In this document: in pieces, positions 1-42,682 of the stretch
Numbering within the stretch: the stretch's first letter is position 1
Layout: each line of letters opens with the position of its first letter
Origin: an archaeon
Lineage (GTDB): Archaea > Thermoproteota > Nitrososphaeria > Conexivisphaerales > DTJL01
Length of the DNA stretch: 42,682 nt
Assembly: GCA_021811935.1 (NCBI GenBank)
Contig: JAKAPW010000004.1
Coordinates: 1 to 42,682, forward strand
Reading direction: 5' to 3'
The notes under the pieces: model-generated
The model's database searches: none
The model's input: the letters and a program-made list of their open reading frames with translations, nothing else
Told to the model about the DNA's origin: nothing
Position numbers and translations under genes: made by a program

Positions 1-33
1 GACGGTAAAAGGATTGCTGACGTCCGGGGCGCG

Positions 34-1524
34 TCAGATGAACCTGGCGTCCCTCTTCTTCCCGGTGTAGTCCATGTAGACCACGACCTCTTCGGTGAAG
101 AACTCGATGGCGCGCCTCCCCTGCTCCCTGATCCCCAGCCCCGACTGCTTGAGCCCGCCGAAGGGGACGTGCGCCTCTCCTCCCAGCGTCGGGCTGTTTA
201 TGTGCAGCATCCCCGCCTCCGCCTCCTCCGCGTACTTCATCGCCTTCGCCAGGTCGGAGGTGTAGATGGAGCCCGAAAGCCCGAATAGGGAGTCGTTGGC
301 CAGCTTCATCGCTTCGTCCATGTCCTCCGCCTCCAGCACCGCGAGGACGGGGCCGAATATCTCCTGCTGCGCTATGCTCATGCCCGGCTCGACGCCGTCG
401 AATATGGTCGGCTCCACGTAGAAGCCGCCGTCGAAGTGGCCGCCGGCCATCCTCCTGCCGCCCGCGACGAGGCGCGCCCCCTCCTTCCGGGCCAGAGCGA
501 TGTGGCCCATCACCTTGTCCAGCTGCTCGCGGCTGGAGAGCGGTCCGACGTCCGTCCGGGCGTCCAGCCCCGGCCCGACCTTCAGGGAGGTCGTCCTCGC
601 GGCCAGCTTCTCCATGAACGGCCCCTTCGCCCCCTTCAGCACGACCACCCTGCTCGTGGCGGTGCACCTCTGCCCCGAGCTCCCGAAGGCCCCCTGGACC
701 ACCCCTTCCACAGCGAGGTCGAGGTCGGCGTCCTCGGCCACGACCACCGCGTTCTTTCCGCCCATCTCGCACTGCACCTTCTTCAGCGTCCCAGAGGCGG
801 CCCCGTATATCCACCTCCCCGTCTCCGTGGAGCCGGTGAACGAAATGGCCCTGACGGACGGGTTCGTGGCGAGCTCCTTCCCCACCGTCGCGCCTGGGCC
901 GGTCACCATGTTCAGCACCCCGGCGGGGAGCCCGGCGTCGACGAACACCTTCACCAGGGCTATCGCGGTGAGCGGCGTCGACGAAGCCGGCTTGAACACG
1001 ACGGTGTTCCCGCTCACCAGGGCGGGGGCCACCTTCCAGACAGGGATGGCGAGCGGGAAGTTCCACGGGGTGATCACGGCCGTCACCCCGAGTGGCCTCC
1101 TCTGGGTGTAGATCAGGGTCTTCGGCAGCTCCGAGGGTATGGTGTCGCCCAGCAGCCGCCTGCCCTCCCCGGCCGTGAATTCGAGCACGTTCAGGGCCCT
1201 CTTGACCTCCCCGCGCGCGTCCGCGATGGGCTTCCCCTCCTCCTTCGTTATGGTGCGGGCGAACTCCTCCACCCTTTCCTTCATCAGACTCCAGGCCCTG
1301 AACAGGGCCTGCCCCCTCTGCGGCGCCGGGGTGGACCTCCACGCCGCGAACGCCTCCTGCGCCGCCGCTATCGCCGCGCGGGCGTCCTCCACGCCGGAAC
1401 CCTGGAAGCGGCCTATGGCCTCCGACGCGTCGGCAGGGTCGTGCAACTCATAGGTCTCGCCCGCCGCCGACGGCACCCATCTGCCGCCGACGAAGTTGTG
1501 GAACGTCTCCACGTGGCTCTGCAT
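34..1524 (-). CDS. NAD(P)+ aldehyde dehydrogenase, probable glyceraldehyde dehydrogenase
   Basis: ALDH superfamily enzyme of 496 aa, a usual length. The catalytic set is complete: Asn155 in TPWNFPL, Glu253 in CEMGGKN and the nucleophile Cys287 in GSSGQRCTA; the cofactor motif FTGSTETG is near 229-236. The family oxidises an aldehyde to an acid with NAD(P)+ in the cytoplasm. The neighbours (glucose dehydrogenase, glycerate kinase, KDG aldolase) make D-glyceraldehyde to glycerate the best guess, as for the ALDH-type glyceraldehyde dehydrogenase of Thermoplasma. Ketoglutarate or succinate semialdehyde dehydrogenase cannot be excluded from motifs. ATG start at 1524 lies about 29 nt from a TATA-like box in the 43-nt gap behind the glucose dehydrogenase gene, so it has its own promoter. 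Family certain, substrate inferred. Confidence 0.9.
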   Translation of the reverse strand: MQSHVETFHNFVGGRWVPSAAGETYELHDPADASEAIGRFQGSGVEDARAAIAAAQEAFAAWRSTPAPQRGQALFRAWSLMKERVEEFARTITKEEGKPIADARGEVKRALNVLEFTAGEGRRLLGDTIPSELPKTLIYTQRRPLGVTAVITPWNFPLAIPVWKVAPALVSGNTVVFKPASSTPLTAIALVKVFVDAGLPAGVLNMVTGPGATVGKELATNPSVRAISFTGSTETGRWIYGAASGTLKKVQCEMGGKNAVVVAEDADLDLAVEGVVQGAFGSSGQRCTATSRVVVLKGAKGPFMEKLAARTTSLKVGPGLDARTDVGPLSSREQLDKVMGHIALARKEGARLVAGGRRMAGGHFDGGFYVEPTIFDGVEPGMSIAQQEIFGPVLAVLEAEDMDEAMKLANDSLFGLSGSIYTSDLAKAMKYAEEAEAGMLHINSPTLGGEAHVPFGGLKQSGLGIREQGRRAIEFFTEEVVVYMDYTGKKRDARFI

Positions 1525-1548
1525 GGCTTTTGTGATGGGCCGGGGCCG

Positions 1549-1556
1549 GTATTAAA
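1549..1556 (-). promoter_or_regulatory. TATA-like box for the aldehyde dehydrogenase gene
   Basis: The minus strand reads GTTTAATA here, centred about 29 nt before the ATG at 1524. That spacing predicts a leaderless transcript. Confidence 0.55.
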
Positions 1557-1567
1557 CCCCCCGCAGG

Positions 1568-2620
1568 TCAGAACCTGATCACCGTCTTGATGTCTTCCTC
1601 GGACGGCGAATAGGCCTTCTGGTACTGCCCCTGCTCTATCACGGAGGTGAGCATGGAGTTCAGGACGCCCGGATACGCCTTCTTGACCCGCGCGAAGTCC
1701 TGGACGCCCATCTCGAAGTATTTCCTGTTGGCGTTGACGGAGCCGAAGAGGACCCTGTTCCCCAGCACCAGGTCGGTGTACGCCCTTCCGGCGTCGAAGG
1801 TTTCCTGCCTGCTGCCGTATATCCCGAGCAGGCACATGACGCCGTTCGGGTTGAGCAGCCGCTGCGCCTGGACGGCCACCTCGGGGACGCCCGTGTCCTC
1901 CATTATGACGTCGAAGCTGCCGAGCTCTTCCAGCTTCGTCTCCCTGGCGTTCACGTAGGTCGCCCCCGCCCTCTGGGCGAGCTTCGCCTTCAGGCTCTCC
2001 TGGCTCCTGGTGGCCACCACGTCCACCTCCAGCCCCCTCACCCTCAGGAGGAAGCATGTGAGGAGGCCGAGCGGGCCTGCGCCGAGCACCAGCGCCCTTC
2101 TTGGCTGCCACACCAGCCTCTCCTGTATCTTCATGGTCTGGAAGACGCCCTTCTCGGCTATGCTCATGGGCTCCAGCAGCACGGCGATGTCCTTCAGCTC
2201 CTCCGGGATGCGGACCAGGAAGCCGGCGTCGGAGACGGCGAGCTCGGAGGCGAAGCCGTGCAGCCCCTTGATGCCGTGCTCCATGTAGCCCCCCTGGGTG
2301 CACATGTCCGACTCGCCCCGCGCGCAGTTGGCGCAGCCGTCCGGCCGGCGGACGGTGGGCACCACCAGGTCGCCCCTTCCCACCTCCGTGCCGTCGTCCG
2401 GGGCCTCCTCGACGCGGGACAGGCATTCGTGGGCGGCCACGAGGTAGTCGGACCCGTGGGGCGCTTCGCCGTATATCCCGTCGTTTATGTCGAGGTCTGT
2501 GCGGTCGAACCCGACCATCAGCGGCTTGAGCAGCGCCTGGCGGCCCTCCCGCTCCGGGGGAGGCACGTCCTCCATCCTGACGCTCCCCTTCTTCTCCGGG
2601 GTGACGAGTATGGCCTTCAT
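1568..2620 (-). CDS. gdh: Glucose 1-dehydrogenase, archaeal zinc MDR type
   Basis: Medium-chain dehydrogenase of 350 aa, the typical size of archaeal glucose dehydrogenases, which oxidise D-glucose (often also galactose) with NAD(P)+ to the 1,5-lactone. Visible features: Asp39 at the usual first catalytic-zinc position (Cys or Asp in this family), His64-Glu65, a structural-zinc motif CANCARGESDMC, the family stretch EHGIKGLHGF, an LLEPMSIAEK segment, and a Rossmann motif LGAGPLGLL. ATG start at 2620; an A/T-rich element about 30 nt upstream fits a promoter, in a short gap shared with the divergent glycerate kinase gene. It would be the first step of the non-phosphorylative Entner-Doudoroff route encoded around it. 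Coenzyme preference cannot be told by eye. Confidence 0.92.
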   Translation of the reverse strand: MKAILVTPEKKGSVRMEDVPPPEREGRQALLKPLMVGFDRTDLDINDGIYGEAPHGSDYLVAAHECLSRVEEAPDDGTEVGRGDLVVPTVRRPDGCANCARGESDMCTQGGYMEHGIKGLHGFASELAVSDAGFLVRIPEELKDIAVLLEPMSIAEKGVFQTMKIQERLVWQPRRALVLGAGPLGLLTCFLLRVRGLEVDVVATRSQESLKAKLAQRAGATYVNARETKLEELGSFDVIMEDTGVPEVAVQAQRLLNPNGVMCLLGIYGSRQETFDAGRAYTDLVLGNRVLFGSVNANRKYFEMGVQDFARVKKAYPGVLNSMLTSVIEQGQYQKAYSPSEEDIKTVIRF

Positions 2621-2665
2621 ATGACTCCATGCGGGCGGCGGGCGTGCCCTAATTACTTTTGGAAG

Positions 2666-2673
2666 CTTTTAAC
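2666..2673 (+). promoter_or_regulatory. TATA-like box for the glycerate kinase gene
   Basis: CTTTTAAC centred 28-29 nt before the TTG at 2698. It decides the start choice because it lies inside the longer ORF that begins at 2659. Confidence 0.55.
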
Positions 2674-2697
2674 CGGGGGACGCGCGACCGTCGACGG

Positions 2698-4089
2698 TTG
2701 GCGCCCGACGACCTTCCCGTCAAGGTGCGCGTCGAGGGGGCTATCAGGCGGAGCCCTCTGGCGAAAGACGCAGTGCTCTCCCTGGGGAGCTTCCTGCGTG
2801 CCGCGGACCCGGCCGCGATGCTGCGCCGCAGGGTGAAGGTGAAGGGAGGCCGCCTCTTCGTCGGCAGGGAGAGCTTCGGGATGCCCGGAAGGGTCCTCGT
2901 CGTAGGGGGAGGAAAGGCAGGGGCGCGCATGGCGCTGGGGCTTGAGGGGCTGCTCGGGGACAGGATAACGGCCGGGATAGTCAACGTGCCGGACGGCCCC
3001 TGGCGCGAGGGGAGGCGCGTCAGGCTGAACCCGGCGAGGCACCCCGTGCCCGACGGGAGGGGGGTGGAAGGCGTGAAGTCGATGCTGCGGCTCGTGGGCA
3101 GGCCCGACCCCGACGACCTTGTGATATGCCTGATCTCGGGCGGGGGGTCTTCGCTCATGCCGATGCCCGCCGCGGGAGTCGGCCTGTCGGACAAGCGCGA
3201 GGTGACGGAGCTGCTGCTGAAGAGCGGCGCCGACATACAGGAGACAAACGCGGTCAGGAAGCACATATCCGGGATAAAGGGAGGGAGGCTGGCCCAGCGC
3301 CTGTACCCCGCCACGGTGGTCTCCCTCATCATCTCGGACGTCGTGGGGGACAGGCTGGACACGGTCGCATCGGGCCCGACCGTGCCGGACGGAAGCACGC
3401 TCTCCGACGTGGCCGCCGTCTTCGACAGGTACTCGCTCTGGGAGAAGGTGCCCGCCTCCGTCAGGAAGCTGGTCCTCGGCGGGTCGGGGGGCGAGACACC
3501 CAAGCCTGGGGCGGAGTTCTTCGGCCGCGTCCACAACTTCCTGCTGGGGGGCAACGCGGAAGCCTGCTCCGCGGCCGCGAAGACGCTGAAGAGGCGAGGG
3601 TACGACGCGCTCGTCCTTTCCACGCAGATGAAAGGGGAAGCCAGGCTGGTGGGGTCGGCGCTGGGCCGTTCCCTGAAGTCCAGGACGGGCAGGCCCGCGG
3701 CGCTGGTGGCCGGCGGCGAAACGACTGTGAAGGTCAGAGGCAGGGGGACCGGGGGCAGGAACCAGGAGCTGGCCCTGGCCGCCGCCATCGCACTGCAGGG
3801 GACGGACGGGGCGGTCCTGGCCTCGATGGGCTCCGACGGGATAGACGGACCCACCGACGCGGCCGGGGCGCTGGTCGACGGCGGGACGGTGGCCAGGGGG
3901 CGGCGGCGGGGGATGGACGCCGTGGCGTCGCTCGACGACAACGACTCGCATGCCTTCTTCAAGAGGGTGGGGGGGCTGATACTCACCGGCCCGACGGGGA
4001 CGAACGTGAACGACGTGGTCGTGGCACTGACCCGGCCCCCTTCAGCTCGACTGCGAAGAGGAGCTCCCCCGACTGTCCGGAGAGCCTGA
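2698..4089 (+). CDS. Glycerate 2-kinase (MOFRL family)
   Basis: Phosphorylates D-glycerate with ATP to 2-phosphoglycerate, the entry to enolase. Motifs of the GckA/TtuD-type (MOFRL) family are clear: VGGGKAG, ISGGGSSLM, GGETTVKVRGRGTGGRNQE, then SMGSDGIDGPTDAAGA and TGPTGTNVND at the C-terminus. The track starts at TTG 2659, but a TATA-like box overlaps that codon; the in-frame TTG at 2698 is 28-29 nt downstream of the box and is preferred (463 aa). GTG 2725 is another option. The last 107 bases overlap the end of the convergent pyruvate kinase gene, and the final 20 or so residues lie beyond the usual family end. Adjacent to and divergent from glucose dehydrogenase. Confidence 0.9.
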   Translation: MAPDDLPVKVRVEGAIRRSPLAKDAVLSLGSFLRAADPAAMLRRRVKVKGGRLFVGRESFGMPGRVLVVGGGKAGARMALGLEGLLGDRITAGIVNVPDGPWREGRRVRLNPARHPVPDGRGVEGVKSMLRLVGRPDPDDLVICLISGGGSSLMPMPAAGVGLSDKREVTELLLKSGADIQETNAVRKHISGIKGGRLAQRLYPATVVSLIISDVVGDRLDTVASGPTVPDGSTLSDVAAVFDRYSLWEKVPASVRKLVLGGSGGETPKPGAEFFGRVHNFLLGGNAEACSAAAKTLKRRGYDALVLSTQMKGEARLVGSALGRSLKSRTGRPAALVAGGETTVKVRGRGTGGRNQELALAAAIALQGTDGAVLASMGSDGIDGPTDAAGALVDGGTVARGRRRGMDAVASLDDNDSHAFFKRVGGLILTGPTGTNVNDVVVALTRPPSARLRRGAPPTVRRA

Positions 4090-5458
4090 CGTCGTCGCAG
4101 ACCATCACGAGCTTCTCCCCCTTCCCGACCGGCCACTGGCTCCTGAGATTCCTTATGCATCTGGCCATGAGCTCCGTTATCCCGTCGCCCCCGTCCACCA
4201 CGGTCGGGTAGACCCCCCACACCACATTCAGCTTCCTGGATTGCCTTTCATCCTGCGTGAAGGCGATTATCGGAATGCGGGGCCTGAACTTTGACAGTCT
4301 GGTGGCCATGGTCAGCGAGTTCGTGAGGGAGAGCAGGAATCCGGCGCCTACGCTCCTGGAAAGCATGTACGCCGCCTCGCTGAGCGAATCCTTGACGTCC
4401 TCGGATGCGGCGGGCGCCGGTTGCCTTCCCACCATCCTTTCTTCCGTCGTCACGGAGACCCTGTGGAGCACCTCCACGCATTCGACTGGGAACGCCCCCA
4501 CGGCCGTCTCTTCCGAAAGCATCAGTGCGTCGGTGCCGTCGAGTATGGCGTTCGCTATGTCAGTGACTTCGGCCCTCGTCGGTGTCGGATTCTTCACCAT
4601 CGATTCGAGTATCTGCGTGGCGGTGATCACAGGCACGCCCTCCGCGTTGCAGTCCGAGATTATCGCCTTCTGCATCATGGGTATCTTCTCGACGGGATTT
4701 TCGACCCCCAGGTCTCCGCGGGCGACCATCACCATGTCGGAGACCCGAACTATCGACTTCAGGTCGTCCACTGCCTCCTTCTTTTCGATCTTGGCCACGA
4801 TGACCGGGTCGCGTCCCTTCTTCCGGGTGAAGTCCCTGACCTGCATCACGTCCAGGTGGGAACGGACGAACGACACGGCCACCAGGTCCACGCCGTTCTC
4901 CATGCCGAACTCCAGGAAGCGTTCGTCCTGCTCGGTGAAGGCCCTGAACCCCTGCTTCAGCCTGGGCACGTTCACCCCTTTTCCGGAGAGGAGGTGCCCT
5001 CCGGTGACGCACCGGCAGGATATCCCTTCCTCCCCCGCCTTCAACACCTTCAGCCTGATCGTCCCGTCCGCCAGGTAGATGCTGCTGCCGGGGGAGACGT
5101 ACCTGCCCAGCCCCCTGTAGCCGATGGGGATGACGTCCCCTTCCCCCTCGCCTTCGCCCACGAGCGTCACGACAGAGCCCTCGCGCAGGTCGAGTTCCTT
5201 CTTCAGCCTGCCGACGCGTATCTTGGGGCCCGGCAGGTCCTGCATTATCGCCGTCTGCCTTTCCAGGCGGGCCGACGCCTTCCTGACGGCGGAGATGACC
5301 TTTGCGTGCCGGTCCAGGTCTCCGTGCGAGAAGTTCAGGCGGGCGCAGTCCATTCCTGCCCTGATCAGCCTCTCCACCATTTCGTCGGATTCCGAAGCCG
5401 GCCCTATGGTGCAGACTATCTTGGTCCTCCTGAGCCGTCCCTGCTCGGGCCTTCTCAT
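3983..5458 (-). CDS. pyk: Pyruvate kinase
   Basis: Transfers phosphate from PEP to ADP, making pyruvate and ATP. From the chosen start the protein is 491 aa. Visible: KIVCTIGPAS at the N-terminus, LNFSHGD near 41-47, QDLPGPKIRVG, catalytic Lys223 and metal ligand Glu225 in VAKIEKKEAV, ARGDLGVE around Asp249, and TATQILESM, followed by the C-terminal domain. The track runs to 5704, but the added N-terminus is unlike the family. ATG 5458 lies 27 nt from a GTTATA box, so a leaderless start there is best supported; ATG 5467 is an alternative. The 3' end overlaps the glycerate kinase gene by 107 bases and gives about 20 extra basic residues. Last step of the local pathway. Confidence 0.95.
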   Translation of the reverse strand: MRRPEQGRLRRTKIVCTIGPASESDEMVERLIRAGMDCARLNFSHGDLDRHAKVISAVRKASARLERQTAIMQDLPGPKIRVGRLKKELDLREGSVVTLVGEGEGEGDVIPIGYRGLGRYVSPGSSIYLADGTIRLKVLKAGEEGISCRCVTGGHLLSGKGVNVPRLKQGFRAFTEQDERFLEFGMENGVDLVAVSFVRSHLDVMQVRDFTRKKGRDPVIVAKIEKKEAVDDLKSIVRVSDMVMVARGDLGVENPVEKIPMMQKAIISDCNAEGVPVITATQILESMVKNPTPTRAEVTDIANAILDGTDALMLSEETAVGAFPVECVEVLHRVSVTTEERMVGRQPAPAASEDVKDSLSEAAYMLSRSVGAGFLLSLTNSLTMATRLSKFRPRIPIIAFTQDERQSRKLNVVWGVYPTVVDGGDGITELMARCIRNLRSQWPVGKGEKLVMVCDDVRLSGQSGELLFAVELKGAGSVPRPRRSRSSPSGR

Positions 5459-5481
5459 ACTGGCCATGCATCTAACCGGAG

Positions 5482-5488
5482 ATATAAC
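5482..5488 (-). promoter_or_regulatory. TATA box for pyk
   Basis: The minus strand reads GTTATAT, centred 27 nt before the ATG at 5458. This argues against the longer ORF that reads through the box. Confidence 0.6.
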
Positions 5489-5489
5489 G

Positions 5490-5930
5490 TCTTTCCCGCG
5501 TCTCGGTGGGGCATGGTTGTCCTTCCCAGTTCGTGGGCGGCCTTTGAAATGGTTATACCTGCGCCGGCCGCTGCCGTGGCTTGTCTTTGGTCCCATCGTG
5601 CTCTGGCCGTTGTCGATAGCACACATATCGTTTACTCCAGCCCACTGACCAAGACACGCCATGAGAGCCTTGGCCCCTTCGCACGTAGACCATCGAGCCG
5701 CCATTCATGGTCAACTGCGTCTTCATGGTGTGTTTTTTTCTTCTTGCCAGAGCAGTGAGTCTTCCTCTTCCTGCCGTCCTTTGGCCCTGGAATTTCCTAT
5801 TTTATGGAACCTGCTAACGCCTCAAGGCCCGATAAGCACTGTTCGGCGCTTTCCCCGGATACGGGAAGGAGAAAGGCCACGCTCTCAGCACTTTTTTCTC
5901 CTAGACTACCCTGCGAAATGATTTCTGGAT
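5490..5930. other. Long intergenic region between pyk and the MFS gene, no convincing gene
   Basis: No ORF here resembles a protein; those listed in the track are short and cross-framed. It is more A/T-rich than the rest, with T runs at about 5733-5740 and 5890-5896. A TATA-like GGTTATACC lies at 5551-5559. A 6-bp inverted repeat (GACCAT / ATGGTC) sits near 5690. A small untranslated RNA from the TATA element to the T run is possible but unsupported otherwise. Confidence 0.4.
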
Positions 5931-5932
5931 AA

Positions 5933-6014
5933 GAGAAGTGGGATGTGGAGAACCAAGGGATGGAGAAGGGGGGGTGACACATGTTACTTGGTTCTCCAGT
6001 GGAGAAGTGGGATG
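5933..6014. repeat. Direct and inverted repeats upstream of the MFS gene (possible operator)
   Basis: A 13-base direct repeat GAGAAGTGGGATG occurs at 5933-5945 and again at 6002-6014. Between the copies lies a perfect 12-bp inverted repeat, TGGAGAACCAAG (5946-5957) and CTTGGTTCTCCA (5987-5998). The word TGGAGAA occurs at three places. An ACATGTTA string (5979-5986) resembles the ARA-box of Sulfolobus sugar promoters. The whole block is just upstream of the TATA box of the transporter gene, a usual place for a regulator site. Confidence 0.6.
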
Positions 6015-6027
6015 CTAATCAGTAAGC

Positions 6028-6034
6028 CTTATAG
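6028..6034 (+). promoter_or_regulatory. TATA box for the MFS transporter gene
   Basis: CTTATAG centred about 32 nt before TTG 6063 and 27 nt before an out-of-frame TTG at 6058, directly downstream of the repeat block. Confidence 0.55.
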
Positions 6035-6062
6035 GCTACTTCGCCGTTAATATGCGCTTGTC

Positions 6063-7472
6063 TTGGAAGTCAAGACCATAAGCACGAATCTGTTCGGCCG
6101 TCTTGACAGGCTCCCGTTCTCCTCCTTCCACAGGAAGGTGATCCTCATACTGAGCGCGGCATACTTCTTGGACGGATTGGAGAGTACGCTGTATGGAGGG
6201 GTTCTGGGAACCGTTTCCTCAGCCTTCAAGATAACCGCTCTTGAATCCACACTGGGTCTCGTCCTGTTCCTGGTCGGCGCGGGCGCCGGCGCCATCATAT
6301 TCGGGAACCTGGCCGACGTGCTGGGCAGAAGAAGGCTGTTCATGACCACCGTCGTGCTCTACGGCATCTTCACCGCCCTGTCCGCCACGGCCTTCAACTT
6401 CGCCAGCCTTGCCTTGTGGAGGACTCTGACGGGGATAGGCATAGGCGGAGAATACGGAGCCGTCAACAGCGCGCTGCAGGAATACCTTCCCGCCAAGCAG
6501 AGGGGGAAGTGGCTGGGCGTGATGATAGGGGCGGGCTGGGACACAGGAACCGTCGTAGCCTCCTTGGTCGGCTTCCTCGCGCTGTCCTCCCTTCCGCCCG
6601 CCCTGGGCTGGAGAATAGCGTTCCTAGTCGGCGCGGTCCTGGCGATCTTCATACTCCTGATCAGAAGGACTATCCCGGAGTCTCCGAGGTGGCTCCTCCT
6701 GCACGGCAGGCAGGAAGAAGCGGAACGCATAGTTTCTACCATAGAGCAGCGGGTCATGCGGGAGAAAGGGCTCTCGAAGCTGCCTGACATCCCCGTTTCG
6801 GAGGTGACGGAGAGCAGGCTCGGCTGGAAGACCACCTTCTCCAAGGCGTTCACGCTGTATCCTCGCCGGACGATCGCGTCGATAATCCTCAACTTCTGTG
6901 AGACATGGCCCTACTACACCGCGTTCACCCTGATCCCCACGCTGTTCATCCTGCTGAAGGTGACAGGTTCCTCCATACCTCTCTTCCTGATCCCTATCAC
7001 GGCAGTGGGTGCCACGGGGGCGCTCGTCATACCGTGGATTTCGGACAGCATAGGAAGGAGACCCAGCGCGGTTCTGTCCTATGGCCTTGGCGGGATCATG
7101 GGTTTCGTGATCGCCTACATGGGATATGCCGGCGCCCTAACGCTTCCCGTCCTGGTCGCGTTGCTGGCGGTCACCTACTTCTTCGTCTTCGCCGCGGCCG
7201 ACATATTGTACGTGATGATACCCGAGAGCTTCCCGACCCAGGTCCGTGCTTCATCGGTGGGGACGGCCGTCTCTATCGGCAGGCTCGGCGGGATAATAGG
7301 TGCCTTCGTCAACCCCCTCGTCCTGTTGACCTTCAAACCGCTGTCTTATGGGATCCTGGTGTCGTTCTCCCTGATGGCGGTCGTCATGATAATCGGCGCC
7401 GTGGGGGGCGTCCTGCTCGGGGTCGAAGGCAAGGGGAAGCGGCTGGAAGAGCTGTCGGAGTACAGGGAATGA
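6063..7472 (+). CDS. MFS transporter, sugar-porter-like
   Basis: Major facilitator protein of 469 aa with about 12 hydrophobic segments. The loop 2-3 signature is present (GNLADVLGRRRLF), with GIGIGGEYGAV in the TM4-5 region and PESPRWLL after TM6, a string typical of sugar and aromatic-acid porters. It would import a solute by proton coupling across the cytoplasmic membrane. Its place between pyruvate kinase and gluconate dehydratase suggests a sugar or aldonate as substrate; that is inference. It starts at TTG 6063, the first start in frame after the TATA box. A repeat-rich region upstream makes regulation likely. Convergent with gnaD. Confidence 0.85.
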   Translation: MEVKTISTNLFGRLDRLPFSSFHRKVILILSAAYFLDGLESTLYGGVLGTVSSAFKITALESTLGLVLFLVGAGAGAIIFGNLADVLGRRRLFMTTVVLYGIFTALSATAFNFASLALWRTLTGIGIGGEYGAVNSALQEYLPAKQRGKWLGVMIGAGWDTGTVVASLVGFLALSSLPPALGWRIAFLVGAVLAIFILLIRRTIPESPRWLLLHGRQEEAERIVSTIEQRVMREKGLSKLPDIPVSEVTESRLGWKTTFSKAFTLYPRRTIASIILNFCETWPYYTAFTLIPTLFILLKVTGSSIPLFLIPITAVGATGALVIPWISDSIGRRPSAVLSYGLGGIMGFVIAYMGYAGALTLPVLVALLAVTYFFVFAAADILYVMIPESFPTQVRASSVGTAVSIGRLGGIIGAFVNPLVLLTFKPLSYGILVSFSLMAVVMIIGAVGGVLLGVEGKGKRLEELSEYRE

Positions 7473-7534
7473 CAGCGGGCCGGCAGGCCGCCTTCCTGGC
7501 GGGCACGCCAGCCCGGTGAAGCCTGGCCCTGGCC

Positions 7535-8719
7535 TCAGAACTCCTTCCACGTCCCCTTCACGACCCAGACCGGCTCCTCCGGGTCGAAGTATTCCTGCCC
7601 CTCCACCCTGTGTTCCTCCAGCACCCTTTCGTCCACGTCGACTCCCAGACCGGGGCGGTCCGGGGCGGAGGAATGGCCGCCGACCACTGGCGTGCCGTCG
7701 CGTATCAGCTCCCTCTTCCATTGGGGGAAGCAGTCGTAGAAGGACTCCTGGACCAGGAAGTTGGGGATGCAGGCGTCGACCTGCAGCGTGGCCGCGTTCT
7801 GGATGGGGCCGAAGGCGTTGTGGAAGGCCATCTCCACTCCGAACGCCTCGGCGACCGCCGCGACCTTGCGCGCCTGGGTGACGCCGCCTATGTTCGTTAT
7901 GTCAGCCTGGAGGAAGTCTGCGAGGCCGTCCCGCAGGGCCTGCAGCGCCTGCTCCTTCGTGAGCAGCCTCTCGCCCAGCGCCACCCTCAGGCGGGTGGCC
8001 GACCTGTACTTCTTCATCCCTTCGACGTTCTCCGGATGGACCGGCTCCTCCATGAAGAGCGGGTCGAACTCCTCGAGGGCATTCGCCGCCGCGATGGCGG
8101 AGTTCGGGTCGAAGCGCCCATGGTGCTCGATGAGGAGGTCCACCCTGCCGCCGGTGGCGTCCCTGACTGCCTTCACCCTGGCGTGCGCCTGTTCCAGCCC
8201 CGCCCGGTCGATGGAGTCGTAGTGGCTCCCGAACGGGTCGAACTTCAGGGCGGTGTAGCCCATCCCCGCATACTTCTTCGCCCTCCCGCCGAAGTCCTCC
8301 GGGGAGACGCAGCCGTCGTACCATCCGTTCGCATAGAGCCGTATCCTGTCCCGGAAAGTCCCGCCCATGAGCTTGTGTATGGGCGCGCCGTAGTGCTTGC
8401 CCATGATGTCCCAGCAGGCGATGTCGAACGCGCTCACCGCGGTGGTCGACTCGAAGGAGACGGGGAGATAGAAGTCGTGCCTGTGCCACTCGTGCCAGTT
8501 CCTTTCGACGTCCAGCGGGTCCTTCCCCCTGTAGACCCTGGCCACCTCGTGCAGCGACTGGATGACAGGCTGGACGCGGAGGGTGGGGACGGCCTCCCCC
8601 CACCCCACCAGCCCGTCGGATGTGGTGAGCCTGAGCAGGATGGAGTTCCCCGCCCACGTGGCCCCGCCGGCCGACGCGGGCTCTCCGACCTGAAAGACCT
8701 CCGCTTCTATTATCTTCAT
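7535..8719 (-). CDS. gnaD: Gluconate/galactonate dehydratase (mandelate racemase/enolase superfamily)
   Basis: 394 aa, matching the size of archaeal gluconate dehydratase, which removes water from D-gluconate (some also D-galactonate) to give 2-keto-3-deoxygluconate. Visible: RIRLYANGW and LKFDPFGSH as in Sulfolobus GnaD, candidate metal ligands Glu198 (LIEHHGRF), Glu224 (FMEEPVHPEN) and Glu250 (LGERLLT), and His300 in AFHNAFGP. The ATG at 8719 lies 28 nt from a CTTTTTAG box, so it is probably leaderless. Divergent from enolase, convergent with the transporter. It is the second step of the local pathway. Another sugar-acid dehydratase of the same superfamily is the main alternative. Confidence 0.92.
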   Translation of the reverse strand: MKIIEAEVFQVGEPASAGGATWAGNSILLRLTTSDGLVGWGEAVPTLRVQPVIQSLHEVARVYRGKDPLDVERNWHEWHRHDFYLPVSFESTTAVSAFDIACWDIMGKHYGAPIHKLMGGTFRDRIRLYANGWYDGCVSPEDFGGRAKKYAGMGYTALKFDPFGSHYDSIDRAGLEQAHARVKAVRDATGGRVDLLIEHHGRFDPNSAIAAANALEEFDPLFMEEPVHPENVEGMKKYRSATRLRVALGERLLTKEQALQALRDGLADFLQADITNIGGVTQARKVAAVAEAFGVEMAFHNAFGPIQNAATLQVDACIPNFLVQESFYDCFPQWKRELIRDGTPVVGGHSSAPDRPGLGVDVDERVLEEHRVEGQEYFDPEEPVWVVKGTWKEF

Positions 8720-8743
8720 GTCGCAGGTTAGGGCACCTTCACC

Positions 8744-8751
8744 CTAAAAAG
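8744..8751 (-). promoter_or_regulatory. TATA-like box for gnaD
   Basis: The minus strand reads CTTTTTAG, centred 28 nt before the ATG at 8719. Confidence 0.55.
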
Positions 8752-8788
8752 GGCTTGGGCGAAACGTCACCGCGGTTGATGGTTGATA

Positions 8789-8797
8789 TTTATTATA
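8789..8797 (+). promoter_or_regulatory. TATA box for eno
   Basis: TTTATTATA centred about 29 nt before the ATG at 8822, supporting the long N-terminus. Confidence 0.6.
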
Positions 8798-8821
8798 CCC
8801 ATCTGATAGACCCGCAGAGGA

Positions 8822-10135
8822 ATGGAGAGCGAGAACATGGTGGTCGGAAGGGGGCAGGGCGAGCCCTCCGGTGGGGACAGGATAAGGAGCGTCAGGGGAA
8901 GGCAGGTGCTCGACTCCAGGGGGAACCCCACGGTCGAGGTGGACGTCGTCCTGGAGTCCGGGGCCTTCGGCAGGGGGGCGGTCCCCTCGGGGGCCTCGAC
9001 CGGCGCGCACGAGGCGCTGGAGCTGAGGGACGGCGACCCCGGGTCCTTCGGGGGGATGGGGGTCACGAAGGCCGTGAGGAACGTCAACCAGAGGCTCGCA
9101 CCCGAGCTGGTCGGCATGAGCTGCCTCAGGCAGCACGAAATCGACAGGCTCATGATAGAGATGGACGGGACGCCCAACAAGCAGAGGCTGGGCGCAAACG
9201 CGATACTGGGCGTCTCGATGGCTGCGGCCAGGGCGGCCGCGGCCCACCTCAGGGTGCCGCTGTACAGGCACCTAAGGGCGGACGCGAGGTACGCCCTCCC
9301 CCTGCCCATGATGAACATAGTGAACGGAGGGAAGCACGCCGGGAACGGCCTGGCGGTGCAGGAGTTCCTTGTCGAGCCTGTCTCCGCGTCCGGCTATTCC
9401 GAGGCGCTGCGGATGGGGGACGAGGTCTACCATTCGCTCAAGGGCGTCCTGAGGGAGAAGTACGGGGCCTCCGCCACCAACGTCGGCGACGAAGGGGGCT
9501 ACGCCCCCCCTCTGTCCAGGACGGAGGAGGCCCTGGACGCGGTGGTCCTGGCCGTGAAGAGGGCCGGCTATCAGGAGTCGGACGTCGCGCTGGGGATCGA
9601 CGCGGCCGCCTCCGGCTTCTTCGACGGGGAGGCGTACTCCATAGACGGGGGGAGGCTCTCCCCCAGGCAGCTGGAGGATTATTACGTGAAGCTGATCGAT
9701 TCGTACCCGATAAAGACGGTGGAGGATCCCTTCCACGAAGACTCGTACGAAGACTTCGCGGCTATGACCAGGCGGGTGGGCTCGAGGGTGAAGATAATAG
9801 GGGACGACATCTACGTGACCAACCACGCCAGGATAAAGAAGGGAGTCGACGAGCGCACCACGAACGCGGTCCTGATCAAGCTGAACCAGGTGGGGACCGT
9901 GACGGAAACGCTGCACGCCGTCAGGACGGCCGTCGAAGGGAGATGGATGGTCGTCGTCTCCCACCGCTCGGGGGAGACGGAGGACACGTTCATATCCCAC
10001 CTCGCCACGGCGGTGGGCAGCACCTTCATCAAGACGGGTGCGCCGGCAAGGGGGGAGAGGGTGGCCAAATACAACGAACTGCTCAGGATGGAGGAGGAGC
10101 TGGGCGCCGCGCTGTCACGCCCCTCCTTCGACTGA
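8822..10135 (+). CDS. eno: Enolase (phosphopyruvate hydratase)
   Basis: Converts 2-phosphoglycerate to phosphoenolpyruvate. 437 aa with classical motifs: VLDSRGNPTVEVDV, SGASTGAHEALELRD, LPMMNIVNGGKHAGN, GDEGGYAP, VEDPFHED, the catalytic Lys region LIKLNQVGTVTET, and SHRSGETEDTFI near the C-terminus. The start at 8822 is supported by a TATA box and leaves about 20 residues before the conserved IRSVRGRQVL; Met6 is an alternative. The 3' end overlaps the convergent aldolase gene by 21 bases. In this cluster enolase receives 2-phosphoglycerate straight from glycerate 2-kinase, so phosphoglycerate mutase is not needed for this route. Confidence 0.97.
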   Translation: MESENMVVGRGQGEPSGGDRIRSVRGRQVLDSRGNPTVEVDVVLESGAFGRGAVPSGASTGAHEALELRDGDPGSFGGMGVTKAVRNVNQRLAPELVGMSCLRQHEIDRLMIEMDGTPNKQRLGANAILGVSMAAARAAAAHLRVPLYRHLRADARYALPLPMMNIVNGGKHAGNGLAVQEFLVEPVSASGYSEALRMGDEVYHSLKGVLREKYGASATNVGDEGGYAPPLSRTEEALDAVVLAVKRAGYQESDVALGIDAAASGFFDGEAYSIDGGRLSPRQLEDYYVKLIDSYPIKTVEDPFHEDSYEDFAAMTRRVGSRVKIIGDDIYVTNHARIKKGVDERTTNAVLIKLNQVGTVTETLHAVRTAVEGRWMVVVSHRSGETEDTFISHLATAVGSTFIKTGAPARGERVAKYNELLRMEEELGAALSRPSFD

Positions 10136-11026
10136 GCCGCCGGTCAGGCCGGCCTCGTCCATCAGCCGCTTCACCCGGGCCCTCTCTTCGTCCGTCAGGC
10201 GGTACAGCTCGTTCTTGACGTTCCCCACGGGCATGCCGACGAGCCGCATCGCCTCCTTCAGCCCGGCCGGGAAATGGCCGACCCCCTCGGCTTCGATGGC
10301 GGGGAGCAGGCGCACCTGGGCCTTCCTGGCCGCCTCGGCGTCACCCTTCACGAATTCGTCGTAAATGCTGGCCGCCGTCCTGGGCGCGAGGTTCGCCACC
10401 CCGATTATGGCCCCGCTCCCTCCGAACTCGAGGTTGGTCCAGGCCATGGCGTCCGAGCCCGTGAATATCGATATCCTCCCCTTTGCCGCCTCGATGAACT
10501 TCAGGAGGTTGAAGAGGTTGTACTCGGTGTACTTCATCCCGACTATGGCCCCCTCTGCCGAGAGCCTGGCGACCACCTCCGGGGAGACGAAGTCGTGCGT
10601 CCATTCGGGTATGTTGTAGACCATCAGGGGGAGCGCGATCCTGCGATGGAGCTCGGCGTAGTACCTGTAGATGCCTTCCTGGTCGGTCGTGTAATAGTAC
10701 GGGGGTGTGGCGATCACTGCGTCCGCCCCCGCGTCCTCGGCGAGCCCCGCCAGGGCGACCGAGTCCGCCAGGCTCGTGTCGGATATTCCGACCACGACCG
10801 GCACCCTCCCCGCGGCCCCGGCGACCACGGTCTCCATGACTGTCTTCTTCTCTTCCCTCGTAAGGAGCGCGAACTCCCCCGACGTGCCCAGCGGGAGGAG
10901 GCCGTCGATCCCTCCCTCGACCAGGTGGTCGACCAGCGTCCGGAGCCTTCCGACGTCGACCGAGCCGCCCGCGTCGAGCGGGGTGGGCATCGGAGACCAG
11001 ATCCCGCCGAACCTGCCCCGCTTCAC
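10115..11026 (-). CDS. kdgA: 2-keto-3-deoxygluconate aldolase (DapA/NAL superfamily)
   Basis: 303 aa class I aldolase. The Schiff-base Lys165 (IVGMKYTEYN), Tyr137 (PLMVYNIPEW) and GTSGE (47-51) are in place. Cleavage of KDG to pyruvate and D-glyceraldehyde is the likely reaction, given gluconate dehydratase and glyceraldehyde-using enzymes nearby; dihydrodipicolinate synthase is the main rival because the motifs are shared. The track extends to 11314, but that part is the shadow of the next gene. GTG 11026 is chosen: it starts two residues before a family-like GRFGGIWSPMPTP and overlaps the preceding stop as GTGA, so it is translationally coupled to the cyclase-family gene. No SSS-type (Sulfolobus) GGTTGLG motif is seen. 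Confidence 0.85.
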   Translation of the reverse strand: MKRGRFGGIWSPMPTPLDAGGSVDVGRLRTLVDHLVEGGIDGLLPLGTSGEFALLTREEKKTVMETVVAGAAGRVPVVVGISDTSLADSVALAGLAEDAGADAVIATPPYYYTTDQEGIYRYYAELHRRIALPLMVYNIPEWTHDFVSPEVVARLSAEGAIVGMKYTEYNLFNLLKFIEAAKGRISIFTGSDAMAWTNLEFGGSGAIIGVANLAPRTAASIYDEFVKGDAEAARKAQVRLLPAIEAEGVGHFPAGLKEAMRLVGMPVGNVKNELYRLTDEERARVKRLMDEAGLTGGSVEGGA

Positions 11027-11691
11027 GCCTGCGCCTCCAGGGGGTACGCGAGCGCCCGCGCAGGAGACCCGTCGCAGCCCCCGAGCCTGAGGGGGAGGCA
11101 GACAAGCAGCGCCCTCCTTCCGGCCAGGCCGCGCAGGCCGCTTCCGAGCGACTCGATGATCGGTACGCCGTTGCCCAGGAGTGTCTTGTGCGTCGCGTGG
11201 TCCGACCCGTACCTGTCTATGCTCATGTAGTCTATTCCCACGGCCCTGGCCCCCCGGCGCACGAGCAGCATGGCGGCGTCGTTCCCGAGGCACGTGAAGT
11301 TCGTCCTGGCCCATTCTTCGTCCCAGTGGAGGCTCATCCCGGTGTAGAGCAGCACGATGTCGCCCTTCCTGACCTCCCCCAGGTGGGGCTCGAGGTCCTT
11401 CGGCGATATTTCGGTGCCTGGCTCGAGGGCGGACAGGTCGAGCACGGCGGCCTCCCCGACGAACTGCTCCGGCGGAAGCCGGTCGACAGGCAGGCCGTCC
11501 CGCACGAAGTGGAGGGGGGCGTCGACGTGGGTCCCCGTGTGCACGCCCATCTCGACCTTCGACAGGTTCACGCCGTCCGAAGACAGCTCCTTAACCCTGA
11601 CGACCCTGGGCGCGGGGTCGCCCACGTAGGCGGTCATCCCCTCGCGTATCGTATGAGTAAGGTCCACCGCTCCGCCGAGTTTGATGTCCAA
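11023..11691 (-). CDS. Cyclase-family metal-dependent hydrolase, possible lactonase
   Basis: 222 aa protein of the cyclase superfamily (kynurenine formamidase, isatin hydrolase, trans-dienelactone hydrolase). The signature HTGTHVDAPLHF supplies the metal ligands, and the N-terminus VDLTHTIREGMTAYVGDP is typical. Members hydrolyse amides or lactones. The gene is coupled to KDG aldolase through a GTGA overlap and follows trpS by 12 bases. Two readings: gluconolactone hydrolysis for the sugar pathway, or kynurenine formamidase linked to tryptophan, since trpS and trpB2 lie upstream. Start is TTG 11691, about 10 residues before the conserved motif as usual. Family sure, substrate open. Confidence 0.85.
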   Translation of the reverse strand: MDIKLGGAVDLTHTIREGMTAYVGDPAPRVVRVKELSSDGVNLSKVEMGVHTGTHVDAPLHFVRDGLPVDRLPPEQFVGEAAVLDLSALEPGTEISPKDLEPHLGEVRKGDIVLLYTGMSLHWDEEWARTNFTCLGNDAAMLLVRRGARAVGIDYMSIDRYGSDHATHKTLLGNGVPIIESLGSGLRGLAGRRALLVCLPLRLGGCDGSPARALAYPLEAQA

Positions 11692-11707
11692 GACGGACCG
11701 GCAGGCG

Positions 11708-12880
11708 TCAGCCCCTGTTAATCTCCTTTGTGTCCAAACCGTACGTCTTGGCCCACATGGCGGAGGCGAGCCTGCCGCTGCGCGTGAAGCTGTCCAGGCT
11801 GTCCCTGGCCCTCTCCCTCCTCTCCTGGTGCCCCTTCAGGAAGCGGGTGACCTTCTCTATGAGCACCTCCTTCATTTCGCCGCTCAGCAGCTTCCCGGAG
11901 ACGTAGTCGTCGTGGAGCTTCTTCAGCTTCGCGTCATCCCCTTCGAAGAACATCTGCAGCCAGAGGTAGGGGACGTCGACGTCCGGGTCGCCTCCCAGCC
12001 TCCTGTGTTCCTCTATGGTCGCCCTTCCGCCGCTGAAGGCGTTCTTCCATATCTTCTGCCTGACCTGCTCGGGGGTGTCGGAGAGGTAGATGGCCGTCTC
12101 CGGCATGGACGCGCTCATCTTGCCCGCCACGCCGGTCAGGGGCGGGAGGAACTTGCTGTGGAGGGCTGCCGCCTTCCTGTAGCCGAGAGACTCCGCTATG
12201 TCCCTCTGTACCCTCCAGAAGGGGTCCTGGTCTATCGCGCACGGTATGAGGCAGCGGGAGTCCTCGAAGAGGCTGGGGACGACCTGGACCGCCGGGTAGA
12301 AGGCGAAGCCTATGTTCGTTTCTCCTGTGAACCCGAACACCGCCCTGACCACGCTGAAGTTCACCTTCCTCGCCACCTTCACAGCGAGCCTGTAGATGTT
12401 CCCGATGTACTCCGTGTCCTGGAAGATGAAGGTCCTGTCCGGGTCGAAGCCCGCGGCCGCTATGTCTAGTGCGTTCTCCTTCGCCCACCTGTTCGTCTCC
12501 TCCAGGGTCGGGCTCTTCTCCTCCAGGAACTTCTCGTCGTCGGTCAGCTGGACGTAGGTGTTGACCCCGAACCTCTTCTGCAGCCAGCTGGTGAGGTAGA
12601 ACTGTATTATGTGGCCTATGTGCATGGGGCCGCTCGGCCCCCTGCCAGTGTACAGGAAGAACTTCTTTCCCGCCTCGTAGTCCTTCAGCACCAGGTCCAG
12701 GTCGCGGTGGGAATAGTAGACGCCCCTTTCTATCGCCAAGTGCTTCTCTCCCGCCAGGGCCGAGAACTTGCGGCCGAGCTCCTCCGTCAGGGGCTGCGTC
12801 CCGAAGTCCCTGATCAGCCTGGCGTAGTCCACCACGCCGCTGACCTCCCATGGGGTCACGGAGAAGTCTTTGTCGGTCAA
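11708..12880 (-). CDS. trpS: Tryptophanyl-tRNA synthetase, archaeal/eukaryal type
   Basis: Charges tRNA-Trp with tryptophan. 390 aa class I synthetase with PMHIGH at 85-90 for the HIGH motif and KMSAS at 254-258 for KMSKS, plus QLTDDEKFLE, typical of the archaeal/eukaryal form. The start is TTG 12880, about 30 nt from an AATATAAT box, so a leaderless non-ATG start. The next gene (cyclase family) begins 17 bases downstream, so trpS, the cyclase gene and kdgA may form one transcript. Confidence 0.96.
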   Translation of the reverse strand: MTDKDFSVTPWEVSGVVDYARLIRDFGTQPLTEELGRKFSALAGEKHLAIERGVYYSHRDLDLVLKDYEAGKKFFLYTGRGPSGPMHIGHIIQFYLTSWLQKRFGVNTYVQLTDDEKFLEEKSPTLEETNRWAKENALDIAAAGFDPDRTFIFQDTEYIGNIYRLAVKVARKVNFSVVRAVFGFTGETNIGFAFYPAVQVVPSLFEDSRCLIPCAIDQDPFWRVQRDIAESLGYRKAAALHSKFLPPLTGVAGKMSASMPETAIYLSDTPEQVRQKIWKNAFSGGRATIEEHRRLGGDPDVDVPYLWLQMFFEGDDAKLKKLHDDYVSGKLLSGEMKEVLIEKVTRFLKGHQERRERARDSLDSFTRSGRLASAMWAKTYGLDTKEINRG

Positions 12881-12906
12881 TTATGCCGGAGCCCTCTCGG
12901 GAGTGC

Positions 12907-12914
12907 AATATAAT
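12907..12914 (-). promoter_or_regulatory. TATA box for trpS
   Basis: AATATAAT (ATTATATT on the minus strand), centred 30 nt before the TTG at 12880, in the 71-base gap after trpB2. Confidence 0.6.
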
Positions 12915-12951
12915 GTATCTTGTTGGCGCCGGCCACGCGCGTCGCGTTCCG

Positions 12952-14322
12952 TCAACGCACAAGCGTGGGAGGGGAGACCTGCTCCGGCTCCCAGTCCTGA
13001 AGCTTGCCCGAAAGGAACGATTCGTAGCCCGACAGGTCAAGAAGCCCGTGCCCCGAGTGGTTGAACGCCAGCACCTTCTTCTCGCCCGTCTTCTTGCACC
13101 TCAGCGCCTCGTCTATGACGAACCTTATCTCGTGCGCGGATTCGGGGGCGGATATTATCCCCTCCGTCCTGGCGAATATGCGCGCGGCTTCGAAGATTTC
13201 GTTCTGGTGATAGGCGACGGACCGCATGAAGCCCTTCGATATCAGGTACGATATGATCGGGGCCATGCCGTGGTATCTGAGGCCGCCCGCGTGTATCGGC
13301 GGGTTCTTGTAGGCCCTGCCCAGCGTCAGCATCTTCAGGAGCGGGGTCATCCCCGCCGTGTCCCCGAAGTCATACGTGTACGCGCCCTTGGTGGTGTGGG
13401 GCACCGCCTTCGACTCGCAGGCGACGAACTCCGTGTCCGCCTTCCCCTTCAGCCTGTCGGCCATGAACGGGAGGGAGAAGCCGCCGTAGTTCGAACCGCC
13501 GCCTATGTTCCCTATTATGACGTCCGGGCGTTCGTCTATCAGCTCGAACTGCTTCTTCGCCTCCTGGCCTATCACCGTCTGGTGCATCAGCACATGGTTG
13601 AGCACGGAGCCGAGGCAGTACTTCGCCCGCTCGTCCCCGAGGACGTCCTCGAGCGCCTCGCTTATCGCGATGCCCAGCGACCCGGGGTCGCCCGCGTCCC
13701 TTTCCAGCAACCCCCTGCCGAACTTCGTCCTGCTGCTGGGCGAGGAGAAGACCTCCGCCCCCCACGTCTCCATCATCGTCTTCCTCCCCGGCTTCTGCCT
13801 GTAGCTAGCCGCGACCATGTACACGGTGCACTTCAGGTCGAACATCGCGGCCGACATCGCCATCGCCGAGCCCCACTGCCCCGCGCCCGTCTCGGTGCAG
13901 ACCCTCTCGGCCCCCTCCTTCATGTTGTAATAGGCCTGGGCGAGCGCCGTGTTCGGCTTGTGGCTTCCGGCCGGGCTCGTCCCCTCCCACTTGTAGTATA
14001 TCCTGGCGGGCGTCTTCAGGTACTCCTCCAGCCTCCTGGCCCTGACGAGCGGCGTGGGCCTGGGCAGCATCCTGTAGGCTTCTAACACTTCGTCGGGTAT
14101 CCTGATGTACCTCTCCTGCGAGACCTCCTGCGCCACCAGCTCCTTCGCGAATATCCTGAAGAGCGGCTCCGGCGAGACGGGCTTCAGCGTCTGCGGGTCA
14201 AGCGGCGGGGGAAGCGGTTCGGGGAGGTCCGCCTGGATGTTGTACCATGAATCGGGTATCTCGTCCTGGGTGAGGAAGACCGCCCTGTTCTTGTCGGCGT
14301 CCAGCTTTGCCATATCGCGCAC
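12952..14322 (-). CDS. trpB2: Tryptophan synthase beta chain, TrpB2 type
   Basis: PLP enzyme of 456 aa making L-tryptophan from indole and serine. The length and the long N-terminal part before PRPTPLVRA mark the TrpB2 class, common in archaea. Lys122 (GSHKPNTA) binds PLP, and the glycine-rich phosphate loop IGGGSNYGG is present. No trpA or other trp genes are in the window, so it may salvage indole or serve with trpS next to it. Start GTG 14322 is about 25 nt from a CTATTAGG box; ATG 14313 is the alternative. Confidence 0.93.
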   Translation of the reverse strand: MRDMAKLDADKNRAVFLTQDEIPDSWYNIQADLPEPLPPPLDPQTLKPVSPEPLFRIFAKELVAQEVSQERYIRIPDEVLEAYRMLPRPTPLVRARRLEEYLKTPARIYYKWEGTSPAGSHKPNTALAQAYYNMKEGAERVCTETGAGQWGSAMAMSAAMFDLKCTVYMVAASYRQKPGRKTMMETWGAEVFSSPSSRTKFGRGLLERDAGDPGSLGIAISEALEDVLGDERAKYCLGSVLNHVLMHQTVIGQEAKKQFELIDERPDVIIGNIGGGSNYGGFSLPFMADRLKGKADTEFVACESKAVPHTTKGAYTYDFGDTAGMTPLLKMLTLGRAYKNPPIHAGGLRYHGMAPIISYLISKGFMRSVAYHQNEIFEAARIFARTEGIISAPESAHEIRFVIDEALRCKKTGEKKVLAFNHSGHGLLDLSGYESFLSGKLQDWEPEQVSPPTLVR

Positions 14323-14344
14323 CCAGTGGCAGGCGAACCGGTTC

Positions 14345-15211
14345 CTAATAGTCGTTGGCCTGTCCGGCAGGGCCGGGCCTTTGCATGCGAACGCGGACCG
14401 CGACGCCAGGGGACCCGCGCGGGCCCCTCCGCCGCCGTGGGCCGGTCCGTTCCGCCACGCGGGAAGCTCGGGGCCGGGGCGGTATCCGCCCGGACGAGCC
14501 GTCGGCGGACGGACCCATCACGTTCGCGCTGCGGACGCGCTGACCGCCCTTGATCCACGCCAGCACCTCCACGAGCTTAACCACGTCCGCATATTTCATG
14601 TCCATGTCGAAGAGGTTCACTTCGTGCGAAATCTGGGACCTGTCGGCCACGCACTCCTCCGGTATTATGACCCTGTAGTTGTACGAAAAGGCGTCGACCA
14701 CGGTGGCCCTGACGCATCCCGCGGTGACCATGCCCGTGACCACCAGCGTGTCCACGGCCAGGAAGTTGAGGACAGACGGGAGCTGGGTTCCGAAGAACGC
14801 GCTCGGCTTGGCTTTTTCTATCACGATGTCGCCATCGGCCGGCGCCAGTTCTTTGTGGATGGAGTTCCCGTCAGGGGAGGCCCAGGCCATCGACGACTTG
14901 TGCACCCATCTGCCCATCTCCGCTTCGCCGCCGGCGCTCGTGGGGCGGAGCCCCCTCGTGAAGATCACGGGTATCTTCGCGCCCCGGCAGGCGTCGGCCA
15001 GCCTTCTTATCGCTCTGGCGCAGGGGACGCCGGTCCTGGCGAAGCCCGTGGGATAGTCGTCGGTGACGAAGGCGTCGGTCATGTCGACCACGAGCAGGGC
15101 GGGCGACTTCCCGAAACCCACGCTGTGGAGGTGGCCGGAATGATATTTCTCCATCAGCGCCTTCCTGTCGCCTTCCGGAATGATGTCCGGGATATAGGGC
15201 GTATGCGGCAC
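14345..15211 (-). CDS. Isochorismatase-family hydrolase with an Arg/Pro-rich tail
   Basis: Cysteine hydrolase of the isochorismatase/N-carbamoylsarcosine amidase family. In the numbering of the track ORF the triad is Asp46 (VVDMTDAF), Lys138 (EKAKPSAFFG) and Cys169 (VTAGCVRAT). Such enzymes hydrolyse amides or vinyl ethers; the substrate is unknown. The track starts at GTG 15220, but a TATA box centred at 15240 fits GTG 15211 (29 nt) better. After about residue 228 a tail of about 60 residues rich in Arg, Pro and Gly follows; it is not part of the family, and its stop abuts the trpB2 promoter. A frameshift or lost stop could explain it. Divergent from the ThDP enzyme gene. Confidence 0.85.
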   Translation of the reverse strand: MPHTPYIPDIIPEGDRKALMEKYHSGHLHSVGFGKSPALLVVDMTDAFVTDDYPTGFARTGVPCARAIRRLADACRGAKIPVIFTRGLRPTSAGGEAEMGRWVHKSSMAWASPDGNSIHKELAPADGDIVIEKAKPSAFFGTQLPSVLNFLAVDTLVVTGMVTAGCVRATVVDAFSYNYRVIIPEECVADRSQISHEVNLFDMDMKYADVVKLVEVLAWIKGGQRVRSANVMGPSADGSSGRIPPRPRASRVAERTGPRRRRGPRGSPGVAVRVRMQRPGPAGQANDY

Positions 15212-15234
15212 GAGACGCACAAGAGGGCGTCACC

Positions 15235-15244
15235 GTATTTAATC
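15235..15244 (-). promoter_or_regulatory. TATA box for the isochorismatase-family gene
   Basis: The minus strand reads GATTAAATAC, centred at 15240: 29 nt from GTG 15211 and 20 nt from GTG 15220. Confidence 0.5.
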
Positions 15245-15303
15245 TTGACTGCATGGCCCGGGCCGGAGGAGGCGCCCTTCGGTGGGCGGCTTGCCCGTCG
15301 GAG

Positions 15304-15311
15304 ATTTATAG
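15304..15311 (+). promoter_or_regulatory. TATA box for the ThDP enzyme gene
   Basis: ATTTATAG centred 27 nt before the ATG at 15334. It shows that the track start at 15253 is too early. Confidence 0.6.
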
Positions 15312-15333
15312 GGAGGCCGGCCTCCGTGGACGC

Positions 15334-17097
15334 ATGAAATCTCCCGCTTCGAACAAGGAGGGAACGAAGGCGCCGGAATACGTCTCCGACCTGGTCGTGG
15401 AGACGATGCGCCGCCTGGGCATCGAATACGTCGCGTTCAACCCCGGCGCCACGTTCAGGGCCCTCCACGACTCCTTCGTGCAGTACGGGGGCATAGGGAT
15501 GGTGCTGTGCTGCCACGAAGAGGTCGCGGTGGCCATAGCCGACGGCTATGCCAGGGCCAAGGGGCGGCCGATGGCGGTGGCGGTCCACGACATAGTGGGG
15601 CTGCAGCACGCCACCAAGGCCATATTCGAATCCTGGCTCGAAAGGGTGCCCATGCTGATACTGGGGGGGACCGGCCCCGTCAGCGTCGAAGACAGGAGGC
15701 CCTGGATAGACTGGATCCACACGGCGAGGATGAACTCGTACCTGGTCAGGGAGTACGTCAAGTGGGACGGCGAGCCGGAGGACGTTACGGGCGCCGTGGA
15801 GTCCCTCCTGCGGGCGCACAGGATAGCCGTCACACCTCCGGAGGGGCCGGTCTACGTCTGTTACGACATCCTCCTGCAGGAGAAGAAGCTCGACGCCCCG
15901 CCGCGGATACCCGACCTCGAGCGTTTCGCTCCGCCCTCCCCTCCGCAGATGGACCGGGACTCCCTCGACAGGGCGGCGAAGCTCCTGGTCGACGCCGCAC
16001 TCCCGGTCGTGGTGGCGGAGCACGCGGGGAGGAGGCCGGAGACGTTCCGCGGCCTGACCGAGCTGGCGGAGCTCCTGTCCGTCCCCGTCCTGGACATGAA
16101 CACGAGCTGCCTGAACTTCCCCAACACGAACGAGCTGGACGTGACTGGGGCCAAGGAAAGGGTCCTGAAGGATTCGGACCTGGTGCTCGCGGTGGACGTG
16201 CGTGACATGGAGCGAGCGCTGTCCGTCCAGCGGTCGAGCCAGTACAGGGGGGCAGTCCGGGCGCTCCGCGATTCGGCCAAGGTGATCCAGATAGGGCTGA
16301 ACGACTACCTGGTAAGGTCCTGGAGCGAAGAGTTCGGCAGGATCTGCCCGGTCGACCTGCCGGTCGCGGCCGATACTTCGGTCGCCCTGCCGGCGCTGGT
16401 CGAAAGGTGCAGGGAGCTGCTGCGGGGCGTCCCGGCCTCCAGGATGGAGGCGCGCAGGGGATACGCGGCAAAGGTGCACAGGGAGCTCAGAAGCCAGTGG
16501 GCGGAGGAGGCCAAGCGCTCGTGGAGCAAGAAGCCGACCTCGACGGCGAGGCTCGCGTCGGAGATCTGGGAGGCGGTCAGGGAGGAGGACTGGGTCCTGG
16601 GGCACGGCTCGCTCAACGGCTGGGTCAGAAGGCTGTGGGCGCTGGACGACCCCCTCAGATACTTCGACCCGACGATAAGCACGGGCTCGGGCCTGGGGGT
16701 ATCCCTGGGGGTGGCGCTGGCGCTGAAGGAGAAGTTCTTCGTCAGCATAGTGGGCGACGGGGACATGCTGTACACGCCAGGCACCCTCTGGACCGCGGCC
16801 AACCTCAGGATACCCATGCTCGTCGTGATGTTCAACAACAGGTCGTACTACCAAGACGAGGGCCACCAGCTGATGATGGCGAGGAGCAGGAACAGGGACG
16901 TCTCCAGGGTGGGGGCCGGCATCAGGATCGACGACCCGGCGCCGGACTTCGCTGCGCTGGCCAGGTCGTTCGGCCTGAACGGGATAGGCCCGGTCGAAGG
17001 CCCGGACGAGGTGGCGCCGGCGCTTCGCAGGGCGGTCGACCTGCTCAAGAAGGAGAAGAAGCTGGTCCTGGTGGACGTCGTGACCCAGCCCAGGTGA
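15334..17097 (+). CDS. Thiamine diphosphate-dependent enzyme (acetolactate synthase/benzoylformate decarboxylase-like)
   Basis: 587 aa with the three-domain layout of the POX/ILV-type ThDP enzymes: N-terminal PYR domain with the cofactor-activating Glu in CCHEEVAVAIADGYAR (about 62), a central domain, and a C-terminal PP domain with GDGDMLYTPG (474-483) and NN at 501-502 as metal-ThDP site. Substrates in the family include pyruvate, benzoylformate, oxalyl-CoA and other 2-oxo acids; none can be assigned. No small regulatory subunit (ilvN type) is next to it, which argues mildly against a biosynthetic acetolactate synthase. ATG 15334 is set by the TATA box. It diverges from an isochorismatase-family gene, suggesting a shared catabolic role, weakly supported. 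Confidence 0.88.
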   Translation: MKSPASNKEGTKAPEYVSDLVVETMRRLGIEYVAFNPGATFRALHDSFVQYGGIGMVLCCHEEVAVAIADGYARAKGRPMAVAVHDIVGLQHATKAIFESWLERVPMLILGGTGPVSVEDRRPWIDWIHTARMNSYLVREYVKWDGEPEDVTGAVESLLRAHRIAVTPPEGPVYVCYDILLQEKKLDAPPRIPDLERFAPPSPPQMDRDSLDRAAKLLVDAALPVVVAEHAGRRPETFRGLTELAELLSVPVLDMNTSCLNFPNTNELDVTGAKERVLKDSDLVLAVDVRDMERALSVQRSSQYRGAVRALRDSAKVIQIGLNDYLVRSWSEEFGRICPVDLPVAADTSVALPALVERCRELLRGVPASRMEARRGYAAKVHRELRSQWAEEAKRSWSKKPTSTARLASEIWEAVREEDWVLGHGSLNGWVRRLWALDDPLRYFDPTISTGSGLGVSLGVALALKEKFFVSIVGDGDMLYTPGTLWTAANLRIPMLVVMFNNRSYYQDEGHQLMMARSRNRDVSRVGAGIRIDDPAPDFAALARSFGLNGIGPVEGPDEVAPALRRAVDLLKKEKKLVLVDVVTQPR

Positions 17098-17139
17098 CCG
17101 TCGGTCGGTGGACCCGACGCGGTGCGCCGGAGGCGCCCG

Positions 17140-18357
17140 TCAGCGGTGGATTCTGCCCCTTCTGTAGAACGAGTTGCGCGGCCGCGTCGCCCAGTAGCCG
17201 CCGCCGTACGAGCCCGAGTTCCGCCTGGCTTCGAATCCAAACTGCTTGTCGGAGTCCCGCAGCGGCTTTATCGGGGCCTTTGTGTGGTGCAGCACCCTGG
17301 TGAAGTCGTCGTATTCGTCCGTGGTCACCAGGATGTATGATTTGCCCCGCTTTCCCGCCCTTGCGGTCCTGCCTACCCGGTGGAAGTAGATCAGCGGGTC
17401 GGTGGGCACGTCGTAGTTCACGACGCATTCCACCTGCGGTATGTCTATCCCCCTGCTGGCCACGTCCGTGGCCACGAGTATGTCGACGTTCCCCGATCTG
17501 AACGTGTTCATGGAATGGTCCCGCTGATGCTGGCTCAGGTTGCCGTGCAGCGGCACCGCGGGGTAGTTGCGCGCGCGGAGCTCGCCCGCGAGCCTGTGCG
17601 CGCCGTACTTCGTCCTGCAGAATATCATGGCGCTGGCCGGCTTTTCGCGCTCGAGGAGGCCGGCCAGGAAGTGCAGCTTCTCCCGCGGGTCGACCACCGC
17701 GTAGTACTGGTCGAGGGTCTCGACGGAGGGCTCGTCCGAATCTATGAGGATCTTCTGCGGATTCTTCATGAACTTCCTGGACAGCTCGATTATCCTGCTC
17801 GGCATGGTGGCCGAGAAGAGCCCGGTCTGCCTCCTCGCGGGGACCCGACCCAGTATGTATTCTATGTCGTCGATGAAGCCCATGTCCAGCATCGTGTCCG
17901 CCTCGTCCAGTATGACGAACTTCACCGAGTCGAGGTCCAGCGAACCCCTCTTGATGTGGTCTATCAGCCTTCCTGGCGTCCCCACCACCGCGTGGACGCC
18001 GTGGTTCAGCGCCTCGAACTGGACGTTTATCGACTGGCCTCCGTAAATCGTCACCACCTTGATGCCGGTGTAGACGCCCAGCCTCCTGATTTCGTTGGTT
18101 ATCTGGACGGCCAGCTCCCGGGTGGGAGCGAGCACCAGCGCCTGCACCAGGCGGCTCTTCACGTCGACGGCCTGGAGGAGAGGGAGCGCGTACGCCGCCG
18201 TCTTCCCCGTCCCTGTCTTGGCCTGCCCTATGACGTCCTGCCCCTTCAGAAGCGGGCCTATGGCCTGCTCCTGTATGGGAGAAGGCCTCTCGAAGCCCGC
18301 CTTATCGACCCCCTTCAGTATGAGAGAGTCCAGCTTCAGTTCCTCGAAATTGATCAC
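17140..18357 (-). CDS. DEAD-box RNA helicase
   Basis: 405 aa ATP-dependent RNA helicase. In order: Q motif (Gln29 in PSPIQEQA), AKTGTGKT (46-53), PTRELA, GTPGR, DEAD (151-154), SAT (182-184), then the second RecA domain with TDVASRGIDIP and HRVGRTARAG. The C-terminal tail is Gly/Arg/Tyr rich (YGGGYWATRPRN), a likely RNA-binding region. The start is GTG 18357, giving the family-like INFEELKLD; a CTTTTAT-type box lies 30 nt away. The longer ORF to 18462 adds unlike sequence. Likely role in RNA unwinding or ribosome work; not linked to the neighbours. Confidence 0.93.
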   Translation of the reverse strand: MINFEELKLDSLILKGVDKAGFERPSPIQEQAIGPLLKGQDVIGQAKTGTGKTAAYALPLLQAVDVKSRLVQALVLAPTRELAVQITNEIRRLGVYTGIKVVTIYGGQSINVQFEALNHGVHAVVGTPGRLIDHIKRGSLDLDSVKFVILDEADTMLDMGFIDDIEYILGRVPARRQTGLFSATMPSRIIELSRKFMKNPQKILIDSDEPSVETLDQYYAVVDPREKLHFLAGLLEREKPASAMIFCRTKYGAHRLAGELRARNYPAVPLHGNLSQHQRDHSMNTFRSGNVDILVATDVASRGIDIPQVECVVNYDVPTDPLIYFHRVGRTARAGKRGKSYILVTTDEYDDFTRVLHHTKAPIKPLRDSDKQFGFEARRNSGSYGGGYWATRPRNSFYRRGRIHR

Positions 18358-18382
18358 GTTTATTTCACCAATGAAGCAGTGT

Positions 18383-18391
18383 CCTTTTATC
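18383..18391 (-). promoter_or_regulatory. TATA-like box for the DEAD-box helicase gene
   Basis: The minus strand reads GATAAAAGG, centred 30 nt before GTG 18357. Confidence 0.5.
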
Positions 18392-18506
18392 AGAATCTTG
18401 CAACGACCTGAATCCCGAACACAGACTTTTAGTAAGGCCTCCGAGGTCTCATATATAAGCATGACGCACGACCATGAGAACGCCGCCCGCCGGACGGCCA
18501 GCTATC

Positions 18507-18515
18507 GATAAATAT
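18507..18515 (+). promoter_or_regulatory. TATA box for the MHS-type MFS gene
   Basis: GATAAATAT centred 28 nt before TTG 18539. It supports the TTG start. Confidence 0.55.
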
Positions 18516-18538
18516 GCGCCGCAGGCCCTGGCGGTCTG

Positions 18539-19825
18539 TTGTACGGCCCTTCCCGGTCCGAGGTCGCCAAGCTGGTGCTCGGTACCGTCACGGGGTCCGT
18601 GATAGAATGGTACGCGTTCGACATCACCGCGATAGCGGCCAGCATAGCGTGGCCGTACACGTTCTTCCAGAGGCCGGACGCGTTCACCGGCCTGCTCTTT
18701 TCGCTGAGCGTGTACGGCCTGGCCTTCCTGGCCAGACCGCTGGGCGGCTTCGTCTTCGGCCACTTCGGCGACAGGTACGGCAGGCGGGCCACCCTGACAT
18801 GGACCCTCGTGACGATGGGGGTCTGCACCCTCGGGATAGGGCTCACCCCCTCCCATGCGGGCGAATGGAGCGTGGCCCTCATCGCGCTCTTCACGTTCAT
18901 GCAGGGCTTCGCCATAGGCGGCGAATGGGGGGGCGTCTCGACCTGGATCACGGAGTACGCCGCGAGGAGCAGGAGAAGGGCGTTCTGGACGAGCTGGGTG
19001 AACCAGGGCCTGGCGCTCGGCCTAGTGCTGGCCACCGCGGCCTTCTCCGTGCTGATATCGACCCTGGGTGACGCTGGCTTCGTCGCGGGCGCATGGAGGA
19101 TCCCCTTCTACGTAGGGGCGGCGGCGACGGTGCCCGCCGTGGTCGTCAGGATGAAGATGGTGGAGAGCCCGCTCTTCGACTCTCTCCAGAAGAGGTCGCA
19201 GGTGGAAAGGGCCCCGGCCTTTGCCGTCCTCAGGAAGATGTGGCGCCTGGTGCTTCTGATGGTGGCCGCCTGGTTCTCCGTCCCGGCCGTGTCCTATGTC
19301 GTCACCTCGTTTTCTCCGGCCTACCTGAAGCTGTCCGGGATGCCGGCGGAGACCGGGCCCCTGTCCATATCGATAGCCACGGTCGCGCTCATGGGACTCA
19401 TACTGCTGACCGGCCTGCTGGGGGACAGGGTCGGGCGCAGGAGGGTCCTCCTCCTCAGCCAGGCCCTGGGGTTCGTGCTGGCCGTCCCGTATTTCCTGCT
19501 CCTCAACACGGGCGACCCGCTGCTCGTGATAGCAGGCCAGACTCTCTTCTACGGCGCGACCCAGTTCGGCCTTTCCGTGATCTCGGCGTACCTGGCGGAG
19601 CAGTTCCCCGGAAGGTACAGGTACTCCGGGGCGGGCATGAGCTTCCAGATCGGGGCGCTGCTCGGCGGCGGCCTGGCCCCGGTGGTAGCCTCGTACCTGA
19701 TGGACGCCTTCGGCGGCCCGAAGGGCTCCTGGATCTACATAGCCGGGCTGATGATGGCGTACAGCGCTGTCTCCATGGCCGCCACCCTGGCTTCCCGGGA
19801 GACCGTGAACAGGGAGCTGGACTGA
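18539..19825 (+). CDS. MFS transporter, metabolite:H+ symporter (MHS)-like
   Basis: 428 aa, 12 predicted membrane spans. The start GSVIEWYAFDI, the loop GHFGDRYGRRATL and GFAIGGEWGG with ITEYA are hallmarks of the MHS family (KgtP, ShiA, ProP relatives), which import organic acids, shikimate, betaines or similar with protons. The second half carries GDRVGRRRVL. The substrate is not readable. TTG start set by the TATA box. It ends 5 bases before the stop of the convergent SDR gene. An uptake role paired with the nearby SDR or ThDP enzyme is possible but unproven. Confidence 0.87.
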   Translation: MYGPSRSEVAKLVLGTVTGSVIEWYAFDITAIAASIAWPYTFFQRPDAFTGLLFSLSVYGLAFLARPLGGFVFGHFGDRYGRRATLTWTLVTMGVCTLGIGLTPSHAGEWSVALIALFTFMQGFAIGGEWGGVSTWITEYAARSRRRAFWTSWVNQGLALGLVLATAAFSVLISTLGDAGFVAGAWRIPFYVGAAATVPAVVVRMKMVESPLFDSLQKRSQVERAPAFAVLRKMWRLVLLMVAAWFSVPAVSYVVTSFSPAYLKLSGMPAETGPLSISIATVALMGLILLTGLLGDRVGRRRVLLLSQALGFVLAVPYFLLLNTGDPLLVIAGQTLFYGATQFGLSVISAYLAEQFPGRYRYSGAGMSFQIGALLGGGLAPVVASYLMDAFGGPKGSWIYIAGLMMAYSAVSMAATLASRETVNRELD

Positions 19826-19830
19826 GCGGG

Positions 19831-20589
19831 TCAGACCATTATGCTGCCGCCGTCCACGTTGATTATCTGCCCCGTGACGAAGTCGCTCTCCTCCGAGGCG
19901 AGGAAGAGGACGGCCCCGACAAGGTCGGCGGGCACCAGGTCCCGCTTCAGGCAACGCCTTTCCCTGCTCCGGAGGAACGTGTCCTTCGGGTAATTGGCGA
20001 CGGTGGCTTCGGTGGCGACCAGGCCGGGCGTCACCGTGTTCACGTTGACGTTGTATTCGCCGACCTCCCTGGCGAGCGCCCTGGTGAAAGATATCACCGC
20101 CCCCTTCGACGTCACGTAGTGGATGAAGCCAGGCGAAGGGCTGCCCAGCGCCGTCCCGGAAGAAATGTTGACTATCTTCCCCCTCCCCCTCTGCTTCATG
20201 TATGGGAAGGCCGCCCTGCAGCAGAGCCACATCCCGACCACGTTGACGTCCAGCGCCTTGCGCCACTCGTCGGCGGGGACCTCGTTCCACGGCCTCCTGG
20301 CTATGGTTGAGAAGTAGGCGGCGTTGTTCACCAGCACGTCGGGTGGGCCGAGGCTGCTGTCGCACGACCGGACCATCTTCTCCACGGAGTCGGGGTCGGA
20401 CACGTCGGTCCTGACGCAGTGGCATCTCCCGCCCAGCTTCCCTATCTCTTCGGAGGTCTGCCTCAGCGCCCCCTCGTCTATGTCCGCCACGCACACGCTC
20501 GCCCCGCGTTCCGCGAAGGCGGCCGAGTACACCCTGCCTATCCCCTTCGCGCCCCCGGTGACTATCACGGTCTTCCCGTCGAATTTCAT
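19831..20589 (-). CDS. SDR-family oxidoreductase
   Basis: Classical short-chain dehydrogenase of 252 aa. Cofactor motif TGGAKGIG at 11-18, NNAA at 88-91, active site Ser143/144, Tyr158 and Lys162 (YVTSK), and the C-terminal GQIINVDGGSIMV. It reduces or oxidises an alcohol/carbonyl with NAD(P)(H). The substrate is unknown; sugar, 3-oxoacyl and steroid-type SDRs all look alike here. The ATG at 20589, next to MKFDGKTVIVTGG, is preferred over the track start at 20643, with an ACTTAAC box 28 nt away. Confidence 0.9.
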   Translation of the reverse strand: MKFDGKTVIVTGGAKGIGRVYSAAFAERGASVCVADIDEGALRQTSEEIGKLGGRCHCVRTDVSDPDSVEKMVRSCDSSLGPPDVLVNNAAYFSTIARRPWNEVPADEWRKALDVNVVGMWLCCRAAFPYMKQRGRGKIVNISSGTALGSPSPGFIHYVTSKGAVISFTRALAREVGEYNVNVNTVTPGLVATEATVANYPKDTFLRSRERRCLKRDLVPADLVGAVLFLASEESDFVTGQIINVDGGSIMV

Positions 20590-20613
20590 TGTGGCCGCCT
20601 TTTCCGTCAAGGT

Positions 20614-20620
20614 AGTTAAG
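20614..20620 (-). promoter_or_regulatory. TATA-like box for the SDR gene
   Basis: The minus strand reads CTTAACT, centred 28 nt before the ATG at 20589. Confidence 0.45.
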
Positions 20621-20643
20621 TCTTGCACGGCCCTCGCTCGCAA

Positions 20644-20651
20644 GATTTATC
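20644..20651 (+). promoter_or_regulatory. TATA-like box for the small Cys/His-rich gene
   Basis: GATTTATC centred at 20648. It predicts an RNA start near 20676, about 15 nt before GTG 20691, so this RNA would carry a short leader. Confidence 0.45.
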
Positions 20652-20690
20652 TGCGGCGGTGCCGTATTTGCGACAGCCGGGGGAAGTGGT

Positions 20691-20870
20691 GTGGCTGCGG
20701 ATCCCGCGGTGGCCATCTCGGCCGATCTGGACATTGAGCCGACGGAGCGTGCGGCCGGGCCCGACCAGTGCGATTCCAGGCACGAGGCCTTCTCCACGGT
20801 GCACAGGTGCTCCCTGCTCAGGGACCACGACCTGCCCCACCGATGCGAGCACGCCTCCTGGGCGAAGTAG
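20691..20870 (+). CDS. Small Cys/His-rich, probable zinc-binding protein (59 aa)
   Basis: Absent from the ORF track because it is just under the length cut. GTG 20691 to TAG 20870 encodes 59 aa. The C-terminal half has regularly spaced Cys and His: CDSRH, VHRCSL, RDHDLPHRCEH. HRC occurs twice, and the segment resembles the C-x-L-x-x-x-H-x-x-PHR pattern of small zinc proteins. Arg codons are mostly AGG as in real genes here, and a TATA box precedes it. A G/A-rich GGGGGAAG lies before the start. Function unknown; metal binding is inferred from spacing. The longer ORF in the next frame (20623-20913) has no such pattern. Confidence 0.6.
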   Translation: MAADPAVAISADLDIEPTERAAGPDQCDSRHEAFSTVHRCSLLRDHDLPHRCEHASWAK

Positions 20871-20949
20871 GCAGGCCCCCGGCGCCTTGCGGGACGGCCG
20901 CGCAAGACTCTAAAGGGTGCCCCGGGCCCCCGATGGCCTGCGCCGTCTT

Positions 20950-22104
20950 ATGAAACCATATCCGACCGACGTCCTCGCCATCACTGCCGCCACCTTCGTG
21001 GCCTTCATGGGGATAGGGGTGGTGGACCCCCTGCTGCCACTGATCGGGGAGCGGCTCGGAGCGACGCCGCCCCAGATCGAGCTTCTGTTCACAGGCTACA
21101 TCGGGGTGATGGCCTTCGCCATGCTGCTCTCCGGTGCGGCGGGGACGCGCTTCGGAGCGAAGAAGACCCTGATGCTCGGGCTGGGCCTGGTGGTGATATT
21201 CTCTACCCTGTCCGGGCTGTCGCCGACCATATCGGCGCTGGCGCTCTTCCGCAGCGGATGGGGGCTCGGCAACGCCTTCTTCGTCTCCATGGCGCTCTCT
21301 ATCCTGGTCGGGGCGTCCGTCGCGGACACGGCGTCCACCATAGTCCTCTACGAAGCAGCGCTGGGGCTGGGGATAGCCTCCGGGCCGCTGCTGGGCGGGC
21401 TGCTGGGCTCCTACTCGTGGCGCTATCCGTTCTTCGGGACGGCCTCCCTGATGGCCGTGGGTCTCCTGGCGACGGCCGTGTTCGTCCGCGACCCCAAGAA
21501 GGAGGAGGCCCGCACGGTCAGGGACGTCGTGGGCGCCCTCGGCGACCGAGCCGTGCTGACGAACGCGTTGATCGGCCTCGCGTACAGCTACGCGTTCTTC
21601 ACCATACTGGCCTATTCCCCCCTTACGCTGGCCGGCCTCTCCACCATGACACTGGGGGTGACGTACTTCTTCTGGGGGGTGCTCGTCGCGTTCGCGTCCG
21701 TCTACGCAGTCAGGAAGCTCGAAAGGCTGGTACCGCCGATCCGTCTGCTCCAGGCCAGCCTGCTGTCGCTCGCGGCGATAATGGCGGCCGCTGGCATGGA
21801 AGGCGGGAGCGCTCTGCTCTACCTGATAGTGGCCTCCGGCTTCTTCTGCGGCATGTCGAACGCCATATTCACCACCTTCGCAATGACGGCGTCGCCGTTC
21901 TCCCGCTCCGTCTCCTCCGCCGCGTACAACTTCCTGCGGTGGGGGGGCGCGGCGATAGCGCCCGTGGCCTCGGGGATCATCGGACAGGCGGACGGGGTCC
22001 GGGCCCCCTTCTATCTTGCCGGGCTGATGCTCGTCGCGGGATGCGCCGCCCTGGCACTCAGGGGAAGGCTGATAACGGACGCCGAGCGGCTCAGCCCTCG
22101 ATGA
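20950..22104 (+). CDS. MFS transporter, drug/solute efflux-like (DHA-type)
   Basis: 384 aa with about 12 hydrophobic helices, starting KPYPTDVLAITAATFVAFMGIG. The D-P motif in TM1 (GVVDPLLPLIGE), SGAAGTRFGAKKTL in loop 2-3 and the TM4-5 stretch resemble the DHA1 multidrug-efflux branch; substrate unknown. The ATG at 20950 is preferred over GTG 20917, because a possible TATA element (CTCTAAAG) overlaps the latter. A 6-codon ORF at 20933-20953 ends in a TGA that overlaps this ATG. The 3' end overlaps the convergent DUF488 gene by 14 bases. Confidence 0.85.
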   Translation: MKPYPTDVLAITAATFVAFMGIGVVDPLLPLIGERLGATPPQIELLFTGYIGVMAFAMLLSGAAGTRFGAKKTLMLGLGLVVIFSTLSGLSPTISALALFRSGWGLGNAFFVSMALSILVGASVADTASTIVLYEAALGLGIASGPLLGGLLGSYSWRYPFFGTASLMAVGLLATAVFVRDPKKEEARTVRDVVGALGDRAVLTNALIGLAYSYAFFTILAYSPLTLAGLSTMTLGVTYFFWGVLVAFASVYAVRKLERLVPPIRLLQASLLSLAAIMAAAGMEGGSALLYLIVASGFFCGMSNAIFTTFAMTASPFSRSVSSAAYNFLRWGGAAIAPVASGIIGQADGVRAPFYLAGLMLVAGCAALALRGRLITDAERLSPR

Positions 22105-22429
22105 TTGTTTTCAACGCGTTTGCATTGTTGTAGACCGTCTCCCTGGACGAGAACAGCAGCGTGACCGTTCCCCTCCCCGACAGCCTCCTGAGCTCGTCCA
22201 GCTTTCCGTTCCCCTCCAGCTCCTTCCCGTACCTCTCCACGAACCCTCCCCATTTCCCCGGGTCGTGCGAGAACCATCGTCTGAGCCCGTCGCTGGGCGC
22301 CACCTCCTTCAGCCAGCCGTCCATCCTGGCCTCCTCCTTCTTCATCCCGCGCGGCCAGAGCCTGTCCACCAGGAACCTGAGGCCGTCGGACGGGTCGGGC
22401 TCGTCATAGACGCGCTTGACCCTGATCAT
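22091..22429 (-). CDS. DUF488-family protein
   Basis: 112 aa with the family signature: KRVYDEPDPSDGLRFLVDRLWPRG near the N-terminus, LKEVAPSDGLRRWF, then LFSSRE. This short form of DUF488 is widespread in bacteria and archaea; its biochemical role is not established. Start ATG 22429, 28 nt from a TTTTTTAAG element. Divergent from the CBS gene; a 90-base gap holds both promoters. Confidence 0.9.
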   Translation of the reverse strand: MIRVKRVYDEPDPSDGLRFLVDRLWPRGMKKEEARMDGWLKEVAPSDGLRRWFSHDPGKWGGFVERYGKELEGNGKLDELRRLSGRGTVTLLFSSRETVYNNANALKTIIEG

Positions 22430-22452
22430 CAGGTCCGGACGGGCACGCGCGG

Positions 22453-22461
22453 CTTAAAAAA
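22453..22461 (-). promoter_or_regulatory. TATA-like box for the DUF488 gene
   Basis: The minus strand reads TTTTTTAAG, centred 28 nt before the ATG at 22429. Confidence 0.45.
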
Positions 22462-22485
22462 AGTTCGCGACAACGACGAGCATTC

Positions 22486-22494
22486 GATTAATAA
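22486..22494 (+). promoter_or_regulatory. TATA box for the CBS-domain gene
   Basis: GATTAATAA centred 30 nt before TTG 22520. It lies within the longer track ORF, which therefore starts too early. Confidence 0.55.
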
Positions 22495-22519
22495 GGAAGC
22501 TTCCCCGCTCGGTCAGCGT

Positions 22520-22969
22520 TTGACGTCCGTCAAAGAGATAATGAGCGGCAAGGTCTTCGTCATGGACGCCAAGAAGACGGTGGTCGAAGCGGCCAGGCTC
22601 ATGAACTCCAACGACGTGCCGTGCATCCTGGTCTCCGTGGACGACGGGATAGCAGGCATAGTGACCGAAAGGGACATAGTGCGAAAGATAGTGGCGGAGA
22701 GCTTCCAGGCGAAGGACGTGCTGCTGGAGAACATCATGACCAGACCCCTGATCACGATCTCGCCCCAGGCCAGCATAGAGGAGGCGTCCAGGGCGATGGT
22801 GACCTACGGCGTGAGACGCCTCCCGGTCATCACCGAGGGGAAGCTGGTGGGTATAGTCACAGCCACGGAGATAGCGGCCACGTGCGCCAGGGAGAAGAAC
22901 TACGAGGACACCAGGCTGAACGCGCTGGCGAAGCTGCCGGACGACAGGCTGCCGCCTTCCTACGGCTGA
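22520..22969 (+). CDS. Tandem CBS-domain protein
   Basis: 149 aa made of two CBS motifs: VKEIMSGKVFVMD...GIVTERDIVRKI and ENIMTRPLITISP...LVGIVTATEI. Paired CBS domains form a Bateman module that binds adenine nucleotides or S-adenosyl compounds and usually senses energy state. No fused enzyme domain, so it is a stand-alone regulator or partner protein. TTG 22520 is chosen for its TATA spacing; the 85 extra N-terminal residues in the track are not CBS-like. Target unknown. Confidence 0.9.
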   Translation: MTSVKEIMSGKVFVMDAKKTVVEAARLMNSNDVPCILVSVDDGIAGIVTERDIVRKIVAESFQAKDVLLENIMTRPLITISPQASIEEASRAMVTYGVRRLPVITEGKLVGIVTATEIAATCAREKNYEDTRLNALAKLPDDRLPPSYG

Positions 22970-22976
22970 AACCCGT

Positions 22977-23414
22977 TCACGGCGGGGGCTCCCGCCGGGC
23001 CGCCGACCACAGGGCGATGAGCGTAAGCGCGTAGTTGACCGCGTAGGACGAAGCGCACAGCGGGCAGACCACCCCGATCAGGGCCAGCTGGACATACCAC
23101 AGGTAGACCGTGAAGGCGTTGCCTATCATGAGGAAGTAGAAGAGCGACGCGGGGTCGCGAATCGGTCCCGTCACCCACCGAGTGGAGAGGAGCCCCGCGC
23201 CGAGGACCAGGACGAACCACCCGAGCCCCAGGTACGCGAACGGGACGCCGAATATGGACGTCCGCCCGCTGGCGAAGACCCCCTGGCAGGATATGGTCGC
23301 GCTTATGGTGCAGGAGGTGAAGGAGCCGGTGGCCTGCTCGTAGACTATGTACGAGGCTATGGCCAGGCCGGCCAGGGCGAGCGCCACGAAGAGCTTCGCC
23401 CGGAGGTCGTTCAA
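22977..23414 (-). CDS. VKOR-family membrane oxidoreductase
   Basis: 145 aa with four hydrophobic helices. Active-site CPLC (Cys117, Cys120) in the last helix region, the loop cysteine pair Cys35/Cys43 ([10 protein letters not shown]) and [11 protein letters not shown] match bacterial and archaeal vitamin K epoxide reductase homologues, which pass electrons from a thioredoxin-like partner to quinone and so drive disulfide bond formation outside the cell. The TTG start at 23414 overlaps the stop of the DUF929 gene (TTGA), so the two are translationally coupled. The partner is therefore probably the DUF929 protein. Confidence 0.92.
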
Positions 23415-24301
23415 GGCCGGACCTCGGGAGAGGTGGCGTACAGGTACTCCGTGGAGTACTGCGAAAGGGAGGAAGCGAGCGAAGAGAGGGTGGCGAAGGG
23501 TTGCGAGCAGACGCCGGCCGGCTGCCCGCCCGTGACCTTGCAGACGGCCGCGATCAGCGTGTTGGCGGCCACGTCCACGCTCTTGGCTATGGAGCTGCCG
23601 GGGTCGTTCAGCTGGGAGGCTATCTGGCTCCAGTTGCCGCCCTGCTTTATGACGCCGGGGGAAAGCTGCGCCCCGGCGACCACATACCTGTTGCCTATGT
23701 CGACGAAGGGTATGTTCTGGGGAGGGTCATAGGTGCTCCACAGCGCGGACTGTTCAGCGGTGGGCGTCTGCAGTGTCACGTTTCCGTATCTGTTGGTGAG
23801 CTCCACCGAGACGAAGGAGACGTAGGGGCTGGAGTAGCCGGAGCCGTAGAACGAAAAGGTCGGTATGTTCGTGCCGACCGGGTCGGAGGGCGACGACAGC
23901 ATGTACGACAGGTTCGTGAACGTGCCGAACTTCGAAAGCGCCACTATCAGGCTCCACCTTTCGGCGGCGCAGTACGGGCAGAACTCGGCCCCGATGTACA
24001 GGACCTCGGGCTTCCCGCCCTGGGAAAGAGGGGAACCGGAGACCTGGATCGGCAGGGTGGTGCCGGCGGGGACACCCACCGTGTTAAGGGTGGAATAGCT
24101 CACGCCGGACAGGAGGCCGTACAGGGAGCCGGGGACGGGTGTGGACACCAGCGAGGCGGGGAGGGCGTTCTGGCTGCCCGTCGACTGGGCGACTATCAGG
24201 TACGCCACAAGGCCGACCACCACGACGAGGGCAGCCATCACCGCCATGCGGGGGGAGCGCGAAGGCTTCTGCTTCCCCTTGAGCGCTCGCTGCGAGGGCA
24301 A
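23411..24301 (-). CDS. DUF929-like membrane-anchored thioredoxin-fold protein
   Basis: 296 aa from TTG 24301. Layout: basic N-terminus (about 1-18), one hydrophobic helix (about 19-38) as anchor or uncleaved signal, then an extracytoplasmic domain with the redox motif Cys108-Pro-Tyr-Cys111 ([13 protein letters not shown]) of thioredoxin-like proteins. A second Cys pair lies near the end (VCKVTGG...VCSQ). Ser/Thr/Asn content is high, as in secreted archaeal proteins. DUF929 proteins occur in archaea such as Sulfolobus and Thermoplasma; their role is not settled. Coupling to VKOR points to oxidative folding. The TATA box 29 nt before TTG sets the start; the track ORF to 25141 is a shadow of metE upstream of it. 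Confidence 0.85.
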
Positions 24302-24325
24302 TATGTCACCCCGTGGCGCCTCCGG

Positions 24326-24334
24326 ATAATAAAA
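24326..24334 (-). promoter_or_regulatory. TATA box for the DUF929-VKOR operon
   Basis: The minus strand reads TTTTATTAT, centred 29 nt before TTG 24301. Confidence 0.6.
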
Positions 24335-24370
24335 CTTGCCAGCCCGCGCCCCTCTCGAGGGCCTAAAGCT

Positions 24371-24378
24371 GATATACC
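24371..24378 (+). promoter_or_regulatory. TATA box for the core-MetE gene
   Basis: GATATACC centred 27 nt before the ATG at 24401. Confidence 0.6.
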
Positions 24379-24400
24379 GGACGGGGCAAGGGGCGGCAAC

Positions 24401-25531
24401 ATGTTTACCACCAGCGTGGTCGGAAGCTTCTCCAGGCCAAAATTCCTGATAGATGCGTTCGACGACTTCTCCAAGGGGAAGGTAACCAAGGAGCAGCTGG
24501 AGGAGCTGTTGCAGGACGCCACGAAGCTCATAGTCAAGGAAGAGGAGCTGGCCGGGCTGGACGTCATAACCGACGGCGAGCAGAGGAGGACCAGCTTCGT
24601 CTCCTTCGTGGGGCAGAAGATAGCCGGGTTCAAGCCCGTCCACATAAAGGAGCTCAGGCCGGACGCGCTGGAGGTGCTCAGGCGGGAGAAGGTGCAGCTG
24701 ACCTACTGGAGGGCGGTGGCGACCGAGCCGCTCAAGGACTCGGTCATAGCGCTGGACGAGTTGCAGTATTCGAAGACGATAACGGACAGGCAGATCAAGA
24801 TAACGCTCCCCAGCCCCTACCTGGTCATGTGGGAGACGTGGCATTCCGAGCGCTCCAGGGCGGTCTACCCGGAGCCGGAGGACCTGGCGAAGGACTACGC
24901 CAAGATACTCAGGCGGGAGATACTGCGGCTGAAGGACGCGGGTGTCGCGTTCGTGCAGCTGGACGAACCGATGCTCGGCGACCTGGTCGAGGCCTCGGAG
25001 ACGGAGCCTGACAGATATCGCAGGGTGATAGAGCAGATACACGGGCAGAAGTACAGGGGGTTCAGGGAGGAGGCGCGCCTTGCACGGGACCTGGTGAACG
25101 AGGCGGTGCAGGGGGTGCAGGGTGTAAGGATCGGAATGCACATGGACAGGTGGCCCAACGCGGATTCGCCCAACTACGGGGTCGGGTACGAAAAGCTCTT
25201 CCCGGAGGTCCTGGACATCAAGGTCAAGCAGTTCGTGCTGGAATACGCGTCCCCCGGAAGCGGCGACCCGGTCAGGTTCGCGGAGGCCCTGGACGGGCAG
25301 GAGATGGCCCTGGGGGTGGTGCAGGTCATGGACAGGCGCGTGGAGGAACCCCAGGAGATAGTCTCCAGGGCCGAAGGGTTGGCCAAGCTGCTGGGTCCGG
25401 AACGGGTATGGCTCGTCCCGGACTGCGGGTTCGCGCCCGGCATGTACAGGGGATTCCCGAAGAGCGTAGCCTTCGCCAAGCTGAAGTCCATGGTGGCCGC
25501 CGCCGGCATCCTCAGGAAGAAGTTCTCCTGA
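24401..25531 (+). CDS. Core-MetE (cobalamin-independent methionine synthase-like) protein with altered zinc site
   Basis: 376 aa, the C-terminal catalytic barrel of MetE alone, the form found in many archaea; it methylates homocysteine, in archaea with methyl donors that differ between subtypes. Starts [11 protein letters not shown]; has ITDGEQRR and QLDEPML. Expected zinc ligands by spacing: His247, residue 249, Glu281 and Cys342 (61 residues apart, the spacing known for E. coli Glu665-Cys726). Residue 249 is Asp (GMHMDRW) instead of Cys. This may alter or abolish standard methionine synthase chemistry. No second metE copy is in the window. ATG 24401 is set by a TATA box; the track ORF from 23501 reads backwards through the DUF929 gene. 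Confidence 0.82.
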
Positions 25532-25540
25532 GGCGGCGGG

Positions 25541-26278
25541 CTAGGGGCGCGGGCCGCCCAGCAGGCCCAGCACTTCGTCAGGGTAGTCGGACGTGATGTC
25601 GTCCACTCCCATGCGTATGGCGTCCCTGAGGTCTCCCTCTCCGGCGAGCCCCCAGGCGCCCACCTTCAGCCCTTCCCCGTGGACGAGGGCGACGTCCTTC
25701 GGCTCCAGGAGGCCGTAGTTGGCCTGGAGCCAGCGCGCGTCCATCTTCTTCGCGGCGTCGAAGAACCACCTGGCCCGGCCGTGGATTATCATGCCCAGCT
25801 CGACGGACCGGTCCAGCGACCTGACCCTCTCCAGGGCGTCGTAATCGAAGGAGGTGATCCTCACCGAATCTTTGACCCCGGCCCTCTCTATCTCCCGGAG
25901 GAGCTTTTCCTCTATCCCGGGGTAGACGCTCCCTCCATGCTTCAGCTCAATCTTGTACCGCATCCCCGGCACTTCGGCGAAGACCTCGGCCGGCGTGGGG
26001 ATGCGCGCCCCGCGCCACCTTTCCTCCGACTTCGCCCCGGCGTCCAGCTCCTTCAGCCGGGCGAGCGTGAAGTCCCGCACCGGCCCGGAGCCGTTCGTAG
26101 TCCTGTCCACCCTGTCGTCATGGATCACCACCAGCTGGCCGTCCTTCGACAGGTGGACGTCGAACTCCACTCCGTCCACCTTCATGCTCCCGGCCAGCCT
26201 GAACGATTCCAGCGTGTTCTCCGGGGCGTGCCCCCTAGCGCCCCTGTGGCCGAAGACGAGCGGTCTTGACGAAGGCAT
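25541..26278 (-). CDS. ugpQ: Glycerophosphodiester phosphodiesterase
   Basis: 245 aa GDPD-family TIM barrel. Motifs: GHRGARGHAPENTLESF at the N-terminus with catalytic His and Arg, GVEFDVHLSKDG with metal ligands, VVIHDDRVDRTTNG with the second catalytic His, and a C-terminal VGAWGLAGEGDL. It hydrolyses glycerophosphodiesters to glycerol phosphate and an alcohol; in archaea the lipid backbone is glycerol-1-phosphate, so the true substrate may differ. No signal peptide, so cytoplasmic. ATG 26278, 27 nt from a CTTATAG box. Single-gene unit. Confidence 0.92.
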   Translation of the reverse strand: MPSSRPLVFGHRGARGHAPENTLESFRLAGSMKVDGVEFDVHLSKDGQLVVIHDDRVDRTTNGSGPVRDFTLARLKELDAGAKSEERWRGARIPTPAEVFAEVPGMRYKIELKHGGSVYPGIEEKLLREIERAGVKDSVRITSFDYDALERVRSLDRSVELGMIIHGRARWFFDAAKKMDARWLQANYGLLEPKDVALVHGEGLKVGAWGLAGEGDLRDAIRMGVDDITSDYPDEVLGLLGGPRP

Positions 26279-26301
26279 GGCAGCCTCGGGGAACCCATCG
26301 T

Positions 26302-26308
26302 CTATAAG
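26302..26308 (-). promoter_or_regulatory. TATA box for the GDPD gene
   Basis: The minus strand reads CTTATAG, centred 27 nt before the ATG at 26278. Confidence 0.55.
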
Positions 26309-26336
26309 CGTGCCCTCGCGCCGCCGTGCGGACGCG

Positions 26337-27644
26337 TCACCTGAACGTGGCCGTCCCCCACTTCTTCAGCGCCTCTCTCAGTGGCCTGCTCTTCCTGGCG
26401 TATTCCTCCAGGGAGATCTTCTTCATGTACGCGTCTATGGCGTCCCTCATGGCCTCGGCGCCGGCCTTGCCTCCGGAGGGGTGCCCCCATATGCCCCCTC
26501 CTATCTGGACCACTATGTTCGTCCCGAGCATGTCGAGCACAGGAGGGATCAGCCCCACGTGGAGGCCGCCCGAGCTGACGGGGAAGACGGGCCTGGTCCC
26601 CGACCACTCCGCCCCGAGCAGGCCCTCCCCCGCCCGAGAGGAGTCCGCCGTCAGCTTCTCCTCTATGGAAAGGACCTCCGGCTTCGTGGAGACCAGCTTC
26701 CCCACCACCGTGCCGACGTGGAGCTGGTCCACGCCGAGCAGCCTGCAGACCGACGCGACCACCACCATGCTCATGCCGTGGGTCGGCATCCTGGTGAAGG
26801 CGGCGTGGAAGGCCCTGTGGGCGTGGATGGCCAGCCCCAGCTCCTGGCAGGTGTCCCGGAGCGTCTGCAGGGCGGACCAGCCCGCGGTTATGACGTCTAT
26901 CATCACGTATTCGCCGCCGAGCTCCTTGACCACCTTGGCCCGCTTCATCATCTCCCTGGTCTCCGCGGTGATGTTGATCAGGTAGCTCTTGCGCTCCCCC
27001 GTCTCCCTCTCCGCCTTGTCCCTCATCTTGAAGGACTGCTTCGCCCTGTCCGCGAAGGAGTTGAAGTTCTGGCTGGTCAGGTTCTCGTCGTCCTTCAGCA
27101 GGTCGAGCCCGCCGACCCATGCCTCGTACCCGTGCCTGGCGTGCTCCTTGTAGTCGAGGCCCAGCTTCGGCTTGGGGACGGAGGCGGTCAGCGGCCTGCC
27201 CTTGACCTTCATGAAGTCCCTGACGCCGCCTATCCCGAACTGGGGACCCGGGAAGGACTTCACGAGCTCCTTCGGCCAGCCGACGTCGACCAGCCTCAGC
27301 CCCTTGAGCGCTTTCATGCCGAAGATGTTGCCGGCTATGCTGCTCAGTATCTGGGGCATGTTCCCCGGCTCGAACAGCCGGAGGGGATAGGAGACGTGGA
27401 CGTACTGGTCCTCTATCTTGTACGCGTTGGCCATCAGGCTCCTGATGTCCTTGTTCAGGGTGGTCAGCGTCGTCCATGTGCCCACGCTGCTCTCGGACGC
27501 CACCCTTCCGGCGGCCTCCTCCATCGAAAAGTCCTGCGCCGGCTGCACCTTGAACAGGGCGACCAGCTCGTCCGCCGCGGGCCTGCGTTTGGTGTTCACG
27601 AAGTCCGTGTACCACTCGACCTTCTCTGCCATGCCTTGAGTCAC
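26337..27644 (-). CDS. rbcL: Ribulose-1,5-bisphosphate carboxylase, archaeal form III
   Basis: Large-subunit-only RuBisCO of 435 aa. Conserved active-site segments are intact: SVPKPKLGLD (catalytic Lys), GGLDLLKDDENL (carbamylated Lys with Asp-Glu metal ligands), HAHRAFHAAF, the loop 6 part VVGKLVST, SSGGLH and VQIGGGIWGHP. Form III enzymes turn ribulose bisphosphate from nucleosides or nucleotides plus CO2 into two 3-phosphoglycerate. ATG 27632 is possible, but GTG 27644 is 28 nt from a TATA box and is preferred. It shares that box with the divergent peptidase gene. A nucleoside phosphorylase gene lies close by; ribose-1,5-bisphosphate isomerase and phosphoribulokinase are not in the window. 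Confidence 0.95.
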   Translation of the reverse strand: MTQGMAEKVEWYTDFVNTKRRPAADELVALFKVQPAQDFSMEEAAGRVASESSVGTWTTLTTLNKDIRSLMANAYKIEDQYVHVSYPLRLFEPGNMPQILSSIAGNIFGMKALKGLRLVDVGWPKELVKSFPGPQFGIGGVRDFMKVKGRPLTASVPKPKLGLDYKEHARHGYEAWVGGLDLLKDDENLTSQNFNSFADRAKQSFKMRDKAERETGERKSYLINITAETREMMKRAKVVKELGGEYVMIDVITAGWSALQTLRDTCQELGLAIHAHRAFHAAFTRMPTHGMSMVVVASVCRLLGVDQLHVGTVVGKLVSTKPEVLSIEEKLTADSSRAGEGLLGAEWSGTRPVFPVSSGGLHVGLIPPVLDMLGTNIVVQIGGGIWGHPSGGKAGAEAMRDAIDAYMKKISLEEYARKSRPLREALKKWGTATFR

Positions 27645-27668
27645 TCCGAACGCGACGAACGCCGAGAA

Positions 27669-27676
27669 ATATATAT
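27669..27676. promoter_or_regulatory. Shared palindromic TATA box for rbcL (-) and the M24 peptidase gene (+)
   Basis: ATATATAT reads the same on both strands. Its centre is 28-29 nt from GTG 27644 on the minus strand and 29-30 nt from ATG 27702 on the plus strand. No other TATA-like string lies in this 57-base gap. Confidence 0.65.
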
Positions 27677-27701
27677 GTCTTGACGGCCCACCGGGCGCAG
27701 C

Positions 27702-28778
27702 ATGCGGCCGGGGGTGCTGGACAGGGTGCGGGGCAGGCTGCGGGAAAGGGGGCTGGACGGCTTCGTCCATTTCCAGACCAGCAGGGCCAGGGAGAACGTG
27801 GTGCTGCACTACCTGTCGGGGGTGATGCGGCTCGAAGACTCGGGGATACTCGTGCCCGTCGACTCCGACCCGGTGCTCTTCGTCAAGGACTTCGAGGGGG
27901 AAAGGGCCGCGCGGATGGGCAGGATAGGCGACACCAGGGCGCTGGCCACCGTGCCCCTCGACTCGGCGATGCGCGGCGTGGGAGAGATCCTCCGCGAGAA
28001 GGGGCTCGAGGGAAGGCGGCTGGGCATCGACGACTCCGAGCTGAGCGTGGAGGTGTTCCTGGAGCTGCAGAAGCTGGGGCTCGAGCTCGTGCCGTTCGGT
28101 TCGGAGATACGCGAAATGATGACCATCAAGGCGCCGGAGGAGGTGGCCAGCATAAGGAGGGCGGTCGGGCTGGCCTCAGCGGCCCTGGGCAGGGTACGGG
28201 AGCTGGCGGCTTCGGGCATGAGCGAACACGAACTGGCGGCCGAGGCGTCGCTCGTCATGGAGAGGGGCGGCGGGGAGAAGTCGTTCGTCCACGTCCAGTA
28301 TGACCGTAACGCTTCCTTCCCCCACCACGATTCGGACGGCACCAGGGTCGAGGGGGACGGGTTGCTGGTCGTCGACCTGGGGGCCAGGGTAGACGGATAC
28401 ACCTCCGACCTTACCAGGACCTTCGCCGTCGGAAGCCCGAAGGGCGAGAGGGTCAAGATCATGGAGGCGGCCAGGGACGCGCTGGAGGCGGCCATCGAAG
28501 CCGTGAGGCCGGGCGCCGCGGTCGCCGACGTCGCGAAGGCGGCAAGGGACGTGCTGAGGAGCAGGGGGCTCCCCGGCCCCAAGCACAGGATCGGACATGG
28601 CGTCGGCCTGGGCGTCCACGAAAGGCCGATAGTGGAAGAAGGTTTCCCGGGCAGGCTCGCGGAAGGGATGGTCCTGGCCATAGAGCCTGGCGTCTACATC
28701 CCGGGCGTGACCGGGTGCAGGCTGGAGTCCAACGTCCTGGTGACGGCAGACGGTCACGAAGCGCTGGACGAGCTCTAG
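27702..28778 (+). CDS. pepQ: M24-family metallopeptidase (Xaa-Pro dipeptidase/aminopeptidase-like)
   Basis: 358 aa: a creatinase-like N-terminal domain (about 1-130) and a pita-bread catalytic domain. The five metal ligands are seen: two Asp in VVDLGARVDGYTSDLTR, His in GHGVGLGVHERP, Glu in AIEPGVYIPG and Glu in CRLESNVLVT. It cleaves N-terminal Xaa-Pro bonds, probably in dipeptides from protein turnover, in the cytoplasm. ATG 27702 with the shared TATA box. Prolidase and aminopeptidase P cannot be told apart by eye. Confidence 0.92.
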   Translation: MRPGVLDRVRGRLRERGLDGFVHFQTSRARENVVLHYLSGVMRLEDSGILVPVDSDPVLFVKDFEGERAARMGRIGDTRALATVPLDSAMRGVGEILREKGLEGRRLGIDDSELSVEVFLELQKLGLELVPFGSEIREMMTIKAPEEVASIRRAVGLASAALGRVRELAASGMSEHELAAEASLVMERGGGEKSFVHVQYDRNASFPHHDSDGTRVEGDGLLVVDLGARVDGYTSDLTRTFAVGSPKGERVKIMEAARDALEAAIEAVRPGAAVADVAKAARDVLRSRGLPGPKHRIGHGVGLGVHERPIVEEGFPGRLAEGMVLAIEPGVYIPGVTGCRLESNVLVTADGHEALDEL

Positions 28779-28816
28779 GCAGCCGGATGCCCTCCGCCGG
28801 CGCTGCATGCAGGAAG

Positions 28817-28823
28817 TTTTTAG
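28817..28823 (+). promoter_or_regulatory. TATA-like box for the nucleoside phosphorylase gene
   Basis: TTTTTAG centred 27-28 nt before the ATG at 28847. Confidence 0.5.
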
Positions 28824-28846
28824 CCCCGTCTTCCGAAGAGGGCGCC

Positions 28847-29563
28847 ATGTCGTTACCTCAGCACATCAAGGTGAAGAAGGAGGACGTCGCCGAACGGGTG
28901 ATCATGTCGGGGGACCCCGCCCGGGTGGTCCAGCTCTCCAAGGCGCTCGACGACGCCAGGCTGATCAACGAGAACAGGGGCTTCGTGATGTACACGGGGC
29001 GGTACAAGGGGACGCCCGTCACGCTGGCCTGCCACGGGATAGGGGCCGCCTCCGCGGCGCTCGTCTTCGAGGAGCTCGTGATGCTGGGCGCGAAGTCCCT
29101 GGTGCGGCTCGGGTCGTCCGGGGCCCTGAAGAAGGGGATGGCTATAGGAGAGGTGGTCGTCCCGACGGGCGCGGCGTACCTCGGGGGGACGCTCGAACAA
29201 TACGTGCCGGATGCCCACCTCACGCCCGTCCCCGACTTCCAGCTGACGCACCAGATCGTCTCTTCGGCTGCCGAAGCGGGGTTGACCCACTACGTCGGGC
29301 CAGTCTTCTCCAGCGACGCCTTCTACGCGGAGGACCCTAACTTCGTGGGCAGGTGGGCGGGGAGGGGGTACATAGCCGTCGAGATGGAGTGCGCGACGAT
29401 CTTCGGGCTGGCCCTGATGCGGGGGGTGAAGGCGGGCTCGCTGCTGCTGATAAGCGACAACCTGGCCGAGATGACCCCGATGGTCGACGCGGAATACCTG
29501 AAGCCGTTCGTGGAGAAGTCGAGCAGGGCCGTCTTCGAGGCGCTGACGAAGGTGCCCGCGTAG
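28847..29563 (+). CDS. udp: Nucleoside phosphorylase (uridine/purine phosphorylase family)
   Basis: 238 aa member of the PNP/UDP family: IMSGDPARVVQLSK with the phosphate-binding residues near 20-33, CHGIGAASAA, RLGSSGALKKGM, AVEMECATIFGLA for ribose binding, and ISDNL with the base-contacting Asp. It splits nucleosides with phosphate into base and ribose-1-phosphate. With form III RuBisCO 1.2 kb away this fits nucleoside-ribose feeding into ribulose bisphosphate, as known from Thermococcus. Start ATG 28847 by its TATA spacing; the track start at 28715 runs back into the peptidase gene. Uridine rather than purine preference is a guess. Confidence 0.9.
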   Translation: MSLPQHIKVKKEDVAERVIMSGDPARVVQLSKALDDARLINENRGFVMYTGRYKGTPVTLACHGIGAASAALVFEELVMLGAKSLVRLGSSGALKKGMAIGEVVVPTGAAYLGGTLEQYVPDAHLTPVPDFQLTHQIVSSAAEAGLTHYVGPVFSSDAFYAEDPNFVGRWAGRGYIAVEMECATIFGLALMRGVKAGSLLLISDNLAEMTPMVDAEYLKPFVEKSSRAVFEALTKVPA

Positions 29564-29568
29564 GCATA

Positions 29569-29577
29569 CGTTAAATG
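29569..29577 (+). promoter_or_regulatory. TATA-like box for the leader ORF-arginine deiminase transcript
   Basis: CGTTAAATG, centred 27-28 nt before the ATG of the 12-codon leader ORF at 29601 and 62 nt before the deiminase TTG. The RNA therefore most likely begins at the mini-ORF, not at the deiminase gene. Confidence 0.55.
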
Positions 29578-29600
29578 GCGGCCGCGCCCACACCGGAGCC

Positions 29601-29639
29601 ATGCGGACTCCGGGCCGCGGGCGGAGAGACCTCGATTGA
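29601..29639 (+). CDS. Arg-rich 12-codon leader ORF overlapping the arginine deiminase start
   Basis: ATG 29601 opens MRTPGRGRRDLD and ends at TGA 29637-29639, which overlaps the TTG start of the deiminase as TTGA. Four of 12 residues are Arg, using CGG, CGC, CGG and AGA instead of the AGG usual here. The ATG is placed at leaderless distance from the TATA-like box. Ribosomes finishing the mini-ORF could restart on the deiminase, so slow reading of Arg codons when arginyl-tRNA is scarce could lower its expression. The ORF is seen; translation and control are inferred. Confidence 0.45.
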   Translation: MRTPGRGRRDLD

Positions 29640-30931
29640 AGGTCGGGGCAAGGGCGGAATGGGACAGGCTCAGGACGGTGATGATGCACAGGCCGGGGAT
29701 AGAGATGCACCTCGGCCTCCTGGCCCCGTACGCCTCCCTCTACGAAAGGGCGTTCAACCTGGGCGACGCCCTGCTGGAGCACCATAAACTGGAATACATA
29801 TTGAAGCGGGAGTTCGGGGTGCGGGTGCTTCGCCTCAAGGAGGTGATTGTGGAGGCGGCGGAAAGGGACGACGGGTTCAGGGAGAAGCTGATAGACGCGG
29901 CCCTGGAATGGGTGGGCTACAGGGGGAGCAGGGTGGAGGCGGCCAGGGCGAAGAGGGAGCTGGAGAGGAACTCCGAGATACTGGACCCGGTCCACTTCTT
30001 CAACATAATCCTCCTCAACCCTCTCATAGACCTTGCGAAGGGGAAGGGCGCCAGGGCGATGTACGTGGACATCATCGAGAGGCAGCCGCTGTCCAACATC
30101 TATTTCATGAGGGACCAGCAGGCGGTCACGGACAGGGGGATAGCGCTCTCCAGGATGTCGAAGCCGCAGAGGAGGAGGGAGTCCCTCCTCACCCGCCTGG
30201 CATGGGACGCCCTCGGGCTGAACCCCGTCCATTCGACGCAGGGGCCCGGAACGTTCGAGGGGGGCGACTTCATGCCGATGGGAGACTTCGCCCTGATCGG
30301 CACGGGGGACAGGACCAACCGCGAAGGGGTAGAGCAGATGCTGAAGCACGCCGTCGGCTTCGACCAGGTGGCTGTGGTCCACCAGCCAAGGCACCCGCTG
30401 CTCGGCGGCTCCACGGACAGGATGATCAACATGCACCTTGACACGTATCTCAACGTGGCGTCGAGCGGAGTGGTGGTGGGCAGCGAGCTGCTGCTGAAGG
30501 ACGCGAAGGTGGAGGTATACGACATGGAGGGGGCCGGGGCGTACGCGCGGTCCGGCTCGGGGGACCTGCTGTCCTACCTCAAAAAGAAGGGTTTCCGCGT
30601 CATAGACATAACCACCCTGGAGCAGATGTGCTATGCCACGAACTTCCTGTGCGTCCGGGACGGCCACATACTGGCGGTGGAGACGGACAGGGCGGCGAAG
30701 AACGTCCTCGCCAACCTGCGGGTCAAGGCAGGGGAGAACCCCCACAGGTACGGCGCGCTGCTTTCACAGGCGGAGAAGGACTACTCCAGCCTCAGGCTCT
30801 CCGGCAACTTCTTCCCCCACAAGCGGGACGTATACCAGTTCGACGTCGATGCGGTGCCCATGACGCTGACGAACCTGACCGGCGGGTACGGCGGCGCCCA
30901 CTGCATGACCTGCTCTCTGTACAGGAGTTAG
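29636..30931 (+). CDS. arcA: Arginine deiminase-like amidinotransferase-fold enzyme
   Basis: 431 aa. Family motifs: RLRTVMMHRPGIE at the N-terminus, MRDQQAVTD, GTFEGGDFMPMG with acidic active-site residues, INMHLDTYLNV with the catalytic His-x-Asp, and the nucleophile Cys423 in GGYGGAHCMTCS. Arginine deiminase turns arginine into citrulline and ammonia, the first step of an ATP-yielding pathway. No carbamate kinase or ornithine carbamoyltransferase is in the window. The TTG start overlaps the stop of the leader ORF and is the first start in frame after the promoter; a partial GGAG lies 9-10 nt upstream. Other guanidine-modifying members of the fold are possible. Confidence 0.88.
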   Translation: MKVGARAEWDRLRTVMMHRPGIEMHLGLLAPYASLYERAFNLGDALLEHHKLEYILKREFGVRVLRLKEVIVEAAERDDGFREKLIDAALEWVGYRGSRVEAARAKRELERNSEILDPVHFFNIILLNPLIDLAKGKGARAMYVDIIERQPLSNIYFMRDQQAVTDRGIALSRMSKPQRRRESLLTRLAWDALGLNPVHSTQGPGTFEGGDFMPMGDFALIGTGDRTNREGVEQMLKHAVGFDQVAVVHQPRHPLLGGSTDRMINMHLDTYLNVASSGVVVGSELLLKDAKVEVYDMEGAGAYARSGSGDLLSYLKKKGFRVIDITTLEQMCYATNFLCVRDGHILAVETDRAAKNVLANLRVKAGENPHRYGALLSQAEKDYSSLRLSGNFFPHKRDVYQFDVDAVPMTLTNLTGGYGGAHCMTCSLYRS

Positions 30932-30941
30932 GACCGCCTTC

Positions 30942-30949
30942 CTTAAGAG
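30942..30949 (+). promoter_or_regulatory. TATA-like box for the aldo/keto reductase gene
   Basis: CTTAAGAG centred about 29 nt before GTG 30974. Confidence 0.45.
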
Positions 30950-30973
30950 GCTCGCGGGGGGAGAACGGAGGCC

Positions 30974-31804
30974 GTGGAGTACAGGGAGTTCGGGAAGACG
31001 GGCTTCAGGGCGTCCGTGGTGGGTATGGGGACGTACTACGACCCGCTCTGGATACTGCTGGCGGCCGTGGGCGCGAGGCGCCGCGTCGGACGTTGCATCG
31101 GAGCCATCGAAAGGGGGCTGGAGTCCGGCATGAACGTGATAGACACGGCGGAGCTTTACAAGACGGAGCCGCTGGTCGCGCGTGCCGTGGCGGGGAAAAA
31201 GAGGGACGAGATACTGATAGCCACGAAGGTGTCGCTGCCGTACCACTTTTCGCACGACGGCGTGCTGAAGGCGTGCGCGAAGAGCCTGGACCGGCTGCAG
31301 ACAGGCTACATCGACCTCTACCAGATACACTTCCCGTACAGGATGGGGAAGATAAGGGAGGTGATGGCCGCGATGGAGAAGCTGGTGGACGAAGGCAAGG
31401 TCAGGCACATAGGGGTGAGCAACTTTTCGCTGGAGCAGACCGTCCAGGCGCAGGAGGCGATGAACAGGTACGAGCTCGCCTCGACTCAGATGCACTACAA
31501 CGTGGCGCACAGGGACATTGAGCTCGACCTGCTTGCCCACTGCCAGAAGGAGAAGATCGCGGTCCTGGCGTACTATCCGCTCGGGCACGGCAGGCTGGCG
31601 AGGGCGAGGGCGGGCCCGATCGACGAACTGAAGAAGAAGTACGACAAGACTCCCGCGCAGCTGGCCCTGAACTGGCTCGTTTCGAAGTCTGCCTTCCCCA
31701 TACCGAGGGCGTCCGACCCTTCGCACGTGGCGGAGAACTCTCAGGCTGGAGGCTGGAGGCTGGAGCCGTCGGACATGGAGCGGCTGCAGTCTGCCTTCGC
31801 ATAG
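30974..31804 (+). CDS. Aldo/keto reductase
   Basis: 276 aa TIM-barrel NAD(P)H oxidoreductase. The catalytic tetrad is present: Asp57 and Tyr62 (NVIDTAELY), Lys85 (IATKVS) and His119 (YQIHFPY). Cofactor segments IGVSNFS and YYPLGHGRL follow; the C-terminus (IPRASDPSHVAEN) matches the NADPH-binding end. It reduces sugars or aldehydes; substrate unknown. An insertion of hydrophobic residues (WILLAAVGARRRVG, about 26-40) replaces the short loop usual after the first strand. GTG start set by a CTTAAG box. Confidence 0.88.
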   Translation: MEYREFGKTGFRASVVGMGTYYDPLWILLAAVGARRRVGRCIGAIERGLESGMNVIDTAELYKTEPLVARAVAGKKRDEILIATKVSLPYHFSHDGVLKACAKSLDRLQTGYIDLYQIHFPYRMGKIREVMAAMEKLVDEGKVRHIGVSNFSLEQTVQAQEAMNRYELASTQMHYNVAHRDIELDLLAHCQKEKIAVLAYYPLGHGRLARARAGPIDELKKKYDKTPAQLALNWLVSKSAFPIPRASDPSHVAENSQAGGWRLEPSDMERLQSAFA

Positions 31805-31912
31805 AAGACAAAAGGATAAGAACCGCATGGGCGAAGCCGAGGGCGCCCGACAGGGCAAGAACAAGGATATGCTCGACAATCAGACAGGGATAGCGGTGGC
31901 TTCCGGGGGCTG

Positions 31913-33322
31913 GTGTCCTGCTTCTTGGAAAAGAGCGACGTGGGGCTGATGGGGCTCGGCGTCATGGGGGCCAACCTTGCGCTCAACCTCGAGAGCAAGG
32001 GGCACCGCGTGGCAGTCTACAACAGGACGAAGTCCGTCACCGAGGAGTTCGTCCGGCAGAACGAAGGCACGAAGCTGACGGCTGCCGGTTCGGTCGAGCA
32101 GTTCGTCCTGTCCCTGGAGAAACCCAGGGTGATATTCGTTATGGTGACGGCCGGCGCCCCCGTGGACGCCGTGGTCGCCGAGCTGGTCCCCCTCCTCGAC
32201 CAGGGGGACGCCGTGGTCGACGCGGGAAACTCGTTCTTCAAGGACACGATGCGGAGGGAAAGGCTCCTCGCGGGCAAGGGCATGTCGTTCGTCGGCCTTG
32301 GCGTATCCGGCGGGGCCGAAGGGGCGCTCAAGGGGCCCAGCATCATGGGCGGGGCCTCGCCGGAGGCCTGGTCCAGGGTCGGCCCCCTCCTCGAAGGGAT
32401 AGCGGCCAGGGCCTTCGACGCCACCCCGTGCTCGGCCAGGGTGGGGCCGGACGGGGCGGGGCATTACGTGAAGATGGTGCACAACGCGATAGAATACGTC
32501 GACATGCAGCTCATAGGGGAGGCCTACCACGCCTTCCTGGCGGCGGGGATGACGAACGAGCAGATCGCCTCCGCGTTCTCCAGGTGGAACAGGGGTGACC
32601 TGGGGTCGTACCTCGTCGAAATAACCGCCCGCGTGCTGAGGAAGAAGGACAGGCTGACGGGGAGGAACCTGGTCGACATGGTGCTGGACACGGCCGAACA
32701 GAAGGGGACGGGCCGCTGGGCCACGGAGAGCGCGATGGAACTGGGGGTCCCCGCCTACAGCATGGCAGCCGCGGTGATGACCAGGTACATGTCCTCCCTG
32801 AAGGGAGAAAGGTCGGCCGCGGAATCGCTGGGGGGCAGGCAGAGGGCGAAAGCCGCCGTGGACATGGACCAGCTGCACGACGCGCTCTACGCATCGAAGG
32901 TCTGCGCCTACGCGCAGGGATTCCAGCTCATCTCCGCTGCCTCGAAGGAGTACGGGTGGGGGATCGAGCCGGCCACGGTGGCGCACGTGTGGCAGGGGGG
33001 GTGCATCATCAGGGCGAAGCTCCTTGCCGACGTGGAAGAGGCGTTCCTGAAGGGGGACCGGCCGAAGAACCTCCTGCTGGACCCCAAGCTCATGGCCGCC
33101 GTCAAGAGGTGCGAAGAGGGATGGCGTGGCGCGGTCTCGAAGGCCGTGAAGGCGAACCTGCCCGTCCCGGCCCTCTCCTCGTCTCTGGCCTACTATGACT
33201 CGTATTTCTGCGCCAGGCTCCCGGCGAACCTGCTGCAGGCGCAGAGGGACTACTTCGGGGCGCACACGTACAGGCGGACCGACGTGGACGGGACGTTCCA
33301 CACCGAATGGGAGAAGGATTGA
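31913..33322 (+). CDS. gnd: 6-Phosphogluconate dehydrogenase, full-length type
   Basis: 469 aa, the length of bacterial/eukaryal homodimeric Gnd. NADP site GLMGLGVMGANLALNLE with NRT after the second strand, GVSGGAEGALKGPSIMGG, active site HYVKMVHNAIEY with catalytic Lys, and the C-terminal tail RLPANLLQAQRDYFGAHTYRR and FHTEW that reaches into the partner subunit. It oxidises and decarboxylates 6-phosphogluconate to ribulose-5-phosphate, making NADPH. Such an enzyme is uncommon in archaea. GTG 31913 is the track start; TTG 31925 also fits, and I see no clear TATA at the usual place. The Gfo/Idh-like gene starts 2 bases after its stop, probably one operon. Confidence 0.95.
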   Translation: MSCFLEKSDVGLMGLGVMGANLALNLESKGHRVAVYNRTKSVTEEFVRQNEGTKLTAAGSVEQFVLSLEKPRVIFVMVTAGAPVDAVVAELVPLLDQGDAVVDAGNSFFKDTMRRERLLAGKGMSFVGLGVSGGAEGALKGPSIMGGASPEAWSRVGPLLEGIAARAFDATPCSARVGPDGAGHYVKMVHNAIEYVDMQLIGEAYHAFLAAGMTNEQIASAFSRWNRGDLGSYLVEITARVLRKKDRLTGRNLVDMVLDTAEQKGTGRWATESAMELGVPAYSMAAAVMTRYMSSLKGERSAAESLGGRQRAKAAVDMDQLHDALYASKVCAYAQGFQLISAASKEYGWGIEPATVAHVWQGGCIIRAKLLADVEEAFLKGDRPKNLLLDPKLMAAVKRCEEGWRGAVSKAVKANLPVPALSSSLAYYDSYFCARLPANLLQAQRDYFGAHTYRRTDVDGTFHTEWEKD

Positions 33323-33324
33323 AG

Positions 33325-34431
33325 ATGACATATGTTATGGGCGCGTCCGGGCTCGGGCACTGGGTCCGAAGGCTGCAGATGACGCTCTCGGAACGGGAGA
33401 ACCAGCTGGCACTCCGGAAGGCGGTGGGCACCAAGAGCTACGCCGTCAGGAGGGATGAGCTGCAAAGGTACGGCATAGAGGAGCGGAACTACTTCAGCAT
33501 AGACCCCGGGGAGCCCCTCCCCGACGCGTTCTTCGACGGCCTCGACGTGGTCTACGTGGCCAGCCCGAACGAGTTCCACAAGGCGCAGACGCTGCAGGCG
33601 CTGGAGAAGGGGAAGGTCACCGTCACGGAGAAGGCGTTCGCCACCACCAGGGCCGAGTTCGAGGAGGTGGTCCGCGAGGCGAGGGCCAGGGGCAGGGACA
33701 GGGTCACCTTGGGCCTCCATTACGTGACCAAGACGCTGACGATGGAGCTCGGGAAGATGCTCCCTTCGCTCGTGAAGCGGTACGGAAAGGTGCAGTCCGT
33801 CGTCTCCACGTTCTTCGAGGAGGTGAGGGACGAGGATGCCCGCAGGGCATGGCTCTTCAAGCCGGAGAACGGGGGGGTGGCGATGGACTGGATACACCCG
33901 CTCTCCATAATATCCTATGTCATGAAGGCGGAAAGGTTCTCCCTGCAGGACTGCACGCCGTACGTCATACAGGAGTTCTATGACTCGGTGAACCCGACGG
34001 GGTACCACGGAAGGTTCGGCGTGAAGGGGAGGCATTTCTCCCAAGACGCGGTCGCGGTCGTGCGCGTGGGGAAGGGCGTGCGGGAGGCCCACAAGGTCTT
34101 CAAGGTCAGGCTCGAGGACGCCCAGGTGGAGCTCCTCTACATCAGCACCGACGACGAGTTCCTTACGGGCAGCAGGGGGAAGATGGTGATAACGGAGAAG
34201 GGGGGCAAGTCCACCACGGTGAGCCCGTCCGGCCCCCTTTCGTACGAGTTCATGATAGACGACATGCTCAGGATGCTGAAAGGCGGCGCCCCCATGCTCT
34301 CGCTGGAGGACATAACCAAGATATACGAACCCGAATGGCAGATACAGCGGGGGCTGGCGTCGGCGAAGCCCGTCCGCAAGAGGGACGAGATAGACGAGTT
34401 CGTCTCCGCCGGCCTGGCGGGCAGGCTATGA
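33325..34431 (+). CDS. Gfo/Idh-fold dehydrogenase, candidate non-classical glucose-6-phosphate dehydrogenase
   Basis: 368 aa, two-domain dehydrogenase. N-terminal Rossmann motif MGASGLGHWV; ASPNEFHKAQTLQALEKGKVTVTEK (79-103) is the shared EK(P) region of the Gfo/Idh/MocA and Zwf families. LHYVTK (131-136) recalls the DHYLGK phosphate-binding motif of Zwf, with His132, Tyr133 and Lys136 at equal spacing, and GGVAMDWIH (183-191) supplies an Asp and a possible catalytic His191. It follows gnd by 2 bases, so a sugar-phosphate oxidation making 6-phosphogluconate is attractive. The track start 33307 lies within gnd; ATG 33325 is preferred. It could also be an unrelated sugar dehydrogenase. The fold is seen with fair confidence, the function is inference. 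Confidence 0.7.
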   Translation: MTYVMGASGLGHWVRRLQMTLSERENQLALRKAVGTKSYAVRRDELQRYGIEERNYFSIDPGEPLPDAFFDGLDVVYVASPNEFHKAQTLQALEKGKVTVTEKAFATTRAEFEEVVREARARGRDRVTLGLHYVTKTLTMELGKMLPSLVKRYGKVQSVVSTFFEEVRDEDARRAWLFKPENGGVAMDWIHPLSIISYVMKAERFSLQDCTPYVIQEFYDSVNPTGYHGRFGVKGRHFSQDAVAVVRVGKGVREAHKVFKVRLEDAQVELLYISTDDEFLTGSRGKMVITEKGGKSTTVSPSGPLSYEFMIDDMLRMLKGGAPMLSLEDITKIYEPEWQIQRGLASAKPVRKRDEIDEFVSAGLAGRL

Positions 34432-36768
34432 CGGGGGGGCCCGGTTCAGCAGCTGCCACACGTACTCCGGCGTCAGGGGGAGCCTTTCTATCACGGCGCC
34501 GTGCTGGGACAGTGCGTCCTCCACCGCGTTGACTATCGCCGGAGTGGAGGCTATCGAAGCCGCCTCGCCGATCCCCTTGACGCCGAGAGGGTTGGCGTCG
34601 GTCGGCGTCTCGGTGGTGTGCCACGACATCCCCGGCACGGACATCGCTGTGGGGATGCCGTAGTCCGCCAGGGTGGCCGTGAGCAGCTGTCCGCCTTCGT
34701 CGTAGGAGAGCTCCTCCATCAGGGCCTGGCCCAGCCCCTGCGCCATCCCGCCCATCACCTGCCCCTCCGCCAGCAGGGGGTTCAGTATACGTCCGCAGTC
34801 GTCCACGGCCACGTACTTCAGGACGTCGACCCGACCCGTCTCCCTGTCCACCTCCACCAGGCAGATGTGCGACCCGAACGGGAAGGTGTTGCTCTTCGGC
34901 ACGAACGCGGAGTACTCGAAGAGCGTGGGCTCCATCCCACGAGGGAGCCGGCCGGGGTCGTAGGCGGCCGAGGCGACCTCGGCGAAGGCCACGCTCTTTG
35001 ACCCCCTCGAGTGTACCCTTCCGTCCCTGAACTCGACGTCGGCGTCCGTGTCCATCATCCTGGCGGCTATCGCGGCCATCTTGTCCCTTATCCTCCTGGC
35101 GCAGACGAGCACCGCGCTGCCCCCCACCGCGGCCGAACGGCTTCCGGCCGTCACGGTGCCGTACGGGAGCGACGCCGTGTCGCCATACCTGACGTAGACG
35201 TCCGAGGCTTCGATGCCGAGCTCGTCCGCCGCGATCTGCGCGAAGGGGGTGGCGTGCCCCTGCCCGTGCGGGTTCCCTCCCGAGTTGACCACGACCTTCC
35301 CTTCCTCGGTCACGGCCACGGACGCCGTCTGGGGGAATGTCGGCCCGAAGCCGCACACCTCCACGTACGTCGCCACTCCGACGCCGAACAGCCTCCCCTG
35401 CTCCCGTCCCCTGCGCTGCAGGCCCCGGAGCCCTTCGTAGTCGGCGACCTCGACCGCCTTGCTCAGGTTCTTCTCGTAGTCGCCGCTGTCGTAGGTGAAC
35501 CTCTTGGTCACTATCTGGAACGGGAAGCGGTCGGCTGGGATGAAGTTGACCTGTCTCACCTTGACAGGGTCCAGCTTCAGCTTGCCGGCTATGACGTTCA
35601 TCGTCCTCTCTATCAGGTACGATGCCTCGGGGCGGCCCGCCCCCCTGTAGGCGTCGTGCGGCACCTTGTTGGTGAAGGCGCACTTCAGCTCCGCCTTTAT
35701 GGCCCCGAAGTCGTAGTTGCCGGAGCATATCTGCGGCGTGACCCTGGGACCGAAGACGGCCTCGCTCGTGGAGTAGGCCCCGGAGTCGGCCACGATGCTC
35801 ACCTTGAGCGCCAGGAGCCTGCCGTCCTTCCTGACCGCGGCTTCGACGCGCTGCACCTGCCCCCTTCCCTGGGTGGTTGTCAGGATGTTCTCCCTCCTGC
35901 TCTCGGTCCACTTGACCGGCCTGCGTAGCAAGATCGCGGCGAAGGAGACGACCACCTCCTCCGGATATGTGGAGATCTTCGAACCGAACGCACCGCCCAC
36001 GTCCGGGGAGACCACGCGCACGCTGGGCTTGGGGAGGCGGAGCATCCTGGCCAGCGTATCCCTGGCGGAAAAGGGGTCCTGGCAGCCCAGGTGGACGGTC
36101 AGGGCCCCCGTCCCGGGGTCGTAATGCGACAGGACGCCCCTCGGCTCCAGCGGCACCGGCGCTATCCGCTGGTTCAGGAAGCTGGCGGAGACGACCCGGT
36201 CGGCCTTGCCGAATATCTCGTCGAAGCCCGGGGTCTCTATGCTGTACTCGTACGCGAGGTTGTCACCCAGGTCGCCGTGCACCCTGGGGGAGCCCCTTTC
36301 CAGCGCCCTGACTGGGTCGGTCACCGCGGGGAGAGGGTCGTAGACCACCTCCACCAGTTCGGACGCGTCTTCGGCGGCCTGCCTGTCCGACGCCACCACG
36401 ACGGCCACGGCCTCCCCCTCGTAGTTGGCTTCCCCCTGCGCCAGGACGGGCCGCCTGGTGTACTTCACCTTCTGGTCGTCCTTTTCGGTGGGCATGTCCT
36501 CGACCTTCCCGGAGAGGTCCTCCTGCGTCATCGCCAGCAGGACGCCCGGGTGGGCCCTGGCCCCTGACGCGTCTATGGAGACTATCCTGGCGTGGGGGTG
36601 GGGGGACCTGACGAACGACGCCCACGCGGTCCCTTCCATCGTTACGTCGTCGAGGTATCTTCCGGCCCCCCTCAGGAACTTCGGGTCTTCGGCCCTCTTC
36701 ATCGGCCTGCCGACCAGTTCCCGCCTGCGGCTGACGGCCACCTGCGAAGTAGCGCTCACGATTATCAT
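34426..36768 (-). CDS. Molybdenum hydroxylase large subunit (xanthine dehydrogenase/aldehyde oxidoreductase family)
   Basis: 780 aa Moco-binding subunit. N-terminal GRPMKRAEDPKFLRGAGRYLDD is typical; then LEPRGVL, AYRGAGRPEASYLIER, the Moco contact GNPHGQGHATPFAQI, and the catalytic Glu735 in GVKGIGEAAS. It lacks the AYRCSFR active-site string of form I CO dehydrogenase. Substrates could be aldehydes, purines or others; a glyceraldehyde oxidoreductase as in Sulfolobus is possible given the sugar genes. The FeS and FAD subunits are not next to it. Starts: ATG 36768 (20 nt from the TATA centre) or GTG 36759 (29 nt). The remaining 311 track residues are not protein-like. It overlaps the end of the Gfo/Idh gene by 6 bases. 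Confidence 0.9.
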   Translation of the reverse strand: MIIVSATSQVAVSRRRELVGRPMKRAEDPKFLRGAGRYLDDVTMEGTAWASFVRSPHPHARIVSIDASGARAHPGVLLAMTQEDLSGKVEDMPTEKDDQKVKYTRRPVLAQGEANYEGEAVAVVVASDRQAAEDASELVEVVYDPLPAVTDPVRALERGSPRVHGDLGDNLAYEYSIETPGFDEIFGKADRVVSASFLNQRIAPVPLEPRGVLSHYDPGTGALTVHLGCQDPFSARDTLARMLRLPKPSVRVVSPDVGGAFGSKISTYPEEVVVSFAAILLRRPVKWTESRRENILTTTQGRGQVQRVEAAVRKDGRLLALKVSIVADSGAYSTSEAVFGPRVTPQICSGNYDFGAIKAELKCAFTNKVPHDAYRGAGRPEASYLIERTMNVIAGKLKLDPVKVRQVNFIPADRFPFQIVTKRFTYDSGDYEKNLSKAVEVADYEGLRGLQRRGREQGRLFGVGVATYVEVCGFGPTFPQTASVAVTEEGKVVVNSGGNPHGQGHATPFAQIAADELGIEASDVYVRYGDTASLPYGTVTAGSRSAAVGGSAVLVCARRIRDKMAAIAARMMDTDADVEFRDGRVHSRGSKSVAFAEVASAAYDPGRLPRGMEPTLFEYSAFVPKSNTFPFGSHICLVEVDRETGRVDVLKYVAVDDCGRILNPLLAEGQVMGGMAQGLGQALMEELSYDEGGQLLTATLADYGIPTAMSVPGMSWHTTETPTDANPLGVKGIGEAASIASTPAIVNAVEDALSQHGAVIERLPLTPEYVWQLLNRAPPS

Positions 36769-36783
36769 GACCGGGCTTCGGCG

Positions 36784-36793
36784 ATTATAAAAG
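36784..36793 (-). promoter_or_regulatory. TATA box for the molybdenum hydroxylase gene
   Basis: The minus strand reads CTTTTATAAT. Spacing favours GTG 36759 as the leaderless start over ATG 36768. Confidence 0.55.
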
Positions 36794-37210
36794 ATTAGTG
36801 TGGATCGCCTGCCGGCAGTATGATCCGCTTCCAGGTCGCCCCCAAGCTCCCCGGGCATCAGGACTCGCGCCCGTCCGCCAGCGCCTTCGCCCGTGTGGCC
36901 ACGCCCGGCCATCGGCTGACAGGGCTGCCCGTTGAGGCATATCCCCCTCTTCTCTTCTCTTCTCTTCTTGCCCTCGCCGCTGTCGTCGTTCCTTGCCCCC
37001 TTCAGCCCCTCGAAGGCGAAGGACGCGCCAGGGTCCCTTCCGTTGCTTTCATCGGGGGATCGCGCGGCGCATACCTGACACCCCTCCGCTGCCTCCTTGA
37101 GCGACTCCGCGCCCCAAGGGGTCGCCTCAGGGCCGAGCGGGCCCTGACCGCCGGACGCGCGTTTGGTGGTCACGCACAGATACACGGGGATACGTATATC
37201 TGCACGGATG
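36794..37210. other. Intergenic region with a short tandem repeat, no convincing gene
   Basis: About 420 bases between the hydroxylase promoter and the SDH promoter. A perfect (CTCTT)x4 tandem lies at 36947-36966. The open frame 36820-37218 (+) uses mostly CGN for Arg, unlike neighbouring genes, and resembles no family. I see no tRNA-like T-loop or other RNA signature. Confidence 0.4.
36947..36966 (+). repeat. (CTCTT)x4 tandem repeat
   Basis: Four perfect 5-base units followed by CTT. Such a pyrimidine tract may vary by slippage; no gene is shown to depend on it. Confidence 0.75.
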
Positions 37211-37212
37211 AG

Positions 37213-37220
37213 CTTTAATG
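37213..37220 (+). promoter_or_regulatory. TATA-like box for the SDH membrane-subunit transcript
   Basis: CTTTAATG centred 27-28 nt before GTG 37244 and 38-39 nt before GTG 37255. The nearer GTG opens a 4-codon ORF. Confidence 0.5.
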
Positions 37221-37243
37221 CGCCGACGCACAGAAAAGGACAC

Positions 37244-37258
37244 GTGACAAAAGCGTGA
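37244..37258 (+). other. Four-codon leader ORF coupled to the SDH membrane-subunit gene
   Basis: GTG ACA AAA GCG TGA: the stop overlaps the GTG start of the next gene (GTGA). Its GTG, not that of the main gene, sits at leaderless distance from the TATA-like box. Translation is inferred. Confidence 0.35.
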
Positions 37259-38007
37259 CGGTTTCCGACGGCGGGCAGGAAGTGACAGGGACAAGGCGGC
37301 CGAAGCACCGATTCACCGCGGGTGACCTCCTTCCGTGCGAGCTTGTCGAGCCGAACTGGAGGCTGTGGAGCTTCGTAATCGTCTTGGCCGTCGGCTTCTG
37401 GGCGCTCTTCTCCTTTCCCGTACCTGAGGTCGGCGGCTACGTAGACCCCTTCTACAGCCCGACAATACTGATCCTGCCATTGCCCGGCCTCTACAGGCTG
37501 ACCTGCTACGCCTACAGGAAGGACTACAACAGGCATCTGTTCCACCACCCCCTCGGCTGCGGCAACGCGGAGAGACGGGAGAAGCACCGCTTCGCGTACA
37601 CGGGGGAAGGCAGCGCCTTCTTCAAACTTGAGAACCTGCACCGCTACTTCCTCTATGCCGGGATAGCCATACTCCCGTTCTTCTATTATGACTTCTATCA
37701 CTCTCTCATCTACACCGGCGTCTTCACCCTCAGGCTGGGCAGCCTGGTCCTCCTGGCCAACGCGCTGTTACTCACCGCATGGACCTTCTCGTGCCATGCG
37801 CTCAGGCATCTTACGGGAGGGAACATCGACTGCGATTCATGCGTGAGGGCGGGCGCCCTTCGAAGGTCCGTCTTCAATGCCCAGAGCAGATGGAACGAGC
37901 ACCATGAGGCGCTGGCGTGGATAAGCCTGCTGGCGATCTTCTTCACGGACATGTATCTGCGTGCGCTCCAGGCAGGCCTGCCGCTGGACTTCGTGTTCTT
38001 CAGGTGA
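37255..38007 (+). CDS. Succinate dehydrogenase membrane (cytochrome b-like) subunit candidate
   Basis: 250 aa membrane protein with about five hydrophobic helices (near 37-56, 68-86, 130-148, 161-181, 219-236). Many His lie at helix ends: RHLFHHPLGCG, NLHRYFL, FYHSLIY, SCHALRHLTGG, NEHHEALAW, suited to bind haem b. CDSC adds two Cys. The position next to sdhB-sdhA, and the heme-ligand pattern, suggest it anchors the flavoprotein/iron-sulfur pair and passes electrons to quinone. It does not resemble classical SdhC by motif that I can name, so the role leans on context. GTG 37255 overlaps a mini-ORF stop. Confidence 0.65.
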   Translation: MTVSDGGQEVTGTRRPKHRFTAGDLLPCELVEPNWRLWSFVIVLAVGFWALFSFPVPEVGGYVDPFYSPTILILPLPGLYRLTCYAYRKDYNRHLFHHPLGCGNAERREKHRFAYTGEGSAFFKLENLHRYFLYAGIAILPFFYYDFYHSLIYTGVFTLRLGSLVLLANALLLTAWTFSCHALRHLTGGNIDCDSCVRAGALRRSVFNAQSRWNEHHEALAWISLLAIFFTDMYLRALQAGLPLDFVFFR

Positions 38008-38012
38008 ATGAC

Positions 38013-38183
38013 ATGAAGTGGCAGTTGCCGAAAGCCGCCCGTTACCCCCTGTTCCTGGGGGGGTTCGTGTCGATGATAGCCGGCGGGCTCGGGGCAAGGC
38101 TGGCTGGCGGGGGGGCTGAAATGGCCGCAGGCTTCGGAGGCGTGGGAATCGTTCTCCTGGCCCTGTCCGTCGCGCTGAAGTAG
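38013..38183 (+). CDS. Small two-helix membrane protein (56 aa), possible SDH accessory subunit
   Basis: ATG 38013 follows the stop of the putative membrane subunit by 5 bases. 56 aa: short basic N-terminus KWQLPKAARYP, then two hydrophobic Gly/Ala-rich helices joined by ARLAGGGAEMA. Nothing points to a catalytic role; stabilising the SDH anchor is the natural guess. The track shows a longer frame from 37917, which overlaps the upstream gene. Between the two genes lies ATGACATGA, a two-codon ORF whose stop overlaps this ATG. Convergent with sdhB. Confidence 0.6.
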   Translation: MKWQLPKAARYPLFLGGFVSMIAGGLGARLAGGGAEMAAGFGGVGIVLLALSVALK

Positions 38184-38190
38184 CCCCGGA

Positions 38191-38937
38191 CTACCTTCTC
38201 TTTTTCAGTTTCCTGTAGATCCAGACGAGGGGGTCATAGTGTTCGTCGACGACCCTCTCCTTTTCCGGTATGATCGCGTCGTCTGTGATGGCTATGTGCT
38301 CGGGGCAGACCTCCTGGCAACATTTCGTGACGTTGCAATACTCGAGCCCCCCCTCTTCCCTCAGGAATTTCGAGCGGTTCGACCCGTCCATCGGGTGCAT
38401 GTCAAACGACGCCGCCTTCGCCACCCACCTGGGGCCGATGTAGTCTGCGGCGTGCTCCCTTATTGCATGGCAGGCGTCCTGACATAGAAAGCATTCTATG
38501 CACTTCCGCAGTTCTCTTGAGCGCTCGACGTCCCCCTGATAGAACAGCCAAGGTCTCTTGGAGACACTACGAGGGGTGAACGGGGGGATGGCCCCCGCAG
38601 TGTCCCGGCTTGCCGTCGTGTCTGTCACCAGGTCCCTGATGAGAGGGAATGCCTTCATGGGCTCGACCGTCACCTCTCCGTCATACATGCCCAGGGACGT
38701 CTTGCACATGAGGTGTGGCGTTCCGTTTATTTCAACCGCGCAGGAACCACACCTTCCCGCCTTGCAGTTCCACCGCGCGGTAAGAGAGGAATCGAGGCGG
38801 CTCTGCACGTAATGGATAGCGTTCAGGACGACCATCCCCTCCTCGGCCGGCACGTCGAATGTGTCGTACCTGAAGGTGGTTGGGTCGTTCCCCGTCCCGC
38901 GGAATACGCGGAGCCTGACCGCTTTCGACATCTTCAC
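38191..38937 (-). CDS. sdhB: Succinate dehydrogenase iron-sulfur subunit
   Basis: 248 aa. N-terminal ferredoxin domain: CKAGRCGSC plus a Cys 12 residues later for the [2Fe-2S] cluster. C-terminal domain: CIECFLCQDAC for [4Fe-4S] and CNVTKCCQEVCP for the third cluster, with one more Cys than the usual C-x5-C-x3-CP. In Sulfolobus SDH an extra Cys goes with a [4Fe-4S] instead of [3Fe-4S] third centre, and the same may hold here. It carries electrons from SdhA to quinone at the membrane. GTG 38937 overlaps the sdhA stop (GTGA); ATG 38931 is the alternative. Co-transcribed with sdhA. Confidence 0.95.
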   Translation of the reverse strand: MKMSKAVRLRVFRGTGNDPTTFRYDTFDVPAEEGMVVLNAIHYVQSRLDSSLTARWNCKAGRCGSCAVEINGTPHLMCKTSLGMYDGEVTVEPMKAFPLIRDLVTDTTASRDTAGAIPPFTPRSVSKRPWLFYQGDVERSRELRKCIECFLCQDACHAIREHAADYIGPRWVAKAASFDMHPMDGSNRSKFLREEGGLEYCNVTKCCQEVCPEHIAITDDAIIPEKERVVDEHYDPLVWIYRKLKKRR

Positions 38938-40634
38938 CCACCCCTGAACAGTGACTCCAGCTCGGGCGGAGGCTTCTGCACAGGCATGAATTCGCACCCC
39001 ATGCCTCTCCCCTTCCTCCTGACTATGACATTCACCGTCCAGTGCGCGTCATCCCTGTCGGGGTAATCGGAACGGGTGTGGGCGCCCCTGCTCTCCTTTC
39101 TTTCTATCGCCGACCTGATTATCGCTTCGCAGACCAGGAGCATGTTCCAGGCCTGGATGGAGTCCACCCAGGACTGGTTGTAGGTCCTCCCTCCCTTCGC
39201 TTCCAGGTTCTTCGATTCCGCCGCAATGGCGAGCATCTCCTCGAGCCCCTTCGCGAGGCCTTCCCCGCTCCTGACTATCCCGACATATTTCCACATCACG
39301 GAAGCGATCTTCTCCTTGAGGGCAAACGGGTTCTGCCCACCCTTCACCTTGAACGGCGCCAGGAGACGGGCCATCTCGTCCCCGGCGTCGTACTCGGCCA
39401 CCCTGCCGGGCTGCGCGGTCCTGGCATATTCTGCGGCGGCGAGTCCGGCCCTGCGCCCGAAGACAAGGATATCGGCCAGCGAATTTCCCCCCAGCCTGTT
39501 TGCTCCGTGAAGGCCAGAAGCGGCCTCGCCGGCGGCGAACAGCCCGGGGACGGTCGACCTGCAGCTGTCCGGTTCCACCCTGATGCCGCCCATCTGGTAA
39601 TGCACGGTGGGTGCCACTTCCATCCTGTCTTTCGTTATGTCTATCCCGGCGAACTCGAGAAACTGGGAATACATGCTCGGCAGTTTCTTCTTGATGTAGT
39701 CTGCCCCCCTGCCCCTGATATCCAGGTAGACACCGCCGTTGCTGCTCCCCCTCCCTTCCACCATCTCGGTGTAGATCGATCTGGCAACCACGTCCCTTGC
39801 GGACAGCTCCATCCTCTTCGGGTCGTACTTCTCCATGAAACGCTCCCCGCTGGCGTTGGTCAGCATGCCGCCCTCTCCCCTGACCGCTTCGGTCACCAGC
39901 ATGCCCCTGACGCCTGCCGGCGAAATCATCCCCGTGGGGTGGAACTGGATCATTTCCATGTCCATGAGGTCGGCGCCGGCCCTGTATGCCAGCGCCGCAC
40001 CGTCTCCCGTGCTTTCGTAGGAGTTGGACGTGACCTCGTACACCCTGCCGCATCCCCCCGTGGCAATGATCACCGCCTTGCACCTGAACAGCAGGAACCC
40101 TCCCGTTCTGATGTTGATGCCGAACGCGCCCGAAACCCTTCCCGTCGCCGGGTCCTTGAAGACGCTGGTCACTTCCACATCGTCCATCACCGGTATCTTC
40201 CTCTTGAAGACCTGGTCCTGGAGCGTCCTGATCAACTCGAGCCCCGTCCTGTCCCCGATGTAACACAGCCTGCGGTACGTATGGGCTCCGAAGGGGCGCT
40301 GCATTATCTTGCCATACGCTGTTCTGTCGAAGAGCGCTCCGTATTCTTCGAGTTCATAGACCCTGTCGATGGCTTCCTTCGCAAGTATCTCTGCCATCCT
40401 CCAATTGCCCAAACGCTGACCTTCGACTATCGTGTCCCTGAGGTGCACCTGCCAGCTGTCGCCCGGGTCGACGTTGCCCAACGCCGCCGCTATGCCCCCT
40501 TCGGCCATCACGGTGTGCGCCTTCCCCAGGAGCGTCTTGCAGACAACAAGGGTACTGGCCCCAGCGTCGGAGGACTCGATCGCCGCCCTGAGGCCCGCGC
40601 CTCCGGAGCCCACTATCAGGACGTCGGCAGTCAT
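38934..40634 (-). CDS. sdhA: Succinate dehydrogenase flavoprotein subunit
   Basis: Oxidises succinate to fumarate in the TCA cycle. From ATG 40634 it has 566 aa. FAD site VLIVGSGGAGLRAAI; His40 in AHTVMAEGG is the covalent-FAD position; substrate residues in FHPTG and TEAVRGEGG; HYQMGGI; GLFAAGEAASGLHGANRLGGNSLAD. The C-terminal Arg-rich segment (ESRGAHTRSDYPDRDD) is typical. The track begins at TTG 40703, which has an AGGGGGGAAGG sequence before it; ATG 40634 gives the usual short lead to the Rossmann motif. No TATA nearby: it is read from the promoter of the zinc protein gene. Confidence 0.96.
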   Translation of the reverse strand: MTADVLIVGSGGAGLRAAIESSDAGASTLVVCKTLLGKAHTVMAEGGIAAALGNVDPGDSWQVHLRDTIVEGQRLGNWRMAEILAKEAIDRVYELEEYGALFDRTAYGKIMQRPFGAHTYRRLCYIGDRTGLELIRTLQDQVFKRKIPVMDDVEVTSVFKDPATGRVSGAFGINIRTGGFLLFRCKAVIIATGGCGRVYEVTSNSYESTGDGAALAYRAGADLMDMEMIQFHPTGMISPAGVRGMLVTEAVRGEGGMLTNASGERFMEKYDPKRMELSARDVVARSIYTEMVEGRGSSNGGVYLDIRGRGADYIKKKLPSMYSQFLEFAGIDITKDRMEVAPTVHYQMGGIRVEPDSCRSTVPGLFAAGEAASGLHGANRLGGNSLADILVFGRRAGLAAAEYARTAQPGRVAEYDAGDEMARLLAPFKVKGGQNPFALKEKIASVMWKYVGIVRSGEGLAKGLEEMLAIAAESKNLEAKGGRTYNQSWVDSIQAWNMLLVCEAIIRSAIERKESRGAHTRSDYPDRDDAHWTVNVIVRRKGRGMGCEFMPVQKPPPELESLFRGG

Positions 40635-40716
40635 TGTCTCGTATGACGCGTCGTCGGTGGCTACACCCTTGCCGGGGTGGCCCTTCGACCGAAACCCGGA
40701 CAAATTTCCTTCCCCC

Positions 40717-40965
40717 CTACGGGTCGACCATCATCGCCCTGAATATCTCCTCGACGAGCCCCTCCGGGGCGGCCAGAACATCCTGACCCTCCTTTTCCAC
40801 CCGATGGACGGCGACATATACATCCAGTATAACACGGATTATGTCCTTAAGACTGTGCCGTTTGCAGAAATAGGTGTTGAACGGGCCGCCCATCCATCCG
40901 TGGTCGTCGCATATCGGCCTGCCGCAGAAGGAGCACGAGCCACCGACGTCCCTTTCGCACCGCAC
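40717..40965 (-). CDS. Small zinc-ribbon/B-box-like protein, first gene of the sdhAB operon
   Basis: 82 aa from GTG 40965. The first 37 residues hold a dense ligand set: Cys3, Cys11, Cys14, Cys19, His22, Cys34, His37 (RCERD, CSFCGRPICDDH, YFCKRH), enough for two zinc sites in a B-box or ribbon-like fold. The rest is a helix-rich C-terminus. The track start TTG 41028 adds 21 residues without clear features. The gene ends only 13 bases before the longest sdhA start and is read in the same direction. It may be a regulator or assembly factor for SDH; no known function is recognised. Confidence 0.65.
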   Translation of the reverse strand: MRCERDVGGSCSFCGRPICDDHGWMGGPFNTYFCKRHSLKDIIRVILDVYVAVHRVEKEGQDVLAAPEGLVEEIFRAMMVDP

Positions 40966-41096
40966 ATAGGAGGAAGGGGCCAAAAGGGAATCTCCTGCAC
41001 ACCTCGCGCTGGGCCGACTATTGACCAAGCTCCGCCCACCACCTCGTCGTTCCGGAAGACACGCGACACCGCCCGATCATGATGGTGTGCTGGCAG

Positions 41097-41105
41097 GCAT
41101 AAAAG
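41097..41105 (-). promoter_or_regulatory. TATA-like box for the zinc protein-sdhA-sdhB transcript
   Basis: The minus strand reads CTTTTATGC. It predicts an RNA start near 41073, upstream of the zinc protein gene, and is the only TATA candidate for sdhAB. Confidence 0.5.
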
Positions 41106-41185
41106 ACAGAGCATGCAAAGAGGTGTATTTCCTGCGATTCGCACGCAGGTGCTGGCATCGCCGGCGTCGGCCTGGTTCCAGACGA

Positions 41186-41767
41186 TCAGCGGAAGGAGGT
41201 CCTCCTGGTCGCCCACATCCTCACGGTGCCCAGGCCTATTTCCCTCTTTGTTTCTGTGTACCCGTATCCGTTGAGCAGTGCTGTGATGAATTCCGCCGTG
41301 CATTCGGCGGACACGAACGTCCCCCCGGCGCCCACCATGTCGATTTCTATGGAGTCCGGGTCGGCCTCCGTAAGCTTGAGCTTCTTCAAAGGAAGTATGA
41401 GCATGAAGTCCTTGGCTATCTCGTTCAGGCTTCGCACGTCGTCGGCGGTGATCCTGAGCAGGCCGACCAGCCCCGAACCCATCTTCGCAAACATCTGAAG
41501 GAGGGACGCCCTGTCCATCTCGTACAGCTTCCCGAGCAGCTCGTCGACGAAGTCCGAAGGGAGCGTTATGACGTCTATCTGCTTGAGCACGGACGCCAGC
41601 CGCCAGAGGCGGTATATGTCAGGGGCGGTCCCCCCTTCGGCATAGATCTTGGAGACCGCAAGAAGCGATTCGTTTGCCGAAGCAAACAGCGACTTGTTCT
41701 GCCGCTTGACCTGAGAGGAGAATTCCTGGAATACGCTTCTGTCCACTGTTATGTTTGTCCTGCTCAT
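41186..41767 (-). CDS. Conserved archaeal-looking protein with ribbon-helix-helix-like N-terminus
   Basis: 193 aa. The N-terminus SRTNITVDRSVFQEFSSQV has the strand-then-helix pattern of RHH DNA-binding or nucleating domains. The middle is helical (LLGKLYEMDRASLLQMF), and the end (about 135-180) alternates strands, with LKLTEADPDSIEIDMVGAGG. I do not recognise a named family; a regulator or a DNA-linked protein is possible. ATG 41767 is 30 nt from a clear TTATAAAAG box. Divergent from the ATPase operon, 256 bases apart. Confidence 0.65.
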   Translation of the reverse strand: MSRTNITVDRSVFQEFSSQVKRQNKSLFASANESLLAVSKIYAEGGTAPDIYRLWRLASVLKQIDVITLPSDFVDELLGKLYEMDRASLLQMFAKMGSGLVGLLRITADDVRSLNEIAKDFMLILPLKKLKLTEADPDSIEIDMVGAGGTFVSAECTAEFITALLNGYGYTETKREIGLGTVRMWATRRTSFR

Positions 41768-41791
41768 TCTGATGATATGAGACGTCGTTGG

Positions 41792-41801
41792 CTTTTATAA
41801 G
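41792..41801 (-). promoter_or_regulatory. TATA box for the RHH-like protein gene
   Basis: The minus strand reads CTTATAAAAG, centred 30 nt before the ATG at 41767. Confidence 0.6.
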
Positions 41802-41995
41802 GTCGTCGGCCCGGGAAGGCACGACCTCTGGACTGTCTGCGGAGGAGGGGCGGCGTGGCTCACTGTCGCGGGTCTGTGAACAAAGCACCACCACTCCGTG
41901 GCGTCTTGGCGAAGAGCCGTTCACGAACTTCGTCCGGGACAGCCAGCCGCACCGACTGGCTTTTGCACGTATGTGCACCGATGTGAACGGACAAC

Positions 41996-42004
41996 GTTTT
42001 AACC
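41996..42004 (+). promoter_or_regulatory. TATA-like box for the A-type ATPase operon
   Basis: GTTTTAACC centred 24 nt before ATG 42024 and 27 nt before the next codon, GTG 42027. A palindrome GCACGTATGTGC lies just upstream at 41975-41986. Confidence 0.5.
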
Positions 42005-42023
42005 ACAACCTGCCTCTCTTGTA

Positions 42024-42257
42024 ATGGTGAGATGGATGACCGCAGACCCGACCACCATAATAGCGGCCGCTGCGGTGATGTCCAGCGGCCTCCTCGGCAC
42101 GGCGATAGCGCAGCAGGCAATGGGAGCGGCGGGCATGGGGATAATAGCGGAGAAGCCGGAGAAGTTCGGGCAGGTCCTGTTCTTCTTTGTCATACCTGAA
42201 ACCCTGTGGATAGTGGGCTTCGTGCTGGCCGTGGTTCTCCTTCTGCAGATATTCTAG
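42024..42257 (+). CDS. atpK: A-type ATP synthase proteolipid subunit K (c ring)
   Basis: 77 aa, two-helix hairpin: helix 1 about 10-40 (Ala/Gly-rich), polar loop AEKPEKFG, helix 2 about 48-77. Glu59 in FFVIPETLWIVGF is the ion-carrying carboxylate. It forms the rotor ring that moves H+ (or Na+) through the membrane. No Q-x-E-type sodium signature stands out, so protons are more likely. First gene of the ATPase operon seen here. Confidence 0.93.
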   Translation: MVRWMTADPTTIIAAAAVMSSGLLGTAIAQQAMGAAGMGIIAEKPEKFGQVLFFFVIPETLWIVGFVLAVVLLLQIF

Positions 42258-42274
42258 CGGGGGGAAGTTCGCTC

Positions 42275-42325
42275 GTGCAGCGGCGTGCCAGAACGGAGTG
42301 GAGGGGGTGTAGGCATCCCGGATGA
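42275..42325 (+). other. Possible 16-codon ORF overlapping the start of atpC
   Basis: GTG 42275 reads 16 codons to a TGA that overlaps ATG 42322 (ATGA). A weak GATATT lies about 25 nt upstream. It matches the leader-ORF layout seen at arcA, but a chance ORF is just as likely. Confidence 0.25.
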
Positions 42326-42682
42326 CAAGGGCTTCGACGCAGGTCGCCTTTGAATCGCTGGCCGTGCTGTACCAGCGCCTTCTGACGAATCGCGACTTCG
42401 AGGAGATGACAAGGATAGGCGGTGCTTCGGAGATCGCGGAATGGCTTACGCACACATGGTACAGGGACGACATGCGGGCGGCCTCCGCCTTCTACGCACC
42501 GCCGGAGTCGATAGAGGTAGCCACAGGGATGCACCTGCTTCGCACCAACGAATCCGTTCTCAAGATGGTGCCCAGGCACGGCAGGAATCTGCTCCTGGCC
42601 TACCTCGCCAAGTGGGACATAGAGAACATAGAGCTGATATTGGCTGCCAAGGGCCTCGGCCGGGCGCTCGAATGGGTCGACC
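42322..42682 (+). CDS. atpC: A-type ATP synthase subunit C, partial (cut by window end)
   Basis: Absent from the ORF track since no stop is reached. Reading from ATG 42322 gives 120 codons: MTRASTQVAFESLAVLYQRL, then MTRIGGASEIAEWLTHTWYRDDM, and AKWDIENIELILAAKGLGR. The last segment is the signature of subunit C/d, the helical socket that joins the c ring to the central stalk. It begins 64 bases after atpK, so the usual E subunit gene does not stand between them. A GGAGGGGGTG string precedes the start by 14 bases. Confidence 0.9.
   Translation, partial: MTRASTQVAFESLAVLYQRLLTNRDFEEMTRIGGASEIAEWLTHTWYRDDMRAASAFYAPPESIEVATGMHLLRTNESVLKMVPRHGRNLLLAYLAKWDIENIELILAAKGLGRALEWVD

Follow-up and report, generated by a model that had tools for sequence, protein, structure and literature searches.

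The window, a stretch of 42,682 nucleotides of archaeal DNA, encodes a 6-phosphogluconate dehydrogenase (Gnd), which raises the question of where its substrate, 6-phosphogluconate, comes from. The original prediction assigned this role to the gene that directly follows gnd on the forward strand (33325–34431, 368 residues), as a glucose-6-phosphate dehydrogenase of a new type. Our analysis points in the same direction: glucose-6-phosphate 1-dehydrogenase activity of the Gfo/Idh type, NADP-linked, is the most likely function that we can predict for this gene, and we regard it as probable.

The upstream partner is well defined. The gnd gene (31913–33322, forward strand) codes for a full-length NADP-type enzyme that scores 630 bits against NF006765 and 599 bits against TIGR00873, both over the cut-off, and retains the NRT cofactor motif, the SGG motif and the K..HN..E active site, residues described previously (PMC8900737). 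The reading frame behind it is intact, and its start at 33325, as predicted 2 bases behind the end of gnd at 33322, is backed by alignment with three orthologues. Across the four genomes of the family that carry both genes, the gap between them measures 2, 3, 6 and 6 bases, whereas 58–128 bp separate gnd from the aldo-keto reductase gene upstream of it (30974–31804, forward strand), a conserved neighbour whose position is kept in all four genomes. Because of this difference in spacing, gnd and the downstream gene form a two-gene unit within a larger conserved block, and we infer that they are co-transcribed. The gene for a molybdenum hydroxylase large subunit (34426–37701, reverse strand) lies convergent with the downstream gene in the same four genomes.

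Full-length orthologues, with 57–62% identity, are confined to four genomes of the window's own Nitrososphaeria family (150 relatives searched), where the order of the pair is invariably kept across three genera. Given this degree of identity, the shared order and the short gaps, the association of the two genes is not due to chance. The family carrying the pair is small and comprises soil and hot-spring archaea. A profile search of 398 genomes of the phylum yielded no further full-length relative, the other matches being generic partial Gfo/Idh proteins below 36 bits; a scan of GTDB contigs returned relatives in Nitrososphaeria/Thaumarchaeota MAGs, isolates DRTY1_bin.15 and Centralia_MAG_53, and no orthologues beyond the family. 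Scanned plasmids and viral contigs held no relative of the gene. As to gnd, only the four family genomes and one genome of another family (G039) possess it among 61 genomes searched.

Conserved order mostly extends to the peptidase, nucleoside phosphorylase, arginine deiminase, aldo-keto reductase and molybdenum hydroxylase genes of the block and, since the entire neighbourhood is thus syntenic, the adjacency of the gene and gnd is partly a matter of inheritance. It is conceivable that the gene is functionally unlinked to Gnd and was merely passed on with its surroundings, as the conserved order of the unrelated genes would suggest. We nevertheless consider this quite improbable, as none of that accounts for the narrow spacing within the pair compared with that upstream of gnd, nor for the finding that, within the order, each genome has either both genes or neither.

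A functional link to Gnd is further indicated by the inventory of pentose phosphate enzymes. The window's genome measures 1.46 Mb and is 85% complete, while its relative G003 is 99% complete and was examined nearly whole. The expected lack of zwf was borne out, as a search with PF02781 found none in the window's genome or in 60 relatives. F420-dependent glucose-6-phosphate dehydrogenase was considered and rejected for the family genomes, which hold only weak paralogues, the best scoring 78 bits as compared with 272 and 253 bits in two other genomes; the protein of interest itself has neither TIGR03554 nor TIGR03557 among its NCBIfam matches. No short-chain dehydrogenase/reductase (SDR) protein with an NLTX2H motif was found in G003. 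Counting against the assignment, searches for three known families of 6-phosphogluconolactonase likewise found no member in the family or in G039.

Archaea usually obtain ribulose 5-phosphate from fructose 6-phosphate by way of 3-hexulose-6-phosphate synthase (HPS). Of the other genomes of the order, 11 were tested and each has a full-length HPS (104–182 bits), whereas none was detected in three family genomes (93–99% complete) or in G039, and the window's genome yielded a 40-bit fragment only. Loss of HPS alone does not require Gnd, since ammonia-oxidising relatives (family f7, by inferred identity) have neither HPS nor gnd. Transketolase, Rpe, HPS and Zwf gave no match in G003 (tblastn/phmmer; L017, L084–L103, L107–L201), so that the G003 lineage appears to be missing the non-oxidative pentose phosphate route, although the E. 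coli queries used could overlook an archaeal transketolase of divergent sequence. RpiA is present in G003, and a phosphoglucose isomerase-like gene is found below its cut-off.

With zwf, an F420-dependent enzyme of Fgd grade, gluconokinase, HPS, transketolase and Rpe not found in these searches, Gnd is the sole recognised maker of pentose phosphate, and because it requires 6-phosphogluconate, the adjoining gene is the best candidate for its source. The claim that the gene feeds the Gnd pathway is therefore supported by its tie to gnd in all four genomes, by the lack of orthologues elsewhere, by the failure to find another type of glucose-6-phosphate dehydrogenase and by the missing HPS route. 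This genomic context is stronger evidence than the sequence motif discussed below.

To which family does the protein belong? Its N-terminal Rossmann domain matches PF01408 (GFO_IDH_MocA) with 35.7 bits against a Pfam cut-off of 24, while the C-terminal Gfo/Idh domain PF22725 reaches 13 bits and stays under its cut-off of 27, so that the placement rests on the N-terminal domain and on the fold. An AlphaFold2 model based on 28 sequences shows high confidence along its whole length (mean pLDDT 92.7, pTM 0.91); an earlier model from a shallower alignment had a pLDDT of 74 in the active-site segment, which the deeper alignment remedied. The top 50 PDB matches of the model are all Gfo/Idh-type enzymes, in agreement with the two-domain build originally proposed, and the best among them are aldose-aldose oxidoreductase, glucose-fructose oxidoreductase, levoglucosan dehydrogenase and L-glucose/scyllo-inositol dehydrogenase. 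Several of these neighbours act on an aldopyranose by oxidising its C1 (PMC4628093, PMC5969746).

All four members share residues K103, H132, Y133, K136, E165, D188 and H191 without exception, K103, D188 and H191 being the usual active-site residues of Gfo/Idh enzymes. D188 and H191 (D188-W189-I190-H191 codons at 33886–33897, forward strand) align with the Asp/His pair of the relatives and are the candidate catalytic pair; the downstream Asp...His noted in the original prediction is thus retained. At the EKP position (E102-K103-A104-F105, 33628–33639, forward strand) all four members read EK[AT]: the lysine is retained, and the proline, present in 30 of 31 other Gfo/Idh proteins, is replaced by Ala or Thr, which is unusual for Gfo/Idh proteins and for Zwf alike. 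Behind the second strand, every member carries a G-T-[KR]-S loop; as T-[KR] at positions 36–37 takes the place of the Asp found in 20 of the 31 other proteins, the enzyme would be NADP-preferring.

Most characterised Gfo/Idh enzymes act on free aldoses (glucose, xylose) or inositol, and the protein could do the same, with a separate kinase supplying the 6-phosphogluconate for Gnd. The closest folds are those of free-sugar enzymes, and glucose-fructose oxidoreductase presumably also carries an HY near the position of the HYxxK motif, which we count in favour of a free substrate. Yet the kinase that such a route demands was not found: for the FGGY kinases examined, the best match is glycerol or xylulose kinase rather than gluconokinase, and the P-loop gluconokinase GntK, searched in G003 alone, gave no match. 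K136, moreover, is invariant in the family, and we judge a free sugar or inositol to be an improbable substrate. The comparison with the aldose-aldose oxidoreductase of Caulobacter (5a02) and the glucose-fructose oxidoreductase of Zymomonas (1ofg/1rye) illustrates both sides. They provide the best folds (TM up to 0.83 by target length), oxidise C1 of aldopyranoses and share the Lys-Asp-His active site; unlike the gene studied here, with which they have 14–19% identity, they act on free sugars, whereas the present protein has lost the EKP proline, keeps K136 and E165/E166 invariant and is linked to gnd.

Glucose 6-phosphate as the substrate was originally proposed partly on the basis of a Zwf-like H-Y-x-x-K motif (H132-Y133-x-x-K136, 33718–33732, forward strand), a candidate phosphate-binding motif. 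In the predicted model it sits in the loop between strand 127–129 and helix 137–153, which we take to be the position of DHYLGK in the order of elements of Zwf. Counted from the EK lysine, its spacing is 29 residues as against 30 in Zwf. In the classical enzyme, His, Tyr and Lys of DHYLGK hold the phosphate and a separate His serves as the base (PMC6471386, PMC9734377), the strand-helix loop being the carrier of phosphate binding (PMC9734377). Part of the argument stands, since no family member deviates from the motif, which lies in the appropriate loop. The rest is weaker: Leu131 occupies the place of the partner Asp of DHYLGK, the EKP proline is lost and sequence homology to Zwf beyond the EK region is lacking. 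At K+30/31, [RH][YFW] is frequent among generic Gfo/Idh proteins, and of the 31 unrelated proteins in our control set one carries the full motif (HYIPK at exactly K+30), which makes the motif weak evidence; as a diagnostic it was downgraded. HYxxK may be called compatible with phosphate binding, and is no proof of it. The single carrier (L055:1300-2274), a generic Gfo/Idh protein of another Thermoproteota genome with its motif at the Zwf-equivalent position, may likewise act on a phosphorylated substrate.

By sequence, the protein is not a homologue of Zwf. It has no match to the G6PD domains of Pfam at E≤10, hhalign against E. coli Zwf was negative, and the profile-profile comparison of the family with Zwf gave a probability of <1%; a broad Gfo/Idh profile aligns with Zwf in the EK region alone, with a probability of 74%. 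Zwf (PF00479/PF02781) and the present protein have in common the expected reaction, the gnd-zwf order of some bacteria and an EK and an HYxxK at nearly equal spacing; they differ in length (491 residues in E. coli) and in the Gfo/Idh profile and fold of the latter. A further resemblance, of T-F-x-E (E165) and R-x-G-K (K250) to Zwf ligands, is suggestive in its spacing, but the control alignment was too gappy and we keep it as a lead only.

The enzyme could also use a different phosphorylated compound linked to Gnd, for instance a keto-gluconate phosphate, or oxidise glucose 6-phosphate at C3 in the manner of NtdC, the reaction being a side or repair step. Its structural neighbours do include ketosugar reductases and enzymes that oxidise C3 (KijD10, GnnA), and the adjoining aldo-keto reductase has the diketogluconate reductase DkgB as its top match, albeit below the cut-off. 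But amino-sugar genes or other ketogluconate genes are not found beside the gene, and Gnd would then have no supplier of 6-phosphogluconate; hence, we hold such a reaction to be unlikely.

We thus propose that the Gfo/Idh/MocA-fold enzyme, with a preference for NADP, would oxidise C1 of glucose 6-phosphate to 6-phosphogluconolactone, which would hydrolyse to 6-phosphogluconate spontaneously or through an unrecognised lactonase; the substrate, the C1 chemistry and the lactone hydrolysis are what we infer. Gnd, as the other half of the unit, would oxidise and decarboxylate 6-phosphogluconate to ribulose 5-phosphate and NADPH, and RpiA would convert the former to ribose 5-phosphate. In this family, the two-gene unit would replace the HPS (reverse RuMP) route.

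Three unrelated kinds of glucose-6-phosphate dehydrogenase have been described, namely Zwf, the F420-dependent enzyme and an SDR-type enzyme (PMC8506132). An oxidative pentose phosphate branch as such would not be novel for archaea, contrary to what was first suggested, because the haloarchaeal SDR enzyme Azf already catalyses its first step, and oxidative pentose phosphate enzymes are reported in Thaumarchaeota too (PMC8506132); it is the type of enzyme that would be new. Azf shares its place in the pathway with the candidate (PMC8506132); it differs in its unrelated SDR fold with a Ser-Tyr-Lys triad and is said to be confined to Halobacteria. If our assignment is true, the Gfo/Idh type would add a fourth kind of first-step enzyme, one not described before, Zwf-like in its role in the pathway and outside the Zwf family. 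It would show the same chemistry arising again, Zwf and glucose-fructose oxidoreductase sharing an old fold, and would explain the ribose supply of archaea that have neither HPS nor transketolase.

Parallels in gene order exist elsewhere. On two bacterial plasmids gnd is followed by zwf, and in G039 it lies near a gene of the F420-dependent glucose-6-phosphate dehydrogenase family (272 bits against TIGR03554 and over the cut-off of TIGR03557) and a sugar-isomerase-like gene, as if another first enzyme filled the same slot. The F420-dependent type (Fgd; TIGR03554/TIGR03557) resembles the present one in lying near gnd in G039; it differs in being luciferase-like and in using F420, and the window's family has no member at its score. 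In G039 (L015:2149-5388), a cyclase/arylformamidase-like gene stands between the F420-dependent enzyme's gene and gnd, and could be an unrecognised 6-phosphogluconolactonase. Finally, the window holds a RuBisCO large subunit gene (26337–27809, reverse strand) near a nucleoside phosphorylase gene, with a 67% orthologue in G003 (L136); ribulose 5-phosphate made by Gnd could link to RuBisCO if a phosphoribulokinase exists.
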